Assembly: GCF_013410065.1 (NCBI RefSeq)
Contig: NZ_JACCCW010000002.1
Span: forward strand, 1,426,001-1,490,000
Direction of reading: 5' to 3'
DNA length: 64,000 nucleotides
Source: Granulicella arctica
GTDB lineage: Bacteria > Acidobacteriota > Terriglobia > Terriglobales > Acidobacteriaceae
Shown: piece after piece, positions 1-64,000 of the stretch
How positions within the stretch are numbered: position 1 is the first letter of the stretch
Layout: every line of letters begins with the position of its first letter
The notes under the pieces: generated by a model
The model's database searches: none
What the model was told of the DNA's origin: nothing
The model's input: only the letters and a program-made list of their open reading frames with translations
Translations under genes and position numbers: made by a program

Positions 1-73
1 CAGATAGCGATCTGGCGGAAAAGATCGAAGAGATTAGCACAACAAACGCCAGGCTTGCCTTACGCATACGCAT
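1..73 (-). CDS. Partial exported protein (N-terminus only)
   Basis: The minus strand has an ATG at 73 preceded by a strong ribosome binding site (CGGAGG, about 5 nt upstream). It opens a frame running off the window edge. The 24 visible residues (MRMRKASLAFVVLISSIFSA...) look like a classical Sec signal peptide: basic start, hydrophobic core, small residues near the end. A second in-frame ATG lies two codons later. The protein is exported, but its function cannot be read because the mature part is outside the window. Confidence 0.55.
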   Translation of the reverse strand, partial: MRMRKASLAFVVLISSIFSARSLS

Positions 74-395
74 GAAGCCTCCGAAAGTACATCCATAGAC
101 GCCCGCAACAGCAGATGCCGACCAGCACTCAGAATATGTAATGAATTGCGAAAGACACACTATCAACACTTCAGATAAGTTGTCACGTAAATGAGAGTAA
201 AAATGCATAAATGGCTCGCATTCAGGAATGTCAATCTCCTGAGTCAACGCAAAGACGTTCGAGAACGCGCATTCGAGCGCAGGCGGAGAATTGAACTCTA
301 TTTCAGGCACATGGTGAACGATGTTGCTGCCAACGCCACTGAAATTCTTCCCGAAGACTGACGACCAGAGCTCCTCTGTCACGGGCTTGAGTCTA
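74..395. other. Intergenic stretch, no gene seen
   Basis: About 320 bases between the partial exported protein and the end of the ApbE gene. I see no convincing coding frame, RNA or repeat. The open frame on the plus strand from 321 runs antisense into the apbE-like gene and has no protein-like character. The part next to position 73 should hold the promoter and ribosome binding site of the partial gene. Confidence 0.4.
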
Positions 396-1475
396 TTACC
401 TTCCCTGCCCTACCAGTTCTTGTTTCTGGAACAGCGGGCACCGCTTTGTCTCCACCGGCGTCTGCCATTGAAAAACCGTACACCTTGGTACGTCCGCTTT
501 ACCCGAGACAATCAAGGCGTGGGCCTCCGGAGCATAGCGTTTGAGGAACGCAAGACTCTCCGCCGGCGTATCGACAAAGAGGACATTGGAGAGTGCATCG
601 CTGGTGGTCGCAGAGGGATCGATAATGCTGACATGAAGCCGACCTTCCACGGGCCGTAGCGTCCGCGGGTCCATAATATGGCAGTACAGACGGCCGCTAG
701 CGATAAAGTTTTTCTCGCTACAGTTCGCGCTCGAAAGCGACGTGTCGCGCAGTAGGACTGTCGAGATGGGCACACGGTCTGGTGAGCCATCCGGGACCAC
801 GACTCTCCATCCTCTCTTACCTGGGGGTGCCCCCAGCGCATACACCGTACTGCTCCCTGCGGAGATGAGCGCGGCAGAGATATGGCGCGCCCGCAGAATC
901 GTCACGGCCGCGTCCACGGCAAACCCTTTGCCAATGCCCCCCGGGTCGAGTTCTACACCGGGTACGCGAAAAGCAACGGTGCGTGTGGCTGGGTCGAGTG
1001 CGATGTTACGATATCCCACCATTGGGCGGATACGATCCAGGTCTTCTTCTGAAGGAACACGGCCACTGTGATTGAAGAAGCCCCACGCCTTCATCAAGGG
1101 ACCGACCGAGATATCGAATGCCCCGTCGCTCCCCTCGCTCCAATGCTGCGACGCTTGCAGAAAGCGGAAGGTCTCGGGGTCTGTGGTAACGGGTGTGGAA
1201 GCGGCCTCGCGGTCGATCCGCGAGAGTTCGCTCGTCTCGCGATAGTTGGAGAGCTCCTGCTCAATACGATCTACCTCTTCGAAGACCTCGTCTGCCACGC
1301 CGCTAGCCTCTGCTTCAGTCCGCGCATACACATACAAGGCGAACTGGGTACCCATTGCCGGATGGCGGAAGGTATAGAGCTTCCGAGCCGGGGCCATATG
1401 GCAGCGCGCCGGAATCGCCAGCGCGATAGCTGCGGCAATCGTTACGATCCATCCAAGTCTCACAACCGTCTGCAT
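396..1475 (-). CDS. apbE: ApbE-family FAD:protein FMN transferase
   Basis: 359 residues. A hydrophobic N-terminus (about 1-25) suggests export. The core has the ApbE pattern: an N-terminal MGTQFALYVYA strand, the central ELSNYRETSELSRID and GAFDISVGPLMKAWGF segments, DPGGIGKGFAVD, and a C-terminal MDPRT...ATTSDALSN segment with the acidic residues expected to bind Mg2+. Family members move FMN from FAD onto Thr/Ser of target flavoproteins outside the cytoplasm. The gene starts 7 nt after the Gfo/Idh/MocA gene stops, so the two are probably co-transcribed. No typical partner (Rnf/Nqr subunits, FMN-binding domain protein) is visible here, so the substrate is unknown. The family is clear; the precise target is not. 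Confidence 0.9.
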   Translation of the reverse strand: MQTVVRLGWIVTIAAAIALAIPARCHMAPARKLYTFRHPAMGTQFALYVYARTEAEASGVADEVFEEVDRIEQELSNYRETSELSRIDREAASTPVTTDPETFRFLQASQHWSEGSDGAFDISVGPLMKAWGFFNHSGRVPSEEDLDRIRPMVGYRNIALDPATRTVAFRVPGVELDPGGIGKGFAVDAAVTILRARHISAALISAGSSTVYALGAPPGKRGWRVVVPDGSPDRVPISTVLLRDTSLSSANCSEKNFIASGRLYCHIMDPRTLRPVEGRLHVSIIDPSATTSDALSNVLFVDTPAESLAFLKRYAPEAHALIVSGKADVPRCTVFQWQTPVETKRCPLFQKQELVGQGR

Positions 1476-1482
1476 AGAAGGC

Positions 1483-2712
1483 TCAGGCCTGTCGCCTTAG
1501 GGGCGGGATCGTGGCCTTCGCCTCGGTCAGCACGGCATCATGAGCAACCGCACACGCGATCGCCGACCCATACCCGACATACGCATCTGCCTCAACCGCG
1601 TGTTCTCCACGTACGGCCTCTATGAACGATCGCACCGCAGTAAGCGTGGAGTCTTCATGGTCTAGCGTGCCGATGCGCTCGCCTTCTCCGCGATATGGCA
1701 TCTCGCCATGCGTTGAATAGGACGCCCCGGTAACGATGCCGTTTTGCACCACCGTCTTTCCGCTTGGAGCATGGACCGAGCTTTGCTTCTTGTTCTCGTA
1801 GTAGAAGGTTGCGTCTTCCATCGTGATCTGGACACTACCTTCATCCCCGTAGACCCATAGCTCATTGCCATTTTTGGCATTGTCGGTAATCGAGGAAAAG
1901 AAGAGCTTGCGGCCCTCGCTATAGTTGAAGGAGGCTATGGTGTTGTCGCCCACCGTACGTCCGTCATGGTAGCGGCAAATACTCGAAGTGCCGATCACGC
2001 TCGAAGGTATCTCGCCGAAGATCCAGTTGGCCATGTCGAGGTGGTGGGAGCCGAGTTCAGTCACCAACCCGCCTGAGGATTCGCGATAGAGGCGCCAGTT
2101 GATCAGGTGCTCTAGGCGGCCATCGGGGTCGTGAGCGGGGACCGGTCTGCGCCAGTTTCCATTCCGGTGCCAGTAGGCATAGATATGTGTGGGGCGACCG
2201 ATGTGCCCCGCCCGAATTCGGCGGTAACTCTCTTGCGCCCAGGACGCATAGCGGTACTGGTGGCCCACCTGGTACAAAGTCTTGCTTTGAACCAGGTGAT
2301 CTACGACCTGCTGACACTCCGCAGGCTGAAACGCCAGCGCCTTCTCACCGTAGATTGGAATCCCGCTCTTCGCGGCAGCGATCACATGCTCCGCGTGAAA
2401 GGCAAGCGGAGACGCAATCAACACAGCATCAAGATCGGTGCGGTTGAGCAGGTCCTCGTACTTCGGCACGAACGGCACCTCTGCGCCAACCAGACGATTG
2501 ACCTCCTGCTGCCGCGGTGGATACACATCACACACCGCACGAACCGAGACTCCAGGCAAATGCAGGAACTGCCGCATCACCTCCTGTCCCCGGCTTCCCG
2601 CACCAATCACCCCCAGCCGCACTGGCTTGACGGCGGCACCCAGGGCCTGAGCTACGGCGGAGGATGACAATGCTGAAAATGATGCGATTTTTGCAAAAGT
2701 ACGACGGTCCAT
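1483..2712 (-). CDS. Tat-exported Gfo/Idh/MocA-family oxidoreductase
   Basis: 409 residues. It starts with a twin-arginine signal (MDRRTFAKI followed by a hydrophobic stretch ending near AQALG). A Rossmann domain follows with the nucleotide motif GVIGAGSRGQEV and the EKALAFQ segment that carries the conserved Lys of the family. The second half is the alpha/beta dimerisation domain, with SGGLVTELGSHHLDMANWIFGE. Relatives oxidise or rearrange sugars with tightly bound NAD(P). The Tat signal fits export of a prefolded protein with its cofactor bound. It lies between a GH63-like hydrolase and ApbE in one minus-strand run headed by an Oar-type receptor, so a role in sugar use is likely; the substrate is unknown. 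Confidence 0.88.
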   Translation of the reverse strand: MDRRTFAKIASFSALSSSAVAQALGAAVKPVRLGVIGAGSRGQEVMRQFLHLPGVSVRAVCDVYPPRQQEVNRLVGAEVPFVPKYEDLLNRTDLDAVLIASPLAFHAEHVIAAAKSGIPIYGEKALAFQPAECQQVVDHLVQSKTLYQVGHQYRYASWAQESYRRIRAGHIGRPTHIYAYWHRNGNWRRPVPAHDPDGRLEHLINWRLYRESSGGLVTELGSHHLDMANWIFGEIPSSVIGTSSICRYHDGRTVGDNTIASFNYSEGRKLFFSSITDNAKNGNELWVYGDEGSVQITMEDATFYYENKKQSSVHAPSGKTVVQNGIVTGASYSTHGEMPYRGEGERIGTLDHEDSTLTAVRSFIEAVRGEHAVEADAYVGYGSAIACAVAHDAVLTEAKATIPPLRRQA

Positions 2713-2968
2713 CCCAACCTCACGCCAAATGATAGCGGAACCTCAGGAAAAAGGAGAGGCCTTCCACTATTCTCCTGACATAAGGCTGGAATTCCTTGTC
2801 TTTTTTGGTACCAGTGGAGATGCGACAGACGGGTATGTTGAAGCCCGGTCTGTTTTTCTTCGTCTACCCGAAAAATCGGGGGCAAAACGACGCGATGGAG
2901 CGACTCCCGCTGAGATTCCAACGGTCGAAAAGGAAACGATTCAATTCCTCTCACAGAGACTTCCCTTT

Positions 2969-4336
2969 TCAAATCATTTCCAGGACAAGGAGATTCCAGG
3001 TTATGTAGCCCTTGTGACTTAGTGCTGCCCCGGTATCGGGATGGTAATACTCGTTTAGTGAGCCGTTGGTCTCGAGGTCCTTCGACAGAAGACGGATGGT
3101 CTTGTCAGCCAACTCATCTGCTTCCTTCTTGAACCCATATCGCTGTAGGGCTTTCCATACGAAGTAGTTCGCGATGATCCAGACTGGCCCAAGCCAGTTG
3201 CTCGGGTTGGAACTGAAGTCCAGTGAGTACATGGTCTCGCGGTTGGAGAGCGACCTGACACCGGATTGCGCGCGCAGGCGGTCATCCGCGAGATAGTTTG
3301 TGCGCACCAGATTCTGGGCATTCTCTTGAGACGCGATACCGCACCACAGCGGCAGGAAGCCGGTAAACATCTGGATCCTTATCGGTAGGCACCTCCACGA
3401 CATGTCCATTCCTCGCGGTACTGTTGGGATAAGCTCAGCTCGCCGATCGACACATTGAACATCCACGGTGTAGTAATAGCTGTCTCTGGGGTCCCAGCAG
3501 AACATCTGGATCCGTTGCGCCAACTCTTCTGCCTGTCTTGAAAGCCGATCGTGATCTGTTGAGCGTCCGAGCCTTCGTGCGAGTTCTGCCGACGCTAAAA
3601 GATCCTGATAAAACAGGCAATTGAGGAGCAGGTTTGCGGAGGAAAAGAAAGGTCGGCCGAATGTGGTTGGGTCATTGTCATCGCCGATCGCGACATCGTC
3701 TCCCCACACCAGCAGACCAATCGTGGAGGAGTTGCGCTTCACCCAGGAATCGTAGAAGCGCAGAATGGAGTCGAAGTGCGGCTCCAGCCACTTCACATCT
3801 CCGCGTTGATCGCAGGCGAGCAGCCCGAGCTGGCCGAAGACCGGTTTGGCCTGGTTTCTCGACGTCTCGTTCTGGGCTACGATTCGGAAGGCGTCCGGGT
3901 TATCGGCGGTCATCATGATTGGTAATTGTCCGGTTGGCGAAGCATGGTCAAGGAAGTTCAACAGACTTCCGGAGACGTGCTCGCACAGCTTTTGCTTGAG
4001 TGACTCATCGTGTTCGAGCGCGGCAAGGCGAAACAGTCCCTGGCTGGTCCAAAGCGTGTCCCAATCCCAAAGTTGAGCTGAATAGGTTTTGCCGGGAACA
4101 GCCTGCGCAATGCTGGGATGCTTGAGGATTCCGTCGGGAGCCCGCAGCATCTGCGGCGCATTTGCTGCGAAATAGCGGAGTAGTGCATCTGCGTGCCGAC
4201 GACGCTCGTCGCTGGAGAGGGGCACCACGTTGCTCGCGGCGGAGCTATGGCGCTGTTCGTGGCGAGCTGTCGCGATGGAAGAAACACTTGAAGCGGCCAA
4301 TCCCGCTAAAACATTACGTCTGGAGATAAGGGTCAT
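2969..4336 (-). CDS. Exported GH63/trehalase-like glycoside hydrolase
   Basis: I place the start at the ATG at 4336 because GAGAGAATTGGA lies just upstream. The frame is open 23 codons further, to 4405. With this start the protein begins MTLISRRNVLAGLAAS, a Tat-type signal. The (alpha/alpha)6-barrel features of the trehalase/GH63 group follow: YSAQLWDWDTLWTSQGLFRLA near the N-terminus, NPSNWLGPVWIIANYFVWKALQRYG in the last third, and a C-terminal NGSLNEYYHPDTG. It would cleave or trim an alpha-linked oligosaccharide in the periplasm. The linkage and sugar cannot be told from sequence. It sits about 220 bases downstream of the TPR protein and 256 bases upstream of the oxidoreductase. Confidence 0.75.
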   Translation of the reverse strand: MTLISRRNVLAGLAASSVSSIATARHEQRHSSAASNVVPLSSDERRRHADALLRYFAANAPQMLRAPDGILKHPSIAQAVPGKTYSAQLWDWDTLWTSQGLFRLAALEHDESLKQKLCEHVSGSLLNFLDHASPTGQLPIMMTADNPDAFRIVAQNETSRNQAKPVFGQLGLLACDQRGDVKWLEPHFDSILRFYDSWVKRNSSTIGLLVWGDDVAIGDDNDPTTFGRPFFSSANLLLNCLFYQDLLASAELARRLGRSTDHDRLSRQAEELAQRIQMFCWDPRDSYYYTVDVQCVDRRAELIPTVPRGMDMSWRCLPIRIQMFTGFLPLWCGIASQENAQNLVRTNYLADDRLRAQSGVRSLSNRETMYSLDFSSNPSNWLGPVWIIANYFVWKALQRYGFKKEADELADKTIRLLSKDLETNGSLNEYYHPDTGAALSHKGYITWNLLVLEMI

Positions 4337-4559
4337 TCCAATTCTCTCTGCCTCTTGGGCTTTCACTCGGTTTAGAGTGTTACCTTGATCGATTTGGGTC
4401 CGCACTTCAGATCATGCGGTCTGATTTGTATTGCGATCTCTCGAGCGAAAAAGATGTCTGCCTTTATTGGCTCTGGAACCATTTCGCCGCGGCAATGGGC
4501 AATGGCGCATCTATTTACCTGAGTCTTCTGAGGTCACTTGATTTTGTTGTGGCCATCAT

Positions 4560-5795
4560 CTATGGCTGAGTGGATTCTCCCAGTTGCTGGGGGGTGACTT
4601 CGCCAGCTTCTAAGAGTATCCCGGCGCGGGCCAAGTGGCTGCTTTCGAGGGCGTGGAGTCGTTGAAACTCGGCGAGCGCCTTTTTCTGGCCTTGCTGGTC
4701 TCCGGTCTGGCGCAAGGCGCGGGCCAGGCGATACCAAGCAACTTCGTCATTGGGTTCGAGCTCGATGGCGCGTTTGAGTTGGAGGGCGGCTTCGCCTGGC
4801 TTCTGGGTCTGGATGAGGATGCCTGCCAGTCCTACACGCGCCTGCTCGAATTCGGGGCGGCGTTCGATCAGCGACTCGAATTGCTGGCGGGCTTGATCGA
4901 TGTTGCCCAAATCGTAGTCAATCTGCGCCAGCTCATAGGCAGCGTTGCCGTTTCCTGGATCGATGGCGAGCTCGGCACGAAACTGATCCGCTGCCTGATC
5001 GCGGTCTTTGGATTCGTGCAACTGCTCGAAGCGGGCGAGGTAGACGCGGCCCATGCGATAGTGGACGCCGGGACGCTGCGGTTCGAGACGGAGCACGTTT
5101 TCGAAGCTGGTCAAGGCGGAATCGTATTTCTTTTCGCTCTCCCGGGCCTCCGCTTTGGCTTGAAGCATCCAAACGGAGTTGGGAGCTTTGTCACGGAGCT
5201 TTGCCATCGTGAGGTAGGTGAAGTTTCCATAGACGCGTCCGGTTTGGTAGAGAATCTCAGGGTCATCGGGATAGGCATTGTTCAGGGCGAGCGAGGTTTC
5301 GACGGCGTCTGCGTCGCGGTGGAGGGCGGTGTAGGTGCGAAGGAGTTCGAGGCCGCATTGGCGCCTTATCTGATTGCCTTGGGGCTCGGCTGAAGAGCGA
5401 AATCCTGCTTCAAGGCCGGGGATGGCTTCAACGGAATGACCGGACTCGGCGAGGCAAATGGCCAGCAGTGTCTTTACCTTGCCGAGCGACTGTTTGAGAC
5501 GCAAGGCGTGGCGGAGGGCGTCGATGGCGTCTTCGAATTTGCCTTCCTGGAAGTAGACTGCACCGAGGTTGGCGTAGACTTCAGCGAGGCCGGGTTCGAG
5601 TTTGGTGAGCTCAAGATACGCTGCTTCCGCCGCGTCGAACCGGCCTACAGCCATCGACTGTTGAGCCCGGCTGGCGAGTTCCGCTGCGCGGCCATTCGAA
5701 GCGGCGTGGCCCGCTGTGACAGATTGGCCCGCGGCAAAACTTGTAAGCGAGACAAACATTATGACTGCGAAAAAACGATATAAGAGCAATCGCAT
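4560..5795 (-). CDS. Exported TPR-repeat protein
   Basis: 411 residues with an N-terminal signal peptide (MRLLLYRFFAVIMFVSLTSFAAGQ). The rest is mostly tetratricopeptide repeats, for example AEAAYLELTKLEPGLAEVYANLGAVYFQEGKFEDAIDAL, then a middle section without clear repeats, then more repeats to about residue 385. TPR arrays mediate protein-protein contacts. The gene begins 78 bases after the stop of the Oar-type receptor and probably forms an operon with it. In this phylum exported TPR proteins often follow Oar-like receptors, but a specific role cannot be assigned. Confidence 0.8.
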   Translation of the reverse strand: MRLLLYRFFAVIMFVSLTSFAAGQSVTAGHAASNGRAAELASRAQQSMAVGRFDAAEAAYLELTKLEPGLAEVYANLGAVYFQEGKFEDAIDALRHALRLKQSLGKVKTLLAICLAESGHSVEAIPGLEAGFRSSAEPQGNQIRRQCGLELLRTYTALHRDADAVETSLALNNAYPDDPEILYQTGRVYGNFTYLTMAKLRDKAPNSVWMLQAKAEARESEKKYDSALTSFENVLRLEPQRPGVHYRMGRVYLARFEQLHESKDRDQAADQFRAELAIDPGNGNAAYELAQIDYDLGNIDQARQQFESLIERRPEFEQARVGLAGILIQTQKPGEAALQLKRAIELEPNDEVAWYRLARALRQTGDQQGQKKALAEFQRLHALESSHLARAGILLEAGEVTPQQLGESTQP

Positions 5796-5873
5796 GACCG
5801 CCTACGTACAGAGTATTGGAAGGTCCGCCACGGCGAGCACGGGACCGTGGCGGACCTTGGTTGACAGCGCGGG

Positions 5874-8800
5874 CTAAAAGATGACCTTGCCACCGATCTG
5901 GACAATACGACCGGGAATCCTGGCCGTGCTGATGACACCGAAGGTACCGTCATTGATGCCGGGGTCCGGCTGGCCAAGTTGAGTTTTGTTCAACGTATTG
6001 AAGCTCTCCAAACGAAACTGGAAATTGAGCCTTTCCGTAAAATTAAAGTTCTTGAAAAGCGACGAGTCCAAATTTTCGATACCGGGCGCTCGAATGATGT
6101 TCCGTCCGGTATTGCCAAATTGACCTCCCTGTAAGTACTGAGCTCCGTTTGCCGAATTGTTTGGGGTGTAGTTCAGGTTCGGCACGGATGGGTTGCAGAA
6201 CGCGGCGCCCGACAGGTTGTTGCCCAGGCAGTTGGTGTTGCCTCCATTGGTGGCCCCGGTCACGTTGTTAAACCAGTGCTGGGCATTTTTCTTGAAATGG
6301 GCAGGGTTGATCTCCCCGACAAGGCTCGCCCGCTCCCCGAAAACGTCCCCGTTCAGGCCGCTGCTGTCCGTAGCAGCCACCGAGAATGGAAAGCCGCCTT
6401 GAAAGGTGAGGATCCCATTGACCTGCCAACCGCCCAGGAGGGTATTGACCGGACCGTGAAGATTGACCGCCATACCTTTGCCGATAGGCAAGTTATAAAT
6501 AAACCCGGCTACAAATTTCTGACCCACATCATAGCCGGATCGGGAGTAATCAGCCCTGAAATCGTGAGGGTTCTGCGGACCGGCCCACCCTGCGGCGTCA
6601 CCGTCCACCGCGGCAGCGGCGGACTTCTCGTCCATCGACTTGCTCCACGTATAAGCTGCAATGAGGGTCAAACCCTTCGTGTTGTTGGTTTGCACCTTGG
6701 CATTCAGAGCGTTGTAGTTAGAAGGAATATTCCAGGCGTCCACGAGAATGTCCTTGCCGAAGTTGGCAAAAGGCACCCGGGAGGCGTAAGAAGTAGGAGC
6801 AGCCGGATCGTACGGGAATGCCTGATTGACGTTTGCCCGGCCTAGCAGGTGGGTGCCCTTGTTGCCGACATAGCTGACCTCCGCCTGGGCCGCTGTTCCA
6901 AACTGGCGCTCGATGGAGAGGTCCCACTCCTGGACGTAGGGGTCTTTCTTGTAGTTTGACTGGGTGAGCAGAAATCCGAGACTGCTCGCGGTAACCGGGC
7001 CGATCGTTGTGATGGCCGGAAACACCTGGTCCGCCGAAAGCAAGGGAAGTGCGGAACCCTTTGCCGCCGTCAAATTTTGTCGGACAGAATACGGATAAAA
7101 CTCGCCGAATTGATGTGTCTCCGAGTCTTCCGAGGAATCGAAGAAGACCCCATACCCTCCGCGGATGACGGTGTTGCCGGTCGGACGATAGGCAAAGCCG
7201 AAACGTGGGGCGAAAACCAGCTTCTGCGCACCGAAGGGTGTTCTGCCTCCCGCATATTTATAGATGCCGGCACCTAACTGGCTGGCAACTGTTTGGTCGG
7301 CTATCACCAGATACCCCGGTCCCTCCTGTTGGAACCAGCCATAGTGATTATTTTGGTTGTAGGGCACGGAATTGAAGTCATAGCGGAGGCCGGCGTTGAT
7401 GGTCAAACGGCTGTTTACCTTCCAATCATCCTGAACGTAGGGAGCGAGGAACCAGTGGTGGATATTGACATAGTCTCCGGGAGGATTCTGGCTGCTATAG
7501 GGAGTCGGGATAGCGCCTCCAGCGGTATAAAGGTCTCCCAGCATCAGGTCGGCGACCTGGCTCCCTGCGAACAGTCCGTTGAATGTGAAGGTGCCTTCAT
7601 TGGCATCGCCACCACCGCTCAGTGTTGCCCAGCGGAGATCGATGCCGGCAGATAAGGTATGCCTGCCGCGAGAGATAATGACGGAATCCGCGAGATCATA
7701 TGTCCGTTGACCGCTAATCTGCGGATCGTTGTTCGCTGCGCCGCCAAAGTTACTCAAGCCGCTGGAAAACTGGACTTGGGCGTAAGGTGTTGACGTTAAA
7801 GTGTATAAGCCCTTGATACCCAACGCCGTCAGTGACGCGGGCGATGCCGGAACACCATTCAGGTTATTGATCGAGTTCAGGTAACCGAAACGGAACTGAT
7901 TTATCAAGTTGGGAGTGAAGGTTCGCGTATAGCCCCCGACATAACTCGTTTGTTGGGAGACCGAATTGTCTTCCCCCTCCAGTAAGAGGCCAATCCCAGC
8001 CGAAGTGACGGCGAAGTTCGCTACGCTATACCGAAAAAACAATGCATTCTTGGTTCCTATGTTTTGGTCGAAACGGTAATTTTGCTGGTCGCCGACGGTC
8101 GGTGTCGCCAGCGAGCTGAGATAGTTGTGGGGCTGTTGGGCTGTTCGGGTCGCATTAGGCGCGGGCAGATGTCCCCTGACCTGGACGGCGAAATTGGAAA
8201 AATCCGAAGCTGGAATTACGAAGTTCCCGTTCCCGTCCTGCGCAAAGGGCGCATAGCCATTATTGGGGTTGGAGAGAGTGCAGGATGCGCTCGGGGCCGC
8301 ACAGCCCACGCCCCCAAATGCAAAGGAGTCGGTGGCTGGAATGAGGGCCTCCCCATTTGGAGTCCCGATGCCAAGTTCGGCTTGTGTCGGCACGTTTGCC
8401 TGGATCGTAGCAGCCTGGCGGATACGAAGGCCCTCGTAATTCGCAAAAAAGAAGGATTTGTTCCGGCCGTTGTACAACTTGGGAATCCAGATCGGTCCGC
8501 CGAGAGTGTAACCGAATTGGTTCTGCTTTAGCGAGGGATTCACGGCATTGAAGGTTCGGGCATCGAGATCATCGTTGCGAAGAAACTCAAAAGCCGTTCC
8601 GTGGAACTGGTTTGTACCCGATCTGAAACTGATATTGACCTGATTCACGCTTGCGCCGTATTCCGCCGAATATGCACCACTTTGGGTCTTGAACTCCTGG
8701 ATCGCGTCAATCGATGGGCTGATTGCGGGCGTCTGGTAAACGGAGTCGTTGTTGTACATTCCGTCGATCAAATATTGATTCGAGGAGGAGCGTCCGCCAC

Positions 8801-9419
8801 CGATACTGATCGCGCCGCTGCCTTTCGCTGCACTAATGCTGTTCCCCCCGGATTCTCCGCCCGTCATTACGGCAGCCGAATTGAGAAACAGCAGGCTGAC
8901 GAAATTCCGGCTGTTCAACGGAAGATCGACCACCTGGTGAGAGCTGATTGTCTGAGAAATTTCGGCTGTATCGGTATCGAGCGACGTATTAGAGGTCGCT
9001 ACATTGACTACATCGGCTACCTGGCCAGGTTTCAGCGCCATGTCCACACGCGCATGTTGGCCGACGAGTAGAGTAATTGTGGCCACGGAGGCCTGAAAAC
9101 CACTCATCTTAAGGCTAACGCGGTACTGGTCTGGATGTAAGGATGGAACACTATATTCGCCGGAATCGTTGGTGATTGTAAACTGGGTAACGCCTGTTCC
9201 AACGTTCGTCACCTCGACGCTTGCCTTAGGGACAACTGCGCCTGAGTTATCAGTGACGGTGCCTAGAATCGTGCCGTCTGCGCCTCCCTGGCCGTAGCTC
9301 TTGCCCAGCGTTGCCAGTAGAAACAGAAGTAAGCATCCTAATCGCGAATACCCCATGATCTGCCGGAACACAATGCGGTGCTGTGCTATGGGGATTTTTT
9401 TCATTCTGAAATGGTTCAA
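5874..9419 (-). CDS. Oar-like TonB-dependent outer membrane receptor
   Basis: About 1180 residues. The start is probably the TTG at 9419, which has AGGAGG 6 nt upstream; ATGs at 9404 and 9356 are alternatives. A signal peptide ends near LGKSYGQ. A carboxypeptidase-regulatory-like Ig domain (GTILGTVTDNSGAVVPKASVEVTN) follows, then a plug with VDLPLNSRNFVSLL, ISIGGGRSSSNQYLIDGMYNND and an IDAIQEFKTQSGAYSAEYG segment, then a long beta-barrel rich in aromatic strands ending in a terminal Phe. This is the Oar/CarA-type family that is expanded in Acidobacteriota and is presumed to import glycans or other large ligands. A membrane-anchored regulator is divergent at 9696, and a broken copy of the same pair lies at 50.7-52.3 kb. 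Confidence 0.9.
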   Translation of the reverse strand: MNHFRMKKIPIAQHRIVFRQIMGYSRLGCLLLFLLATLGKSYGQGGADGTILGTVTDNSGAVVPKASVEVTNVGTGVTQFTITNDSGEYSVPSLHPDQYRVSLKMSGFQASVATITLLVGQHARVDMALKPGQVADVVNVATSNTSLDTDTAEISQTISSHQVVDLPLNSRNFVSLLFLNSAAVMTGGESGGNSISAAKGSGAISIGGGRSSSNQYLIDGMYNNDSVYQTPAISPSIDAIQEFKTQSGAYSAEYGASVNQVNISFRSGTNQFHGTAFEFLRNDDLDARTFNAVNPSLKQNQFGYTLGGPIWIPKLYNGRNKSFFFANYEGLRIRQAATIQANVPTQAELGIGTPNGEALIPATDSFAFGGVGCAAPSASCTLSNPNNGYAPFAQDGNGNFVIPASDFSNFAVQVRGHLPAPNATRTAQQPHNYLSSLATPTVGDQQNYRFDQNIGTKNALFFRYSVANFAVTSAGIGLLLEGEDNSVSQQTSYVGGYTRTFTPNLINQFRFGYLNSINNLNGVPASPASLTALGIKGLYTLTSTPYAQVQFSSGLSNFGGAANNDPQISGQRTYDLADSVIISRGRHTLSAGIDLRWATLSGGGDANEGTFTFNGLFAGSQVADLMLGDLYTAGGAIPTPYSSQNPPGDYVNIHHWFLAPYVQDDWKVNSRLTINAGLRYDFNSVPYNQNNHYGWFQQEGPGYLVIADQTVASQLGAGIYKYAGGRTPFGAQKLVFAPRFGFAYRPTGNTVIRGGYGVFFDSSEDSETHQFGEFYPYSVRQNLTAAKGSALPLLSADQVFPAITTIGPVTASSLGFLLTQSNYKKDPYVQEWDLSIERQFGTAAQAEVSYVGNKGTHLLGRANVNQAFPYDPAAPTSYASRVPFANFGKDILVDAWNIPSNYNALNAKVQTNNTKGLTLIAAYTWSKSMDEKSAAAAVDGDAAGWAGPQNPHDFRADYSRSGYDVGQKFVAGFIYNLPIGKGMAVNLHGPVNTLLGGWQVNGILTFQGGFPFSVAATDSSGLNGDVFGERASLVGEINPAHFKKNAQHWFNNVTGATNGGNTNCLGNNLSGAAFCNPSVPNLNYTPNNSANGAQYLQGGQFGNTGRNIIRAPGIENLDSSLFKNFNFTERLNFQFRLESFNTLNKTQLGQPDPGINDGTFGVISTARIPGRIVQIGGKVIF

Positions 9420-9695
9420 AATATGCCTCCTAAGCACATTGCTGCACGATCACTTATCTTCGGGTGGTGGAGCGCTTGCCCCTCCAGTTCCATAGGAAAA
9501 TTGTTTCTAAATCGCGTCCCATTCATACCCTTGACCCTGCATTAGTCAAGATTGTTACGGTATCTGAAGCGCGACGGACGGCTTGTTACGTGCAGCAAGT
9601 GATTGATGGAGAATGGTTTTCCGAAAATGTAGCCGAGCCGTATCAAGCGTGTGCTACGTTGGGTGTGGCCGAATCTTCGGTCCCGAAAAGAGGTT

Positions 9696-10991
9696 ATGGC
9701 ATCCACAGCAACAGTGGCAGGTGCTTGGCACCCTCAAACAGAGAGTGAACGGGAGCTTGTGCGCTCGCAACTCGAAAAGATTGTGAGTGACGGACGATTC
9801 GCTGCCAGTAAACGCTATCCCACCCTGCTCCGGTATGTTGTGGAACAGACTCTTGCGGGAAATGAAGACGGCCTAAAAGAGCGTACCCTCGGCGTAGAGG
9901 TGTTTCATCGGTTGCCCAATTACGACACGAACCTCGATCCTGTCGTGCGTCTCTGCGCTGGTGAGGTGAGAAAGCGGCTCGCTCAGTATTACCAATCGCC
10001 GGCCCACGATAGCGAACTGAGAATTGAATTGATTCCAGGATCCTACGTCCCCATCTTCTCGATGCCAGCCACCGATTCTCCCCTCATCGAAGCCATTCCG
10101 ACTGATGTTCCGCTGGAATGGAAACAGACCAGCAGTCTCGACCCCCAACCTAAACAGACCAGCCAATTCAAAAGTACGAGAAAAATCTATCAACCGGCTG
10201 CTACGGTCGCTTTTGGCGTGATCCTTGTCCTGATATCGCTCTGGGGCACCCAACATTGGAGGCGCTCAGCTAGACAGAGGTCAGGTCTGGAAGAAGTTTG
10301 GTCTCCGTTGCTCATCAGCGGCAAACCGATCTTGTTCTGCATGGGCGAAACCGAGCTGTATGCCCCTCATGACTCCCCGTTGACTGAGCTACAGAGCGGG
10401 GCCGATGATGACTCATTTCTTCAGGAGCTCGCGGACAAAAACGACTTTGTTCCTTTTTCTGATGTGCAGGTTCTTAGCAGGTTCGTATCTCTGCTCGGAA
10501 CTCACGGACACACATTCAGAGTTCAGAGTTCTCGGACAACCGTTTCCTCTCAGCTTCGGGAAGGGCCGGTTGTTCTAATTGGAGCGTTGAACAATGACTG
10601 GACTCTGAACAGAACGTCCTCACTCAGGTTCCATCTGGAAGGGCCTGAGGGCCCAGATCAGGTTCACTGGATCGCGGACACACAGCACCCAGAGTCACGC
10701 GCCTGGCAAGTCAAAACACAGGCTCCGAGAAGTCATGTTCTTAAAGACTATGCAATAGTCGCTCGATTCACTGACGAGAGCACAGGTCAGGTAGTTCTGG
10801 TCGCGGCAGGAATTGCGGGCAGCGGAACCAGGGCTGCCGGGGAATTCCTGACCGACGAAGCCAGTCTGAAACAGTTGATAGATGGAGCTGGCGTCGACTG
10901 GGGTCGAACCAATTTTGAAGTCGTCCTTAGCTCACAGGTAGTGAATGGAATGCAAGGGAAGCCCAAGGTGGAAGCCAAGATATTCTGGTGA
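9696..10991 (+). CDS. Membrane-anchored putative transcriptional regulator
   Basis: 431 residues from the ATG at 9696 (AAAGAGG just upstream; the frame is open to 9651). The N-terminal 120 residues (ESERELVRSQLEKIVSDGRF..., KERTLGVEVFHRLPNYDTNLDPVVRLCAGEVRKRL) resemble the cytoplasmic domain found before transmembrane and sensory modules in many acidobacterial and rhizobial regulators. A single transmembrane helix lies near residues 168-190 (VAFGVILVLISLW). The C-terminal 230 residues are extracytoplasmic. It is transcribed away from the Oar-type receptor. A truncated paralogue at 50.7 kb again faces an Oar-type receptor, so the two types of gene are functionally linked. I infer that it senses receptor status or ligand; the DNA-binding role is unproven. 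Confidence 0.65.
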   Translation: MASTATVAGAWHPQTESERELVRSQLEKIVSDGRFAASKRYPTLLRYVVEQTLAGNEDGLKERTLGVEVFHRLPNYDTNLDPVVRLCAGEVRKRLAQYYQSPAHDSELRIELIPGSYVPIFSMPATDSPLIEAIPTDVPLEWKQTSSLDPQPKQTSQFKSTRKIYQPAATVAFGVILVLISLWGTQHWRRSARQRSGLEEVWSPLLISGKPILFCMGETELYAPHDSPLTELQSGADDDSFLQELADKNDFVPFSDVQVLSRFVSLLGTHGHTFRVQSSRTTVSSQLREGPVVLIGALNNDWTLNRTSSLRFHLEGPEGPDQVHWIADTQHPESRAWQVKTQAPRSHVLKDYAIVARFTDESTGQVVLVAAGIAGSGTRAAGEFLTDEASLKQLIDGAGVDWGRTNFEVVLSSQVVNGMQGKPKVEAKIFW

Positions 10992-11285
10992 GCTACTCCC
11001 CAAGCGCGGCGCGGCGCATGTGCAAACGGGACATCACAGTCCCACACTGCTCGACTCGCAAACCCGTCGCCATGCCGCGGTGAAGAGATACTCTTGACGC
11101 ACAAGGGAGAACAGAACCTACGAACTCGCACGATCATGCGCTCTAAATAGTACTTCCTGGCGTCAGGAAAGGATGCTTACACACCTTTAATTACGAGGAC
11201 ATATCCGAATATAACCGTGTGACATATATATTCTTTTAATACAATGAGCTTTTGAATGAGTCGTGCATAAGGAATTGAGCGGACG

Positions 11286-11987
11286 GTGACGACGCAAACC
11301 AGTAAGGATATGGATTTTCTTCATGCCATCGGAAGCCGTCTAGCGACGGTAGACGAGTTGCATGATGTGTTGAGGCAGATCGTCGATTTTGTCTCATCCG
11401 TCCTGCGGTGCGACTCCTGTTTTGTCTATATTCTTCAGGGAAAGCGTTTAGTCTTATGTGCCTCAAAAAACCCGCACGCTGACATTGTCGATGAACTTGG
11501 TATTGAGTTGGGAGAAGGTCTTACCGGATGGGTCGCAGAGCATCTTGAGCCGGTCGCCATTCCATCGAAGGCACTTCACGATCCTCGCTTTAAGCTGTTC
11601 CAATCTCTTCCTGAAGATCGCTTCGAAGCGTTTCTCTCGGTTCCAATATTGTGTCGTGGCAAGCTTGTTGGAGTGATCAATGTTCAACATAAGCAGCCGT
11701 ACAATTATTCGACCGAAGAAGTTCGGCTTATCTCCACCATTGGGTTTCTTGTAGGAGCGGAGATCGAACGTGCACGACTGGACACGGAAAACACAAAACT
11801 GGCGGCCCAGCTTCAACTGAACAATATCCTGGACCGCGCAACGAAGATCCTTCAAAAGGACCTCAATGTCAATGAACAGTATGCCTATCGCATGATCCAA
11901 CAGGAGAGCCGTGATAGACGCACACCTATGAAAGAAATTGCCGCGGCAGTAGTCTTGAGCGATGACCTGCGCCGCAAACGCGCATAG
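11286..11987 (+). CDS. GAF-ANTAR transcription antiterminator
   Basis: 233 residues from a GTG start. Residues about 10-165 form a GAF sensor domain (VLRCDSCFVYILQGKRLVL, GLTGWVAEHLEPVAIPSKALHDPRF, FLSVPILCRGKLVGVINVQHK). The C-terminus is an ANTAR RNA-binding domain (ILQKDLNVNEQYAYRMIQQESRDRRTPMKEIAAAVVLSD), as in AmiR, NasR and NasT. ANTAR proteins bind paired hairpins in nascent mRNA and prevent termination, usually for nitrogen-source operons. It is convergent with the urt operon (26 bases between stops). A terminator-like hairpin sits in the leader of the porin-urt operon at 18.4 kb, so it is a likely regulator of urea uptake. No sensor kinase or REC domain is present; the GAF domain is presumably the input. 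Confidence 0.88.
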   Translation: MTTQTSKDMDFLHAIGSRLATVDELHDVLRQIVDFVSSVLRCDSCFVYILQGKRLVLCASKNPHADIVDELGIELGEGLTGWVAEHLEPVAIPSKALHDPRFKLFQSLPEDRFEAFLSVPILCRGKLVGVINVQHKQPYNYSTEEVRLISTIGFLVGAEIERARLDTENTKLAAQLQLNNILDRATKILQKDLNVNEQYAYRMIQQESRDRRTPMKEIAAAVVLSDDLRRKRA

Positions 11988-12013
11988 ATGTAAGTCTCCA
12001 CCTGGAGAGCTGT

Positions 12014-12721
12014 CTACACACTCAGAAGATGATGTACGCTACTGGGGTCGGCCTCGCGAGGATTCCCTGTAGCCACGATCTGCCCTCGCCTCATCACATA
12101 AAATTTATCCCCAATAGACCAGGCAAAATCTAGATACTGCTCTACCAGCAGGATGCCGATCTTCAATTGAGTGCGGACCTCGATCAGTGTCTCTTCGATT
12201 TGCTGAACAATCGATGGCTGAATTCCTTCGGTGGGTTCGTCGAGGATAAGAAGCTTCGGTTTGGAGACCATCGCACGGGCGATCGCAAGCTGCTGCTGCT
12301 CGCCTCCGCTCAGTACACCACCTTTACGCTGGGAGACGCGGCGCAAGACAGGAAATAACTCAAAGATGTGATTCGGTATATCTTCTTTGCCGCTCCCGCC
12401 TTTCTTTTCGGAGGCAGCGGTGCCAAGGCGAAGATTCTCCTCGACCGTCAGATGCGGAAAGATGCCGCGCCCCTGGGGTACATAGCCAATACCCTTGCGG
12501 GCGCGTAGGTAAGAGGGGCTCTGTGTAACGTCTTTGCCAAGAAATGTGATTGAGCCCTGAGAGACCGGATGCAGTCCAACGATCGTTCTAAGTAGAGTGC
12601 TCTTGCCCACACCATTGCGGCCGAGCAGCGTCACCGACTCCCCGGGACCAATTGACATGTTGATGGAATCGAGAACCGGACTCTTTCCGTAAGAGGCAGA
12701 GACGCCCTCAATCTTAAGCAT
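12014..12721 (-). CDS. urtE: Urea ABC transporter ATP-binding subunit UrtE
   Basis: 235 residues from the ATG at 12721. AAGGAGATCCCCC lies directly upstream and the start overlaps the end of urtD by 8 bases; the frame is open to 12745. ABC ATPase motifs are complete: Walker A GRNGVGKST, signature LSGGEQQQLAIARA and Walker B LLILDEPTEG. Length and the IQPSIVQQIEE segment fit the LivF/UrtE branch. It pairs with UrtD to drive the UrtBC permease. Last gene of the porin-urtABCDE operon. Confidence 0.93.
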   Translation of the reverse strand: MLKIEGVSASYGKSPVLDSINMSIGPGESVTLLGRNGVGKSTLLRTIVGLHPVSQGSITFLGKDVTQSPSYLRARKGIGYVPQGRGIFPHLTVEENLRLGTAASEKKGGSGKEDIPNHIFELFPVLRRVSQRKGGVLSGGEQQQLAIARAMVSKPKLLILDEPTEGIQPSIVQQIEETLIEVRTQLKIGILLVEQYLDFAWSIGDKFYVMRRGQIVATGNPREADPSSVHHLLSV

Positions 12722-13472
12722 GGGGGATCTCCTTGGCGCGCCCAAGATAGACGGCAGCGATCTGTGGATCGTTCCTGATCTCTTCCAACGTACCCTCCTT
12801 GAGCATCCGTCCCATGTGCATCACGCTGACCGGCGCCTCTAGCTGAGCGACAAATGTCATATCGTGATCGATCACGAGAATGCTGTGTTGGTTCGAGAGG
12901 CTGCGAATCAACTCGGCTGTTTGAGAGGACTCATCATGGGACATTCCGGCCGCTGGTTCATCCAGCAGTAGGAGTTCCGCATCAGAGGCTACGACCATAC
13001 CAATCTCCAGCCATTGTTTTTGGCCATGCGATAAGTGAGCAGCGAGCGAATGCCTCTTCTCTTCCAGGCCGATTAGCCCAAGAACACGTTCCACCTGCGA
13101 ACGGACCTCTGGGCTGACACGTGTTCCAAAGGATCTCCAACACTCGCGATGGCGGCGTGCGGCTAGTCCCAGGTTATCTGCGACCGTGAGGCTCTCCAAA
13201 ATGCCAGGGGCCTGGAACTTTCTACAGATGCCTTTTCGTACAATCTTGTACTCATCGACACGTGTGATGTCTTCGCCTTTGAAGATCACGCGGCCTTTTG
13301 CAGGCGATACGTGCCCGATGATGGCGTCAAGCAGCGTCGACTTTCCCGCGCCGTTGGGCCCGATCAGGACACGGACCGATGTCGGCATTAGCTGGAGACT
13401 GATACCGTCGAGTGCATTGAAGCCCTCGAAGCTGACGGTCACGTTCTCGACAGATAGAAGAGGAGTTGCCAT
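12714..13472 (-). CDS. urtD: Urea ABC transporter ATP-binding subunit UrtD
   Basis: 252 residues. Walker A is GPNGAGKSTLLDAIIGH, the signature is LSHGQKQWLEIGM (LSHGQ, typical of UrtD, rather than LSGGQ) and Walker B is LLLLDEPAAGMSHDE. The C-terminal VAQLEAPVSVMHMGRMLKEGTLEEIRNDPQIAAVYLG is the usual LivG/UrtD end. The GHVSPAKGRVIFKGEDIT and CRKFQAPGILESLTV segments also fit UrtD. Follows urtC by 31 bases and overlaps urtE. Confidence 0.94.
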   Translation of the reverse strand: MATPLLSVENVTVSFEGFNALDGISLQLMPTSVRVLIGPNGAGKSTLLDAIIGHVSPAKGRVIFKGEDITRVDEYKIVRKGICRKFQAPGILESLTVADNLGLAARRHRECWRSFGTRVSPEVRSQVERVLGLIGLEEKRHSLAAHLSHGQKQWLEIGMVVASDAELLLLDEPAAGMSHDESSQTAELIRSLSNQHSILVIDHDMTFVAQLEAPVSVMHMGRMLKEGTLEEIRNDPQIAAVYLGRAKEIPHA

Positions 13473-13503
13473 ACAGTACCTCGCAGTGCGTGCTTCTCAA
13501 AAG

Positions 13504-14574
13504 CTAAACGTTCGGACCTTCAAGCGCATGAGGCGCTGAGGGCTTGAAGACCAGCGCCTTGAAGCGTAGGACGAGGTTGGGAAGACTGACCAAACCTTTA
13601 GGCAAGGCGGTGACTATCAGAATAAAAAGCGCGCCCATAACAAACTGCCACAGCTCGGGAATGGCACTGCTGATCGCGTCCTTACCAAAGTTAACCAGCA
13701 GGGTGCCAAGAACTACTCCCGTCAGACTGGAACGACCACCGACTGCGACCGCGATCACCATCTCGATCGAAGGGACGACGCCGACCATAGCGGGCGAGAT
13801 GACACCAGCGTGCAAGATATAGAGCGAGCCAGAGACTCCAGCGAGCGCCCCTGCCAGAGCGAAGGCTAGCGTCTTATAGGCTGCCGGGCTGTAGCCCAGG
13901 AACCTGACTCGACTCTCGCCATCTCGAATAGCGATCAAGACTTTGCCAAATCCTGTGTTTAAGACCCATCTGCAAAACACGAAAGCGACGGCTAAAGCGA
14001 CCAACGTAATCCAGTAGATTGCGCGTTGAAAGCCTGGATCGATAATTTCGTGTCCCAGAATTGTGTTGAAGTCGGTTAGGCCATTGAATCCACCTGTATA
14101 AGCCTGCTCGCTGATCAGCAAGGTAGAGAAAACAAGGGCGAGGGCCTGCGTGAGCAAGGCAAAGTAAACACCGCTGACTCTGCGATTAAAGACGAGCCAT
14201 GCCATAGCACCCGCTGTGATGGTCGGTACGAGGATTACACCGGCCAGAGCCACGAAGGGATTGCGAAAGATATTCCACCATGCCGGCAGGTGATCGAGTC
14301 CGCTCCACATCATGAAGTCGGGCATGTCTCCAGGAGCGAGAGCCGCTAGTTTGAGATGCATCGCTAACACGTAAGCCCCGAGACCCCAAAACACCCCCTG
14401 GCCAAGGCTCAGTATTCCGGCCCTCCCCCAGGTGATCGAGATTCCCAGCGAGAGAATCGCCAAGGCCAAAAAGCGGCCGAGCAGAGAGAGATGATAGGAG
14501 GAAAGATAATAGGGTGCCAACGCTAACGCCAAGAGCAAAGCCGCGTCGCACGCTACCTTAATCCACTTATTCAA
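13504..14574 (-). CDS. urtC: Urea ABC transporter permease UrtC
   Basis: 356 residues, from a TTG start one base after the TAG stop of urtB and preceded by AAGGAGG, so it is translationally coupled. It has the multi-helix LivM-type permease layout, with the loop YTGGFNGLTDFN and the cytoplasmic coupling segment IAIRDGESRVRFLGYSPAAYK (compare EAA loops) that contacts the ATPases. The GGRSSLTGVVLGTLLVNFGKDAISSAIPELW stretch is characteristic of UrtC. Inner membrane. Confidence 0.94.
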   Translation of the reverse strand: MNKWIKVACDAALLLALALAPYYLSSYHLSLLGRFLALAILSLGISITWGRAGILSLGQGVFWGLGAYVLAMHLKLAALAPGDMPDFMMWSGLDHLPAWWNIFRNPFVALAGVILVPTITAGAMAWLVFNRRVSGVYFALLTQALALVFSTLLISEQAYTGGFNGLTDFNTILGHEIIDPGFQRAIYWITLVALAVAFVFCRWVLNTGFGKVLIAIRDGESRVRFLGYSPAAYKTLAFALAGALAGVSGSLYILHAGVISPAMVGVVPSIEMVIAVAVGGRSSLTGVVLGTLLVNFGKDAISSAIPELWQFVMGALFILIVTALPKGLVSLPNLVLRFKALVFKPSAPHALEGPNV

Positions 14575-14575
14575 G

Positions 14576-15487
14576 CTAAGCCTCCTTCATGTTTCTGCTA
14601 CGCGCGAAGATAATTCCGCGAGGCCTGAACTGTATGAACACGATCACCAGCACAAGCAGGAAGACATCCGCCAGACTCACGCTTGTAAACATCTGGACAG
14701 CGGACGAGATGAGCCCGACAAACAAAGCCGCGAGGGTCGTGCCAAATAGACTTCCAAGCCCGCCGACAATAACGACAAGAAACGCATACACGATATAGTT
14801 CTGGCCAACCGTGGGCGTTACGGGTGCAATCAGAGCCAAGGCCGCGCCTGCGAGCCCGGCAACGCCTGTTCCAACGGAAAAGACCAAGAGATCGACTAAC
14901 TTGGTGTTCACACCCAACGCCTGAGCCATCTCTCTATCCTGGTGAACGGCCCGGAGGTATAAACCCCAGCGTGTTCGGGCAATAAATAGAGTAAGCAATC
15001 CGAGAACAACGACCGTCACGACAATGATAAAGATGCGAACATACGGCATCGACAAGCCCGCAAGAAAGCCATGATTGAAGGAGACCGCTCCATCAAGCCA
15101 TGCCGGTGCAACCACCTCAACGCCGATGGGCCCGAACAAGCTGCGAGCGCCCTGCTGCAATATCAGACTGACGCCCCATGTAGCGAGGAGTGTGTCGAGC
15201 GGCCTGCCATAGAGCCACCGGATAATCGTGACCTCCAGCAATGCCCCTAGTAGGGCAGAACCAACGAAGGCAAAAAGGAATGCGAAGAGCAGAGACATGG
15301 GGCCATGCACAATCTTGCAGGCCAGATACGACAGATAGCCACCTACCATCAGCATTTCGCCATGCGCCATATTGATGACGTTCATCAGGCCAAAGCTGAG
15401 GGCGAGACCAAGTGCGATGAGCAGCAAGATCGAACCTACGCTAAACCCATTGAATATCTGACCTGCAACGATTGCGAAGTGCCCCAT
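14576..15487 (-). CDS. urtB: Urea ABC transporter permease UrtB
   Basis: 303 residues with about eight hydrophobic helices. LivH/UrtB hallmarks are LALSFGLMNVINMAHGEMLMVGGY near the N-terminus, a RAVHQDREMAQALGVNT coupling loop and a C-terminal GGLGSLFGTTLAALFVGLISSAVQ segment. At 303 residues it is the short form, without the long periplasmic extension seen in some UrtB proteins. It forms the channel with UrtC. It starts 45 bases after urtA stops. Confidence 0.93.
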   Translation of the reverse strand: MGHFAIVAGQIFNGFSVGSILLLIALGLALSFGLMNVINMAHGEMLMVGGYLSYLACKIVHGPMSLLFAFLFAFVGSALLGALLEVTIIRWLYGRPLDTLLATWGVSLILQQGARSLFGPIGVEVVAPAWLDGAVSFNHGFLAGLSMPYVRIFIIVVTVVVLGLLTLFIARTRWGLYLRAVHQDREMAQALGVNTKLVDLLVFSVGTGVAGLAGAALALIAPVTPTVGQNYIVYAFLVVIVGGLGSLFGTTLAALFVGLISSAVQMFTSVSLADVFLLVLVIVFIQFRPRGIIFARSRNMKEA

Positions 15488-15531
15488 GTTGGCTCCTGCT
15501 CAGTTACCGCTGGTTGATCGAAGAGATGAAA

Positions 15532-16737
15532 CTACTTTACGACACAGGTCTTACCAGGAAAGGCCAATGCGTCATAGGGATCGGGATGCAGCGCTCCCTT
15601 CGACTGCCAGAGAACCTTGATCTGACCGTCCGGCTGAAGCTGGCCAACATAAGCGGTCTGATACAAGCTCTGGTTCTCGGCGAACTTGATGTCTCCTAGC
15701 GGTGAGGCTATCGATCCAAGCTGTGTGGCGGCCTTTCGCACAGCGTTGGGGTCGAAGCTGCCAGCCTTCTTCACCGCCGCGGCCCAGATGAGAACGTCAA
15801 TATAACCGTGGACCATCGGATCATCGAGAACTGCATCCTTGCCATATTTGGCCTTGTACGCTGCAATGAATTCCTTGTTCTTGACGTTGCTCAGGCTCTG
15901 GAAGTAGTTCCATGCCGTGTAGCTGCCATTGACCAATGATGGCCCCATGGCCTTGGCCTCCTGTTCGGCGATGCTGAAGGACATCACAGGCAACTGAGTC
16001 TGGGTGATGCCGGCGGCGGTAAGTTGCTTGAAGAAGGATACGTTGCTATCACCGTTGACCGTGCTGAAGACAACGTCGGGCTTGGCGATCTTGATCTTCG
16101 TGATGATTGCGCTGAAGTCGGTGCCGCCGAGCGGCACATACTCTTCACCCGCCACAACCCCGCCATTCTTCAAGATGTGCTTCTTCAGAATCAGGTTTGC
16201 GGTACGGGGAAAGACGTAGTCCGATCCAAGCAGAAAGACCTTCTTCTTCCCTTTCTCAAAGGCCCAGTCCAGCGCGGGCAAAATCTGTTGGTTCGGCTGC
16301 GCACCGGAGTACATGATATTGGACGAGCACTCGTTGCCCTCAAACTGGACCGGATACCAGAGAAGCGAGTGGAACCGCTCGAACACCGGCAGCATCGCCT
16401 TGCGGCTTGCGGAAGTCCAACCACCGAAGACCGTGACAACCTTGTCTTCCTGGATGAGCTTCTGTGCCTTCTGGGAGAAGATGGCCGGATCGGAGGAGCC
16501 GTCTTCAATGACGGGGACGATCTTCTTACCCAACACACCGCCCGATGCGTTGACCTGATCGATAGCAAGGAGCGTTGAGTTCTTTACGGTGTCCTCGCTG
16601 ATCGCCATCGTCCCAGACAGAGAGTGGAGAACGCCGACCTTGACGGTTTGATCTTGTGCGTAGCACGAGACCGAGATGAGCAGAGTGCAGCAGCCAACAA
16701 AAGCAAGCTGCTTGAATCTGTTGAGCATCTGGTTCAT
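15532..16737 (-). CDS. urtA: Urea ABC transporter substrate-binding protein UrtA
   Basis: 401 residues with a Sec signal peptide (ending near SVSCYAQ) and AAGGAGG upstream of the ATG. The mature protein has UrtA/FmdD features: VKVGVLHSLSGTMAISE, GGWTSASRKAMLPVFE, LLWYPVQFEGNECSSNIMYSGA, FLLGSDYVFPRTAN and the C-terminal DPYDALAFPGKTCV. AmiC-type sensors of short amides share this fold, so amide binding is a formal alternative, but the adjacent urea carboxylase and allophanate hydrolase genes support urea. It binds substrate in the periplasm and hands it to UrtBC. Confidence 0.94.
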   Translation of the reverse strand: MNQMLNRFKQLAFVGCCTLLISVSCYAQDQTVKVGVLHSLSGTMAISEDTVKNSTLLAIDQVNASGGVLGKKIVPVIEDGSSDPAIFSQKAQKLIQEDKVVTVFGGWTSASRKAMLPVFERFHSLLWYPVQFEGNECSSNIMYSGAQPNQQILPALDWAFEKGKKKVFLLGSDYVFPRTANLILKKHILKNGGVVAGEEYVPLGGTDFSAIITKIKIAKPDVVFSTVNGDSNVSFFKQLTAAGITQTQLPVMSFSIAEQEAKAMGPSLVNGSYTAWNYFQSLSNVKNKEFIAAYKAKYGKDAVLDDPMVHGYIDVLIWAAAVKKAGSFDPNAVRKAATQLGSIASPLGDIKFAENQSLYQTAYVGQLQPDGQIKVLWQSKGALHPDPYDALAFPGKTCVVK

Positions 16738-16810
16738 TTGTGAGTCCTCCTTGTTTTAGGTTCGCTGATAGAAGCCCAATACGGGCAGGAAGTCTTGTTG
16801 AGAATTTCCT

Positions 16811-18217
16811 TTAGAACATCAACTGTGTCTGAATCCGGACCCGGCTTGCGGCGAACGACTGATCCGTAAAGGTATTGCCATGCACATAGCTGTAGTCCGC
16901 TTGAATCTTTGCATTGTGTCCGTGCAGGTAATAGTTGAGCCCGATGGAATCCTCTGCAACCCGGTGATAGGGGAACCCAGGTCCAACAAACCAGGTATTC
17001 TCTGCCACAGTCGACATCGACAGATTGTCCGGTGCTCCCCAGTTGACGCCGGAGATGCGCTCAGCCAGTTCCAGCTTCTTCGGCTTCAGATAGAAACCGG
17101 CCTGTTCCCCGTACCCCCACGAATTCTTCGTGAGCTCGCCCGTCGCAATTGGGGTTGTCTTCCGCCAGTAACCGCTGGTCTGTAGCGAGAAATAACCAAT
17201 GCGGTATGCGGCTGTGCTTGTTGCATTCACTGTGGTGTCGCCAGCGGTCACGTTCTCAAAGCCCGAACTAGCGTTCACGGGGTTGTACGCAGCCGATCCC
17301 CAGAGCATAAGCGCCTGCTTCGACGATCCGCTCGGGTCAGTTTCTACGTATCCATACGGTGCAAGGATATCAACTTGGGCGTGACCAATGTAAGCCAGTT
17401 TGCTGTTGAAGTTCTCCTGGCCACCGGCATCCAGTGCAGGAATGCTGTTCGCAACCATGCCCGCATAGGTAAGCTTACCTACCTTGCCATAAACTTCCGC
17501 GCCGATCGCGCGCGGCAGCGCAAACGCATACTCCGCCGTGGAGAGATCAGCGAAGAGGTAGTTGCCAGGACTGCAATAGTACTCGTAGCTGTAAGGCGTA
17601 TAGGAACGGCCTACCTGCACAGTCAAAGCCTTGGAGAATGTGTTCGATGCAAACCAATCGAGCATGGTCAGGGTGTTGCTGTTGCCTGCGGTGCTGCCCT
17701 GAACCTGGAGGAAGTACTTGAGGCTCGGCTGGTAGACAGAGCCGGAGAGCGCTACACGACCCAGGAACACGTCAAACGTGCTCGTGCCCGTGGTGGGCTC
17801 ACCCTGAGCCAACACGTCATGGTGCGGCACGAAGCCCGTGTATCGAACCTGAAACAAGCCATTCGCGTAAAGCGAAAAACTCTTGTCCTTTGTCTCGACG
17901 AAGAAGCCGCCGTTATAGATGTCCGAAGCCAGAAGTTCCTTCGTTGCCGGAGACGCGTCCTGCGCGGCTGGAACAGCGACGGCGATGACACTGGGACTAC
18001 CTGCTGCGCTGCCGACTCCAGCCGGAGTCGTAACTTCCGCAAGCAGAGGCTGCGAAGAAGACGGCTGCGCACCGTCTGACTCCATCGAGCTTGCAGGCAC
18101 TGTGGTCTGAGCTGCAATCGGCAGCGCGCTTATGGCAAACGGCAGTATAGCGGCCAGGATCAGTCTTCCCAGTTTGGAAGATGCAGCTCCCGAAGAATAT
18201 GTGCGTCGTTGTGTCAC
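16811..18217 (-). CDS. Outer membrane porin heading the urt operon
   Basis: 468 residues from a GTG start with GGAGGCTAAACA upstream. A signal peptide ends near ALPIAAQ. A low-complexity linker follows, then a beta-barrel from about residue 90 with repeated amphipathic strands (FSLYANGLFQVRYTGF, ALTVQVGRSYTPYSYEYY, AKIQADYSYVHGNTF) and a terminal Phe (RIQTQLMF), the outer membrane sorting signal. It resembles porins associated with FmdC/OprP-type or DcaP-like uptake. Placed 73 bases before urtA in the same direction, it probably lets urea or related small amides across the outer membrane. The substrate is an inference from position. Confidence 0.72.
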   Translation of the reverse strand: MTQRRTYSSGAASSKLGRLILAAILPFAISALPIAAQTTVPASSMESDGAQPSSSQPLLAEVTTPAGVGSAAGSPSVIAVAVPAAQDASPATKELLASDIYNGGFFVETKDKSFSLYANGLFQVRYTGFVPHHDVLAQGEPTTGTSTFDVFLGRVALSGSVYQPSLKYFLQVQGSTAGNSNTLTMLDWFASNTFSKALTVQVGRSYTPYSYEYYCSPGNYLFADLSTAEYAFALPRAIGAEVYGKVGKLTYAGMVANSIPALDAGGQENFNSKLAYIGHAQVDILAPYGYVETDPSGSSKQALMLWGSAAYNPVNASSGFENVTAGDTTVNATSTAAYRIGYFSLQTSGYWRKTTPIATGELTKNSWGYGEQAGFYLKPKKLELAERISGVNWGAPDNLSMSTVAENTWFVGPGFPYHRVAEDSIGLNYYLHGHNAKIQADYSYVHGNTFTDQSFAASRVRIQTQLMF

Positions 18218-18392
18218 TGTTTAGCCTCCATGAGTGTGAAGTGAAAAGGTCACTTACTGCTCTGCGGATCGCCTCGATACCTTTGCGGCGCCCTTGTTGC
18301 TGTCTTCGTGAAGCACGAAAAACAAATGCGATGGTGCATAAAAACCGTTCCCAATGCACACGAACACGTATGCGTCGAGAGACTCATGTCAG

Positions 18393-18422
18393 AAAAAATG
18401 TCCTGGCGTAATGGGCAGGACA
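18393..18422 (-). terminator. Terminator-like hairpin in leader of the porin-urt operon
   Basis: On the minus strand a perfect 7-bp stem (TGTCCTG / CAGGACA) with a 10-nt loop is followed at once by six T residues. This is an intrinsic terminator shape. It lies about 175 bases before the porin start and within 80 bases of the divergent allophanate hydrolase start, so it is in the 5' leader rather than behind a gene. With a GAF-ANTAR antiterminator next to the operon, it is a candidate control point. I could not identify a clean pair of ANTAR hexaloop hairpins around it. Confidence 0.6.
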
Positions 18423-18455
18423 ACAATTTGCCAAAAGGGGATAAACCTGAAATCT

Positions 18456-18463
18456 TGTATACA
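18456..18463. promoter_or_regulatory. Candidate GntR-family operator over the allophanate hydrolase start
   Basis: The 8-bp palindrome TGTATACA sits in CTTGTATACATGA, with its last base being the A of the ATG at 18463. FCD-type GntR repressors commonly use TNGT-(N)-ACNA-like sites such as TTGTATACAA. A GntR/FCD gene ends the same plus-strand operon, so autoregulation is plausible. Short palindromes arise by chance, hence the low confidence. Confidence 0.35.
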
Positions 18464-20313
18464 TGACAGGATTCAAGAGCGCAAGTGTGAAGACACAAAA
18501 AAAATCAGCGTGCACTTTGGCGGAGTGGCAAGATGCCCTCCGTTGTGGAGAGATTGCCCCATCTAACCTCTTGCAATCGCTTGCCTTGCGGGAAGACGAT
18601 CCAGCTTGGATTACAAGACTCGACGCTGCGCGCTTGCAGTCCCAGCTTGATGAGCTTGCGCTGCTTCTAAAGCGTGTCGATGGTGACATCTCGCGGTTGT
18701 CGCTTTACGGCATACCCTTCGCCGTCAAAGACAACATCGATGTTGCGGGATGGCCGACAACTGCTGGCTGTCCTGAGTTCGCATACATCGCTCAGTCCGA
18801 TGCCACGACGGTGAAGCGCCTTAGAGAGGCCGGTGCAATCGTCGTCGGCAAGACCAACCTCGATCAGTTCGCAACCGGTCTGGTCGGTACGCGCTCTCCA
18901 TACGGGGCTGTACCCAATAGCTTCCACCCCGAGTACATCAGCGGTGGCTCCAGCTCTGGCTCTGCCTCCGTTGTCGCTCGCGGAATCGTTCCGTTTGCCT
19001 TGGGTACGGACACAGCCGGCTCCGGCCGTGTTCCCGCCGGAATGAACAATATCGTAGGTCTGAAGCCGACACGCGGCTGGCTACCCACCACCGGTGTCGT
19101 ACCCGCCTGCCGCACTCTGGACTGCGTCTCCGTCTTAGCGCTCACGGTTCAAGATGCCGAATACATCGCAGACATAGCCGCGGGTTTCGACAACCGCGAT
19201 GCGTATTCTCGAGTCCGATCAAAGTCCGCACCTATAGGATTTCCCGCAAGGCCACGCTTCGGTGTTCCACAATCACCGGAGTTTTTCGGCGACACCGAAG
19301 CAGCCGACGCCTACGCTAGAGCGCTTGCAATCGCGCAAGAAATGGGCGCAGAGATCGTTCCACTTGACTTCGCTCTCTTCTCGGAACTCGCATCGTTGCT
19401 CTATGAAGGCCCATGGGTGGCCGAGCGCTTCTCCGCTGTTCAGTCACTGTGGGAACGCAATCCCGATGCCATTCATCCCGTGGTGCGGAGCATCGTAGAG
19501 CGCGCCACTGGCTTCTCCGCGATGGACACCTTCAACGCCGAATACCGCCGCGCCGAGCTGAGCATGTTGGTCGATGCCGTGATGGCGAATGTCGATGCGC
19601 TTTTTGTCCCGACTTCGCCAACGATCTTCACCATCGATCAGGTTCTCGCGGATCCACTCGTCCTGAACTCGCGCCTGGGCATTCATACTAACTTCGCCAA
19701 CTTCGCTGATATGTGCGCCCTGGCTGTTCCCGCGGGTATGCGCAGCGATGGTCTACCTGCTGGAATTACGTTGCTGGCACGTGCATGGCATGACAAAGCT
19801 CTCGCGAAGTTCGGCAGACGATGGCAGTCGTACGTCAGCACTCGTGAAGGCTATGACAAGCTCGGCGCTACTGGACGCAGCTATAGCGCCTCGAAAGAGA
19901 ATGTTCCTCCTCCGGCAAGTAACACGATCCGTGTAGCCGTCGTCGGCGCGCATCTAAGCGGAATGCCTTTGAATCATCAGCTAACCTCTCGTGGCGCTGC
20001 CTTTGTCGAGGCAACCTCGACGACTAACGAATATCGCCTCTACGCGTTGGCCAACAGCACCCCGCGCAAGCCGGGCCTGGTGCGCGTCGCACCGAAGGAA
20101 CAAGGCAGTTCCATCGCAGTCGAGCTCTGGGATGTCCCTGTCGGCAACTTCGGCTCGTTCACCGCTGAAGTTCCATCTCCGCTCGGTATCGGCAACCTTT
20201 CCTTGATCGATGGCCGCACCGTGAAGGGCTTCATCTGCGAGCCCTTCGGACTCACCGGCGCCGAAGACATCACCTCATTCGGTGGCTGGGCCGCATACTT
20301 AGCTAGTCTGTAA
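18463..20313 (+). CDS. atzF: Allophanate hydrolase (AtzF type)
   Basis: 616 residues. Residues about 70-470 are an amidase-signature domain with GIPFAVKDN (Lys89), GGSSSGSASVVA (cis-Ser163) and GTDTAGSGR (nucleophile Ser187). These are spaced as in characterised AtzF enzymes. The C-terminal 120 residues (VAVVGAHLSGMPLNHQLTSRGA to TSFGGWAAYLASL) form the extra allophanate hydrolase domain. It splits allophanate into ammonia and CO2, the second step of ATP-dependent urea breakdown. The urea carboxylase gene follows 24 bases later. No good ribosome binding site lies right before the ATG at 18463; a GTG at codon 9 is an alternative start. Confidence 0.93.
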   Translation: MTGFKSASVKTQKKSACTLAEWQDALRCGEIAPSNLLQSLALREDDPAWITRLDAARLQSQLDELALLLKRVDGDISRLSLYGIPFAVKDNIDVAGWPTTAGCPEFAYIAQSDATTVKRLREAGAIVVGKTNLDQFATGLVGTRSPYGAVPNSFHPEYISGGSSSGSASVVARGIVPFALGTDTAGSGRVPAGMNNIVGLKPTRGWLPTTGVVPACRTLDCVSVLALTVQDAEYIADIAAGFDNRDAYSRVRSKSAPIGFPARPRFGVPQSPEFFGDTEAADAYARALAIAQEMGAEIVPLDFALFSELASLLYEGPWVAERFSAVQSLWERNPDAIHPVVRSIVERATGFSAMDTFNAEYRRAELSMLVDAVMANVDALFVPTSPTIFTIDQVLADPLVLNSRLGIHTNFANFADMCALAVPAGMRSDGLPAGITLLARAWHDKALAKFGRRWQSYVSTREGYDKLGATGRSYSASKENVPPPASNTIRVAVVGAHLSGMPLNHQLTSRGAAFVEATSTTNEYRLYALANSTPRKPGLVRVAPKEQGSSIAVELWDVPVGNFGSFTAEVPSPLGIGNLSLIDGRTVKGFICEPFGLTGAEDITSFGGWAAYLASL

Positions 20314-20337
20314 CTAAAAAACTGACAGGGGGTCGGC

Positions 20338-23300
20338 ATGTTCTCTTCTGTGTTAATAGCCAATCGTGGCGAAATTGCCTTACGTGCGATCCGAACGCTG
20401 CGGCGGCTCGGTATCCGCAGCGTCGCGGTCTATGCAGACTCCGACCGCAACTCGGCCCACGTGCGCGAAGCGGATACAGCCATCGCACTCGGCGGTGTAC
20501 GCCCAGCGGACAGCTATTTGCGTATCGACAAACTGATCGCAGCCTGTCATGAAGCAGGTGCGCAGGCCGTCTTCCCCGGCTATGGTTTCCTCTCCGAGAG
20601 CGCCGAGTTTGCCGAAGCCTGCGAAGCAGCCGGCCTCGCGTTCCTCGGGCCCACGCCTCTTCAGATTCGAGAGTTCGGACTGAAGCACCGCTCCCGCGAA
20701 CTGGCAGCACAAGCGGGCGTCCCTCTCACGCCCGGTACAGGCCTACTTTCAAGCCTTGAAGAAGCTCTACAGGAGGCCGACTGCCTGCGCTATCCGCTGA
20801 TGCTGAAGAGTACCGCGGGAGGAGGCGGCATCGGCCTCTCCCGTTGCGACTCGCCGCAGGAGCTTACGGCGGCGTATGAGAGCGTGCAACGCTTGGGCCA
20901 GCAGTTCTTCCGTGAGGCCGGCATCTTTCTGGAGCGCTACGTTGATCGCGCCCGTCACATCGAGGTGCAGATTCTCGGCGACGGCGAAGGCCGAATCGTA
21001 GCACTCGGTGAGCGCGACTGTTCTATCCAGCGCCGCAATCAAAAGGTCGTCGAAGAGACACCCGCACCCAATCTCGACGCAGCCACCCGCAGCGCTCTGC
21101 TGGAGGCTGCCGTCAAGCTCGGCACGTCCGTGAACTATCGTTCAGCCGGCACGGTCGAGTTTATCTACGACACCTCGGACAACCAGTTCTACTTTCTCGA
21201 AGTCAACACGCGTCTACAGGTCGAGCATCCCGTAACAGAGATGGTGACCGGAATCGATCTCGTCGAGTGCATGCTCCTCGTCGCCGCACGCGAGCCCCTG
21301 GATTGGGACGCCCTCACGCGTAAGCCACAAGGCGCATCGATCGAGGTCCGCATATACGCTGAAGACCCGGCGAAGAACTTTCAACCCTCACCCGGCACCC
21401 TCGCCGAGGTCCACTTCCCCGCAGGCATTCGCGTCGATGGCTGGGTCGAGACCGGCACCGAGGTCTCCTCCAACTTCGATCCCATGCTCGCCAAGCTCAT
21501 CGCTCACGGCACTACTCGCGAAGAAGCGCGCACCAGGCTCGCCGCTGCGCTTGAGGCCACACGGCTCCACGGCATAGAAACCAACCTCGATTTCCTGCGC
21601 AGGATCATCGCCAGCGAGACCTTCGTCACCGGTATCTCTACCACTCGTTTCCTCGACACCTTCACCTACCAACCCTCAGCCATCGAGGTCCTCGAACCCG
21701 GCACTTACACCACCGTGCAGGATTATCCCGGACGCACCGGCTACTGGGACATCGGTGTTCCGCCCTCCGGCCCTATGGACGACGAGGCCTTCCGCATCGC
21801 CAACCGCATCGTCGGCAACACGGCGCAAGCGGCAGCGCTGGAATGTACACTCATCGGCCCCACGCTGCGCTTCCACTCCGATGCCGTCATCGCACTCACC
21901 GGAGCAGTAACCTTCGCCAAGCTCAATGGCGCTCCGATCAAGATGTGGACGCCGGTGAGCGTCCAGGCAGGCCAAGTACTCGCCGTAGGCCAGGCCATCA
22001 GCGGCTGTCGAACCTATCTCGCCGTGCGCTCTGGCTTTGATGTCCCCATCTACCTCGGCAGTAAATCTACCTTCGTCTTAGGTGCGTTCGGTGGCCACGC
22101 TGGCCGCACGCTGCGCGCAGGCGATATGCTCCGCATTAACGACCCAGCACTCGCTGCCAGCACCACTCCTGCGCCCTCGGACGCACCACAGCCCTACCCA
22201 ACCGAGCTCATCCCGGCATACACGCGCGAGTGGGAAATTGCCGTTCTCTACGGTCCACACGGCGCACCTGATTACTTCACCGTCGGAGCTATCGATGAGT
22301 TCTTCGCTGCGTCATGGGAGGTCCACCACAACTCCAACCGTCTCGGCGTGCGACTCATTGGCCCCAAGCCGACCTGGACACGCAGCACCGGCGGCGAGGC
22401 CGGTCTACATCCTTCCAACGTGCATGACTGCGAGTACGCTGTCGGCAGCATCAATTTCACCGGCGACAGCCCCGTCATCCTCACGCACGATGGCCCCAGC
22501 CTTGGTGGCTTTGTCTGCCCCGTCACCATCATCAAAGCGGAGCTCTGGAAGGTAGGCCAGATCAAACCCGGTGATCGCATCCGATTCACCCCTGTCCATT
22601 ACGACGACGCCCTCAAGCTCGAAGCCGAACAGGAAGCACGCATTCGCACCCTGCAACCTGCTCCCAAGCCAACCCCGTCGCGAGCTTCACTAACGACTTC
22701 GTTCACCAGCTCTGCTACCATCCTCGCGCAACGCAGCGCAGTCGATCATCATCCGAAAGCGCTTTGGCGTCAGGCCGGCGACCGATACATTCTGCTGGAG
22801 TACGGCGAAGACGTCCTCGACCTCGCCCTGCGTTTACGTGTGCATCTCCTGATGGAGGCGATCCGCGTAGAGAAGCTGCCTGTTGAAGAACTCTCTCCTG
22901 GAGTCCGCTCGCTGCAAATTCGCTACGATAGCCATCGCATCCAGCAGCCGGACCTCATGCGCCACCTGCAGCGTATGGAAGAGACGCTTCCCAATGTATC
23001 GACGCTGAAGATCCCCACACGGGTCATTCATCTGCCGATGGCCTTCGAAGACTCCGCAACCCTCGGCGCCATCCAGCGCTACAGCGAGACCGTCCGCTTC
23101 AACGCTCCCTGGCTACCGCGCAACGTCGAGTTCCTGCGCCGCATCAACGGGCTCGACTCCGTCGAGGCCGTGCGCGACATCATCTATGCCACACGCTACA
23201 TGGTTCTCGGCCTGGGCGATGTTTACCTCGGCGCTCCCTGTGCAGTCCCTGTCGATCCGCGCCACCGGCTACTCAGCTCCAAATACAACCCCGCGCGTAG

Positions 23301-23958
23301 CTTTACTGCGGAAGGAACCGTCGGCATTGGCGGCATGTACATGTGCATCTACGGAATGGACTCCCCAGGCGGTTACCAACTGGTTGGCCGCACGCTGCCC
23401 ATATGGAACAAGTTCCTGACGAACTCTCAATTTGAACCTGCTAAACCCTGGCTGCTGCGCTTCTTTGACCAGGTGCGTTTTTATCCGGTTGAGGAAGCAG
23501 AACTACTTGAACAACGCGAAGCCTTTCGCATGGGCCGTCATTCCATTCGTATAGAGAACGAGACCTTCGACTATGCGGCCCATCGACGGTTTCTAGTAGA
23601 GAACTCCGAGAGCATTGATGCGTTTCGCATCAAGCAACAAGCTGCTTTTGAACTTGAAATTGCCCACTGGGCGAATCAGGAAACAACTGCTGCGACTAAC
23701 CTCACCTCCACCGGAAATTTCGAAGAAATAAGCATACCGGAGGGAGATCAGCTTGCAGCGCCTATGCATGGCAGCATCTGGAAAGTCCTAGTTGAGCCCG
23801 GGCAACGGGTGGAAGAAGATCAAGTCGTTTTGATCATCGAAGCGATGAAGATGGAAGTCGCTGTGCGATCGCCGAAAGCAGGCGTAGTCAAAGCAGTACT
23901 CTGTACGAGTGGTCAATCTGTTGCAACAGGTGATATTTTGGCAGTGCTAAATACATAA
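20338..23958 (+). CDS. Urea carboxylase
   Basis: 1206 residues, a full-length bacterial urea carboxylase (often called uca). Residues about 1-450 are a biotin carboxylase (VLIANRGEIALRAIRTLRRLGI, KSTAGGGGIGLS, FLEVNTRLQVEHPVTE). About 460-760 is the KipA/AHS2-like carboxyltransferase half (PGRTGYWDIGVPPSGPMDD). About 830-1050 is the KipI/AHS1-like half (YMCIYGMDSPGGYQLVGRT). The C-terminus is a biotinyl domain with EAMKMEV, biotin expected on Lys1171. It carboxylates urea to allophanate using ATP and bicarbonate. AGGGGG lies before the ATG. With AtzF it replaces a Ni-urease; no urease genes are present here. Confidence 0.96.
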   Translation: MFSSVLIANRGEIALRAIRTLRRLGIRSVAVYADSDRNSAHVREADTAIALGGVRPADSYLRIDKLIAACHEAGAQAVFPGYGFLSESAEFAEACEAAGLAFLGPTPLQIREFGLKHRSRELAAQAGVPLTPGTGLLSSLEEALQEADCLRYPLMLKSTAGGGGIGLSRCDSPQELTAAYESVQRLGQQFFREAGIFLERYVDRARHIEVQILGDGEGRIVALGERDCSIQRRNQKVVEETPAPNLDAATRSALLEAAVKLGTSVNYRSAGTVEFIYDTSDNQFYFLEVNTRLQVEHPVTEMVTGIDLVECMLLVAAREPLDWDALTRKPQGASIEVRIYAEDPAKNFQPSPGTLAEVHFPAGIRVDGWVETGTEVSSNFDPMLAKLIAHGTTREEARTRLAAALEATRLHGIETNLDFLRRIIASETFVTGISTTRFLDTFTYQPSAIEVLEPGTYTTVQDYPGRTGYWDIGVPPSGPMDDEAFRIANRIVGNTAQAAALECTLIGPTLRFHSDAVIALTGAVTFAKLNGAPIKMWTPVSVQAGQVLAVGQAISGCRTYLAVRSGFDVPIYLGSKSTFVLGAFGGHAGRTLRAGDMLRINDPALAASTTPAPSDAPQPYPTELIPAYTREWEIAVLYGPHGAPDYFTVGAIDEFFAASWEVHHNSNRLGVRLIGPKPTWTRSTGGEAGLHPSNVHDCEYAVGSINFTGDSPVILTHDGPSLGGFVCPVTIIKAELWKVGQIKPGDRIRFTPVHYDDALKLEAEQEARIRTLQPAPKPTPSRASLTTSFTSSATILAQRSAVDHHPKALWRQAGDRYILLEYGEDVLDLALRLRVHLLMEAIRVEKLPVEELSPGVRSLQIRYDSHRIQQPDLMRHLQRMEETLPNVSTLKIPTRVIHLPMAFEDSATLGAIQRYSETVRFNAPWLPRNVEFLRRINGLDSVEAVRDIIYATRYMVLGLGDVYLGAPCAVPVDPRHRLLSSKYNPARSFTAEGTVGIGGMYMCIYGMDSPGGYQLVGRTLPIWNKFLTNSQFEPAKPWLLRFFDQVRFYPVEEAELLEQREAFRMGRHSIRIENETFDYAAHRRFLVENSESIDAFRIKQQAAFELEIAHWANQETTAATNLTSTGNFEEISIPEGDQLAAPMHGSIWKVLVEPGQRVEEDQVVLIIEAMKMEVAVRSPKAGVVKAVLCTSGQSVATGDILAVLNT

Positions 23959-23976
23959 AGGATGAATAGGAGTGCA

Positions 23977-24660
23977 ATGCCCTCAAATCTGCGCCCACAG
24001 AATTTAGCTGATTCCGTCTATGAACATGTCAAGGGCGAGCTTTTTGAGTTCAAGTTATTGCCAGGTGACCGCTTCACGGAGACGGAAATCGCCGAACGAA
24101 CCGGAGCCAGCCGGACACCTGTCCGTCAGGCACTCTACCGCCTACAGCGCGAGGGCTTTCTGGATGTGAACTTCCGCAATGGGTGGGAGGTCCGGCAGTT
24201 GGATTTCGGCCAACTCGATGCGCTCTATGAATTGCGCGTCCTGCTGGAGCAAACTTCGGTACGCCGCATGAAGAGCCTCAGTCAAGAGGCATTGAAGGAG
24301 GTTCTGTCGCCTTTGGACAAGGTATGGCAAATCCCTGTCGCGAAGCGTTGCAAGGATGCCGATACGGTAGCGAAGATGGATGAAGAGTTCCATTGCGGGC
24401 TGGTAGCTGCATCGGGAAATATGGAGTTTGCACGCGTGCATCTCGAAGTGACTGAGAAGATTCGCATCGTACGCCGACTCGATTTCACTATAAGCTCTCG
24501 TATCACCGCAACCTACGAAGATCACGTCATCATGCTGAAAGCTCTCCATGAGAGGGCCTTTAAGAAAGTTGAAGACCATCTCGCAACCCATATTGAGGTT
24601 TCGCGTCTTCAAGCGCGCGCAGTCACCTTGTTGCGTCTTCAAGATGCTCGCAGACAATAA
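23977..24660 (+). CDS. GntR-family transcriptional regulator (FCD subfamily)
   Basis: About 227 residues from the ATG at 23977, which has TAGGAG 4-5 nt upstream. The frame is open to an ATG at 23962, 3 bases after urea carboxylase stops. It has an N-terminal winged helix (FTETEIAERTGASRTPVRQALYRLQREGFLDV) and a C-terminal helical FCD effector domain (LDALYELRVLLEQTSVRRM, AKMDEEFHCGLVAASGN, HVIMLKALHERAFKKVEDHLATHI). FCD domains bind small acids through a metal site. As last gene of the allophanate hydrolase/urea carboxylase operon it is probably its local repressor; the effector is unknown. Confidence 0.88.
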   Translation: MPSNLRPQNLADSVYEHVKGELFEFKLLPGDRFTETEIAERTGASRTPVRQALYRLQREGFLDVNFRNGWEVRQLDFGQLDALYELRVLLEQTSVRRMKSLSQEALKEVLSPLDKVWQIPVAKRCKDADTVAKMDEEFHCGLVAASGNMEFARVHLEVTEKIRIVRRLDFTISSRITATYEDHVIMLKALHERAFKKVEDHLATHIEVSRLQARAVTLLRLQDARRQ

Positions 24661-24844
24661 ACTTTATGGCGTCAAACTGATTAGTTCAGAATGTATCGGA
24701 AATATGATTTGAATCAGCGTTTAGTCCCAGCATTTGACGGATTGGGTCGAATGCAAATCTGTCAGGCTCTAGGATTCAGAGTTTGCAGATAAATTTGTGA
24801 AGTGTGAAGACTACAGGGTTTAGAAGTAGCACTAGGGGCTGTCA

Positions 24845-25249
24845 TTTCGTGAACATCCTTTCGATTACGTGTGTCTCAGCCGCGGAATTGAACACCAGCT
24901 CACCAAGCCCAACCATCCCTGGACCAACGGCCAAGTCGAGCGAATAAACCGAACCAGCAAAGAAGCCACCGGCAAGCGTTACTTCTGCGACACACACCAT
25001 CAACTTCAGAGCCACCTGTCCGGCGTAATCGTCGCCTACAACTTCGCCAGACGGCTCAAAACACGCCGGGGCCTTACATCCTACGAATCCATCTGCAAAC
25101 TCTGGTCACAAGACCAAGTCGAATTTATACTCAACCCAATTCGCCAAATGCTGGACTATACAACTAGTTGGAGCGCTTCCATTTTGGGAAGGCCCTCTTA
25201 CTTTCGTCATTTACCTTCTATCAAGCATCCTCACGCAGCCGATCAATAA
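24845..25249 (+). pseudogene. IS481-type transposase remnant (C-terminal part)
   Basis: The frame encodes the tail of an rve/DDE integrase core: EHQLTKPNHPWTNGQVERINRT, with the conserved NGQVER-E catalytic region, then the C-terminal segment ending near MLDYTT. The N-terminal HTH and the first two catalytic acids are missing, and no start lies upstream. The reading frame extends into 24845 without a stop. This is an inactive IS481-like fragment. The 180 bases between the GntR gene and it show nothing further. Confidence 0.7.
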
Positions 25250-25292
25250 CTAGGGAAGAACTCACTCTGCAACAAAAGGATTTGAAACGCAC

Positions 25293-26159
25293 ATGTTCAC
25301 ACGACGCCATCTCTCCTGCGCCACCCTTGCCGTCGTTTTCGCGGCCTCATACTCCTTTGGTCAGATTTCTTCATCATCAAATAGAACGCCCCCTTCGCTC
25401 GATGCCTCAAGCAGCTCCGCGTCGGAAGTTACCGCAACATCCATTGCTGCCTCCTATGTGCGACTACCGCCTTCGGCAACGCCGCCGCCCAGCTACCATC
25501 CCTTTACAGCCGTTGGCATTGATTGGCACGCCGGCCTCAATGGAGTCGGCTTTGACGTCGCAACACCGCTGGAAGGGCGCTTCAACCTGCGGATCGGCTT
25601 CGACTTCTTTGACTACACCACGAGCTTTCAGGAACAGGGGGCAAACATAAGTGCAACTCTTCATATGCGCGCCTCCCATGCCTCCCTCGATTGGTTTCCT
25701 TTTGGTGGAAAGTTCCATGTAAGTCCGCTCTTTGAGTTCGCGAACAACAACCGCGTTCAGGCCACCGCGATCATACCGGCTGGCAGCACGATCACGGTGA
25801 ACGGACAAGACTACGAGAGCAGCTCGACCAATCCCCTCGAAGGAAATGGGGAGGTGTCGTTCCGTAGAGTCGCACCCGGCCTCACGGCTGGTTTCGGAAA
25901 CATTATTCCGCGCGCCAATCGACATCTCAGCCTCCCGGTTGAAGCTGGCTTCTACTACGTCGGTCAGCCGCGCCTGAAGGTCAACTTCCAGGGAACTGCC
26001 TGCGATCCTGACTACCCACCCGCAGAGGGATGTATGGTTGTCGCACAAAACCCTGGGTTCCAGCAGAACCTTGCCGCCTTCATTGCGCGGAACAATCACA
26101 ACCTCAGCTATGCCTCATTCTTCCCCGTGCTCTCATTTGGAGTCGGCTACTCTTTCTAG
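25293..26159 (+). CDS. Exported beta-barrel-like protein, unknown function
   Basis: 288 residues with a signal peptide (FTRRHLSCATLAVVFAASYSFGQ) and AAAAGGA upstream. The mature part has a Ser-rich linker, then alternating strands typical of small outer membrane barrels (YHPFTAVGIDWHAGLNGVGF, FNLRIGFDFFDYTTSF, FPVLSFGVGYSF) with a terminal Phe. There are two Cys near residues 236 and 245 (TACDPDYPPAEGCM). No close family is recognised. It stands alone between an IS481 and an IS5 remnant. Confidence 0.6.
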   Translation: MFTRRHLSCATLAVVFAASYSFGQISSSSNRTPPSLDASSSSASEVTATSIAASYVRLPPSATPPPSYHPFTAVGIDWHAGLNGVGFDVATPLEGRFNLRIGFDFFDYTTSFQEQGANISATLHMRASHASLDWFPFGGKFHVSPLFEFANNNRVQATAIIPAGSTITVNGQDYESSSTNPLEGNGEVSFRRVAPGLTAGFGNIIPRANRHLSLPVEAGFYYVGQPRLKVNFQGTACDPDYPPAEGCMVVAQNPGFQQNLAAFIARNNHNLSYASFFPVLSFGVGYSF

Positions 26160-26430
26160 CTCCCGCGAAGATGGGTCCAAGGTGCAGTGGAGCGGAAAAC
26201 CGGAATAAGCAGAAGCTTTGGCGGCTCTGCATATGGACGCTAGAGGCAACTTCACCGCATTCAGAGGACAGTTTCTGTCGTCAGAGCACATCGCGCCCAG
26301 ACAGGTCGGCCACCGAAACGCCTAAGAGTAGCCCAAATAAGTAACTTCAATTCCCTACTCCGAATCCTGTAGCCATGAACCGCGTAAGTGGATTCTATCT
26401 GGGCATTTGCTGTTTGGATATTCATTCTGG

Positions 26431-26823
26431 CTAGAGCGTGTTTCAAACACTTCCGCAGCGTGATGCAGAGGCAAGCGAGGTAAAAAAGGCCCTGTAGGTG
26501 GCTAGGAGATACTCATGGCGTACAAGCAGTCTTCGAAACTGACCGAGCCATGCGTTGGCGCGCTCGATGATCCAGCGACGCTTATATCGTCTGAGTTTTC
26601 CTGCCGTCTTCGTGCTGTCTCTTCTTGCTGTTCTTGCGGTAGGGAACGATGAGGTCGATGCCTCGTTTCTTCAGCCGTTCTCTCAGCGGAACAGAGGCTC
26701 GATCAACTCCCACTGCGCTTCGTTCAATAACTCAAATCGCTTCTTGCTTATGCAAGAAGTTCATCAAACCACCTGTCTCACCCAGCTTGAGGCAGAACCT
26801 ATTTATGAAACACGTTCTAGCTC
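26431..26823 (-). mobile_element. Degenerate IS5-family element with terminal inverted repeats
   Basis: The element is bounded by near-perfect inverted repeats CTAGAGCGTGTTTCA (26431) and TGAAACACGTTCTAG (26807 on), with one mismatch. On the minus strand the pieces of an IS5-like transposase can be joined by eye: the start FELLNEAQWELIEPLF; a deletion of the central catalytic region; then [22 protein letters not shown]; then, after an extra A near 26600, [26 protein letters not shown]; then, after a one-base loss in a T6 run near 26484, [14 protein letters not shown]. The transposase is therefore dead (internal deletion plus two frameshifts). At 393 bp the element is the size of a MITE-like derivative. 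Confidence 0.7.
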
Positions 26824-26921
26824 AATCTCTTCTCTCAATCGAATACCTCTGCTCAGTGTCCTCTGGACATCCTGCCGATTTGTCCTGTAATCTTCTCAAA
26901 CTTCCAAAGGAGCCTCCCTAA

Positions 26922-29234
26922 ATGTCATCTACTAAAACGTTCAAGTGCGTACTTGCACTTGCCTCTGCCATGCTCATAACCACGAGGGGCGCGCTCGCTC
27001 AGTACGAAGCTGCTTATGACTGGAGCAACGTCCAGATCGTCGCCGGGGGGTTCGTCACCGGTATCCTGGGCAACCCACAGGTTCCAGACATCCGGTACGC
27101 CCGCACAGATATTGGCGGCACATATCGTTGGGACCCCACAACACATCGCTGGCATCCACTGCTCGATTTCCTGAACACCTCGCAGTTCAATTACATCGGC
27201 ACCGAATCGTTCGCGCTCGATCCCTCTAACTTCTCCCGTCTCTATCTCGCCGCCGGCACCTATACGGAATCCTTTGAAGGCAACGGTGCCATTCTTATCT
27301 CCGATGATTTCGGCGAGCACTTCGACATCGTGCCTCTGCCCATCAAGCTAGGCTCAAACGATGCAGGCCGCTTTGCCGGTGAGCGACTCGCAGTCGATCC
27401 AAATGATGGCCGCGTCATTTACTTCGGCTCGCGGCTCAACGGCCTCTACCGTTCAACTGATCGTGGACGCACCTGGGGCCCAGTCGCCAGCTTCCCAGTC
27501 ACCGGACCTACCGGCACCTCAGCCGACCCCGGCGTAGGCGTCATCTTTGAGCTGTTTCCGAAGTCCGCTGGCACCACCTCAACCGGGGCCTCCCGCGCCA
27601 CCTATGTCGGCGTATCGCAAGGCAGCTCAGCTACCACTCCTGGCCTCTACGTCACCAACGACGGTGGTCAGAGCTTCCAGCCTGTCCCAGGCCAGCCGCT
27701 GAACGGCTTTTACCTTAACAGCGGGATCGTCGCTCCCGACGGCTCACTATACTTCGTCTACGGCTACAGTGCTTACGGCAACTCCGTCGGCCCATACTCT
27801 CTTACCGACGGCCAGGTATGGAAGTACACGCCACCCAACACTGCCACAGCCACCGGCATCTGGACAAACATCACCCCGCCAAAGCCCTCCTATTTCAACT
27901 GGGGCTACAGCTCTGTAGCCGTCGATCCACATAACCCCAAGATCATCATGGTAAGCACCATGGACCGCTACTATCCTCCACCGCAGGACGACATTTATCG
28001 CTCCACGGATGGCGGACAGACCTGGGAAGAGATTCAAACCAATGCAGTCCGTGACGTCTCCCGCTCTCCCTGGATCACCTTCGGCGCAGCAACAGCCGGT
28101 GCCGGTAACTGGATCAATCATCTATGGGTCAATCCTTGGGACACCGATCAGGTCCTCTACGGCGATGGCCAGACCATCTGGTCATCCAAGGACATCAGCG
28201 CAGCCGACGGCGTAGCCACCACGCCAGGCACCATCGTTAACGGCAATCCTACCCACTGGTACATCGACGCCCTCGGCGTTGAAGAGACCTCCGTCCTCGC
28301 TCTCATCTCACCTCCCAGCGGCCCTGCTCACCTCATCAGCGGCGTCGGCGATATCGGCGGCTTCACTCATACCGATCTCCGCCACTCTCCGACTACCGGC
28401 ATGGATAGCAACCCCATCTTAGGTGCCACGACGGGATTGGACTTCGCCCAGACGGCACCACTCACCATAGCCCGCGTCGGCAGCAGCGGCTCGCAGCAAT
28501 CCACTGGCAGCCATTTCGGTGCTTACTCGAGCGACGGAGGCGTCACCTGGACGCCCTTCCCAACGAACCCCACGGGCGTCGTAAACGGCTCAGGCACCGT
28601 CGCGGTCGCCGCCGACGGCTCAGCGATCTACTGGCAGCCGTCGGACTCCGGCAGCCAGGCCTCTGTGACCACAGACCATGGCACCACATGGACACTCTCC
28701 AATGGCGCACCCGCCCTCACTTCGGGCCAGATCCAGGTCTTCGCCGACCGCATCGATCCCGCGACCGCCTACCTCTACGACGCTGGCACCGGCAACGTCC
28801 TTCGTTCTACCGACCACGGCCAGAACTTCACCCTGATCTCAACCCTCGGCACCTATGGCAAACTCAGCCTGTCGCCGGCCGCCAAAGGCGATCTATGGTT
28901 CGCCTCCAACGGCCCGCTCCAACGTTCAACCGACGGCGGAGTAACCTGGCACAACGTCGGGAGTATCAATGGTGCCTACTCGGTCGGTTTTGGCGCGGCA
29001 AAGCCCGGAACGCACTACCCTGCCGTGTATCTCTTCGGCCAGGTCGGAGAGACCACCGGCTTCTACCGCTCCACCGATCAGGGAGCGTCTTTTGTTCGCG
29101 TCAACGACGATCAGCATCAGTACGGCAACGCCTACATCGTTCAAGGCGATGCCCGCGTCTATGGTCGCATCTACATCGGGACAAATGGCCGCGGGATCAT
29201 TCTCGGCCAACCGGCAGAGCGCGACCACCGCTAG
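26922..29234 (+). CDS. GH74-family xyloglucanase-like protein
   Basis: 770 residues with a signal peptide (ending near RGALAQ) and AAAGGAG before the ATG. It is a seven-bladed double beta-propeller of the GH74 type. The first catalytic motif is RYARTDIGGTYRWD (Asp63) and the second is SGVGDIGGFTHTDL (Asp477); both acids are conserved. BNR-like Asp-box repeats are scattered through it (STDRGRTWG, STDGGQTWEE, STDHGQNF, STDGGVTWH, STDQGASF). GH74 enzymes cut xyloglucan backbones or chain ends. It is an exported plant polysaccharide enzyme, standing alone with IS remnants upstream. Confidence 0.88.
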   Translation: MSSTKTFKCVLALASAMLITTRGALAQYEAAYDWSNVQIVAGGFVTGILGNPQVPDIRYARTDIGGTYRWDPTTHRWHPLLDFLNTSQFNYIGTESFALDPSNFSRLYLAAGTYTESFEGNGAILISDDFGEHFDIVPLPIKLGSNDAGRFAGERLAVDPNDGRVIYFGSRLNGLYRSTDRGRTWGPVASFPVTGPTGTSADPGVGVIFELFPKSAGTTSTGASRATYVGVSQGSSATTPGLYVTNDGGQSFQPVPGQPLNGFYLNSGIVAPDGSLYFVYGYSAYGNSVGPYSLTDGQVWKYTPPNTATATGIWTNITPPKPSYFNWGYSSVAVDPHNPKIIMVSTMDRYYPPPQDDIYRSTDGGQTWEEIQTNAVRDVSRSPWITFGAATAGAGNWINHLWVNPWDTDQVLYGDGQTIWSSKDISAADGVATTPGTIVNGNPTHWYIDALGVEETSVLALISPPSGPAHLISGVGDIGGFTHTDLRHSPTTGMDSNPILGATTGLDFAQTAPLTIARVGSSGSQQSTGSHFGAYSSDGGVTWTPFPTNPTGVVNGSGTVAVAADGSAIYWQPSDSGSQASVTTDHGTTWTLSNGAPALTSGQIQVFADRIDPATAYLYDAGTGNVLRSTDHGQNFTLISTLGTYGKLSLSPAAKGDLWFASNGPLQRSTDGGVTWHNVGSINGAYSVGFGAAKPGTHYPAVYLFGQVGETTGFYRSTDQGASFVRVNDDQHQYGNAYIVQGDARVYGRIYIGTNGRGIILGQPAERDHR

Positions 29235-29250
29235 ATACGACAGTCGAAAC

Positions 29251-29282
29251 CATGCCCATCCAGAGCAACCTGGATGGGCATG
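29251..29282 (+). terminator. Perfect 13-bp stem-loop after the GH74 gene
   Basis: CATGCCCATCCAG and CTGGATGGGCATG pair perfectly around a 6-nt loop (29264-29269), 16 bases after the GH74 stop. No T-run follows, so it is either a weak or factor-assisted terminator or an mRNA 3' stabiliser. The following 300 bases, to the sigma remnant at about 29590, show no gene. Confidence 0.55.
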
Positions 29283-29589
29283 GCAAAGAGAAGATGGGGC
29301 ATTGAGCGTTATTGCCCATCGCTTCCCTGCTTGTCGACAAGTGTTTGCTATGCCTTACCGTACGATTTTGGACGTTTGATGAAATGACTCCAGGACACTC
29401 TCTGTGCGATCGGCCTACGGCCAACCCAATTTACTTCCGGCCTCTCAACCTGTAAGGGCGCGAAAAGAGGCGGTCCCAAACCCAGCCACGCTCATCCTCG
29501 CCGATGAAGTCGACCCCTTACAGATGAACAGCTTGGAACAGATGTGATCAGGCCTTCATGCATGACGGTGTCTGTCCACTCATAAGGAG

Positions 29590-29865
29590 AAGAGGCGACA
29601 ACACTGCTTCTGGTACGGGAGGCGATGCTAATGAGCCACGTACTGAACTTTGCCTCTCCTCGAAAGCTGGATAGGTTGCGAAATGCCTTGAGAAAGGTTT
29701 TCTGGGCTGCATCTTCAGCATCTGCCTCGTTGTGCAGGAAGACAAAGTCATGACGAAAACACTGCATTCGTATGGCTGGATCAGCTCGTGAAAAAGGCGC
29801 GTCTCATCTGTCAGTATGGAGGCAATCAGTTGCTGTTCGTCGCACGATTCGGTGTTTCCAGCCAT
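29590..29865 (-). pseudogene. Truncated, frameshifted ECF sigma factor
   Basis: The minus-strand start at 29865 gives [33 protein letters not shown]. The frame then shifts by one near 29765 and sigma region 2 continues in the other frame: [44 protein letters not shown]. This matches the usual ECF region 2 pattern (DAED..Q.TFLKA...FRGE.KFSTWL..IA). After about 29600 homology is lost and region 4 is absent. The start lies directly behind the DoxX stop (29868), so it was the last gene of that small operon. Bufferin operons of some bacteria are controlled by a local ECF sigma factor, which makes its decay here noteworthy. Confidence 0.65.
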
Positions 29866-29867
29866 CT

Positions 29868-30335
29868 CTATGTGGCCCGCTCCTTGAGGCGGCCCTTGAA
29901 TAAAGCGTCCAGCGAAAAGCGACCCGCTCCAAAGACCAGAATAGTCAATGCGGCCATTAGAAACGTGATTTCCGCCGCGGAAGTGAACTTGTCGGAGTCA
30001 GAGAAGACAGAAAGCAATGCTTCGTGATCGGCTGTCCAATAGGCAACGAGCATGTTGCCTGCAAGTATGAGACCTGCAAAGCGCGATGCAAGGCCGACGA
30101 TCAGCAGCAACCCGCCAAAAAACTCAACCCCGGCCACGAAGTGTGCGTTAAACGCCGGAAAGGGAATATTAATACTGTTAAAGAATGTTGTGAATTTGGG
30201 AATGTTCTGCATCTTGCCCCACCCGCTGACCGCAAATTGCCAGCCCCAGTAAAGCCGTATCGCCAGCAAAAATGGTGATTGCAACGCTGAAGTTGCTGCC
30301 GAAAACTGTGTGTACCTCTTTGCGAGCGTGTTCAT
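29868..30335 (-). CDS. DoxX-family membrane protein
   Basis: About 155 residues from the ATG at 30335 (AGAGGAAC just upstream; the frame is open to 30368). Four transmembrane helices and the DoxX pattern are present: LLAIRLYWGWQFAVSGWGKM, FVAGVEFFGGLLLIVGLASRFAGLILAGNMLVAYWTADHE and FLMAALTILVFGAGRFSLDALF. DoxX proteins are frequent companions of DUF692/DUF2063 peptide-modifying genes. The intact DUF692 cluster is 1.9 kb away on the other strand, so a functional link is likely. It follows a decayed redoxin gene and precedes a broken ECF sigma gene. Confidence 0.85.
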   Translation of the reverse strand: MNTLAKRYTQFSAATSALQSPFLLAIRLYWGWQFAVSGWGKMQNIPKFTTFFNSINIPFPAFNAHFVAGVEFFGGLLLIVGLASRFAGLILAGNMLVAYWTADHEALLSVFSDSDKFTSAAEITFLMAALTILVFGAGRFSLDALFKGRLKERAT

Positions 30336-30389
30336 TGTTCCTCTTTCATGGTTCTGTAAGGCGCTCACTGCGAGTATTAGAGAAGAAAG

Positions 30390-30552
30390 TCAAGAAACAG
30401 TTACAACGTCGATCAGAGAAAGCTCAACAGGCTTTCCCTGCGGCGTGGGAAGTAAGAAGTCCGGCACCTTCTGCCGCACGTCCGGGTGTTTGTGCCAAGG
30501 CGAGGCCGGAGCTGAATACGAGAGCGAACACAGTTCAAAGAACTTTTTACAT
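30390..30552 (-). pseudogene. Remnant of an exported redoxin (AhpC/TlpA-like) gene
   Basis: A good ribosome binding site (GAGGAG) precedes an ATG at 30552, but the second codon is TAA and the sixth is TGA. Ignoring these, the frame reads a signal peptide core, TVFALVFSSGLALAQ. In the next frame the start of a thioredoxin-fold protein follows: VRQKVPDFLLPTPQGKPVEL, the usual N-terminal strand of redoxins. It then ends at 30390 with no CxxC domain. So it is a secreted redoxin truncated to about 55 codons, with two stops and a frameshift. Assignment rests on these two short pieces only. Confidence 0.45.
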
Positions 30553-30644
30553 AGAAATCTCCTCGGGTGGCGCTCATTGGAGCTGCGGGCATGAAAAAAG
30601 TTGCAGACCACCTCCCTCTTTGATCGCCGATTCCGTGGTGAGTT

Positions 30645-30669
30645 GTAACCCTACACGAAGTTCTGCGTC
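30645..30669 (+). promoter_or_regulatory. Candidate ECF-type promoter before the DUF1223 gene
   Basis: GTAACC (30645-30650) and CGTC (30666-30669) are separated by 15 bases, the layout of ECF sigma promoters (AAC-containing -35, CGTC -10). The ATG at 30699 is 29 bases downstream of the -10. A second GTAACC lies at 31708, before the BufA2-like gene, but without an equally clear CGTC. A broken ECF sigma gene is 0.8 kb away. Confidence 0.45.
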
Positions 30670-30698
30670 TCATGTGCAGCTTCACCGAGGAGCGTCTT

Positions 30699-31487
30699 AT
30701 GCGCAGATCGTCCTGCTGGGTTTCTATAGCGACTACTATGGCGCTGCTTCTCTCCGCTGCGGTCGTGACGGGACAGATCGCCAAACCGGCGAATCCTGCC
30801 GTCAGGCCGAAGATCGTGCTGGTCGAGTTATTTACCTCGGAAGGCTGTTCGAGCTGCCCTCCTGCTGATGCCTTGCTGCGACAGATAAATGGGACAAAGA
30901 CAGCTTCCGGGCAGTTGATCGTAGGCATCAGCGAGCACGTTACTTACTGGAATTCGTTGGGATGGTCCGACCCATTCTCGTCTTCCGTATACACCGCTCG
31001 CCAGGACGCTTACGGTGTGAGCCTCGGGCTTGACAGCATATACACACCGCAGATGGTCGTGAACGGCACAGAGCAATTCGTTGGCAGCAGCAATGGCGAT
31101 TTGGCGAAAGCTCTGCGCCGAGAGCAGGAAAAAGAATCGTCGGTAGACCTACGTATCGTTTCGACAAGCGTTGTGGGAAACATGCTTACAGTCAAGTTTT
31201 CCGTAACCAGCGATGCGTCTGTGCATGGTGCCGATATCATCGCCGTGCTGACCGATGATAACGACCAATCAAGTGTCTCTCGCGGAGAGAATTCGGGCCG
31301 AACGTTGGCTCATGTCTCGGTCGCTCGTTCCATCGTTCGGATAGCGGAAGTACAGCGCGAGGCCGACCAGACCGCGCAAATAGCACTTCCGGATCATTTT
31401 GGGGGCAAGGAAGGGCACCATCTTATCCTTTTCGTGCAGACTGCCAGGAGTGGCCGCGTGTTAGGAGCCGCTACACAGCCTCTATAG
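30699..31487 (+). CDS. Exported DUF1223 thioredoxin-like protein
   Basis: 262 residues from the ATG at 30699 (GAGGAG 6-7 nt upstream; the frame is open to 30672). A signal peptide (residues about 1-27) is followed by VLVELFTSEGCSSCPPADALLRQI, the DUF1223 hallmark with a CSSC redox-like motif, then HVTYWNSLGWSDPFSSSVYTARQDAYG and IYTPQMVVNGTEQFVGS, typical of the family. The C-terminal 110 residues form a beta domain. The biochemical role of DUF1223 is not settled; the fold and CxxC suggest periplasmic redox or metal handling. It lies between the decayed redoxin/DoxX operon and the bufferin-like cluster. Confidence 0.85.
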   Translation: MRRSSCWVSIATTMALLLSAAVVTGQIAKPANPAVRPKIVLVELFTSEGCSSCPPADALLRQINGTKTASGQLIVGISEHVTYWNSLGWSDPFSSSVYTARQDAYGVSLGLDSIYTPQMVVNGTEQFVGSSNGDLAKALRREQEKESSVDLRIVSTSVVGNMLTVKFSVTSDASVHGADIIAVLTDDNDQSSVSRGENSGRTLAHVSVARSIVRIAEVQREADQTAQIALPDHFGGKEGHHLILFVQTARSGRVLGAATQPL

Positions 31488-31884
31488 GTCTGAACAACCT
31501 CTCTAATCAAGTGGTTGACCTTGTGGCTACCACATGCTCCCTTGCGCAATACGTGCTCACACAATCGAGAGCAGCGCCTATTTCGATCCATCCTCCAAAG
31601 TTTATAGGCGTTCGAGTGGCAAGTAAGCGCGTTACGTTCGCACTATTTCACGCCGCTTTACGGCGCGGAAGCGGTAAGGCCAATGAAAGTCCTCGAAATT
31701 AATTTTCGTAACCTATTTCCAACTTCATACTCAAACGTGCATGATGGAGCCGCGACAAATTTGTTTTTCTTTCAAATCCAACGGAGTCTTCATCGCGTTC
31801 CATAATTGCAGCTATTTTTCGTTTCATCAACGCCAACGTTCTGTGCACGCTTGTGCGCGGCCAACCCATAGAAAGGTTCTTCTC

Positions 31885-32157
31885 ATGACGAACAATACCA
31901 AGTCACTCGTTTTGGCCGCAGCAGTTGCGGGTCTTTTCGGCGGTACCGCGCTTCGCGTGAATGCGCAGCCTAACAACAACGCACCTGCTGCATCCGCAGG
32001 CGTTTTGATTGCGCAGGACGCCCCTGCCAAGCACGCTTGCAAAGGTAAGAACGATTGCAAGGGTCAGGGTGGCGGCAAGGATGCCGGCAAGAACAGCTGT
32101 AAGGGTAAGGGCAACTGTGCAACGGACGGCTCCAAGCCCGCGCCGAAGCTCTCGTAA
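31885..32157 (+). CDS. bufA2: BufA2-like Cys-rich exported peptide (bufferin-type metallophore precursor)
   Basis: 90 residues from the ATG at 31885 (GAAAGG upstream; the frame is open to 31741). A signal peptide ends near RVNAQ. The mature region holds exactly four Cys (52, 58, 72, 78) in two near-repeats, CKGKNDC and CKGKGNC, joined by a Gly/Lys linker, then a short Lys/Pro tail. This matches BufA2-type precursors, whose Cys are modified by the DUF692 MNIO enzyme; related bufferins bind copper in the periplasm. The modifying enzyme gene follows 93 bases later. The 397 bases upstream (31488-31884) form a long leader with a GTAACC at 31708 and no other gene. Confidence 0.78.
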   Translation: MTNNTKSLVLAAAVAGLFGGTALRVNAQPNNNAPAASAGVLIAQDAPAKHACKGKNDCKGQGGGKDAGKNSCKGKGNCATDGSKPAPKLS

Positions 32158-32250
32158 GATTGCCATCAGTACAGGGAGGTCTGAGATGTCTTCAGGCCTC
32201 CCTACCGCTGCGCGAACTCGAAACGAATTCACCACAGCAGGAGCCGTATC

Positions 32251-33135
32251 ATGCCAGCCAATCGCTTCAACGGATTTACGGATTACGGCGTAGGCATCGG
32301 TTTGCGCGTTCCACATTATGAGCACATCCTCTCCGAAAAACCCGTCGTAGATTGGTTTGAGATCATCTCCGAAAATTACATGGTCGATGGTGGCCGTGCG
32401 CTGAAGGTGCTGGACCAGATCCTTGAGCAGTATCGTGTCGTGCAGCACGGTGTTTCCATGTACTTCGGCTCCGCACAGGCACTGGATCGTGAACATCTTA
32501 AGCGACTGAAGGAACTGACCAGACGCACAAAAACACCCTGGCTCTCCGACCATCTTTGCTGGGGCAGCGTAGACGGATGCTACACCCATGATCTGCTTCC
32601 TTTGCCGTACACGTTTGAGGCCGCCCGTACCACTGCCACACGCATCCGCGAGGTGCAGGATTTCTTTGAAGTCCCCATCGCGGTAGAAAACGTCAGCAGT
32701 TATGCGGAGTTTCATGAGTCGCAGATGACCGAATGGGAGTTTCTCAACGAAGTCGTCCACGCGGCAGACTGCGGCATTCTGCTCGACGTCAACAATATCT
32801 ACGTCTCGTCGCAGAACCACGGCTTCAATCCTATGGATTACGTGAATGCTGTCCCCAGCGAGCGGGTCGCGCAGATCCACATCGCGGGACATTCAAAGTT
32901 TGAAAAGTACACGCTCGATACGCACGATCATCCCGTGCTTGATCCTGTGTGGGACATGTATGCTCGTGCAATTGAGCGTGTTGGTAATACTGCGACGCTC
33001 TTGGAATGGGATGACAGTATCCCATCGTTCGATGATGTTCACAACGAAGCACTCAAGGCGAACCATTATCTGAATGCTTCTTCGGAATTGCGCGCTTCGT
33101 TTCCAGAAAAACAGCAGGATGAGGTTCACGCATGA
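32251..33135 (+). CDS. bufB: DUF692 multinuclear non-haem iron oxidase (MNIO), BufB-like
   Basis: 294 residues, AGGAG upstream of the ATG. A TIM-barrel DUF692 protein with the family marks GIGLRVPHYEHIL, WFEIISENYM, HGVSMYFGS, WLSDHLCW, VENVSSY, LLDVNNIYVSSQNHG, AQIHIAGH, DTHDHPV and LEWDDSIP. Likely iron ligands are among His66, Glu146, Asp179, Asn182, His190, His210 and Glu252. MNIO enzymes modify Cys residues of ribosomal peptides (thiooxazole or related groups). The substrate should be the upstream CKGKxxC peptide. The last 4 bases overlap the start of the DUF2063 partner, so the two are translationally coupled. Confidence 0.93.
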   Translation: MPANRFNGFTDYGVGIGLRVPHYEHILSEKPVVDWFEIISENYMVDGGRALKVLDQILEQYRVVQHGVSMYFGSAQALDREHLKRLKELTRRTKTPWLSDHLCWGSVDGCYTHDLLPLPYTFEAARTTATRIREVQDFFEVPIAVENVSSYAEFHESQMTEWEFLNEVVHAADCGILLDVNNIYVSSQNHGFNPMDYVNAVPSERVAQIHIAGHSKFEKYTLDTHDHPVLDPVWDMYARAIERVGNTATLLEWDDSIPSFDDVHNEALKANHYLNASSELRASFPEKQQDEVHA

Positions 33136-34028
33136 ACCTGCTCGAGTTGCAACGCCGCATGTCCGAAGACGTTCGTCGGCCGCTTACCGCGAACTTCGAG
33201 ATGCAGCAGCAGACCGAAGACGGTCGTTGGGTCAACGAGATTGCAGAAGCGTATGTAAAACCGAACGACCGACTCACGTCCTTTGAGCGCCTCGAAATCT
33301 ATAACCGGCAATACTGGTTCCGTGTCATCACCGCCATCTCAGACGACTTTCCCGCACTCGCTGCTATCCTCGGCCCCAAACGCTTCGATGCACTTGTGCT
33401 CGCATACCTACGCGAGAATCCTTCAACCTCCTTCACGCTCAGGAACCTCGGCGCACAGCTTCCACTCTGGCTAGAGCATCATCCCGAGTTCTGCGGACGA
33501 CGCCACACGCTTGCGCTGGATATTGTGCGCCTGGAGTGGGCTTATGTAGAAAGCTTCGACCGTGCCACTGTTTCCCCGCTCACACCAGAAGACTTTGCAG
33601 GCCTCAACGGAGAGTCAAAGCTTTCGCTCCAGCCGCACCTTCAACTCCTCAACCTCAAGTATCCCGTCGACGAACTTGTGCTGACCGTGCACAAGGAAAC
33701 CCCCGAAGCCGATATCATGAGTAACGCCGTACTGGAGCGCAAGCAAACCATGCGCATCAAGCTGCCGCCCATGCGCCGCACGAACGTTTCACTCGCTGTC
33801 CATCGCTTCGATAACTCCATCTACTATCGACGCCTCGATCGCGAAGCTTACTTGCTTCTCTCAGCATTGCAGCATCATAAGGCACTTGCCGAAGCGATCG
33901 AAACCGCGTTCGCAGGCAGCAAGTTGGCGGTCGAAGAACAGGCGTCGAAAATCCAGCAGTACTTCGCGCATGCTGCGGAACTTGGCTGGTTCTGCCATCA
34001 ACCGCCGGGCACTGTTGGCGTCCAATGA
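33132..34028 (+). CDS. bufC: DUF2063 partner protein of the MNIO (BufC-like)
   Basis: 298 residues. The N-terminal 95 residues are the DUF2063 helical domain (LLELQRRMSEDVRRPL, LTSFERLEIYNRQYWFRVITAISDDFPALAAILG). The C-terminal part is the usual winged-helix/ferredoxin-like region that recognises the precursor. These proteins form a complex with DUF692 enzymes and deliver the leader or signal region of the peptide to the active site. The name DNA-binding domain given to DUF2063 in older annotations is probably misleading. It overlaps the MNIO gene and the following DUF255 gene by 4 bases each. Confidence 0.88.
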   Translation: MNLLELQRRMSEDVRRPLTANFEMQQQTEDGRWVNEIAEAYVKPNDRLTSFERLEIYNRQYWFRVITAISDDFPALAAILGPKRFDALVLAYLRENPSTSFTLRNLGAQLPLWLEHHPEFCGRRHTLALDIVRLEWAYVESFDRATVSPLTPEDFAGLNGESKLSLQPHLQLLNLKYPVDELVLTVHKETPEADIMSNAVLERKQTMRIKLPPMRRTNVSLAVHRFDNSIYYRRLDREAYLLLSALQHHKALAEAIETAFAGSKLAVEEQASKIQQYFAHAAELGWFCHQPPGTVGVQ

Positions 34029-35788
34029 AGCTCCGCTGGCTTCTCCCTCTCGTCTTCGTCTCGATCCCGGCTTGCCCGCAAACATCCGTCCCTCCCATCA
34101 TTTGGCACCCATGGTCGGACGCGGTCTTTGCACAAGCCGCACGGGAGCATAAGTTCGTTTTGCTTGATCTTGAGGCCGTGTGGTGCCACTGGTGCCACGT
34201 TATGGACCAGCAGACTTATAGCAATCCCAACGTCCGTCGGCTTATGAATAAGAGCTACATCGCGATCAAGGTCGATCAGGACTCGCGCCCGGACATCTCC
34301 AATCGTTATGAAGACTATGGCTGGCCAGCCACTGTCGTCTTCAATGCGAATCGCGGCGAAATCGTAAAGCGCCAGGGTTTTCTTCCTCCGATGCAGATGG
34401 CATCCATTCTGCAAGCTGTGATTGACGATCCATCACCCGGTCCATCCGTCGAGCCGGAAAAAGCAGTTATCTACGCCACAACTCCCTTCCTCGCTCCATC
34501 GCTGCTGGCCGAGGTTACAAATGAGTACGAAAAACAATACGATACCGCCGGCAAAGGCTGGGCCTTTGGCCATAAATATCTCGACGCCGACTCGGTTGAG
34601 TATGCAGTATTGCTCGCTTCGCATGGCGATAAGCTTCAGGAGCAACACGTGCGCGATACGCTTCAGGCGGCGCAAAAACTGCTGGACCCTGTCTGGGGCG
34701 GCGAGTATCAATATTCCACAGGCGGCAACTGGGATGAGCCGCACTTCGAGAAGCTTCTCTACATCCAGGCGCAAGGCATACGCACGTATGCGCAGGCCTA
34801 CGGCCAGTTTCACTCGCCTGACTATCTCGCTGCCGCAAAGAACATTCATCGTTACGTGCGCGGTTTTCTCACCAGCCCAGAGGGTGCTTTTTACGTTAGC
34901 CAGGACGCTGACCTTATCGATGGAAAACATAGCACCGACTACTTCCGTCTCAATGACGCCAGGCGGCGTGCTCTTGGCATACCACGTGTAGATAAACACC
35001 TCTACGCACGAGAGAACGGCTGGATGATTCGCGCCCTCTGCAAGCTTTATGCGGTTAGCAGCGATGCGTCTACCCTACAGGAAGCCGAACGTTCCGCCCT
35101 TTGGGTTGTTGATCATCGAAGTCTTCCTGGCGGCGGTTTCTCTCACAGCGACCATGATACAGCCGGCCCCTACCTCGGCGATTCGCTTGCCGTGGGGCAA
35201 GCGTTTCTTGCTCTCTATGAGATAACGGGAGATCGCGAGTGGCTCAAACGTGCCGAAGGCGCCCGCCGTTTTATCGCGGCCAACTTCGCGGCGCCTTCAG
35301 GCGCGGGATTCACGACGTCGAAAAACGCTACCGACGCTGCCTATGAGCCACACCCCGAGCGTGACGAAAACGCACAACTAGCCCGCTTCGGCAATCTGCT
35401 TTCCTACTACACAGGCGATAAAGGAGACCGCGAAACTGCAACCCGTGCCATGCGCTATCTTGCAACGCATGAAGTGGCAATCGCTTGGCTTTCCGCGCCA
35501 ATTCTTCTCGCAGAAACGGAGTATACCCGGCCTCCACTGCATATCACCATCGTTGGAGTCAGGAAGGACCCCTCAGCGAAGGCTCTCTTCCAGATAGCTT
35601 TGAGCAACGGACCGGCCTATGAGAGGTTGGAGTGGTGGGACCCAACAGAGGAACCGTTGCTTAATGATGACATCCAGTATCCCACGCTTCCTCACGCCGC
35701 CGCGTTTCTATGCACAGCGACGGCCTGTTCCTCACCCATGGTCGACCCGCAAATCCTCGAACTGCACATACGCAAGGCTGGCTCCTAG
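34025..35788 (+). CDS. Exported DUF255 thioredoxin-like / six-hairpin protein (YyaL-like)
   Basis: 587 residues. A signal peptide (MKLRWLLPLVFVSIPACPQ) precedes a thioredoxin-fold DUF255 domain (about 25-130) with VLLDLEAVWCHWCHVMDQQTY, carrying a CHWC active-site-like motif (Cys54, Cys57) flanked by His55 and His58. The remainder is an alpha/alpha barrel like YyaL/SPATA20 proteins (VWGGEYQYSTGGNWDEPHFEKLLYIQAQ, FYVSQDADLIDGKHSTDYF). Most YyaL proteins are cytosolic; this one is exported. Its start overlaps the DUF2063 stop (ATGA), so it belongs to the bufferin-like operon. A role in disulfide or copper handling of the peptide is an inference. Confidence 0.82.
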   Translation: MKLRWLLPLVFVSIPACPQTSVPPIIWHPWSDAVFAQAAREHKFVLLDLEAVWCHWCHVMDQQTYSNPNVRRLMNKSYIAIKVDQDSRPDISNRYEDYGWPATVVFNANRGEIVKRQGFLPPMQMASILQAVIDDPSPGPSVEPEKAVIYATTPFLAPSLLAEVTNEYEKQYDTAGKGWAFGHKYLDADSVEYAVLLASHGDKLQEQHVRDTLQAAQKLLDPVWGGEYQYSTGGNWDEPHFEKLLYIQAQGIRTYAQAYGQFHSPDYLAAAKNIHRYVRGFLTSPEGAFYVSQDADLIDGKHSTDYFRLNDARRRALGIPRVDKHLYARENGWMIRALCKLYAVSSDASTLQEAERSALWVVDHRSLPGGGFSHSDHDTAGPYLGDSLAVGQAFLALYEITGDREWLKRAEGARRFIAANFAAPSGAGFTTSKNATDAAYEPHPERDENAQLARFGNLLSYYTGDKGDRETATRAMRYLATHEVAIAWLSAPILLAETEYTRPPLHITIVGVRKDPSAKALFQIALSNGPAYERLEWWDPTEEPLLNDDIQYPTLPHAAAFLCTATACSSPMVDPQILELHIRKAGS

Positions 35789-36210
35789 CAGGGGACTCTT
35801 GGCAGCGCTTCGTCAAAGATAGACTATGAGCGAGCGGGCAGGACGCGACTCATGCATCTGGCTCTCACTTTGATAAAGTGCACCTTTGTCTGGGTGAAGG
35901 CTTCTCTTCACGAGTAATCCACTCCCGGAACCTATTGTCTACGACGTGAGCGGATAAAGCCGAAGTGAGAATTATCTTACGGAACCGCTTACCAGTGGCG
36001 CGAAGGCAGCAGCGGGCGCACGCTCTATTCAGGCTTCGGTCCCTGTCATGTAGTTGGTTTTCCATGTAGAAAATACGATCTGCGCTAAAAGTTTGATGGA
36101 CCGGCTCGATCATCCGGAAGATGAATAGAAACAAGCTAAGGGGATCAACCTTGAGGCGATTGATACTAGTTGTTGCTCAATCGCCCGTGCGCTCATCGAG
36201 CTCCATCCGT
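35789..36210. other. Non-coding stretch after the bufferin-like operon
   Basis: About 420 bases with no convincing gene, RNA or repeat. Base composition is less GC-rich than the operon. An open minus-strand frame (35865-36134) has no recognisable similarity and no ribosome binding site. Together with the transposase-like fragment that follows, the stretch probably represents old insertion debris. Confidence 0.4.
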
Positions 36211-36214
36211 TTAA

Positions 36215-36403
36215 GGATTGAAGAACATCGGCTTCAAGAGCTATGATTTCGCGGCTACTACCATCGCTGGTATCGAATTCCTTCGCCGTATTGGCAAAAA
36301 CCAGTTCTTTCTACGTGACCTCGTCTACGTCTCAAAGACCAGATTGCGTCTGCAATCTGGAATGCCGTGCTCACTCGATCATTGCAGCTTCTTCAGTGCC
36401 TAA
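36215..36403 (+). pseudogene. Transposase C-terminal fragment (IS6-like)
   Basis: The frame from about 36215 reads KNIGFKSYDFAATTIAGIEFLRRIGKNQF, which resembles the C-terminal end of IS6-family transposases (GFKS...AA.TIAG.E..R.IRKGQF). Only about 35 residues are alike, with no catalytic acids and no upstream continuation. Further bases to 36640 hold no other gene; the upstream region of the polysaccharide export gene is AT-rich and may carry its promoter. Confidence 0.4.
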
Positions 36404-36649
36404 CCCCTGACAATCTCGAATATTTGCAGCCGAGCCGCTAACTGTATATGCAAGGCACCATGAACTTGTTCTGGTGCTTCAGAGATATTTACCGTCCGGT
36501 CGGTCTTTGGCTTGCGAGAATATTTGAAGTTTCACGAAATAAATCACCCGTTATCAATAACCGTTCGTGTTATGCTCTGGTTCAAATTCGAGATTTTAAG
36601 TATTCCATTCAATAGTCTTGGAACTGACTTGAAAGGAGTTTGTGTGCTT

Positions 36650-37390
36650 ATGAGAATAAAGCCACCAAACTTTTCTCTCGTAGGGCCCGCACTTGTTTTA
36701 CTGTTCACATCCCAGGGCCACGCGAAGGATAAGCGCAAGTACGCGATGCCACCGCCGGAGTTCTTTCACCCGAGGAATGTATCGAGCGTTACCATCCAGC
36801 CTGGCGATACGATTGCTATATCGTCCTATTACACCGCCGAACTTACTAAGACTGTTCGTGTCCGAGAAGATGGCAAGGTCTCGCTGCCATTGCTGCAAGG
36901 TGTCCAGGCCAGCGGCCTGACGCCTGAACAACTACAGCAGGCTCTTATAACCGATTATGCGCGCGAGTTTACGCATCCTGACATAACGGTAGACTTGGTC
37001 GCGCCCGCCAACTATGCAGTCTATGTCACTGGCGAAGTAGGGATGCCAGGGCCGAAGGAAATACATGGCCGGATGACCGTGGCGATGGCGCTTGCGTCGG
37101 CCCAGGTACTGAACAAAACGGGAAAGCCCAAGTCCACTTTTCTGATCCGAGCAGCCGAGGCAGGCCATTACAACGTCTACAAGCTCGATGCTTCGTTTCC
37201 CACGGGATCGGCACGAGACATTGAGATTGTCCCTGGTGATGTGCTCTTCGTGCCGAAGAAGATTATTGCCAATGCGGATGATTTCGTAGACATGTGGATT
37301 CGCCAGCTACTGCCTGCCACTCCTAATGTTGGTACATCGGTTTTATTTACACCAGGTAATACAACAACCATTGCTTCAGCTTCCAAGTAA
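36650..37390 (+). CDS. Wza-like polysaccharide export protein
   Basis: 246 residues from the ATG at 36650, or a GTG two codons earlier; GAAAGGAG lies at 36631-36638 and the frame is open to 36512. A hydrophobic N-terminus is followed by a Poly_export domain (VTIQPGDTIAISSYYTAELTKTVRVREDGKVSLPLLQGVQASGLTPEQLQQAL), then a soluble ligand-binding beta-grasp (SLBB) domain (NYAVYVTGEVGMPGPKEI, DIEIVPGDVLFVPKK). There is no lipobox Cys, so unlike classical Wza it is not obviously a lipoprotein. It would form the periplasmic/outer membrane exit path for the polysaccharide made by the downstream genes. Confidence 0.85.
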   Translation: MRIKPPNFSLVGPALVLLFTSQGHAKDKRKYAMPPPEFFHPRNVSSVTIQPGDTIAISSYYTAELTKTVRVREDGKVSLPLLQGVQASGLTPEQLQQALITDYAREFTHPDITVDLVAPANYAVYVTGEVGMPGPKEIHGRMTVAMALASAQVLNKTGKPKSTFLIRAAEAGHYNVYKLDASFPTGSARDIEIVPGDVLFVPKKIIANADDFVDMWIRQLLPATPNVGTSVLFTPGNTTTIASASK

Positions 37391-37500
37391 TTTCTCGACC
37401 CAAAGGATCTTACGGTCCCTCCGTCTTCTGGAGGCGATGAGAGACACAGGATTGATTTGTTTACCGGAGCAGTCGGACAGCAAAGGAGCCTCAGGAACTA

Positions 37501-39657
37501 ATGGTGACGCTTCATGATCTTCAAAATACGATTTTTCGATCTAAGCGTGCTCTGATGATCTTCTGGGTCGTCGCTACTCTTGCTATCGTGGTTTACTACA
37601 CGCAAACAGCGCGCAAATATGAATCAAAAGCCCGCATTCTTGTTTCGCTGGGGTCCGAAAGCGAGGGCACGGCAGAATACCTGAATAACAGAAATATGCA
37701 GGTGTTGCAGCGAGAGCAGCAGATCCACAATGAACAGCAGATTCTGCTCAGCGAACACGTTCTGCTGACTACCTCCAAATGGATGTTGGGTGAGCCCACG
37801 CCGGGCGAGCCTGCTCCTCCGATGGATGCAGAGGTGCTGGAGGCGAGGCGTTTTCTAACTGGCGAAGCACCAGAGCCTACCCTGCTGCTAAGGACGCTCA
37901 AACTAATGAGTAAGAGGCTAGCAGCAGTGATAAAAGCGATGCCATTCGGGCATAAAGAAACGCAAATTCCAGAGTCCACTATTCTCGCCACGACTCTCTC
38001 GAAGAGCCTTGATGCTAAGACAATTTTCAATTCCGATGCACTCGATGTGAGCTTCCGCTACCGTGACCCCCGCGTAGCGCAAACGGTGCTGAAATTAGTG
38101 CTCACTGCTTACATTGACCATCATATCGCTGTATTCCAAAGTGCCGGCGAATCAGATCTTTTAAAGTCCGAGCTCAACCGTTCTCTCAATCAGTACCAGA
38201 AGCGGTTGGACGAGATGGCGAACTTCATGACGACACATCATGTCTTTGCCGAAGATTCGCAGATCAACTCGTTCATCCAACAGAAGCAACAGATCAATCA
38301 GGCGCTCAGCGATGCTACAGCTGACAGTCAAGCCTCATCCGCGCGGATCGGGATGTTCACTTGGTTCAATAACTCGCTTAAGCAATACGAGACGTATAGC
38401 ACTGTTGAGTCTCATAGCAAGCTACATGATGAGCTCGAATCAAAGTTGAACGAAGCACAGGTGCAAGAGCAGCAAATTCTCAATGGTCACCCCACTCAGA
38501 GCCGTGTCTACCAAGACCAGGCTGCGGTACTGCGACGGATTCGCCAGCTCTTGGTTTCGGAGCCCGCACAAATCGTTGACCAAAGGGAGGATCGGCGAAG
38601 CGGAGCTTCTGAATTAGTCGAGCAGCAACTCATCAGCTCAAACGCTGCACAAAAGAGCGCTCAGGCGCGCATGGAGCAGCTTAAGCATGAATTAAGCAAC
38701 GTAAATGAGGCCATCAATGACTACGTCCGAAATCTCCCTGGCTACAACATGATCAAGCTCAATCTGGACTTTTCGAAAGAGCAATCGGAGCAAATGGGAC
38801 AGGCATATCTCAACAGTCGTCTGCGCATTCTGTCGGCTCAGAGTGAAATCACAGACATCTCTGTAATCGATGCCCCCAGTTGGGAACCTGAGCCTAAATC
38901 GCCAAATAAATCAATGGTCCTCTTGTTGGCGATCGCACTTCTCTTCACGGGTAGCATTGCGATCATACTTGTCAGTGTTGGCCTGGATCAAACCATGAGC
39001 GACCGTCGCACTACGGAAGCGGCTCTGGGATTACCCGTTGCCGCTGTACTGCCGATGGCCACCTCGGAAAACGGAGATGCAGCGATTTTACTGGGACCCA
39101 AGACTGAAAATGAATTCGCGCGGATCTATATGTCAGTCCGGGACCTTAAGATTCCTGGTGTTGTCATCCTACTTGCTGGATCTAATGGTGGTGAGGATCT
39201 GAGCCTGGTCAGTTATGAACTGGCTCGTTTCTTTGATAGGTATGCGCCGTCACGAGTGGCACTATTGGACTGTACCTTGCAACCCGTCGAGCACCGCTCC
39301 GAGAAATCACCTGGTCCAACCTCCCTCTTCCTTCCGGATCAAGCAGAATTTTCGGGGCAGCAAGAAAAGATAGCCACTGGCGTTGCACCGACTGTTAGCT
39401 CTTCAGAGCTTCAGTTGGCTCTGTTGGCATGGCGCAATGAATTTTCCTATATCGTGGTCGCTAGCAATGTAGCGAAAGACATATATCGCTTGATTGACAT
39501 TCTGCCTTCGGTAAGTGCCGCATATCTAGTTGTGGAGGCGGGACGTACACGCCGCGCTACTGCGATTAGCACTCTTGATTTGTTGCGTAGTTCTGGTGTC
39601 CACACCGTCCAGCTCATCCTTAATAAGAATGTGCATTCCTCGTCCCAGGCTGACTAG
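37501..39657 (+). CDS. Wzz/GumC-like chain-length protein with degenerate kinase domain
   Basis: 718 residues, AAGGAG upstream. An N-terminal transmembrane helix (about 19-37) is followed by a Wzz domain (SKARILVSLGSES), a long coiled-coil region (about 200-460, rich in Gln/Glu), a second helix near 470-495 (SMVLLLAIALLFTGSIAIILVSVGL), and a C-terminal domain with the BY-kinase/ParA-like fold order. The nucleotide site is gone: LLAGSNGGEDLSL stands where a Walker A GxxGxGKS/T should be, and no C-terminal Tyr cluster is seen. It probably controls chain length and polymerisation as a scaffold without kinase activity. Confidence 0.85.
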   Translation: MVTLHDLQNTIFRSKRALMIFWVVATLAIVVYYTQTARKYESKARILVSLGSESEGTAEYLNNRNMQVLQREQQIHNEQQILLSEHVLLTTSKWMLGEPTPGEPAPPMDAEVLEARRFLTGEAPEPTLLLRTLKLMSKRLAAVIKAMPFGHKETQIPESTILATTLSKSLDAKTIFNSDALDVSFRYRDPRVAQTVLKLVLTAYIDHHIAVFQSAGESDLLKSELNRSLNQYQKRLDEMANFMTTHHVFAEDSQINSFIQQKQQINQALSDATADSQASSARIGMFTWFNNSLKQYETYSTVESHSKLHDELESKLNEAQVQEQQILNGHPTQSRVYQDQAAVLRRIRQLLVSEPAQIVDQREDRRSGASELVEQQLISSNAAQKSAQARMEQLKHELSNVNEAINDYVRNLPGYNMIKLNLDFSKEQSEQMGQAYLNSRLRILSAQSEITDISVIDAPSWEPEPKSPNKSMVLLLAIALLFTGSIAIILVSVGLDQTMSDRRTTEAALGLPVAAVLPMATSENGDAAILLGPKTENEFARIYMSVRDLKIPGVVILLAGSNGGEDLSLVSYELARFFDRYAPSRVALLDCTLQPVEHRSEKSPGPTSLFLPDQAEFSGQQEKIATGVAPTVSSSELQLALLAWRNEFSYIVVASNVAKDIYRLIDILPSVSAAYLVVEAGRTRRATAISTLDLLRSSGVHTVQLILNKNVHSSSQAD

Positions 39658-39667
39658 TGAGGCGCAT

Positions 39668-40282
39668 ATGAGAAAGCTGATTTTGAAAGTTGCAAAAAAG
39701 CTTCGGTTTCGTTTCTCAGAGTTCCACACATGGCTCCTGAGCAACTCGTTCGAAAGAATCGGCGAGGGAGTGCGAATCGACTTTCCCATTCGCATCGAAC
39801 AGCCCGGATCGATCAGTATCGGTGACGGGTGCATACTCTACTCACGCTCGTGGTTCAATCCAGTTGCTGCCTGGTCGGGGCAACAATACAACGGCAAGAT
39901 CGTCCTGGGAGACAGGGTGATGATAGGCTACGGCTGCCAGATCTCCGCGGCATCTTCCGTTGTCATCGAAGATGATGTGACAGTCGCCGCAGGTGTGGTC
40001 ATCGTGGATCACATTCATGATCATCGGCATGTTGACACCGCGATCTTCGCAGCCCCTATATCAGAGCCAAAGCCAGTGCGCATTGGAAAGCGGGCCTTTC
40101 TGGGCGTGTATTGCTTCATCGGACCAGGCGTTCAGATAGGAGAACAAGCCGTAATTGCAGCGAATGCAGTTGTCACCAAAGACGTTCCGGCCTACTGCAT
40201 CGCGGTTGGTAGCCCGGCTCGTCTCACACGCTTTCACGATCCGGCAGTTTCCAACGAGCAGCCGACCGCTGCTGAGGTTTGA
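39668..40282 (+). CDS. Left-handed beta-helix acyltransferase (WbbJ/LpxA-like)
   Basis: 204 residues from the ATG at 39668; upstream frame to 39530 overlaps the previous gene and is not used. Hexapeptide repeats give a left-handed beta-helix: ISIGDGCILYSRSW, IVLGDRVMIGYGCQISAASSVVIEDDVTVAAGVVIVDHIHDH, IGKRAFLGVYCFIGPGVQIGEQAVIAANAVVTKDVPAYCIAVGSPAR. The HIHDH region and the AVGSPAR end fit O-acetyltransferases of sugar chains (maltose/galactoside acetyltransferase-like). It probably acetylates a sugar of the exported polymer. Confidence 0.85.
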   Translation: MRKLILKVAKKLRFRFSEFHTWLLSNSFERIGEGVRIDFPIRIEQPGSISIGDGCILYSRSWFNPVAAWSGQQYNGKIVLGDRVMIGYGCQISAASSVVIEDDVTVAAGVVIVDHIHDHRHVDTAIFAAPISEPKPVRIGKRAFLGVYCFIGPGVQIGEQAVIAANAVVTKDVPAYCIAVGSPARLTRFHDPAVSNEQPTAAEV

Positions 40283-40285
40283 GCG

Positions 40286-41566
40286 TTGACTGAGCTAGAC
40301 GCAACACAGGAAATACCGGAAGTCGAACTAAGGCGCGACTCTACACTGCGCTTTGTATCCAATGGTGCTGCAATGGCCACAGCCAATCTGCTCGGCCGCG
40401 GCCTTGGCTACATTTCGATTATTTTGATGGCCCGTCGCCTTGCTGTGCCCTACATGGGGGCGTACGCCCTGCTGTACACCGCGAGCATGCTTGTCGAACT
40501 CATTGCTAATCTTGGGCTTGACAAGCTCTTGATGCGTGAGATTGCCGGGAGTAGCTCTGCGGTTGGCAAAGGGTACTTTCGAGCCGCTCTGCCTATACGT
40601 TTCGCGATGGCAACTGTGTCCTGGGCCGCAGCCTGGGGACTACTGATGAGGTTCTTTCGCCATGAATTGCCGGTCAGCGCGGCTACCGCCGGAATCTTCC
40701 TTGCAATGATCTTTCCGGTGATAGCAACGCGTAATTGCGAGGCGTTTCTTACGGCGCATGAGAAGCTCATTCCTATCGCATTTTCTCAATTCGCGGAGCG
40801 AATGCTGATGTTTGCAGCGGCCATGCTTCTCGTTACTGACAAGCTGTCATTCGGCAGCATGATGTGCGTGGCACCATTGGCGGCACTCGTCAGAATGATC
40901 ATGATCGCGGTTTCGACCCGCAAGGAGTGGATGCCCAATGAAGCTCCGGTCCATCCCAACGTACGCAAGCTAGTGCGAGAGGGACTGGAACTTTTTCTCA
41001 CCGAGGTTCTGGCTCTCGTGTACTTCCGCTCGGATGTCTTCGTCATGGCAAAAATGCGAGGCTTGGCAGATACGGGAATTTACCAGATTGCTTACAAAAT
41101 ATTCGACGTCTGTCTGTCACTATTTGCAGGCTTTTTGCAGGCAGCATTTCCACGTATGGCACGAAACAACACGAAAGAGATGTTACGCACGCATTTGCTG
41201 ACAGGATCTTTGCTTCTTTCGGTTCCAGCCATAGGCGTAATTTTGTTGCGCCACCCTATCCTAGATGTATTCCATAAGCAATACGTTACTGGATCGACAG
41301 CGCTGGTGTGGCTTATGTTGACTGTACCCCTGGTGTATATAAATTCCACACTCGCAAATGCAACCATTGTGGCTAGACGTGTTCGCCTATTGGGGGCAAT
41401 AGCCCTCCTGCTCGTGGTAATGAACGTCAGTCTGGATATTGCCCTCATTCCAAGATGGGGGATTAATGCTGCGGCTTTTGTGACGTTCTTCTGCGAAGTA
41501 TTCTCCACAGTCGTGTTGGCACCGTTATTATTGCGCACAATGACAAAAGTTCGGGATACCGCATGA
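40286..41566 (+). CDS. Wzx-like oligosaccharide flippase
   Basis: 426 residues from a TTG start 4 bases after the acetyltransferase stop, GAGG upstream. About 12 transmembrane helices with the polysaccharide-flippase/MATE pattern: GAAMATANLLGRGLGYISIILMARRLAVPYMGAYALLYTASMLVELIANLGLDKLLMREIAGS near the N-terminus and VLALVYFRSDVFVMAKMRGLADTGIYQIAYKIFD in the middle. It moves lipid-linked repeat units across the inner membrane. It overlaps the Wzy-like gene by 4 bases. Confidence 0.85.
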   Translation: MTELDATQEIPEVELRRDSTLRFVSNGAAMATANLLGRGLGYISIILMARRLAVPYMGAYALLYTASMLVELIANLGLDKLLMREIAGSSSAVGKGYFRAALPIRFAMATVSWAAAWGLLMRFFRHELPVSAATAGIFLAMIFPVIATRNCEAFLTAHEKLIPIAFSQFAERMLMFAAAMLLVTDKLSFGSMMCVAPLAALVRMIMIAVSTRKEWMPNEAPVHPNVRKLVREGLELFLTEVLALVYFRSDVFVMAKMRGLADTGIYQIAYKIFDVCLSLFAGFLQAAFPRMARNNTKEMLRTHLLTGSLLLSVPAIGVILLRHPILDVFHKQYVTGSTALVWLMLTVPLVYINSTLANATIVARRVRLLGAIALLLVVMNVSLDIALIPRWGINAAAFVTFFCEVFSTVVLAPLLLRTMTKVRDTA

Positions 41567-43059
41567 CGATACAAACGGCAATCTTCGGTTACACACAGAT
41601 TCAATTCCGTTCGGTTGTCGGATGGTTGATAGCTGCACTTGTGCTTGGCTGCGCTGCTGCGTTCGCTGGCTTACCTCTTTTTTATGGCTTCATTGGGCTC
41701 GCGCTATTTATTATCTTCGCAGGTGTTGCTACGCACTATCCCTCGGTGGTTATGGCCGCCTCCGTCTGGGCATTGGCGCTGTGTCCGTTTAGCTTCGGAA
41801 TCGAAACCGGCGTTCTGCCGAAGCTCTTTGCGGATGAAATCCTGCTGCTGACATATATTGCCATTCTGTTGCCCATGTACTGGGCGACGGACAGGGTCTG
41901 GCAGACCGGGGTTAGTAAATATCTTTTGATCGTAGCCGGATTTGTGTTTTGTCAGTGTCTGTCATTGCTTATTCGCACAGATCTCATTGCCTTCCGCAAT
42001 CTGCTGGAGACCTACATTCTAGGTCCGATGCTAATGATCGTTTTTCTTCAGGAGGCAGCAAACACTGATTGTGATGAATGGTTTTCCAAAGCAGTGATAT
42101 GGCTAACAGTCCTTATCGCCGTGCTCAGCGTCGTAGAACGAGTACTGCAAAGAAATCCAATCTTAGAAGGAATGGAACTCGAAGGTGGCTTCCAGTACCT
42201 TTCACCGCAAGTTGTCGCGATAACGGAAGGCGTCTACCGGCCTTACGTCACTTTCTTCCATCCGTCAGAAACCGGTACCTTCATAGCCATGGGGCTACCT
42301 TATGCAATTCGTGGATGGATGCACCAACGGAGCTGGCTGCCTACAGTACAGATACTGCTAATTGCAGCAGGCCTTGCTGTCAACGCCACGCGGGGAGTTT
42401 GGGTAGGTGCCGCGTTGTCGCTGCTGTTGTTGGCAAGAAACCCCATCATGATTGTTGTGTCCACTATCCCTGCGGCCGGCTTGGGAGGCTCCCTTGCCTA
42501 CGTCGTTCTGAAATCAACCCCGTTCATGCAGAGGCTTTCAGACGCCAACAATCTATTGGGCCGTTTTATCTACTGGCAGCTAGGTGCACAGGTGTTTTCA
42601 GATAACAAGACATTGGGTGTGGGGCACATGCAATTCCAGAAAGTCTATCTGGATTATGTGCACAACCAGAGTGAGATCGCTCAGATCAGCATCACACAAA
42701 TCCACGTGATCGATAACCTCTATTTAACTACGTTGGCAGAACATGGGTTCGTCGGGTTTATGGGGTTGATCGCTCTCTTTATTTGCACAGGAATATTGCT
42801 AAAGCGATTCCGCAAACGACTGTTAGATCTCGGACTCGTGCGGCAGGCATCCTTGGTTCAGGCTACCCAGCTGGTCTTAGTTGTCTATGCTGTGTCTGGC
42901 TTCTTTGCGGACGTGAATGAGTTCACGAAGGTAACGAAATTCTTTTTCATTCTTGTCGGGTTCGGCCTCGGCACAGCGCTGCGATCGCTTCGCGCAGACG
43001 AGCGTGGAAAAGCGAGGGTCACGGTAAGGTCTTTTCTGAACCCGGAGTTTGTACGATGA
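41563..43059 (+). CDS. Wzy/WaaL-like polysaccharide polymerase or ligase
   Basis: 498 residues, about 11 transmembrane helices. A large periplasmic loop (about 200-240) is followed by FHPSETGTFIAMGLPYAIRGWM and a TRGVWVGAALSLLLLARN segment typical of the Wzy_C/O-antigen ligase family. LGVGHMQFQKVYLDY and VIDNLYLTTLAEHGFVGFMGLIAL follow; the latter is the common motif of polymerases. In a Wzx/Wzz locus a polymerase role is most likely. Coupled to both neighbours by 4-base overlaps. Confidence 0.82.
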   Translation: MTIQTAIFGYTQIQFRSVVGWLIAALVLGCAAAFAGLPLFYGFIGLALFIIFAGVATHYPSVVMAASVWALALCPFSFGIETGVLPKLFADEILLLTYIAILLPMYWATDRVWQTGVSKYLLIVAGFVFCQCLSLLIRTDLIAFRNLLETYILGPMLMIVFLQEAANTDCDEWFSKAVIWLTVLIAVLSVVERVLQRNPILEGMELEGGFQYLSPQVVAITEGVYRPYVTFFHPSETGTFIAMGLPYAIRGWMHQRSWLPTVQILLIAAGLAVNATRGVWVGAALSLLLLARNPIMIVVSTIPAAGLGGSLAYVVLKSTPFMQRLSDANNLLGRFIYWQLGAQVFSDNKTLGVGHMQFQKVYLDYVHNQSEIAQISITQIHVIDNLYLTTLAEHGFVGFMGLIALFICTGILLKRFRKRLLDLGLVRQASLVQATQLVLVVYAVSGFFADVNEFTKVTKFFFILVGFGLGTALRSLRADERGKARVTVRSFLNPEFVR

Positions 43060-43985
43060 GTGCGATTGAGCCAGAGAATAGCAATAACAGACCTCATCAG
43101 GTTGATGTATCTGTTATCTACGTGAACTGGAACTGCGCAGAGCAGATTGAAGGATCCATCGAATCGCTGCGAGAGAAGACGGCGAGTTGTAGCTATGAGA
43201 TCATCGTCGTCGACAACGATTCACCGCAAGGTTTAGGGGCACTTGCGAACGATCCAGACCTTCGCCTAATTGTGAGCAGTAAAAATGACGGCTTTGGTGC
43301 AGGATGCAACATTGGCGTGGCTGCCGCCAATGGTAGGTTTCTGCTTTTTTTAAACCCCGACACGCAACTGCTGAATGATGTGCTGGGAGAGCTGACATGC
43401 TTTCTGGAAGGCCATCCTCGAGCAGGTATTGCTGGATCGTTGGTGGAAGACAGCAAAGGCACGGTTCTCTTCGATGGCGGACGCTCTTTACCCTCATTGC
43501 TGAACGAGTTCTTGCAACACAGCACACTCTGCTTTCGTTTTCCCAGAGGACGATGGACGTCTAGACCATATATCTCGGACTGGGATCATCTATCCACGCG
43601 CGAGGTTGGGTCCGTTATCGGAGCTTGCATGATGATAAAGTCTGAATATTTCCGCGCAGTGGGCGGCTTTGATGAAACGTTCTTCCTCTACTGCGAGGAG
43701 GTTGATCTTTGTTATCGAGTGCACAAGGCTGGACTAGGCATCTGGTACGTCCATACGGCTAGGATTCTGCATAAAGAAAGGCAGAGCACGTTGCAGCTTT
43801 ATGGCTCTGTCAGTCGTGTGGTACTTCAAAATATGAAGAGCCAGAACTACTATTTTAAAAAACATAATGGGCCCGTGATCGCCTTCCTATGGCGATGGAT
43901 GCTCATTAGCCTCTACATGCTGCGATATCTGCTCCGACGCGATCCGTCCTATCTCGAATATGCGAAGTGGGGTATCACAGCATGA
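43056..43985 (+). CDS. Family 2 glycosyltransferase (rhamnosyltransferase-like)
   Basis: 309 residues. GT-A fold: VSVIYVNWNCAEQIEGSIESL, IIVVDNDSPQG, GFGAGCNIGVAAANGRFLLFLNPDTQL, then GGFDETFFLYCEEVDLCYRVHKAGLGIWYV, the arrangement seen in WcaA/WbbL-type GT2 enzymes. The NPDT motif binds the metal/nucleotide sugar. The C-terminus has a basic hydrophobic stretch (AFLWRWMLISLYMLRYLLRR) for membrane contact. The sugar donor is unknown. Overlaps neighbours by 4 bases on each side. Confidence 0.88.
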   Translation: MSAIEPENSNNRPHQVDVSVIYVNWNCAEQIEGSIESLREKTASCSYEIIVVDNDSPQGLGALANDPDLRLIVSSKNDGFGAGCNIGVAAANGRFLLFLNPDTQLLNDVLGELTCFLEGHPRAGIAGSLVEDSKGTVLFDGGRSLPSLLNEFLQHSTLCFRFPRGRWTSRPYISDWDHLSTREVGSVIGACMMIKSEYFRAVGGFDETFFLYCEEVDLCYRVHKAGLGIWYVHTARILHKERQSTLQLYGSVSRVVLQNMKSQNYYFKKHNGPVIAFLWRWMLISLYMLRYLLRRDPSYLEYAKWGITA

Positions 43986-44926
43986 GCACAATCCGGTTCA
44001 GCCTGGTTACTCCGACCTTCAATCGAGCGTCGACACTAAAGCGAATGTTGCAGCATCTGCACACTGTTGATGGCATCAATGGATGCGAGGTAATCATTAT
44101 TAATGATGGATCTACAGATGGTACGGATGAAGTGCTTGCTGATTATCTTCAAGCGATGCCGAAGCTATTACGCGTGATCACACTAAGCAATGGTGGACCA
44201 GCACGTGCTCGTAACACAGGTGTGGAAGCCGCAAAGAACGAGCGCATTCTTTTTATTGACGACGACGTGTTCCCGCATCCGGATATGCTTTACCAGCACT
44301 GGAACATGCTGGATAACGGTTATGATGGATCGCAGGGTATTTTGCTTTGGCACCAAGAGATTGCAGTGACACCCTTGATCCGCTACATTGATTCGCGAGG
44401 GTCGCAATTTGCTTTCGAGCAGATCGAGCATCCGGAAGACCTCGGTAGCGAACATATCTATACCGGCAACTTTGCTGTGCGCCGGGATGCGGTACTACAG
44501 GCGGGAGGGTTTTGTGAAAGGCTCTTTGATCACGAGCTAGCTTTCAGTGCTTTCGAAGATACGATGCTCGGTTGCTCGATGAAGAAGAAGGGGGCAAGGC
44601 TAGGTCTTAATCGTAAGGCAGTCGCCGACCATCTGCATCATATGAGCGAAACAGGGTACCTCCGACGAGAGTACAACGTTGGCAGTGGAGTCGCGCAACT
44701 GGAAAAACTCTTTCCGGAGATTACTCAGCATCTTGGTCTCAAACCGAGGGGAAGTTTCATTAGTCTGCAAGTGGGGCTGCTCAGGATAGTGAACGCGTTG
44801 CCTGGACTTAGGCACGTGATTGGTTATCAGGCAAGCATGCGTATGCGTCACCGCGCGTCCTTTTTACGGGGATACCGGCGTTACGAAAAGGAATACTCTA
44901 TGGGGAAGGAGCGCCCCACCGCATGA
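43982..44926 (+). CDS. Family 2 glycosyltransferase
   Basis: 314 residues from the ATG at 43982, which overlaps the previous stop (ATGA); the frame is open to 43967. GT-A motifs: FSLVTPTFNRASTLKRMLQHL, VIIINDGSTDGTDEVLADYL, GGPARARNTGVEAAKNERILFIDDDVFPHPDML (DDD metal site) and IYTGNFAVRRDAVLQAGGFCERLFDHELAFSAFEDTMLG. It transfers an unknown sugar onto the growing lipid-linked unit in the cytoplasm. Confidence 0.88.
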   Translation: MSTIRFSLVTPTFNRASTLKRMLQHLHTVDGINGCEVIIINDGSTDGTDEVLADYLQAMPKLLRVITLSNGGPARARNTGVEAAKNERILFIDDDVFPHPDMLYQHWNMLDNGYDGSQGILLWHQEIAVTPLIRYIDSRGSQFAFEQIEHPEDLGSEHIYTGNFAVRRDAVLQAGGFCERLFDHELAFSAFEDTMLGCSMKKKGARLGLNRKAVADHLHHMSETGYLRREYNVGSGVAQLEKLFPEITQHLGLKPRGSFISLQVGLLRIVNALPGLRHVIGYQASMRMRHRASFLRGYRRYEKEYSMGKERPTA

Positions 44927-45855
44927 GTCGGCCACTCATCTCTTTCGTCATCGTGACGTATAACAGCGCCGACACTATTGTGGCATGCCTCGCCTCAATT
45001 GAGCGATATACGGCAGGCTCATTCGAGGCTGTGGTCGTAGACAACTCGCCAGATGAGGAGACTGCCGTCACGGTGAAGCGCTTTCTAGAGTCTCGAGACG
45101 GTGTTACGTTTCGCTTGGATAAGACAAATGATAACCTCGGCTTTGCGAAGGGATGCAATCGCGGGGCAAAGGCGACTACAGGCGACTATCTTTTCTTCTT
45201 AAACCCGGATACCGAGCTATTGAACGATGCGGGCGCGGAGATGTTGGCGTGTATAAAGGAGCATCCAGCCGCTGTCGCAGTAGGGCCTGCGATTTTCGGT
45301 AGTGAAGGCATTGTTACAGCCACTTGCCGTAATCTGCCGACGGCAAGCCGTATCATGCTGGACGCCGCGGGGATCGATCGCTGGGCAGGCGCGTATCGCA
45401 TGATTCATTTCAGCCACCGAGAACCGCGCCAAGTCGAGCAGATCATGGGGGCCGCCTTGCTTATTCCACGCGATGCATACTGGCAGGTCGATGGCATGGA
45501 CGAGCGCTTTTTCATTTATTACGAAGAAGTAGATCTGTGTAAGCGTTTGATGGAAGAAGGTGGGGAAATTTGGTTTTGGCCTGCGGCAGAGGTACGTCAC
45601 TTAGCCGGGACATCGACCGATGCGACATCTGTTCGCGCTCGCATGATTTACGTTCTTCGTGAGAGCCGAAAAAAATACTTTCGCAAGCATTTCGGCGCTC
45701 CGGGAGCACTGATGATCGACATAATCAACCGGATGGAAGGCGTCGCGAAGTGGATTGTGTTGAGCATGATGGGAATGCTTCGTGGTAGTGCAAGCGACCG
45801 CGAAAAAGCTCGTGGATTTCTTTCGGTGGCGCTCGGTAGCGCACCGCGAAATTGA
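44923..45855 (+). CDS. Family 2 glycosyltransferase (rhamnosyltransferase-like)
   Basis: 310 residues. Very similar in plan to the GT2 at 43056: SFVIVTYNSADTIVACLASIERY, VVVDNSPDEETA, NLGFAKGCNRGAKATTGDYLFFLNPDTELLNDAG, MGAALLIPRDAYWQVDGMDERFFIYYEEVDLCKRLMEEGGEIWF. The two probably arose by duplication. Start overlaps the preceding stop by 4 bases (ATGA). Confidence 0.88.
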   Translation: MSRPLISFVIVTYNSADTIVACLASIERYTAGSFEAVVVDNSPDEETAVTVKRFLESRDGVTFRLDKTNDNLGFAKGCNRGAKATTGDYLFFLNPDTELLNDAGAEMLACIKEHPAAVAVGPAIFGSEGIVTATCRNLPTASRIMLDAAGIDRWAGAYRMIHFSHREPRQVEQIMGAALLIPRDAYWQVDGMDERFFIYYEEVDLCKRLMEEGGEIWFWPAAEVRHLAGTSTDATSVRARMIYVLRESRKKYFRKHFGAPGALMIDIINRMEGVAKWIVLSMMGMLRGSASDREKARGFLSVALGSAPRN

Positions 45856-46949
45856 GAACGACCATGTATCGCGTTCTCGCTTTTACCGTTAAGCCACGCG
45901 CTTCGGCTGATACCCGTTACCGTATTTTGCAGTACATCCCGTTTGCTGAACGTGATGGAGTTCATGTCAACCATCACAGCCTGATGAGCAATAGCTTCTT
46001 CCGATGGCAGATGGAAAACAGTCACTTACTCGCACGTCTACTACTTTTACCGTGGCTATTGATTCTTCGATTTTGGCAGGTGCTGATGGAAGCACCTCGG
46101 TATGACGCTGTCTGGATTTCGCGTGAGATGGCTCCGCTAGGGCCGCCGTTTTTTGAGTGGTTGCTTGTGTGGCGTTGCCGCCGCGTGGTGATGGATGTAG
46201 ACGACGCTCTGCACATTGTGGATAAAGAAGGTTCACGGTGGCTACCGAGACTCTTACGCGATCATGGTAAGTTTGGCCGGATGGCGGCCAGTTATACGGT
46301 CGTAGTCTGTGGGAACGACTTCCTGGCAGATTTCTACCACTCTCATGGAGGAACTGTCCGGATAGTTCCAACCGTGGTCAACGCTGATGACTATGCATCC
46401 GTCGAGCCGTCTCCATCGGCGCTTATACGCATTGGATGGATCGGCACCCCACTCAATTGGCATCACGTGAATATTGTTGGGCCCGCGCTTGCTTCTTTGG
46501 CGCTCGAAAGACAGTTCGAAGTAGTGCTCGTTGGCATTGATGAACCGCTCAACTGGCAACTCCCTCATCTAAGATATCTGCGCTGGACCTTGGCCAATGA
46601 AATCAGCTTTTTCAACGAATTCGATATCGGCATCATGCCACTCAAGGATTCTCTCTTCGCCCGCGGTAAATGCGCCTTTAAGCTCATTCAGTACATGGCC
46701 GCCGGCTTGCCAGTAGTGGCTTCGCCAGTGGGAGCGAACATCGATGTTGTTCATGACGGTGTGGATGGCTTCCTCGCTGGTACTGACGAAAGATGGGTGA
46801 CTTCCCTACGACAGTTGATTGATACTGCGGAATTGAGACAAAGCATGGGGAATAAGGGCCGTGAACTGGTACGAGAGCGTTACTCAGTGCAGAGTGTGTG
46901 GCCAATGTATCGCGCGATCCTTTCCGGCAGCTCCGCAGAGGAGGGATAA
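45852..46949 (+). CDS. GT4-like glycosyltransferase
   Basis: 365 residues if started at the TTG at 45852, whose last two bases are shared with the preceding TGA stop, in line with the 4-base overlaps elsewhere in the operon. An ATG four codons later is an alternative. A variable N-terminal domain (VLAFTVKPRASADTRYRILQYIPFAERDG) is followed by a GT-B C-terminal domain with IRIGWIGTPLNWHHVNIV, YLRWTLANEISFFNEFDIGIMPL, and GKCAFKLIQYMAAGLPVVASPVGANIDVVHDGVDGFL (donor-binding region with KLIQYMA...GLPVVAS). The usual EX7E is degenerate. Confidence 0.82.
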   Translation: MRTTMYRVLAFTVKPRASADTRYRILQYIPFAERDGVHVNHHSLMSNSFFRWQMENSHLLARLLLLPWLLILRFWQVLMEAPRYDAVWISREMAPLGPPFFEWLLVWRCRRVVMDVDDALHIVDKEGSRWLPRLLRDHGKFGRMAASYTVVVCGNDFLADFYHSHGGTVRIVPTVVNADDYASVEPSPSALIRIGWIGTPLNWHHVNIVGPALASLALERQFEVVLVGIDEPLNWQLPHLRYLRWTLANEISFFNEFDIGIMPLKDSLFARGKCAFKLIQYMAAGLPVVASPVGANIDVVHDGVDGFLAGTDERWVTSLRQLIDTAELRQSMGNKGRELVRERYSVQSVWPMYRAILSGSSAEEG

Positions 46950-46951
46950 CA

Positions 46952-48424
46952 ATGAGGCGACTGTCACTCTTCCTGACGCGAGATAGAGAGACGCCGAACG
47001 GAGCTCACAAGACATTGAAAGAATGGTGGTGGCTTCCGACTGTCTGCCTGGTTGTGCTGCTACCACTGCTGTATGCCCTCAGAATTTCATATCCAGTCAA
47101 TGAACAAGAGGCTTCTGGCAAGTTCATTGAACAGTCGCGCCTCTTGCCCCTCAGTGCCTACGTGGCACCGAGGGCCCCTGGAGCTTCTCCTCCGCGTGCC
47201 ATGAGGATCGGTGTGGATGCAGACAACTGGAGTGGGCAGACGAAAAATCTAGAGTTTGAGTCGAGTCTTGTTGCAATGAAGATTGATTTCATCTCTTGGC
47301 ATGTTCAACCAGGCGAAGAGACACGGGAACACCTTCGGGACATAGTGGTCTTCTGTAGAAGGCACGGCTGGTCCTATCTATTCAATACCGAGTGGGGGAA
47401 CTACAACCGAAACGATTCGCGTCTGAAGCACAGTGACGGGACATATCGCTACGATCTTGCTGAATCTACACTGGAAATGCTCAAAGATGACCCACTCTTC
47501 CTTGGTGTGGTTTACGACGAGACGGACTTGATGCAGGCCATGAATGGCGCACCAGATGAGTCCGGAAAGATCATCCCACCTTACCTCGTCGACACGCGCT
47601 CTATGACCGCTTCCACGGCTTACGAAGCCGTCAGCAGCAAAGTTAAGGAGTTACAGCAGCGCTACCAGAGTTACGGGAAAAGGCTCATCTTCGAGATGAC
47701 CTTTCCGGATTATCCCTTCGCTTACGCGCGCGCTGGAGCACTGTTGGCCCCCAAGCTGCTAAAAGAGACCTATGACGACTTGATGTATGCTGTCTACCGC
47801 GGCGCAGCGCTCGAATATCATTCAACCGAGCTTTGGGCATGTGCCGACCTTTGGTATTTGAATCGGTTCCCCACGGCGGGCAAGGCAGGATCGGACTATC
47901 ACACCCCCGATCAGCTTCTCGACGCCCTGCGTTTTGCCAATGCCGCAGGCTTTGATTATGTCTATATCGAGCAAGCCAAAGGCCTCATGGACGCCGACTA
48001 TAAGCTCACGGATTATGGACAAGCCCTGATTAAATTTCAGTTGACCAAGGCAAGCATACCGCGCGGCGACTGGAGAGCGACTCCGGTTGAATATTACGTA
48101 AGACGCTTTCCAGACGGCTATTGGGGTCAGAAATATTCTCCTTTTATTCCTGACCATCCTTACGGATCTTCTCTTCCCAATCCATATCAGTCATCCGACA
48201 AAGAATGGTTTGCTTTGCTCCAGAGACTCTCTCATGGAGCATTCCCGGCGGATGCTGACACCTGGAACGCACTCGACAGCCCTTTTTTCAAGAAGCGGCC
48301 ATATACCACAATGGCTGGATTGCCACTCATCGTGGTATACGATCAGTTCGGAATACTGCCGCGCGATGCAGCCGCAAAGTCGGTTGACCTGTGCGGTAAT
48401 CAAACGTGTCAGCCAACGAAATAG
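46952..48424 (+). CDS. Membrane-anchored glycoside hydrolase-like protein of unknown family
   Basis: 490 residues from the ATG at 46952, which has GAGGAGGGATAACA upstream; the frame is open to 46898. One transmembrane helix near residues 26-46 (WWWLPTVCLVVLLPLLYAL) places the rest in the periplasm. The body reads like a TIM-barrel hydrolase: MRIGVDADNWSGQTKNLEFE, IDFISWHVQPGEETREHLRDIVVFCRRHGWSYLFNTEWGNYN, FLGVVYDETDLMQ with acidic residues at strand ends, KRLIFEMTFPDYPFAYAR and FDYVYIEQAKGL. I do not recognise a numbered GH family. Its place between two GT4 genes suggests trimming or release of the polymer. Confidence 0.6.
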   Translation: MRRLSLFLTRDRETPNGAHKTLKEWWWLPTVCLVVLLPLLYALRISYPVNEQEASGKFIEQSRLLPLSAYVAPRAPGASPPRAMRIGVDADNWSGQTKNLEFESSLVAMKIDFISWHVQPGEETREHLRDIVVFCRRHGWSYLFNTEWGNYNRNDSRLKHSDGTYRYDLAESTLEMLKDDPLFLGVVYDETDLMQAMNGAPDESGKIIPPYLVDTRSMTASTAYEAVSSKVKELQQRYQSYGKRLIFEMTFPDYPFAYARAGALLAPKLLKETYDDLMYAVYRGAALEYHSTELWACADLWYLNRFPTAGKAGSDYHTPDQLLDALRFANAAGFDYVYIEQAKGLMDADYKLTDYGQALIKFQLTKASIPRGDWRATPVEYYVRRFPDGYWGQKYSPFIPDHPYGSSLPNPYQSSDKEWFALLQRLSHGAFPADADTWNALDSPFFKKRPYTTMAGLPLIVVYDQFGILPRDAAAKSVDLCGNQTCQPTK

Positions 48425-48681
48425 CTATCTGTCAAGAAATCGAGAATTTCGAATATCCATGATAATAAAACTTGCTTTTTCAGAATTATCGATTAAATTC
48501 GTTGTATTCTCGCAGATTCAAAATCCAAATAGCCTTATATTTCGTCTGTAAAGAATGTCATCTCGAGTGAGGTGGGTGTTGCACCCTACCAGAGAAGACA
48601 GACATGGATCCCTATCTGATCCATTCCATCGCAGCAAAACTTTAGATACTGTTTCTTCGATCACTGATATGACTTCCAAAG

Positions 48682-49998
48682 ATGGAGTCCAGTATGTCTG
48701 AGAACTTTTGTACTGCTGTCTCTTCTTCCCTGCCTGTCAATGTTGCTCAGAGTGTCGATAGTTTCGGATCATCCGAAACGCCGCCCCTTCCTGCTAGCGG
48801 AAGAAACTACCTGGATGTCGAAATAGCCCTCCTCTGCGAAGCGGGTGGAGGCGTGATGCGTCACGTGATTGATCTCCATCGCGGTCTACTCAAACGTGGT
48901 CGGAAAGCGACATTGATCGTTTCCCCGAAGCGGATGGACGACCGCTATCGCGATGAAATCTATGCTCTCGACAAGGGACAGGTTGTATTCGTCGATATGG
49001 AACGGGCACCCCATCCTTCCGATGTAAATGCCTACTTGGTCGTGAGATCTGTGCTTAAGAAAATGCGCGGGCGTCGTATTCTGCATGCGCACTCCACGAA
49101 GGCAGGATTGCTTGGGACTCTCTTGTATCCAGAAGTCGGCGCAATGCTCTATACACCTCATTGCTATCGTGCGACAGATCCTTCTCTCACACCGCTTAAG
49201 CGGCGAGCTCTTAGAAGCGTAGAGATGGCTTATAGCCAATCATATGACCGGATCATTGCCGTGTCCTCCTTTGAGAAGGAGTACGCACTTGATTGCGGTG
49301 TTGAACTAAACCGAGTCACCTGTATTTCTAATGGAATTGAATATAACGGTAAAGCCTGTGGCGCAGATCGTAGCAATCGTATGAGGTCCTCGGGCACTAT
49401 TACGATGGGGTTCGTCGGTCGGCTTACTCATCAGAAAAATCCGCTCCTCTTCATCGACACCCTTGCGCTTCTTGTACGGCGTGGATATGACATGAAGGCC
49501 ATTGTTGTTGGGGATGGAGATCTGAAGCGCGAGATGATGTCGCGGGCTGAACAGCTCAATGTGGCGAGTCGTATCGATTGGAGAGGTGAAATTCCAGCGC
49601 GTGAAGCACTTAGCGATATGGATATCATGGCCCATACGAGCCACTACGAGGCGTTGCCATACACGTTGCTGGAAGCTTGCGCTTCTCTCCTGCCCATCGT
49701 GGCCACGGACAATCACGGTTCACGTTCGGTACTGCAAGGAGAGCTCGCAGAGAATATCGTCGAGGAAGCGACAGCCGAGGCACTCAGCAATCGCTTGCTA
49801 CGTCTCGTACACGACACGTCGCTATGGTCGCATCAGCTTGATTTGCTCGATCAGACCGCTCAAGCATTCTCCTTAGAAACGATGGTGGTCAAGGTCGAGC
49901 AGGTCTATCTCGATCTCCTCTCTGAGCGATCGGAGCCTACCCGGAGCATGGAACGGTACATGGCACCATCTGTTAGCCGAATACAAGCCCTGTTCTAA
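48682..49998 (+). CDS. Family 4 glycosyltransferase
   Basis: 438 residues from the ATG at 48682; a later ATG at codon 5 is possible. GT-B fold: IALLCEAGGGVMRHVIDLHRGLLKRGRKATLIVSPK, ILHAHSTKAGLLGTLLYPEVG, IIAVSSFEKEYALDCGV...VTCISNGIEYNGK, MGFVGRLTHQKNPLLFIDTLALL, AHTSHYEALPYTLLEACASLLPIVATDNHGSRSVL (EALPYTLLE, an EX7E-type site). It is separated from the previous gene by 257 AT-rich bases, so it may have its own promoter. Probably the last gene of the polysaccharide locus. Confidence 0.87.
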   Translation: MESSMSENFCTAVSSSLPVNVAQSVDSFGSSETPPLPASGRNYLDVEIALLCEAGGGVMRHVIDLHRGLLKRGRKATLIVSPKRMDDRYRDEIYALDKGQVVFVDMERAPHPSDVNAYLVVRSVLKKMRGRRILHAHSTKAGLLGTLLYPEVGAMLYTPHCYRATDPSLTPLKRRALRSVEMAYSQSYDRIIAVSSFEKEYALDCGVELNRVTCISNGIEYNGKACGADRSNRMRSSGTITMGFVGRLTHQKNPLLFIDTLALLVRRGYDMKAIVVGDGDLKREMMSRAEQLNVASRIDWRGEIPAREALSDMDIMAHTSHYEALPYTLLEACASLLPIVATDNHGSRSVLQGELAENIVEEATAEALSNRLLRLVHDTSLWSHQLDLLDQTAQAFSLETMVVKVEQVYLDLLSERSEPTRSMERYMAPSVSRIQALF

Positions 49999-50703
49999 CA
50001 GCCGCGTCCAATTATGAAGAAGCCATAAAGTGATAGGCTCCGGTAATTCTGGATCAATTGAAATATTAGTCTTCGATCAAATCTGAGTTGAGAAACGTAG
50101 AAGAGCCTGTGATCCCTATCTTGTAGGGTGGCGACGTCAAATATGTCGGATGCAAACGCAGCGCCTTTTGTTGCTGGTTAAGCTCTCCATTCCTACGGCG
50201 GAGACCTTGCCGCTCAAAAACGCCATTCGTGAAAGGTCTTCTGACAAAGGAATCTGCATGACGGAGAGCTCTATAGGGACAAGGAAGCCGCGCTCATCAA
50301 AACAGCGCAACTCCTCATCCGACCGATGAACGATTAGGCCAAGAGTGGGTCTCTGTGGGGACTGGTGCCGGACTGCGATGTAAGGGCACATGATGGCAGA
50401 TGTGCCGCCTGTAGACCATTGGTGGAAGTGGAGCTGAAGCATGGAGTTCCTACAGCTTCTTACACGGGAGATTTCTATGGCATTGGGCAAGCATACAAGT
50501 TCGTTCGCCCCGGGGTACTCATATTGGCTTAGGGGTGATCGATCTAGCCGCTGCGCCGTCCATGGCTTTTCAAAACACTGACGACAGCATAGCGCTGCGG
50601 GTTCTGAACAGCAGTGCTGAAGCGTGTGAGTTCAACCGGAGAGATAAATCCTAATCTGCCGATCGCTGCAACATCAGACTTGATCCATACGTCTGGTGGA
50701 ATT
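49999..50703. other. Gene-poor 700-base stretch
   Basis: No gene I can support. A minus-strand frame from 50490 to 50137 (117 codons, TTG start, no ribosome binding site) has somewhat protein-like composition (RSDEELRCFDERGFLVPIELSV) but no recognised family; it could be a decayed gene. The stretch borders the truncated regulator at 50704, so it may be part of the same degraded region. Confidence 0.3.
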
Positions 50704-51386
50704 TCATTTCCAGAAATACGTCTCGATGATCTTTGGTAAACTGTGAGTGGTCCCCACGATATTGGTTTCGAGCACAATCTGTATGTTCATCTTCTCCCAG
50801 CCGACTGGGGCGCGGCGAGCCAACTCATTCCACGAAGAATCTTGCGAGACGAACCCGGCCGCAATCTGGTTACCGAAGCTGTGCAGGCCAGCCAGAGACA
50901 CGAATGGCTCTCGGGTCGCCGGGTCCAAGGTTCGGGTGACAATGGCATAATCTTTGGTCTGCGGCTCTGGATAGATGTGGGATAACGACCATGAACGTTG
51001 TGGATTGAGTGAGTCTCTGATGCGTGGCCGCTCTTTGTCAGAGACGCCCCGGTCAAAAGTGAAGCGCAGACCGGCTACATTCTGTTCCGTCCAGGGATTG
51101 GAGAACGAGCCTATGGCGACCACAGGGTGTCCGCGCAGTTCGTCCCTTCTCAGATCGGTGCCCATACGGACGAGAGGCATTTTACCTTTCCTTTCTAGCG
51201 CGAGCGCGAGCGAGAGTGTAGCCTGAAGAACCGGAACTGAAACATGCCAGTTATGAAAGCTTTGCACATCACTAAGTCCAAGCTTCATTGAGTTGCCTGC
51301 CTTCAGCTGGGCAAACTCATGGGTGGCTTCCGGTTGGAACTGAAACGTATCCGTGGTTGGCAGACTCAGGACCGGGGAGGCGTTTC
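50704..51386 (-). pseudogene. Truncated paralogue of the membrane-anchored regulator
   Basis: The minus-strand frame from about 51386 to 50704 (first ATG 51288) matches the C-terminal extracytoplasmic part of the regulator at 9696-10991. Corresponding pieces: SDVQSFHNW vs SDVQVLSRF; GHPVVAIGSFSNPWTEQNVAGLRFTFD vs GPVVLIGALNNDWTLNRTSSLRFHLE; KDYAIVTRTLDPATREPFVSLAGL vs KDYAIVARFTDESTGQVVLVAAGI; the end IIETYFWK vs VEAKIFW. The N-terminal regulatory domain and transmembrane helix are missing; a TGA ends the frame upstream. It is divergent from a receptor remnant that starts within 20 bases. Confidence 0.75.
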
Positions 51387-51399
51387 AGAAACACAGCGT

Positions 51400-52272
51400 T
51401 GATCGTTGATACTGGACAGCGGATACCTATCCGGAGATAACGTGGTCCAGCCCGCGCAGGCATTTGAAACCTATCACTACTGGGGAGTGTTCTTCGAGGA
51501 TAACTGCAAGGTCATTCCGAAGCTGGTACTTAGTCTGGGATTGCGTTATGACTTTCCACGCCAGGCAGTCGACCGATACACCGCTATACCAACGGCTTCA
51601 ATATGACTGCTGTCAATCCAGTAAGTGCAGGAGCGGTAGCTAACGGATATTCGAAGGCGCTATCAATGGCGGGCTTACATTTTCTGGAGTCAACGGCACG
51701 CCCAGAACCCAGGTACCGAGGGCATGGTACCTGTTTGAACCTCGGTTTGGATTCTCCTATGCACTGGACTCTAAGACCGTAATAGGGGGTGGAATTGCAG
51801 GCATATACAATTGGGCGGCATATACAGGCTCGCAGGCAGGTTTCAGCGCGACGACGTCAGTAACTGCCTCGCCGACAACTCTCTATATAACCCCACGTCG
51901 ACTCTTTCCAACCTGTTTCCGGCTGGCTATGTTTCAGCCCCCGGAGCGTCACTTCGGTATCTCGCGGGTGTCGGTGGGGGGATCAGTTTTTACAATCCTG
52001 CGCCGCGGTTTGGCGAAACCTGGGGCTACTCCCTGGGTGTGCAACGTCAATTGACCAGGGACGATGTTCTTGACCTGAGCTACGTCGGTAAAAACTTTAC
52101 GAAGGGACCAACAGCCGATGCGATCAACCGTCCAAGTGCTGGATGGCACTCCCAGTGCAACGCCGAGACAGGCGTCCTCACGCATCTCTCGGTGACAGGA
52201 CACCAAGCGAGTTCGCCAGCCAGTACGCGGCTAGCCGCGTACTGGCTGCAACCTAAACCGGCCGAAGACTAA
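51400..52272 (+). pseudogene. Oar-type TonB-dependent receptor remnant
   Basis: Pieces of an Oar-like beta-barrel in different frames: YHYWGVFFEDNCKVIPKLVLSLGLRYDFPRQAVDRY (51470-51580); then, after frame changes, GLTFSGVNGTPRTQVPRAWYLFEPRFGFSYALDSKTVIGGGIAGIYNW (to about 51815); then LSNLFPAGYVSAPG...SFYNPAPRFGETWGYSLGVQRQLTRDDVLDLSYVGKNFTKGP (51900-52110). The signal peptide, N-terminal Ig domain, plug, and the barrel end are absent. Compare the intact receptor at 5874-9419 (LNAGLRYDFN, FAPRFGFAYRPTGNTVIRGGYGVFFD, EWDLSIERQFGTAAQAEVSYVGNKGTHL). A clear pseudogene. Confidence 0.8.
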
Positions 52273-52368
52273 CTCTGACCTTGGTATAGAAATACTAGGC
52301 TCTTCAACTCATGAATCTCACTGACACAAAAGGTCGGACAGACCACTCCCATCAAACCCGTGAGTTGA

Positions 52369-55300
52369 CTACTGCAACGTGATTTGCACAGTGGCCGCGT
52401 GAACGATGGAGCCCGAGGTCACATCAATCTCCACTGCGGTCCGGCCTGTAACTAACTCAGCTATGGCTGCCGATGTCGCACTAGAGTCATACGAATCCCC
52501 TGAGTACACTGCGGTCAGGCTGTTGAATCCTACCGGAAGGCTCGTAACCGATAAAGCAGCTGTGCCATCGATGACTGTCACGGCCCCTCCCAGAGCAGTG
52601 GTTCCGTTGTAGAAGGTAACGTTGCCACTAGGCGTCCCGCGGCTACTGGAGACCTTCGCCGTCAAGATAGCTGCGGAACCGCTAGCAACCTTTGCTGAGC
52701 CACTGGTCAGAGTCACGCTGGCGGTCGAAAATCCCGGGCCTGCACAACCGCTTATAACTATAAGAACACTGAATAGGCCGATTGCTCCCATCCAGACTGA
52801 CCTTCGTCGCCGCGCTGCCGGGAAGATCAACAGACAGGTGAGCACCACTCCACCGCCGGAAACCCAGTGCTCCCAGTTGCTATGTGCGGACACACTTGCG
52901 CTGGTGCTGCTCAGGCCCGTCGTCTGGATGGTTACGGTTGAGCTTCCGCCAGCGGCCACAGTCGACGGCGATGCCGTTACAGTGAACCCGCCGGGAAGAG
53001 AGTTGCCCCCGGTGATTGCGACCATTCCTGAAAACCCGTATAGGGCAGGAACGCTGACAGTCACGGTACCGGAGCTGCCAGCACCGATGGTCAGCGAAGA
53101 GCTTCCAGTTTGTACCGCGAAGTCGGCCTGCTGGATCACCACTGTTCGCGATGCGGTTGCAGCAGCGTAGTCGGTGGTGTCCACCGGGGTGAAGGTTGCG
53201 GTCAACGTATAGGTCCCGGCTGTCAGTGCACTCACGGAGGTGACGACTGCCGCGGCTCCCGAACCGGATTGCGCGCTATAGACGATAGTGCCCGCAATAT
53301 TGCCATTCACCGTCGCGTTCAACACGCTTGCACCCAAAGCAACGCCCGTTCCCCAGGGGGAAGAGGGAGACCAGAGAAGGACAGGCTGGGTCTTGACGCC
53401 AGAGCCATATACATAGATCCCCGCAGAGGACGATGCACTGTAGTTCGTGTCGCCTGCATAGAGGCCCTGAAGCTCCTGTCGTACGGCAACAGGCCCGGCG
53501 ACAGCAACATTGGTCAGACCTGCCTTGACTTGGGTTACATTGAGCAGAACTGCGAGGCTCTGCGACACATTGTCGAAAGAGTTGATGTCCGCACTGATCA
53601 GATCGGGTGTCCCGTCGCTGTTCAGGTCCGCAATCGTAATGCCCGCTCCATGCCCCTGCTGTGTCGAGTAATCCACCTCGGAGCCGAAGGTTCCATCCCC
53701 ATTTCCTTTCAGGATGCCTATGCCGATGGCTGGATAGAAGTAGGCAGCCGCGACATCCAGTTTGCCATCCCCATCCAAGTCCGCAACCGCAAGAGAATTC
53801 GCGAAGCCATTGAGAGTATAGGTAACTTCATTCTGGAAAGTACCATCACCATTGCCCAGATCGACCCCCATCGTCTCGTTTCCGTAGTTCGAGACCAGAA
53901 GATCCTGTTTACCGTCACCGTTGACATCGGCAACCGAAATCCATTGGGGGTTTTTGGAGGTGACGTAGCCCTGCGCAACCATCGTTCCGGTGCCGGTGTT
54001 CAAGAACACACCCAGAGTATTGTCGGCTGCGTTGGCCTCTACCAGATCCGGCGCTCCGTCGCCGTTGAAGTCTCCAACTGCCAGGAGGTACGGCGAGTAT
54101 GCACTCGCCGTGACCGCATAGCTGACTGGGTCTTGGAACGTGCCGTCCCCGTTGCCAAAGACAATGCTGAACTGCCCTGGAGAGAACTGCAACGACGCAA
54201 GATCAAGGATACCGTCGTGATTGAAGTCAGCCACAACCGTGCTTTCGGAGTTTCCCGGCATGTTTACCGCGATCTGCGGCTGGAAGGTTCCGTCTCCATT
54301 GCCAAGAAAGATACTGATGTATCCGCTCGTTTGGGCATCGTTGTATTGGTTGGTCACGGCGATGTCCACGACGCCGTCATTGTTGAAGTCTCCGGTGACG
54401 ATGGCCGAGGCGAAGATGCCTGCCGTATAGGTGACCGGCGTCTTGAATGTGCCGTCGCCGTTGCCCAGCAGCACGCTCATCGTGCCTTCGGTGAAAGACG
54501 CATTTGCTGTGGCCATATCCGGAATGCCGTCGCCATTGAAATCGGCGATAACCGATTGTGCGGCAGGCGCACCGGTTGCGTCCCCAGACGGGAAGAGAAT
54601 GGGTGCGAGCAATGTGTGTGTGGTGCCGGCCGTATTGGTGGTCGCAGTACCGAGATCGGCTGTAACGGATGTTTCCGTAAAGTCGACCGTTGCGGCTGGA
54701 GCTCTAAATCCGAATCCCGTTACTGTGGCACTCAAGTCGTAGTTGATGGAGTTAGCTGCGCTCGTCGTGGCAGTGATTGCGATTGCAGACGGCTGGGAGC
54801 CCGTTACCGTTACCGTCGCCGCAGAAGACGTAACCGCTATCGGAGCGGCCTGAATGCCCTCATATGTAGCGGTCAGGACGTGACTTCCAGGGGTGAAGAT
54901 AGCCGTCAGCGTCGCTGTTCCGGTCGTGTGTCCCGTGGCTGCGTTGCTGCCGGCCACTTGGGCGGTGCCCAACGACCGGGTGCCGTCAAAGAAGTTGACA
55001 GTGCCAGCCGTCGCCGGGATCCCTCCGGTAGTAACCACAGCCGACAAAGCCACAGGCTGATTCGTACTCGCAGTGGTTGTCATTGCTGTCAGCGCGATGG
55101 CATTCACCGCCACTGTCGAGCTATACCCAACGGCGAGCGATGACGAAGAGGCAGTGGAGTAGTTGCCGTCACCGGTGTAAGAAGCCGTTAAAACGTTGGC
55201 TCCAGCACTCAGTAGAGAGGATGTCAGAGTGAAAGCTGCCTTCGCCTCCGAAGCTCCAGTGGAAGGATCCGTATAGGGCACAACCGCAACAGTTCCTGCT

Positions 55301-58230
55301 GCTTTACCATTCACGGAGAAGGTTACGTTCCCGGTCGGATTCGCGAGCAGGCTATCATCGCCGACCACCGCCGTTAGAGTCGCGGTGCTGCTGCCAATGA
55401 CAAAGCTTGTGCTCGTCAGCAGCTTAAGCAACGTGGTCGCTTTGCCTACAGCAAAGGCAGCCACTGGGCTCGTCGACGCAGTGTAGTTGGAATTGCCGCT
55501 ATAAGCTGCCGTCCAGCGATACGTCCCGATTCCGTATCCAGCAGCAGAATAGGAAGCCTCTCCATCAGGCGAGGAAGCGACGTCCGCCAGCTTAGTAGCG
55601 CTGTTGAAGAAAGACACGGTTCCACTGGGAGCCACCTGGCCAGAGACGCCATTGAGCTGCACCGAAGCAGTAACGATACTGCCATACGGCACCGTGGCAC
55701 CGGATATCGCAGTGTTGGTGATTGGATCGTAGCCCGCAATGCCAAGCGTCAGAGAACTTGTCGTCGGGCTAACAGTGATCTTTGAACTGGTGGATGTGCT
55801 GCTGGCATACGATGTGTCGCCACCATACCGCGCTGATACATCGTAGGTTCCTCCGGGCAGCGAACTGATGGTGCTGCTATAGCTCCCGTTGGTAAGAGTT
55901 ACGGTGCCCGCCGCGCTTGCGCCCGGCAAAGCGCTGTCGGTGACCAATGCAACCGCTCCAGTGGGAGTTCCGCTTCCGCTCAGTGGCTTGACGGTCACCG
56001 CGATGGAGACAGGAGAGCCGAAAGTTGAGGCCATCGTTCCGAAAGTAAGTGATGTAGAGGTGGCCGAGAGAGTGACGTCGCTCCAGTGGTTGATCAGGTT
56101 GGCGACATTCACCGAACCCAGGCCTGTAGCCGAATCGTAACCAGTACCCGCGGCATAACCTGTCAGCACTCCATAGGTCCCCACCGTAGTCGAGCTACAG
56201 TTGAGCGTGCCCCCATCGCACGGTACGGCGTTGGTACTGGCGGTTACGTCGTGGAAGATGCAGGAAGCGTCGACGGCATTTCCATTTGAAGCATTGCACG
56301 CCGCGAGTTGGGCGGAGTTGGGAGCGCCTGTGGTTCCGAACTGACTCCCCGCAAGCCTGTACAAGGTGTAGTTCGCCTGGCCCTGACGCGATCCGGTCTT
56401 CTGGTTTACCAACGCCATGATGCCTGCAAAAGACGGCGACGACGCCGACGTACCACCGACGACATAGAAACTGCTCGAGTCGCAACTGCTCTGATAGCAA
56501 ACCATGTATCCGTCGTGGCCCGCGGCGGTCAGCGACACGTCGGGTAGATGCCTCATATTGTCCGTGGGCAAATCTGCCACCCCGGTCTGCCAGTCGGGGG
56601 TCGCATACCCGCCGCTGCACGCAATGATGTTGCCGCTGGCATTCAAGGTAGGTGTAAAGCAACCACTCGCTCCTCCGGAACCAGCGGCAATATCCGCATT
56701 GGCATTCCCGCAGACCAGAGGCGAGCAGCTTTCGTTCCAGACTTTCTCCGGGACATAGCTGAGAGCCGAGGTAAACGGAGCGGGGCTTGAAGAATTGTTG
56801 CTGTCCCAGTACGTACTGGAATCGTCGCTGAACTCATTGCCACCGACCGCCACGTTATATGGAGTGGATGCCAGACCGCTGACCTGGAGCCCCTCGTCGG
56901 CAACATAGGCGAGGGTATCTTCCCCGCTAGGTCCAACCTGATCGCAGCCCGCGGAGCCGTTATCGCCGGCTGATACCATCGGCGTGATGCCCTGCGCCGT
57001 AGCCTGTTCCCACAACGAGTTGTAGAACGCGTTGCCCGTTCCCATCTCCGCTTCGCACAGGCCATAGCTCGTGCTCATCACGGGCGCAAGGTTGTTGTCG
57101 ACAATGTATTGCGCGGAGAGATCGACTCCGTCCGTCGAGTTGGTGCTGGCTGAGACGACCAGATCGATCTGCGCGCCCGGTGCCATCGCCGAAGAATACT
57201 CCACGTCGAGAGTCTGTTCCAACGCATCTCCGCCCGTGATTCCAGGATCAGGACCGTTCTGTATCTGGGTGAATGGAAAAGTGGAGGCATACGGCGAAGG
57301 CAGCATGTTGGTGCGGAAGCCGGTCAGGTCGTCGGTTGAAATGTCGCTGCGCCCCACGATGGCGATGGTCTGCCCTGTACCATCGATCCGCGAGCTGCTG
57401 GCAGTGATTAGGGGCGTAGCGTTGTAGATCGTCCATAGGTCACCTGGGCCTACATAATTCGTGCCGCCGTTGGTGAACCCTGGCCTCGTAACTTTCGGCG
57501 TGTAAACCAGTTCGCTCTTGGTGCGGATAGCCGCGATTTTGGCCTGCCCGACGCTGGCTTGTGCAGTACCCAGAATGCGCGCCGAGGATTGCTTCACGAA
57601 ATTATGCAGCGAAAGTACCCCGGCCAATACCGGAGACAGCGCAGCAGGAATCTGAGGGTTGCTGGCATTCGCGTAATGCTGCTCGCCTTTAACCACGTAA
57701 CTGTGAATTTGGGTGTGGAATGCCTCAGTTACACGATCGGCCGTGCCGGAAAACTCGATGCTTCCCCGTCCCTGAGCGAGGCGATTCACCTGGAATCCGT
57801 GCCCTGTCAGCCACTCGGTAATCTTCGCAATCTCCACATCGGAGGGTCCATACAATTTGCCAAATTGAGCCGGGGTCAGCCACTTGTGGTATTGCGGTGA
57901 CTTGGGATCGTGCATCGCTTGAATCGCCGTTTGCAGTAACTTCTCTTGAGCATCGCTCCGCTTCAGCACCAGCATCATCCGATCCATCGGCAAACTGCCC
58001 AAAGCTTCGCCATGGTCATTCTCCGCTCTGGCCTGAAAGGGTACATTGCCCTTGAGCGTTACCAGATTCCGCTCATCAATAACATCGGAGATCCGGGAAG
58101 CGGCCTGCTGCGCGTGGAGTCCTGTGACAACAAAAACGGACAAGCTGGCCATCAATGCGGCTTTCGCAAATCGGATCGGAGATGCAAATCTGGAGGGCAA
58201 AGGGGACTCCTTGGTCTGTTGTTCGTTCAC
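52369..58230 (-). CDS. Giant exported sedolisin (S53) with Ig-like and FG-GAP repeats
   Basis: 1953 residues. Signal peptide to about residue 40. Pro-kumamolisin activation domain about 50-215. S53 catalytic domain about 255-715 with Glu338/Asp342 in ALEQTLDVEYS, Asp423 in SAGDNG, and Ser595 in GGTSASSP; the Ca-binding C-terminal GTGYDSATGLGSVN is present. Several Ig-like repeats (about 720-1180) follow, then seven DFNGDGxPD-type FG-GAP repeats (about 1280-1570), more Ig-like modules, and an internal hydrophobic pair (about 1800-1845) with an LIVISGCAG lipobox-like string. An acid-active exported endopeptidase is expected. It is divergent from the winged-helix/TPR regulator at 58591. Confidence 0.9.
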   Translation of the reverse strand: MNEQQTKESPLPSRFASPIRFAKAALMASLSVFVVTGLHAQQAASRISDVIDERNLVTLKGNVPFQARAENDHGEALGSLPMDRMMLVLKRSDAQEKLLQTAIQAMHDPKSPQYHKWLTPAQFGKLYGPSDVEIAKITEWLTGHGFQVNRLAQGRGSIEFSGTADRVTEAFHTQIHSYVVKGEQHYANASNPQIPAALSPVLAGVLSLHNFVKQSSARILGTAQASVGQAKIAAIRTKSELVYTPKVTRPGFTNGGTNYVGPGDLWTIYNATPLITASSSRIDGTGQTIAIVGRSDISTDDLTGFRTNMLPSPYASTFPFTQIQNGPDPGITGGDALEQTLDVEYSSAMAPGAQIDLVVSASTNSTDGVDLSAQYIVDNNLAPVMSTSYGLCEAEMGTGNAFYNSLWEQATAQGITPMVSAGDNGSAGCDQVGPSGEDTLAYVADEGLQVSGLASTPYNVAVGGNEFSDDSSTYWDSNNSSSPAPFTSALSYVPEKVWNESCSPLVCGNANADIAAGSGGASGCFTPTLNASGNIIACSGGYATPDWQTGVADLPTDNMRHLPDVSLTAAGHDGYMVCYQSSCDSSSFYVVGGTSASSPSFAGIMALVNQKTGSRQGQANYTLYRLAGSQFGTTGAPNSAQLAACNASNGNAVDASCIFHDVTASTNAVPCDGGTLNCSSTTVGTYGVLTGYAAGTGYDSATGLGSVNVANLINHWSDVTLSATSTSLTFGTMASTFGSPVSIAVTVKPLSGSGTPTGAVALVTDSALPGASAAGTVTLTNGSYSSTISSLPGGTYDVSARYGGDTSYASSTSTSSKITVSPTTSSLTLGIAGYDPITNTAISGATVPYGSIVTASVQLNGVSGQVAPSGTVSFFNSATKLADVASSPDGEASYSAAGYGIGTYRWTAAYSGNSNYTASTSPVAAFAVGKATTLLKLLTSTSFVIGSSTATLTAVVGDDSLLANPTGNVTFSVNGKAAGTVAVVPYTDPSTGASEAKAAFTLTSSLLSAGANVLTASYTGDGNYSTASSSSLAVGYSSTVAVNAIALTAMTTTASTNQPVALSAVVTTGGIPATAGTVNFFDGTRSLGTAQVAGSNAATGHTTGTATLTAIFTPGSHVLTATYEGIQAAPIAVTSSAATVTVTGSQPSAIAITATTSAANSINYDLSATVTGFGFRAPAATVDFTETSVTADLGTATTNTAGTTHTLLAPILFPSGDATGAPAAQSVIADFNGDGIPDMATANASFTEGTMSVLLGNGDGTFKTPVTYTAGIFASAIVTGDFNNDGVVDIAVTNQYNDAQTSGYISIFLGNGDGTFQPQIAVNMPGNSESTVVADFNHDGILDLASLQFSPGQFSIVFGNGDGTFQDPVSYAVTASAYSPYLLAVGDFNGDGAPDLVEANAADNTLGVFLNTGTGTMVAQGYVTSKNPQWISVADVNGDGKQDLLVSNYGNETMGVDLGNGDGTFQNEVTYTLNGFANSLAVADLDGDGKLDVAAAYFYPAIGIGILKGNGDGTFGSEVDYSTQQGHGAGITIADLNSDGTPDLISADINSFDNVSQSLAVLLNVTQVKAGLTNVAVAGPVAVRQELQGLYAGDTNYSASSSAGIYVYGSGVKTQPVLLWSPSSPWGTGVALGASVLNATVNGNIAGTIVYSAQSGSGAAAVVTSVSALTAGTYTLTATFTPVDTTDYAAATASRTVVIQQADFAVQTGSSSLTIGAGSSGTVTVSVPALYGFSGMVAITGGNSLPGGFTVTASPSTVAAGGSSTVTIQTTGLSSTSASVSAHSNWEHWVSGGGVVLTCLLIFPAARRRRSVWMGAIGLFSVLIVISGCAGPGFSTASVTLTSGSAKVASGSAAILTAKVSSSRGTPSGNVTFYNGTTALGGAVTVIDGTAALSVTSLPVGFNSLTAVYSGDSYDSSATSAAIAELVTGRTAVEIDVTSGSIVHAATVQITLQ

Positions 58231-58590
58231 TGGGCCGGCCTGGTGTCAGGTCGAATTTTGGAAGGTGGAATCGACAGGGATCTCCTGATGATTCCTGCCC
58301 CGTTTTTCCTGTAGGTGCGCCGAATCGCCGGAGGCCGGCTGAACGGTGTCTGCATGAAAGAGTTGCCGAGGATGCCGCAAACTGGAATGTGTGTAAATTG
58401 ACCCTAATGCACCTGCGTTCTCCTTGCAATACGCAAGAGCATTTTGTTTCCTCTCCATTTCCTCATCACATAACTTCTTTTTATACAATGCTTTACACGT
58501 CATCTTCTGATACTGACCGAGTGCGTGAAGTATGGCGTTGGCCGTTATGAGCGGCTTTACAACTGCCTCCAACACTGAAAAGATTGCACT

Positions 58591-60552
58591 ATGGGGAAAA
58601 ATGGAGGTCAATCGTTCGCCTTCTCGGCGTTCGTATTCCATACCGAGACAGGAGAGTTGACGCGCGCAGGAAAACGCCTCCGAATTCCCGATCAGGCTGC
58701 CCGTCTGCTGGCCTTGCTGCTGGAGAATCCGGGTTCCATGCTGACCCGGGAGGAGTTGAGGGTGGCTCTCTGGCCGCAAGGAGAAATACTGGACTACGAC
58801 CACTCCATCCATCGGGTCATCAGCCAACTGCGGGAGATTCTTCGTGACCGCTCCTCCCGGCCCACTCCATTCATCGAGACGCTGCCGAAGCGCGGCTATC
58901 GGTTCATCGCTCCTGTCCGAGAGATCTCCGATCCTGAAACGAAGCCTGCATCCGTAACGGATCTGCCCACTCCTCAACTTTCGGACACTGACTCCCCTAC
59001 CCCAGCTCTACAGACCACCCAGCTTCCGAATGCCGAACCGGCAATGCAGTTGACGAGTAGCTCGCCTCCCATATGGCGAAAACGATGGGCTCTGTGCCTT
59101 GGGGTAACGATTCTTCTAGCCGCTGCCGCCAGTCTGTGGCTGTTTCATGCCCGCGCTTTGGCGGCCTCCAGGCCGCTTTCGCTGGGTATTCTTCCCTTCG
59201 AGGCAATTGGAAACGACTCTGCCGCCCTGGCCGAGAGTTTTCGCCTGAACCTGGCTGATGTTCTTTCCCAATCTCCGGAGATCGAAACACGTTCCGCACA
59301 CTCGTTCGACCATATTGGCCAGGACGAAGGCCAGATCATCGCCCGCGCCCAGCAACTGGGTGTGAATGCTCTACTCTTCGGCAAGTTTTCCGTTGTTGAC
59401 AATCAATGTCAGCTTCGCCTGGAACTGGTGCGCACCCGAGACGGCGTCCACCTGAATTCCTTCCAGTACAGCGGTACCAGGGAAGAACTCGCGGCCATCA
59501 GCGACCGGTTCGAGCGCGACTTCTTCGAGCGGCTGCACCCCTACCGCAAAACCGTCAACCTCAACGTCGCGCGTCCCACGACCTCCAAAGCCTACGCCGC
59601 TTATCTGCGTGGCCGGTCATACCTCTTGCAGTGGACGGATGATTCCCTTCTCCAGGCTGTTACAGCATTTCAGGGAGCCATTCAAGAAGACCCTAACTAT
59701 GCCCGTGCCTATGCCGGCTTGGCCAGCGCGTACTTCGTCCTGTCGCAACACGGAACCGGCTCCTCCTACCACTCCTATCTCGAGCAGTGCAGAACCGCTG
59801 CATCCCAGGCGGCGGCACTCGATCCCACCCTGGCAGAAGCTCATGCGATGCTGGGCCAGGTCGCACTCAACCAGGACTGGAACTTCCCGCTTGCCGAAGA
59901 ACAGTTGCACCGCGCAGTCGATCTTGATCCCAACCACGCTATCTATCACCAATGGCTCTCGATTCTTTACAGCCTGGAAGGCAAGCACGCTCTGTCGCTC
60001 GAGGAGATCGATAAAGCTCATGCCGCCGCCCCAAACTGGGCTCCGCTCTATATGACGGAGATATTCCTGGCCGGCAGCACCCGCCAGTTTGATCGTGCCG
60101 ATCACGCCGCTGATCGCCTGCTGCAAATGATGCCGGACTGGCCCCTGGCTCATGAACAAAATGCGCTCAACCTCTGGGCCGAGGGGAAATACCTTCCGGC
60201 CATCGCGGAATGGCGTCAAGCTGCAGTCCTTGAAAAGGATCTAGACCGGATTCGGCTCGAAGACCGCGGAGCCGAGTTGATTCGAGCCGGCGGTGTCCCC
60301 GCCTATGCGCGCCTTCGCCTCGAGGCAATCGCAAGCCGCAAGGGCATCAGCCACGAAGATCAGGACTTCGTACCGGCCGAGTGGCACGCCTATGCTGGAG
60401 ACTGGAACCAGACCCTGGCCGAACTCGACCAGATGGTCAAGGATCGATCGCAGGCCGCGCTCCAAATCAGCACCAATCCGGCCTATATACCGCTGCACCG
60501 CAATGCGCAATATCTCAGTTTGATTAAACGGATCGGAGTCGGCGGGGCCTAA
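58591..60552 (+). CDS. CadC-like winged-helix regulator with TM helix and TPR domain
   Basis: 653 residues. An OmpR-type winged helix (Trans_reg_C) occupies residues 10-108 (LIPDQAARLLALLLENPGSMLTREELRVALWP-type core, then HSIHRVISQLREIL and FIETLPKRGYRF). A Pro/Thr-rich linker follows, then a transmembrane helix at about 165-187, a periplasmic domain (LSLGILPFEAIGNDSAALAE, typical of TolB-like N-terminal modules), and TPR repeats from about 330. No receiver domain is present, so signal reception is through the membrane, as in CadC. It is transcribed away from the sedolisin with 360 bases between starts, so it probably controls that gene. Confidence 0.87.
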   Translation: MGKNGGQSFAFSAFVFHTETGELTRAGKRLRIPDQAARLLALLLENPGSMLTREELRVALWPQGEILDYDHSIHRVISQLREILRDRSSRPTPFIETLPKRGYRFIAPVREISDPETKPASVTDLPTPQLSDTDSPTPALQTTQLPNAEPAMQLTSSSPPIWRKRWALCLGVTILLAAAASLWLFHARALAASRPLSLGILPFEAIGNDSAALAESFRLNLADVLSQSPEIETRSAHSFDHIGQDEGQIIARAQQLGVNALLFGKFSVVDNQCQLRLELVRTRDGVHLNSFQYSGTREELAAISDRFERDFFERLHPYRKTVNLNVARPTTSKAYAAYLRGRSYLLQWTDDSLLQAVTAFQGAIQEDPNYARAYAGLASAYFVLSQHGTGSSYHSYLEQCRTAASQAAALDPTLAEAHAMLGQVALNQDWNFPLAEEQLHRAVDLDPNHAIYHQWLSILYSLEGKHALSLEEIDKAHAAAPNWAPLYMTEIFLAGSTRQFDRADHAADRLLQMMPDWPLAHEQNALNLWAEGKYLPAIAEWRQAAVLEKDLDRIRLEDRGAELIRAGGVPAYARLRLEAIASRKGISHEDQDFVPAEWHAYAGDWNQTLAELDQMVKDRSQAALQISTNPAYIPLHRNAQYLSLIKRIGVGGA

Positions 60553-60704
60553 CTCTCCAAGCCCGTCAACAATGTGGGCGATGGCGGAGCGGTACGGACA
60601 CTTCATCTAGGATGAACGACGAAAGGCAGTCGGGGACTTTGGACGGGGAGCATCGCCCGCACGGCACAATTGGTGAGCCTCCGGCCTGCTCCAAAACGCT
60701 CCCT

Positions 60705-60755
60705 TGGTAACATTACCGGGGCTCGAACCCGGACTCTCTCCGCCTTGGAGCGTTC
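60705..60755 (-). other. tRNA 3'-half-like fragment
   Basis: On the minus strand the string ends in a perfect T-arm (CCGGG TTCGAGC CCCGG), a 7-nt acceptor-like strand (TAATGTT), A and CCA at 60705. Upstream there is CTCCAAGGCGGAG, which could be an anticodon-arm remnant, but stems do not pair and no matching 5' acceptor (AACATTA) is seen. It is likely a tRNA 3' end left by an integration event or a decayed tRNA. The remaining bases from 60553 to 60966 hold no gene that I can see. Confidence 0.4.
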
Positions 60756-60966
60756 TTGTGCCTCAGCGATCAACTTGTCCGTTGCATCTAGATGGTGCGC
60801 GGGGCCAAGCGCGGCGTAAATGTACCGACATCTACAAAGCCCTCTGTCATGGCTATCAAATCATCCAATGATGCAATGAGCCGCAATGCGGGCAAGGTGT
60901 ATCAACCCATGTCGACTGCAAATCTACTAAACACTACCCTATAAGCTATATATTTTCTTAGCTTTA

Positions 60967-61043
60967 TGGTGGCCCGGGCAGGAGTCCAACCTGCGACCTT
61001 CGCGTTAGGAGTGCGCTGCTCTATGCAACTGAGCTACCGGGCC
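60967..61043 (-). tRNA. tRNA-Arg(CCT) with unusual D/T-loop and anticodon stem
   Basis: 77 nt with an encoded CCA. The acceptor stem GGCCCGG/CCGGGCC pairs fully, D stem GCTC/GAGC pairs, and T stem GCAGG/CCTGC pairs. The anticodon loop is CTCCTAA, so anticodon CCT, reading AGG (Arg). Oddities: the D-loop is AGTTGCATA where AGTTGGATA is usual (G19 to C), the T-loop is TTGGACT where TTCGACT is usual (C56 to G), and the anticodon stem GCGCA/CGCGA pairs only at its three central positions (27:43 G-A and 31:39 A-C mismatched). It lies 95 bases upstream of, and divergent from, ispG. Confidence 0.85.
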
Positions 61044-61138
61044 ATCTAGCCTAGTGTAACGCGAGAGAACCCGTCGTAACGCAAGTGTGATGCCCACCCA
61101 ACACCCCCGGTGATACCCTTATAAGTGGAGAATTTCGC

Positions 61139-62371
<1,233 letters not shown>

Positions 62372-62445
62372 AGATTTTTTGGGTAGGGTGACTGCTTTCT
62401 CCCCTACCCGAAAATCTGCCCTCGCTGTCCCTCCATCAAACAAAC

Positions 62446-62540
62446 TGTCATCCTGAGCGAAGCGCAGCGTAGTCGAAGGACCTGCGGTTGCCGTTGCGGG
62501 TGCCCCATCCTTCGCGCATTTGCGAAGAGTGGGATGAGCC
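62446..62540 (+). repeat. REP-like intergenic repeat with hairpin
   Basis: TGTCATCCTGAGCGAAGCG... followed by CATCCTTCGCGCATTTGCGAAGAGTGGGATG, the latter an imperfect hairpin (CTTCGC/GCGAAG core). A partial second copy starts near 62609 (GCCATCCTGAGCGCGAGC). Strings of the type TCATCCTGAGCGAAGC...GTCGAAGGA are scattered between genes in many acidobacterial genomes, so this is probably a dispersed repeat unit. In this window only these two partial copies were noticed. Confidence 0.45.
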
Positions 62541-62625
62541 AAACCACCCGAGCTCGCCCTTGCTGTTGCTCGTTTTAAACCCCATCACCTTTCCCCAATA
62601 AATCTGCCATCCTGAGCGCGAGCTT

Positions 62626-63039
62626 CTACCGGGCCGCGCTCCGCAGAAGCTCGCCAACTGAGGGGATATAAGCAGGAAACGGCATGTAATCGTGCCAGCC
62701 AACGAAGAGCGAAAATACGATGTGGATCGTAGGGGCCATCAGCAAGGCTAGAGGAATATAAAGAAAGATCTCCCTCCGCGACATGCGCAGCCACAAAGGT
62801 GGTAACAGAAAGGTCGTCAACGCTGGCACACCGTAGTAAACCATCCAGGACAAATGATGGAAGGCAAGGTGTGAATAGCGCGCGAACAACATGCCCAAAG
62901 GAACCACAATAATCGCAAGAGCAAATAAGCTGCCTAGGCTGGGTCTTGCGGGGCGCCTCCGAACAATCCACAGAACAACGCCAAAGAAGAGCATAAAAGC
63001 GGCTACGATGAACACGCCGAAGCGCTCTAGGTCAGGCAT
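62626..63039 (-). CDS. Small membrane protein, unknown
   Basis: 137 residues with about four hydrophobic helices (FGVFIVAAFMLFFGVVLWIV, SLFALAIIVVPLGMLFA, VYYGVPALTTFLLPPLWL, FLYIPLALLMAPTIHIVFSLFVGW). The start overlaps the end of the upstream membrane protein by 8 bases, so the two are a translation-coupled pair and may form a complex. No family is recognised. Confidence 0.6.
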   Translation of the reverse strand: MPDLERFGVFIVAAFMLFFGVVLWIVRRRPARPSLGSLFALAIIVVPLGMLFARYSHLAFHHLSWMVYYGVPALTTFLLPPLWLRMSRREIFLYIPLALLMAPTIHIVFSLFVGWHDYMPFPAYIPSVGELLRSAAR

Positions 63040-63439
63040 GGAGACTCCTTAGATAGGCCCACCGTCCCACGTATCCTGAAAACAAGAGAACCGCGTAGGA
63101 TAGCCATATCCACGGCGATTGATCTCGGAAGAAGGTCCAGTTGGGAGATGTATGCATGATGGCAGGGATGATCACGACGTAGCCTAGAGCATCACAAGCA
63201 AACGAAAGACAAATCCAAACCAGCAGCAGTTTTGCAGTTTCCGCCATGCTGGTCTCGAGCGGGAATGTAGTCTTTCGCAAATAACCGTATATGAGCCATG
63301 CGCTGACGACCGGCATGAGTGTGAACACACTGACCCACATCACAACCGGACCTATCAATAAGTACGTGGAGAAACCGACAATCGTCGCGATGACATACAT
63401 AGCAGCAAAACTGCTTACTATTAGCCAAATGCTCTTCAC
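63032..63439 (-). CDS. Small membrane protein, unknown
   Basis: 135 residues with four hydrophobic helices (LIVSSFAAMYVIATIVGFSTYLLIG, WVSVFTLMPVVSAWLIYGYL, LLLVWICLSFACDALGYVVIIPAIM, WIWLSYAVLLFSGYVGRWAYL). First gene of a two-gene unit; the partner starts 8 bases before its stop. No function assigned. Upstream bases show AAGAGGG before the ATG, a fair ribosome binding site. Confidence 0.6.
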   Translation of the reverse strand: MKSIWLIVSSFAAMYVIATIVGFSTYLLIGPVVMWVSVFTLMPVVSAWLIYGYLRKTTFPLETSMAETAKLLLVWICLSFACDALGYVVIIPAIMHTSPNWTFFRDQSPWIWLSYAVLLFSGYVGRWAYLRSLHA

Positions 63440-63612
63440 AAAGTCGCCCTCTTATTGATCTTTAGTACGAACCACTCATCCTGCTTGTTCCATCTCTTGA
63501 ATGCATCCACGTGGTCATTCCATCTTGAACCCCGCACTTCGCTCAAAACCAACGGAACCTTCCCCACCCCACCCACGTACCCATACATGCAGCCCCACGG
63601 AGGCCAGCCAGC

Positions 63613-63831
63613 ATGATCACCCTATCCATCCTCACCCTGATGTACTTCCTGCCCACCATCGTCGCCGCCAACCGTGGCCACGGCGTAACCGGCATCCTCC
63701 TCCTGAATCTCCTCTTCGGCTGGACCGGCATCGGCTGGTTCGCCCTGATGCTCTGGGCCATCCTCTCCGCGCCGCATTACATCCTCGTCCCGGCTCCGTG
63801 CTACGCCCCTTACGCAGGCTACCGCAGGTAA
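63613..63831 (+). CDS. Superinfection immunity (T4 Imm-like) membrane protein
   Basis: 72 residues, GGAGG about 11 bases before the ATG. The sequence is two membrane helices with the family signature FLPTIVAANRGHGVTGILLLNLLFGWTGIGWFALMLWAI, followed by a short Pro/Tyr-rich tail. This family is named after phage T4 Imm, which blocks DNA injection by related phages; most bacterial members are chromosomal and not tested. No other phage gene is nearby. The family match is good; the immunity role here is only by name. Confidence 0.8.
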   Translation: MITLSILTLMYFLPTIVAANRGHGVTGILLLNLLFGWTGIGWFALMLWAILSAPHYILVPAPCYAPYAGYRR

Positions 63832-63876
63832 AGCCCTTGACACGCCACGTATAATCAAGACAGAGAAATCACCACA

Positions 63877-63902
63877 AAAGCCCGGCACCCACCGGGCTTT
63901 TT
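63877..63902 (+). terminator. Intrinsic terminator
   Basis: AAAAGCCCGG, a 6-nt loop, then CCGGGCTTTTT: a GC-rich stem followed by a T-run, 46 bases after the Imm-like gene stops. It also works in reverse because of the leading A-run. Nothing else can be supported in the last 100 bases. Confidence 0.85.
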
Positions 63903-64000
63903 GATATCTCTAAATCATATCCAGGTCCAGACCTAAGTCCTTTGTTTTTCATATTTTGATATCTAAGATAGGGGTAGGGGTATTACTCCAAAACTCGTCC

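Follow-up and report, generated by a model that had tools for sequence, protein, structure and literature searches.

Periplasmic disulfide reductases include DsbH and the thioredoxin domain at the C-terminus of DsbD, and MauD and MauE represent a thioredoxin-like protein paired with a DoxX-type membrane protein. Among the copper-related RiPP systems, Buf2 bufferin clusters comprise BufA2, BufB and BufC, often with DoxX, a core member of bufferin clusters; six conserved cysteines are given for 90% of Buf2, and sigma-factor genes are reported for Buf1 but not for Buf2 clusters (PMC12452194). According to two further reports, thiooxazole peptides are thought to be disulfide-prone, and TCEP reduces a disulfide (PMC13097082, PMC12538549). 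Here we describe a locus in a 64,000-nucleotide stretch of the Granulicella arctica genome (contig NZ_JACCCW010000002.1; hereafter the window) in which genes of the bufferin type are joined by one encoding a thioredoxin-like DUF255 protein. A link between DUF255 and bufferins is nowhere mentioned in the literature searched.

Layout of the locus

Positions 31885-35788 hold four consecutive genes, encoding a precursor peptide, an MNIO enzyme, a DUF2063 protein and a DUF255 protein. ORF calls and profile scores bore out the series proposed in the initial annotation (precursor, DUF692 (MNIO), DUF2063, CHWC-containing DUF255), and the ATGA overlaps said to couple the last three genes were read in the sequence at 33132-33135 (MNIO/DUF2063) and 34025-34028 (DUF2063/DUF255). 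The bufA-like precursor ORF (31885..32157, + strand) encodes 90 residues with exactly four cysteines, contained in CKGKNDC and CKGKGNC as first described, and a Sec-type N-terminus recognized by eye, from which export is predicted. Its score against the BufA2 model NF050166 was 18.8 bits, short of the cut-off of 60. When ten precursors from linked loci were tested, BufA2 was the best match for all ten, with three of them reaching its cut-off. Homologues of the precursor in relatives sit immediately 5' of the MNIO gene. The four cysteines place the window precursor outside the six-conserved-cysteine pattern of the Buf2 type: in its clade, cysteines 3 and 4 of six-cysteine relatives are absent, lost together. 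Ten or more cysteines occur in some linked precursors, which consist of repeats.

The MNIO gene (32251..33135, +) encodes a member of the bufferin maturase family (BufB), matching PF05114 with 358.4 bits and the NCBIfam model MNIO_BufB NF050167 with 349.2 bits, above the curated cut-off of 310. The BufC-like DUF2063 partner protein (33132..34028, +) matches PF09836 (59.6 bits, cut-off 27.2) and scores 39.7 bits against the HvfC model, under the cut-off of 142. Three of the features by which Buf2 clusters are recognized are present here: a short cysteine-containing precursor directly before the MNIO gene, its signal judged from the sequence, an MNIO of the bufferin maturase family, and a DUF2063 gene after it. 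Between bufA and the MNIO gene lies an intercistronic hairpin with a 13-bp stem (32173..32203, +). Folding of the whole gap is unexceptional against shuffles (z -1.32), and what speaks for the hairpin is that it recurs: strong hairpins, different in sequence, occupy this gap in 7/7 relatives for which it was taken whole (eight operons including the window; six further stretches were approximate, that of L079 being misplaced). The promoter scan returned 2 sites against a shuffle mean of 2.8, that is, no excess.

Upstream of the precursor, a DUF1223 protein (30672..31487, +; PF06764, 199.7 bits) has a CSSC motif and a signal-like N-terminus; its gene lies near bufABC in several relatives, only a few near ones within the genomes searched. 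A DoxX membrane protein is encoded divergently from the operon (29868..30368, - strand; PF07681, 74.3 bits), with 63.6 bits against the HvfX model (cut-off 80) and a weak match to MauE (24 bits, cut-off 27). Cysteine is absent from this protein and from 4/18 other DoxX proteins listed. Adjoining doxX is a decayed ECF sigma-factor gene (about 29492-29865, -), recognized by a Sigma70_r2 match on a 91-aa fragment, by its reading frames and by comparison with relatives, where intact sigma homologues of about 210 aa adjoin doxX. We hold with moderate confidence that the whole represents a bufferin-type, BufA2-derived and probably copper-peptide operon with an accessory DUF255 gene, an explanation that includes the reductase role proposed below.

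The DUF255 protein and its subfamily

The last gene (34025..35788, +) encodes a probably exported DUF255/Thioredox_DsbH protein of 587 aa (PF03190, 93.6 bits, cut-off 27). It bears the CHWC motif noted at the outset (residues 54-57) and a hydrophobic, signal-like N-terminus predictive of export. The Pfam match, an alignment of 16 sequences, conservation in the subfamily and the predicted fold together point to a CHWC-bearing thioredoxin domain, a barrel of the (alpha/alpha)6 type and, towards the C-terminus, a CX4C motif. In the subfamily the first cysteine of CHWC is conserved in 80/81 members and the second in 81/81; CHWC and the C-terminal CX4C are both common to the subfamily and to 14 long YyaL-type proteins. 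By a simple hydropathy rule applied to the longest ORF, the N-terminus is hydrophobic in 75/81 subfamily members versus 4/14 YyaL-type proteins. The original remark that DUF255 proteins are normally cytosolic elsewhere therefore fits the long YyaL-type proteins, but fits the subfamily less well. A starred branch separates the 81 subfamily rows from the 14 YyaL-type rows (FastTree, with a long-branch warning). Identity as an ordinary cytosolic YyaL is rejected on the separate clade, the N-terminus and the lack of MNIO and DUF2063 genes within 1.5 kb at YyaL-type loci (0/14).

The AlphaFold2 model (pLDDT 84.1) gave 7tkv as best Foldseek match, with a TM score of 0.75 by query, and the modelled barrel appears similar to sugar epimerases and to enzymes of family GH76. 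Among curated models, TsoB/DsbD C-termini gave the protein its two best matches and DsbH a weaker one, all under cut-off; the DsbH equivalog NF043050 scored 22.2 bits against a cut-off of 190. Fusions of DUF255 to DoxX or MNIO were absent, by Pfam annotation, among 120 homologues listed of 6,708.

Linkage and co-occurrence of DUF255 and MNIO genes

An MNIO gene is present in 26/80 public subfamily loci, representing six phyla, and lies within 4.5 kb on the same strand in 23/80 (five phyla). The initial annotation had raised the question of whether such neighbourhoods recur in a conserved order; the linkage does recur in several phyla, but several gene orders were observed. Where at least 4 kb was available on both sides, 18/50 loci had MNIO within 4.5 kb, compared with about 0.3% per locus by a rough chance estimate for a genome taken to measure 4.5 Mb and to contain 1.5 such genes. 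MNIO or DUF2063 was found within 1.5 kb in 23/80 subfamily loci versus none of the 14 long YyaL-type loci used as control. MNIO-linked rows are scattered through the tree of the subfamily, which requires 15 or more changes of state (28/81 rows linked; L118, L147 and L161 scored as linked, L155 not). In 11/80 loci, all MNIO-linked, the DUF255 gene follows closely 3' of doxX. Seven genomes were sampled twice (L063/L100, L065/L102, L069/L106, L070/L117, L072/L115, L075/L123 and L076/L110).

Co-occurrence extends beyond visible adjacency. Among 50 genomes in which the genes are not visibly adjacent, many of them MAGs, an MNIO_BufB match of at least 240 bits was found elsewhere in 46, over the curated cut-off in 36; the match was weak in two and absent in two. 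In Terriglobia, a strong MNIO match occurs in 16/16 DUF255-positive genomes versus 63/283 others, and in the class of genome G342 in 7/7 versus 32/181, kinship being ignored in both comparisons; of the seven DUF255 matches in the latter class, those of G353 and G403 are partial, that of G407 extends over two contigs and that of G406 has one stop. The test sets overlap, as the genomes of L115 and L117 are also in the Terriglobia set, and G342 and G315 are in both the 50-genome set and the class-of-G342 set. The peptidase profile was built from seven loci that it later matched.

The DUF255 gene is an accessory one. It occurs in 16/79 Terriglobia genomes with an MNIO match of at least 300 bits, and adjoins the MNIO gene in 5/16 (G186, on a 3,895-base contig, cannot be scored). 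Bufferins can do without it, since most bufferin-type genomes have none (63/79 in Terriglobia, 32/39 in the class of G342). Eight Terriglobia genomes forming one clade carry the gene in a conserved neighbourhood unrelated to bufferins, and at 12 loci, most of them labelled Obscuribacterales or Melainabacteria, it lies beside a different gene. No DUF255 gene was seen at 20 MNIO loci inspected, a sample that is no independent control because five adjacent genomes had been set aside before it was chosen. As judged by eye, no MNIO place lay within 100 kb of any non-subfamily DUF255 match among those listed for Terriglobia.

Neighbourhood and co-occurrence across phyla strongly support the earlier proposal of DUF255 as a partner dedicated to operons of the bufferin type. 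An adjacency confined to this strain, which would have refuted that proposal, is ruled out by the linked loci in other genomes. The accompanying suggestion that the protein may keep cysteines reduced or hand on copper is plausible. That the link occurs in distant bacterial groups suggests that the protein tends the sulfur atoms of the peptide once this has left the cytoplasm.

Proposed role and comparison with known systems

We propose that the DUF255 protein is most likely a periplasmic thiol-disulfide reductase that would keep thiols on the modified peptide free for copper after export, an assignment about evenly poised. Sequence alone cannot separate reductase, oxidase and isomerase. By the chemistry published for relatives, MNIO and DUF2063 would turn precursor cysteines into thiooxazoles in the cytoplasm with the thiol retained, after which the peptide would leave via Sec. 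In the oxidising periplasm, its thiooxazole thiols and any unmodified cysteines would be prone to form disulfides, which the DUF255 protein, if the peptide is its substrate and electrons flow in this direction, would re-reduce via CHWC. The electrons would probably come from a DsbD-like protein, the gene for which was found in the genome, and the reduced peptide could then bind copper. The barrel domain, though large, is given no part in this scheme. That DUF255 and DoxX form a dedicated envelope thiol-redox module servicing the modified metal-binding heterocycles of the exported RiPP is a more speculative extension, which we regard as rather unlikely. A role of DoxX as simple cysteine relay is rejected because several DoxX proteins, including that of the window, are cysteine-free. 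These cysteine-free proteins also count against the redox module.

The best-surviving alternative, though rather unlikely in our view, casts the DUF255 protein as an oxidase or isomerase making the correct disulfide between unmodified cysteines of the exported peptide. The first and last cysteines of Buf1 are disulfide-bonded according to a figure legend (PMC12452194, Fig. 3), and the window clade lost cysteines 3 and 4 jointly, as disulfide partners often are; against this, the best curated matches, albeit under cut-off, are DsbD-type C-termini, a DsbD-like donor is encoded in the genome, and a single fixed disulfide is less likely for the repeat precursors with ten or more cysteines. Copper transfer, with Cu(I) passing to or from the bufferin via the CHWC and C-terminal CX4C thiols, would use the two conserved cysteine pairs and agree with the linkage to relatives of copper-binding peptides; we consider it unlikely, both pairs being present also in the 14 long YyaL-type proteins, whose loci lack MNIO and DUF2063 genes within 1.5 kb. 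Slightly less probable still is that the protein modifies or binds a different target, such as a glycan in its barrel, and has no more than a stress response in common with bufferins. The resemblance of the barrel to sugar-active enzymes and the non-bufferin neighbourhoods would accord with this, but co-occurrence with MNIO_BufB is near-constant, and the DUF255 gene overlaps that for DUF2063 by ATGA in the window and is tightly spaced to doxX or DUF2063 genes elsewhere. A chance or merely inherited adjacency without function, to which the non-adjacency of most Terriglobia DUF255 genes might point, is very improbable given the varied gene orders over several phyla and the strong co-occurrence even without adjacency.

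A thioredoxin-like protein co-occurring with bufferins across phyla provides a concrete gene for testing bufferin reduction outside the cytoplasm and the involvement of DoxX; a DUF255-DoxX redox module, if true, would give the DoxX of bufferin clusters a function. Compared with Buf2 clusters (PMC12452194), the locus shares the order of cysteine-containing precursor, MNIO_BufB and DUF2063, an adjoining DoxX and the CKG motifs, but its clade has four rather than six conserved cysteines, the BufA2 cut-off is missed, and DUF255, an upstream DUF1223 and sigma-factor remains are added. The proximity of a thioredoxin-like protein gene to a DoxX-superfamily gene, here weakly MauE-like, recalls MauD/MauE, from which the locus differs in the missing DoxX cysteines. 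With DsbH and the DsbD C-terminus the DUF255 protein shares a thioredoxin-fold CxxC domain and weak model matches, but it is far under the DsbH cut-off, has a fused barrel and is linked to a RiPP operon. It resembles the YyaL/SSP411-type DUF255 proteins, of which PDB 7tkv is a solved example, sharing the thioredoxin domain with CHWC, the barrel and the C-terminal CX4C; unlike these, it is shorter, belongs to a separate clade, has a signal-like N-terminus and represents a subfamily that co-occurs with bufferin-type MNIO.

Gene content and surroundings of the operon

The initial annotation had claimed a four-gene operon in the window, and all four genes are present: the precursor gene (31885-32157), the MNIO gene (32251-33135), the DUF2063 gene (33132-34028) and the DUF255 gene (34025-35788), the last three coupled by ATGA overlaps. 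The MNIO scores 349.2 bits against the curated bufferin maturase model (MNIO_BufB, NF050167) and thus passes its cut-off of 310. The window's genome comprises 4.3 Mb in three contigs, and its closest named relatives, judged by the DUF255 protein, are Granulicella.

The region upstream of the operon contains, besides a DUF1223 gene, a DoxX gene in divergent orientation and a remnant of an ECF sigma gene. The DUF1223 protein (30672-31487) has a CSSC motif and a signal-like N-terminus. By coordinates, DUF1223 genes are also found near an MNIO gene in four other genomes (G290, G215, G135 and G155), near bufA in loci L097 and L098, and at most 5 kb from the MNIO gene in genomes G283 and G146. The sigma gene adjoining doxX (29492-29865, minus strand) is decayed, its reading being broken between frames. 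An intact sigma gene of ~210 aa overlaps or adjoins doxX in many relatives, although PMC12452194 reports sigma genes in Buf1 and not in Buf2 clusters. Between bufA and the MNIO gene, a strong hairpin was observed (32173-32203); the same gap in relatives has hairpins of different sequence, and perhaps the hairpin sets the ratio of precursor to enzyme.

Association of the DUF255 subfamily with MNIO genes

Public genomes were scanned with an alignment of 16 relatives, and the best 80 loci of the resulting 268 relatives were retained; many of the DUF255 records are MAGs with short contigs. Profile searches identified an MNIO gene in 26 of these 80 loci, spanning Acidobacteriota, Verrucomicrobiota, Planctomycetota, Armatimonadota, Melainabacteria and Pseudomonadota according to record titles. 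The gap between the MNIO and DUF255 genes is at most 4.5 kb in 24 of the 26, with both genes on the same strand in 23 (by record titles the same phyla minus Melainabacteria), the outliers being L130 (5.5 kb), L155 (8.1 kb) and L161 (opposite strand). The neighbourhood is not peculiar to this strain. Gene order varies, with bufABC-DUF255, bufABC-doxX-DUF255, DUF255-bufABC-doxX and doxX-DUF255-buf all occurring. In 11 of the best 80 loci, no more than 150 codons separate the end of doxX from the CHWC motif; the same holds for the end of DUF2063 in eight loci. With antisense readings excluded, the top recurrent neighbours within 6 kb were DUF2063 (25 loci), MNIO (24) and DoxX (18). As a control, an MNIO or DUF2063 gene was present within 1.5 kb in 23/80 subfamily loci versus 0/14 loci of long YyaL-type proteins. 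Two observations count against the link: in an eight-genome Terriglobia clade the DUF255 gene has a conserved neighbourhood unrelated to bufferins, and in 12 loci, mostly from Obscuribacterales or Melainabacteria, the next gene downstream is one that we presume to be DUF547-like.

The genomes of 50 of the 54 loci lacking an MNIO gene were searched for MNIO_BufB (E 1e-3). Matches were obtained in 48, reaching at least 240 bits in 46 and exceeding the curated cut-off in 36; G301 (101 bits) and G339 (42 bits) gave only weak matches, and G313 and G319 none. A full-length subfamily member is encoded by 16 of 299 Terriglobia genomes (at least 677 bits; next match 153), all 16 falling, by hand count, among the 79 with an MNIO match of at least 300 bits, and DUF255 adjoins MNIO in five of them. 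In the class of genome G342, the second class surveyed, DUF255 was found in 7 of 188 genomes (E 1e-60), all among the 39 above the MNIO_BufB cut-off, and four of the seven genes are adjacent to MNIO by coordinates. Fisher tests gave p = 1.7e-10 for Terriglobia, and 1.0e-5 for the class of G342, the latter becoming 2.5e-4 without the two genomes known beforehand; these values ignore shared ancestry and come from overlapping sets. Based on neighbourhood and co-occurrence, the DUF255 protein is accessory to bufferin-type systems, most of which lack it, but it is rarely seen apart from them; its proposed partnership with these operons is well supported.

In addition, a gene with a metallopeptidase-like motif (read as MVHEMVH in L176) adjoins bufferin-type genes in L097 (6589-7575), L101 (13945-14922), L176 (15479-16465) and other loci. 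A profile built from seven of the loci it then matched detected this gene in 16/51 MNIO loci versus 0/65 others, some genomes being counted twice, and had no match in the window. None of three such genes tested exceeded any Pfam cut-off.

Precursor peptides

The match of the window precursor to BufA2 is weak, at 18.8 bits against a cut-off of 60. A six-Cys precursor (CKGxNSCKGxGGC...NGCKGKNSCKGKGGC) is encoded by G091, from the window's own genus, and by relatives from a different family; neither the window precursor nor those of its near relatives retain its Cys 3 and 4. Our own precursor profile matched in 20 of the 26 MNIO-linked loci (from the best 80 of 268 relatives). Three further loci (L171, L176 and L155) have gap precursors of the CKG or ACKG type, and L161 has one of a different Cys type; in the remaining two, L116 and L169, the contig stops within the MNIO gene. 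BufA2 was the best match of all ten linked precursors tested, three of them above its cut-off. We call the window precursor bufferin-type and BufA2-derived, without claiming formal BufA2 membership.

In the Bradyrhizobium loci L171 (12103-12860) and L176 (12171-12882), the DUF255 and MNIO genes flank a tandem pair of BufA2-type precursors; the second of the L176 pair exceeds the BufA2 cut-off. In L155 (19095-19571), a Blastocatellia record, a precursor-like ORF with many CKGEKAS repeats precedes the MNIO gene.

Putative role of the DUF255 protein and comparison with YyaL-type proteins

As described in the main text of PMC12452194, bufferins are periplasmic and their core consists of precursor, MNIO, DUF2063 and DoxX; the same text mentions neither thioredoxin, DUF255, Acidobacteri nor DsbH. 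Neither thioredoxin nor DUF255 appears in the main texts of PMC13097082 and PMC12538549, and full-text searches of the open-licence literature found no paper linking DUF255 to DUF692/MNIO or joining MNIO with thioredoxin. According to PMC13097082, modified fontiphorin is alkylated twice by iodoacetamide and is aggregation-prone, a tendency that the authors attribute to disulfides which its thiols may form; DoxX is considered a possible further factor in copper binding. TCEP reduction indicated a disulfide in the modified peptide of PMC12538549. A thioredoxin-like envelope protein such as DUF255 would be suited to keeping the thiols of the modified peptide free, and we give this role about an even chance.

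The AlphaFold2 model of the window DUF255 protein has a pLDDT of 84.1 and a pTM of 0.87, and Foldseek returned 7tkv as its best match, followed by sugar epimerase-type barrels. The window's genome has one DsbD_TM match above the Pfam cut-off, in a frame ending in a thioredoxin-like CLSC segment. In a FastTree tree, which carries a long-branch warning, 81 subfamily rows separate from 14 YyaL-type rows. Of the CHWC motif, only the first Cys varies, being conserved in 80 of the 81 rows; the His that follows the motif and the GWPA Pro are invariant, and the two Cys of the C-terminal CX4C occur in 78 and 79 rows. The CHWC and CX4C Cys are common to the subfamily and all 14 YyaL-type proteins. A hydrophobic N-terminus, assigned by a hydropathy rule, is present in 75/81 subfamily members versus 4/14 YyaL-type proteins.
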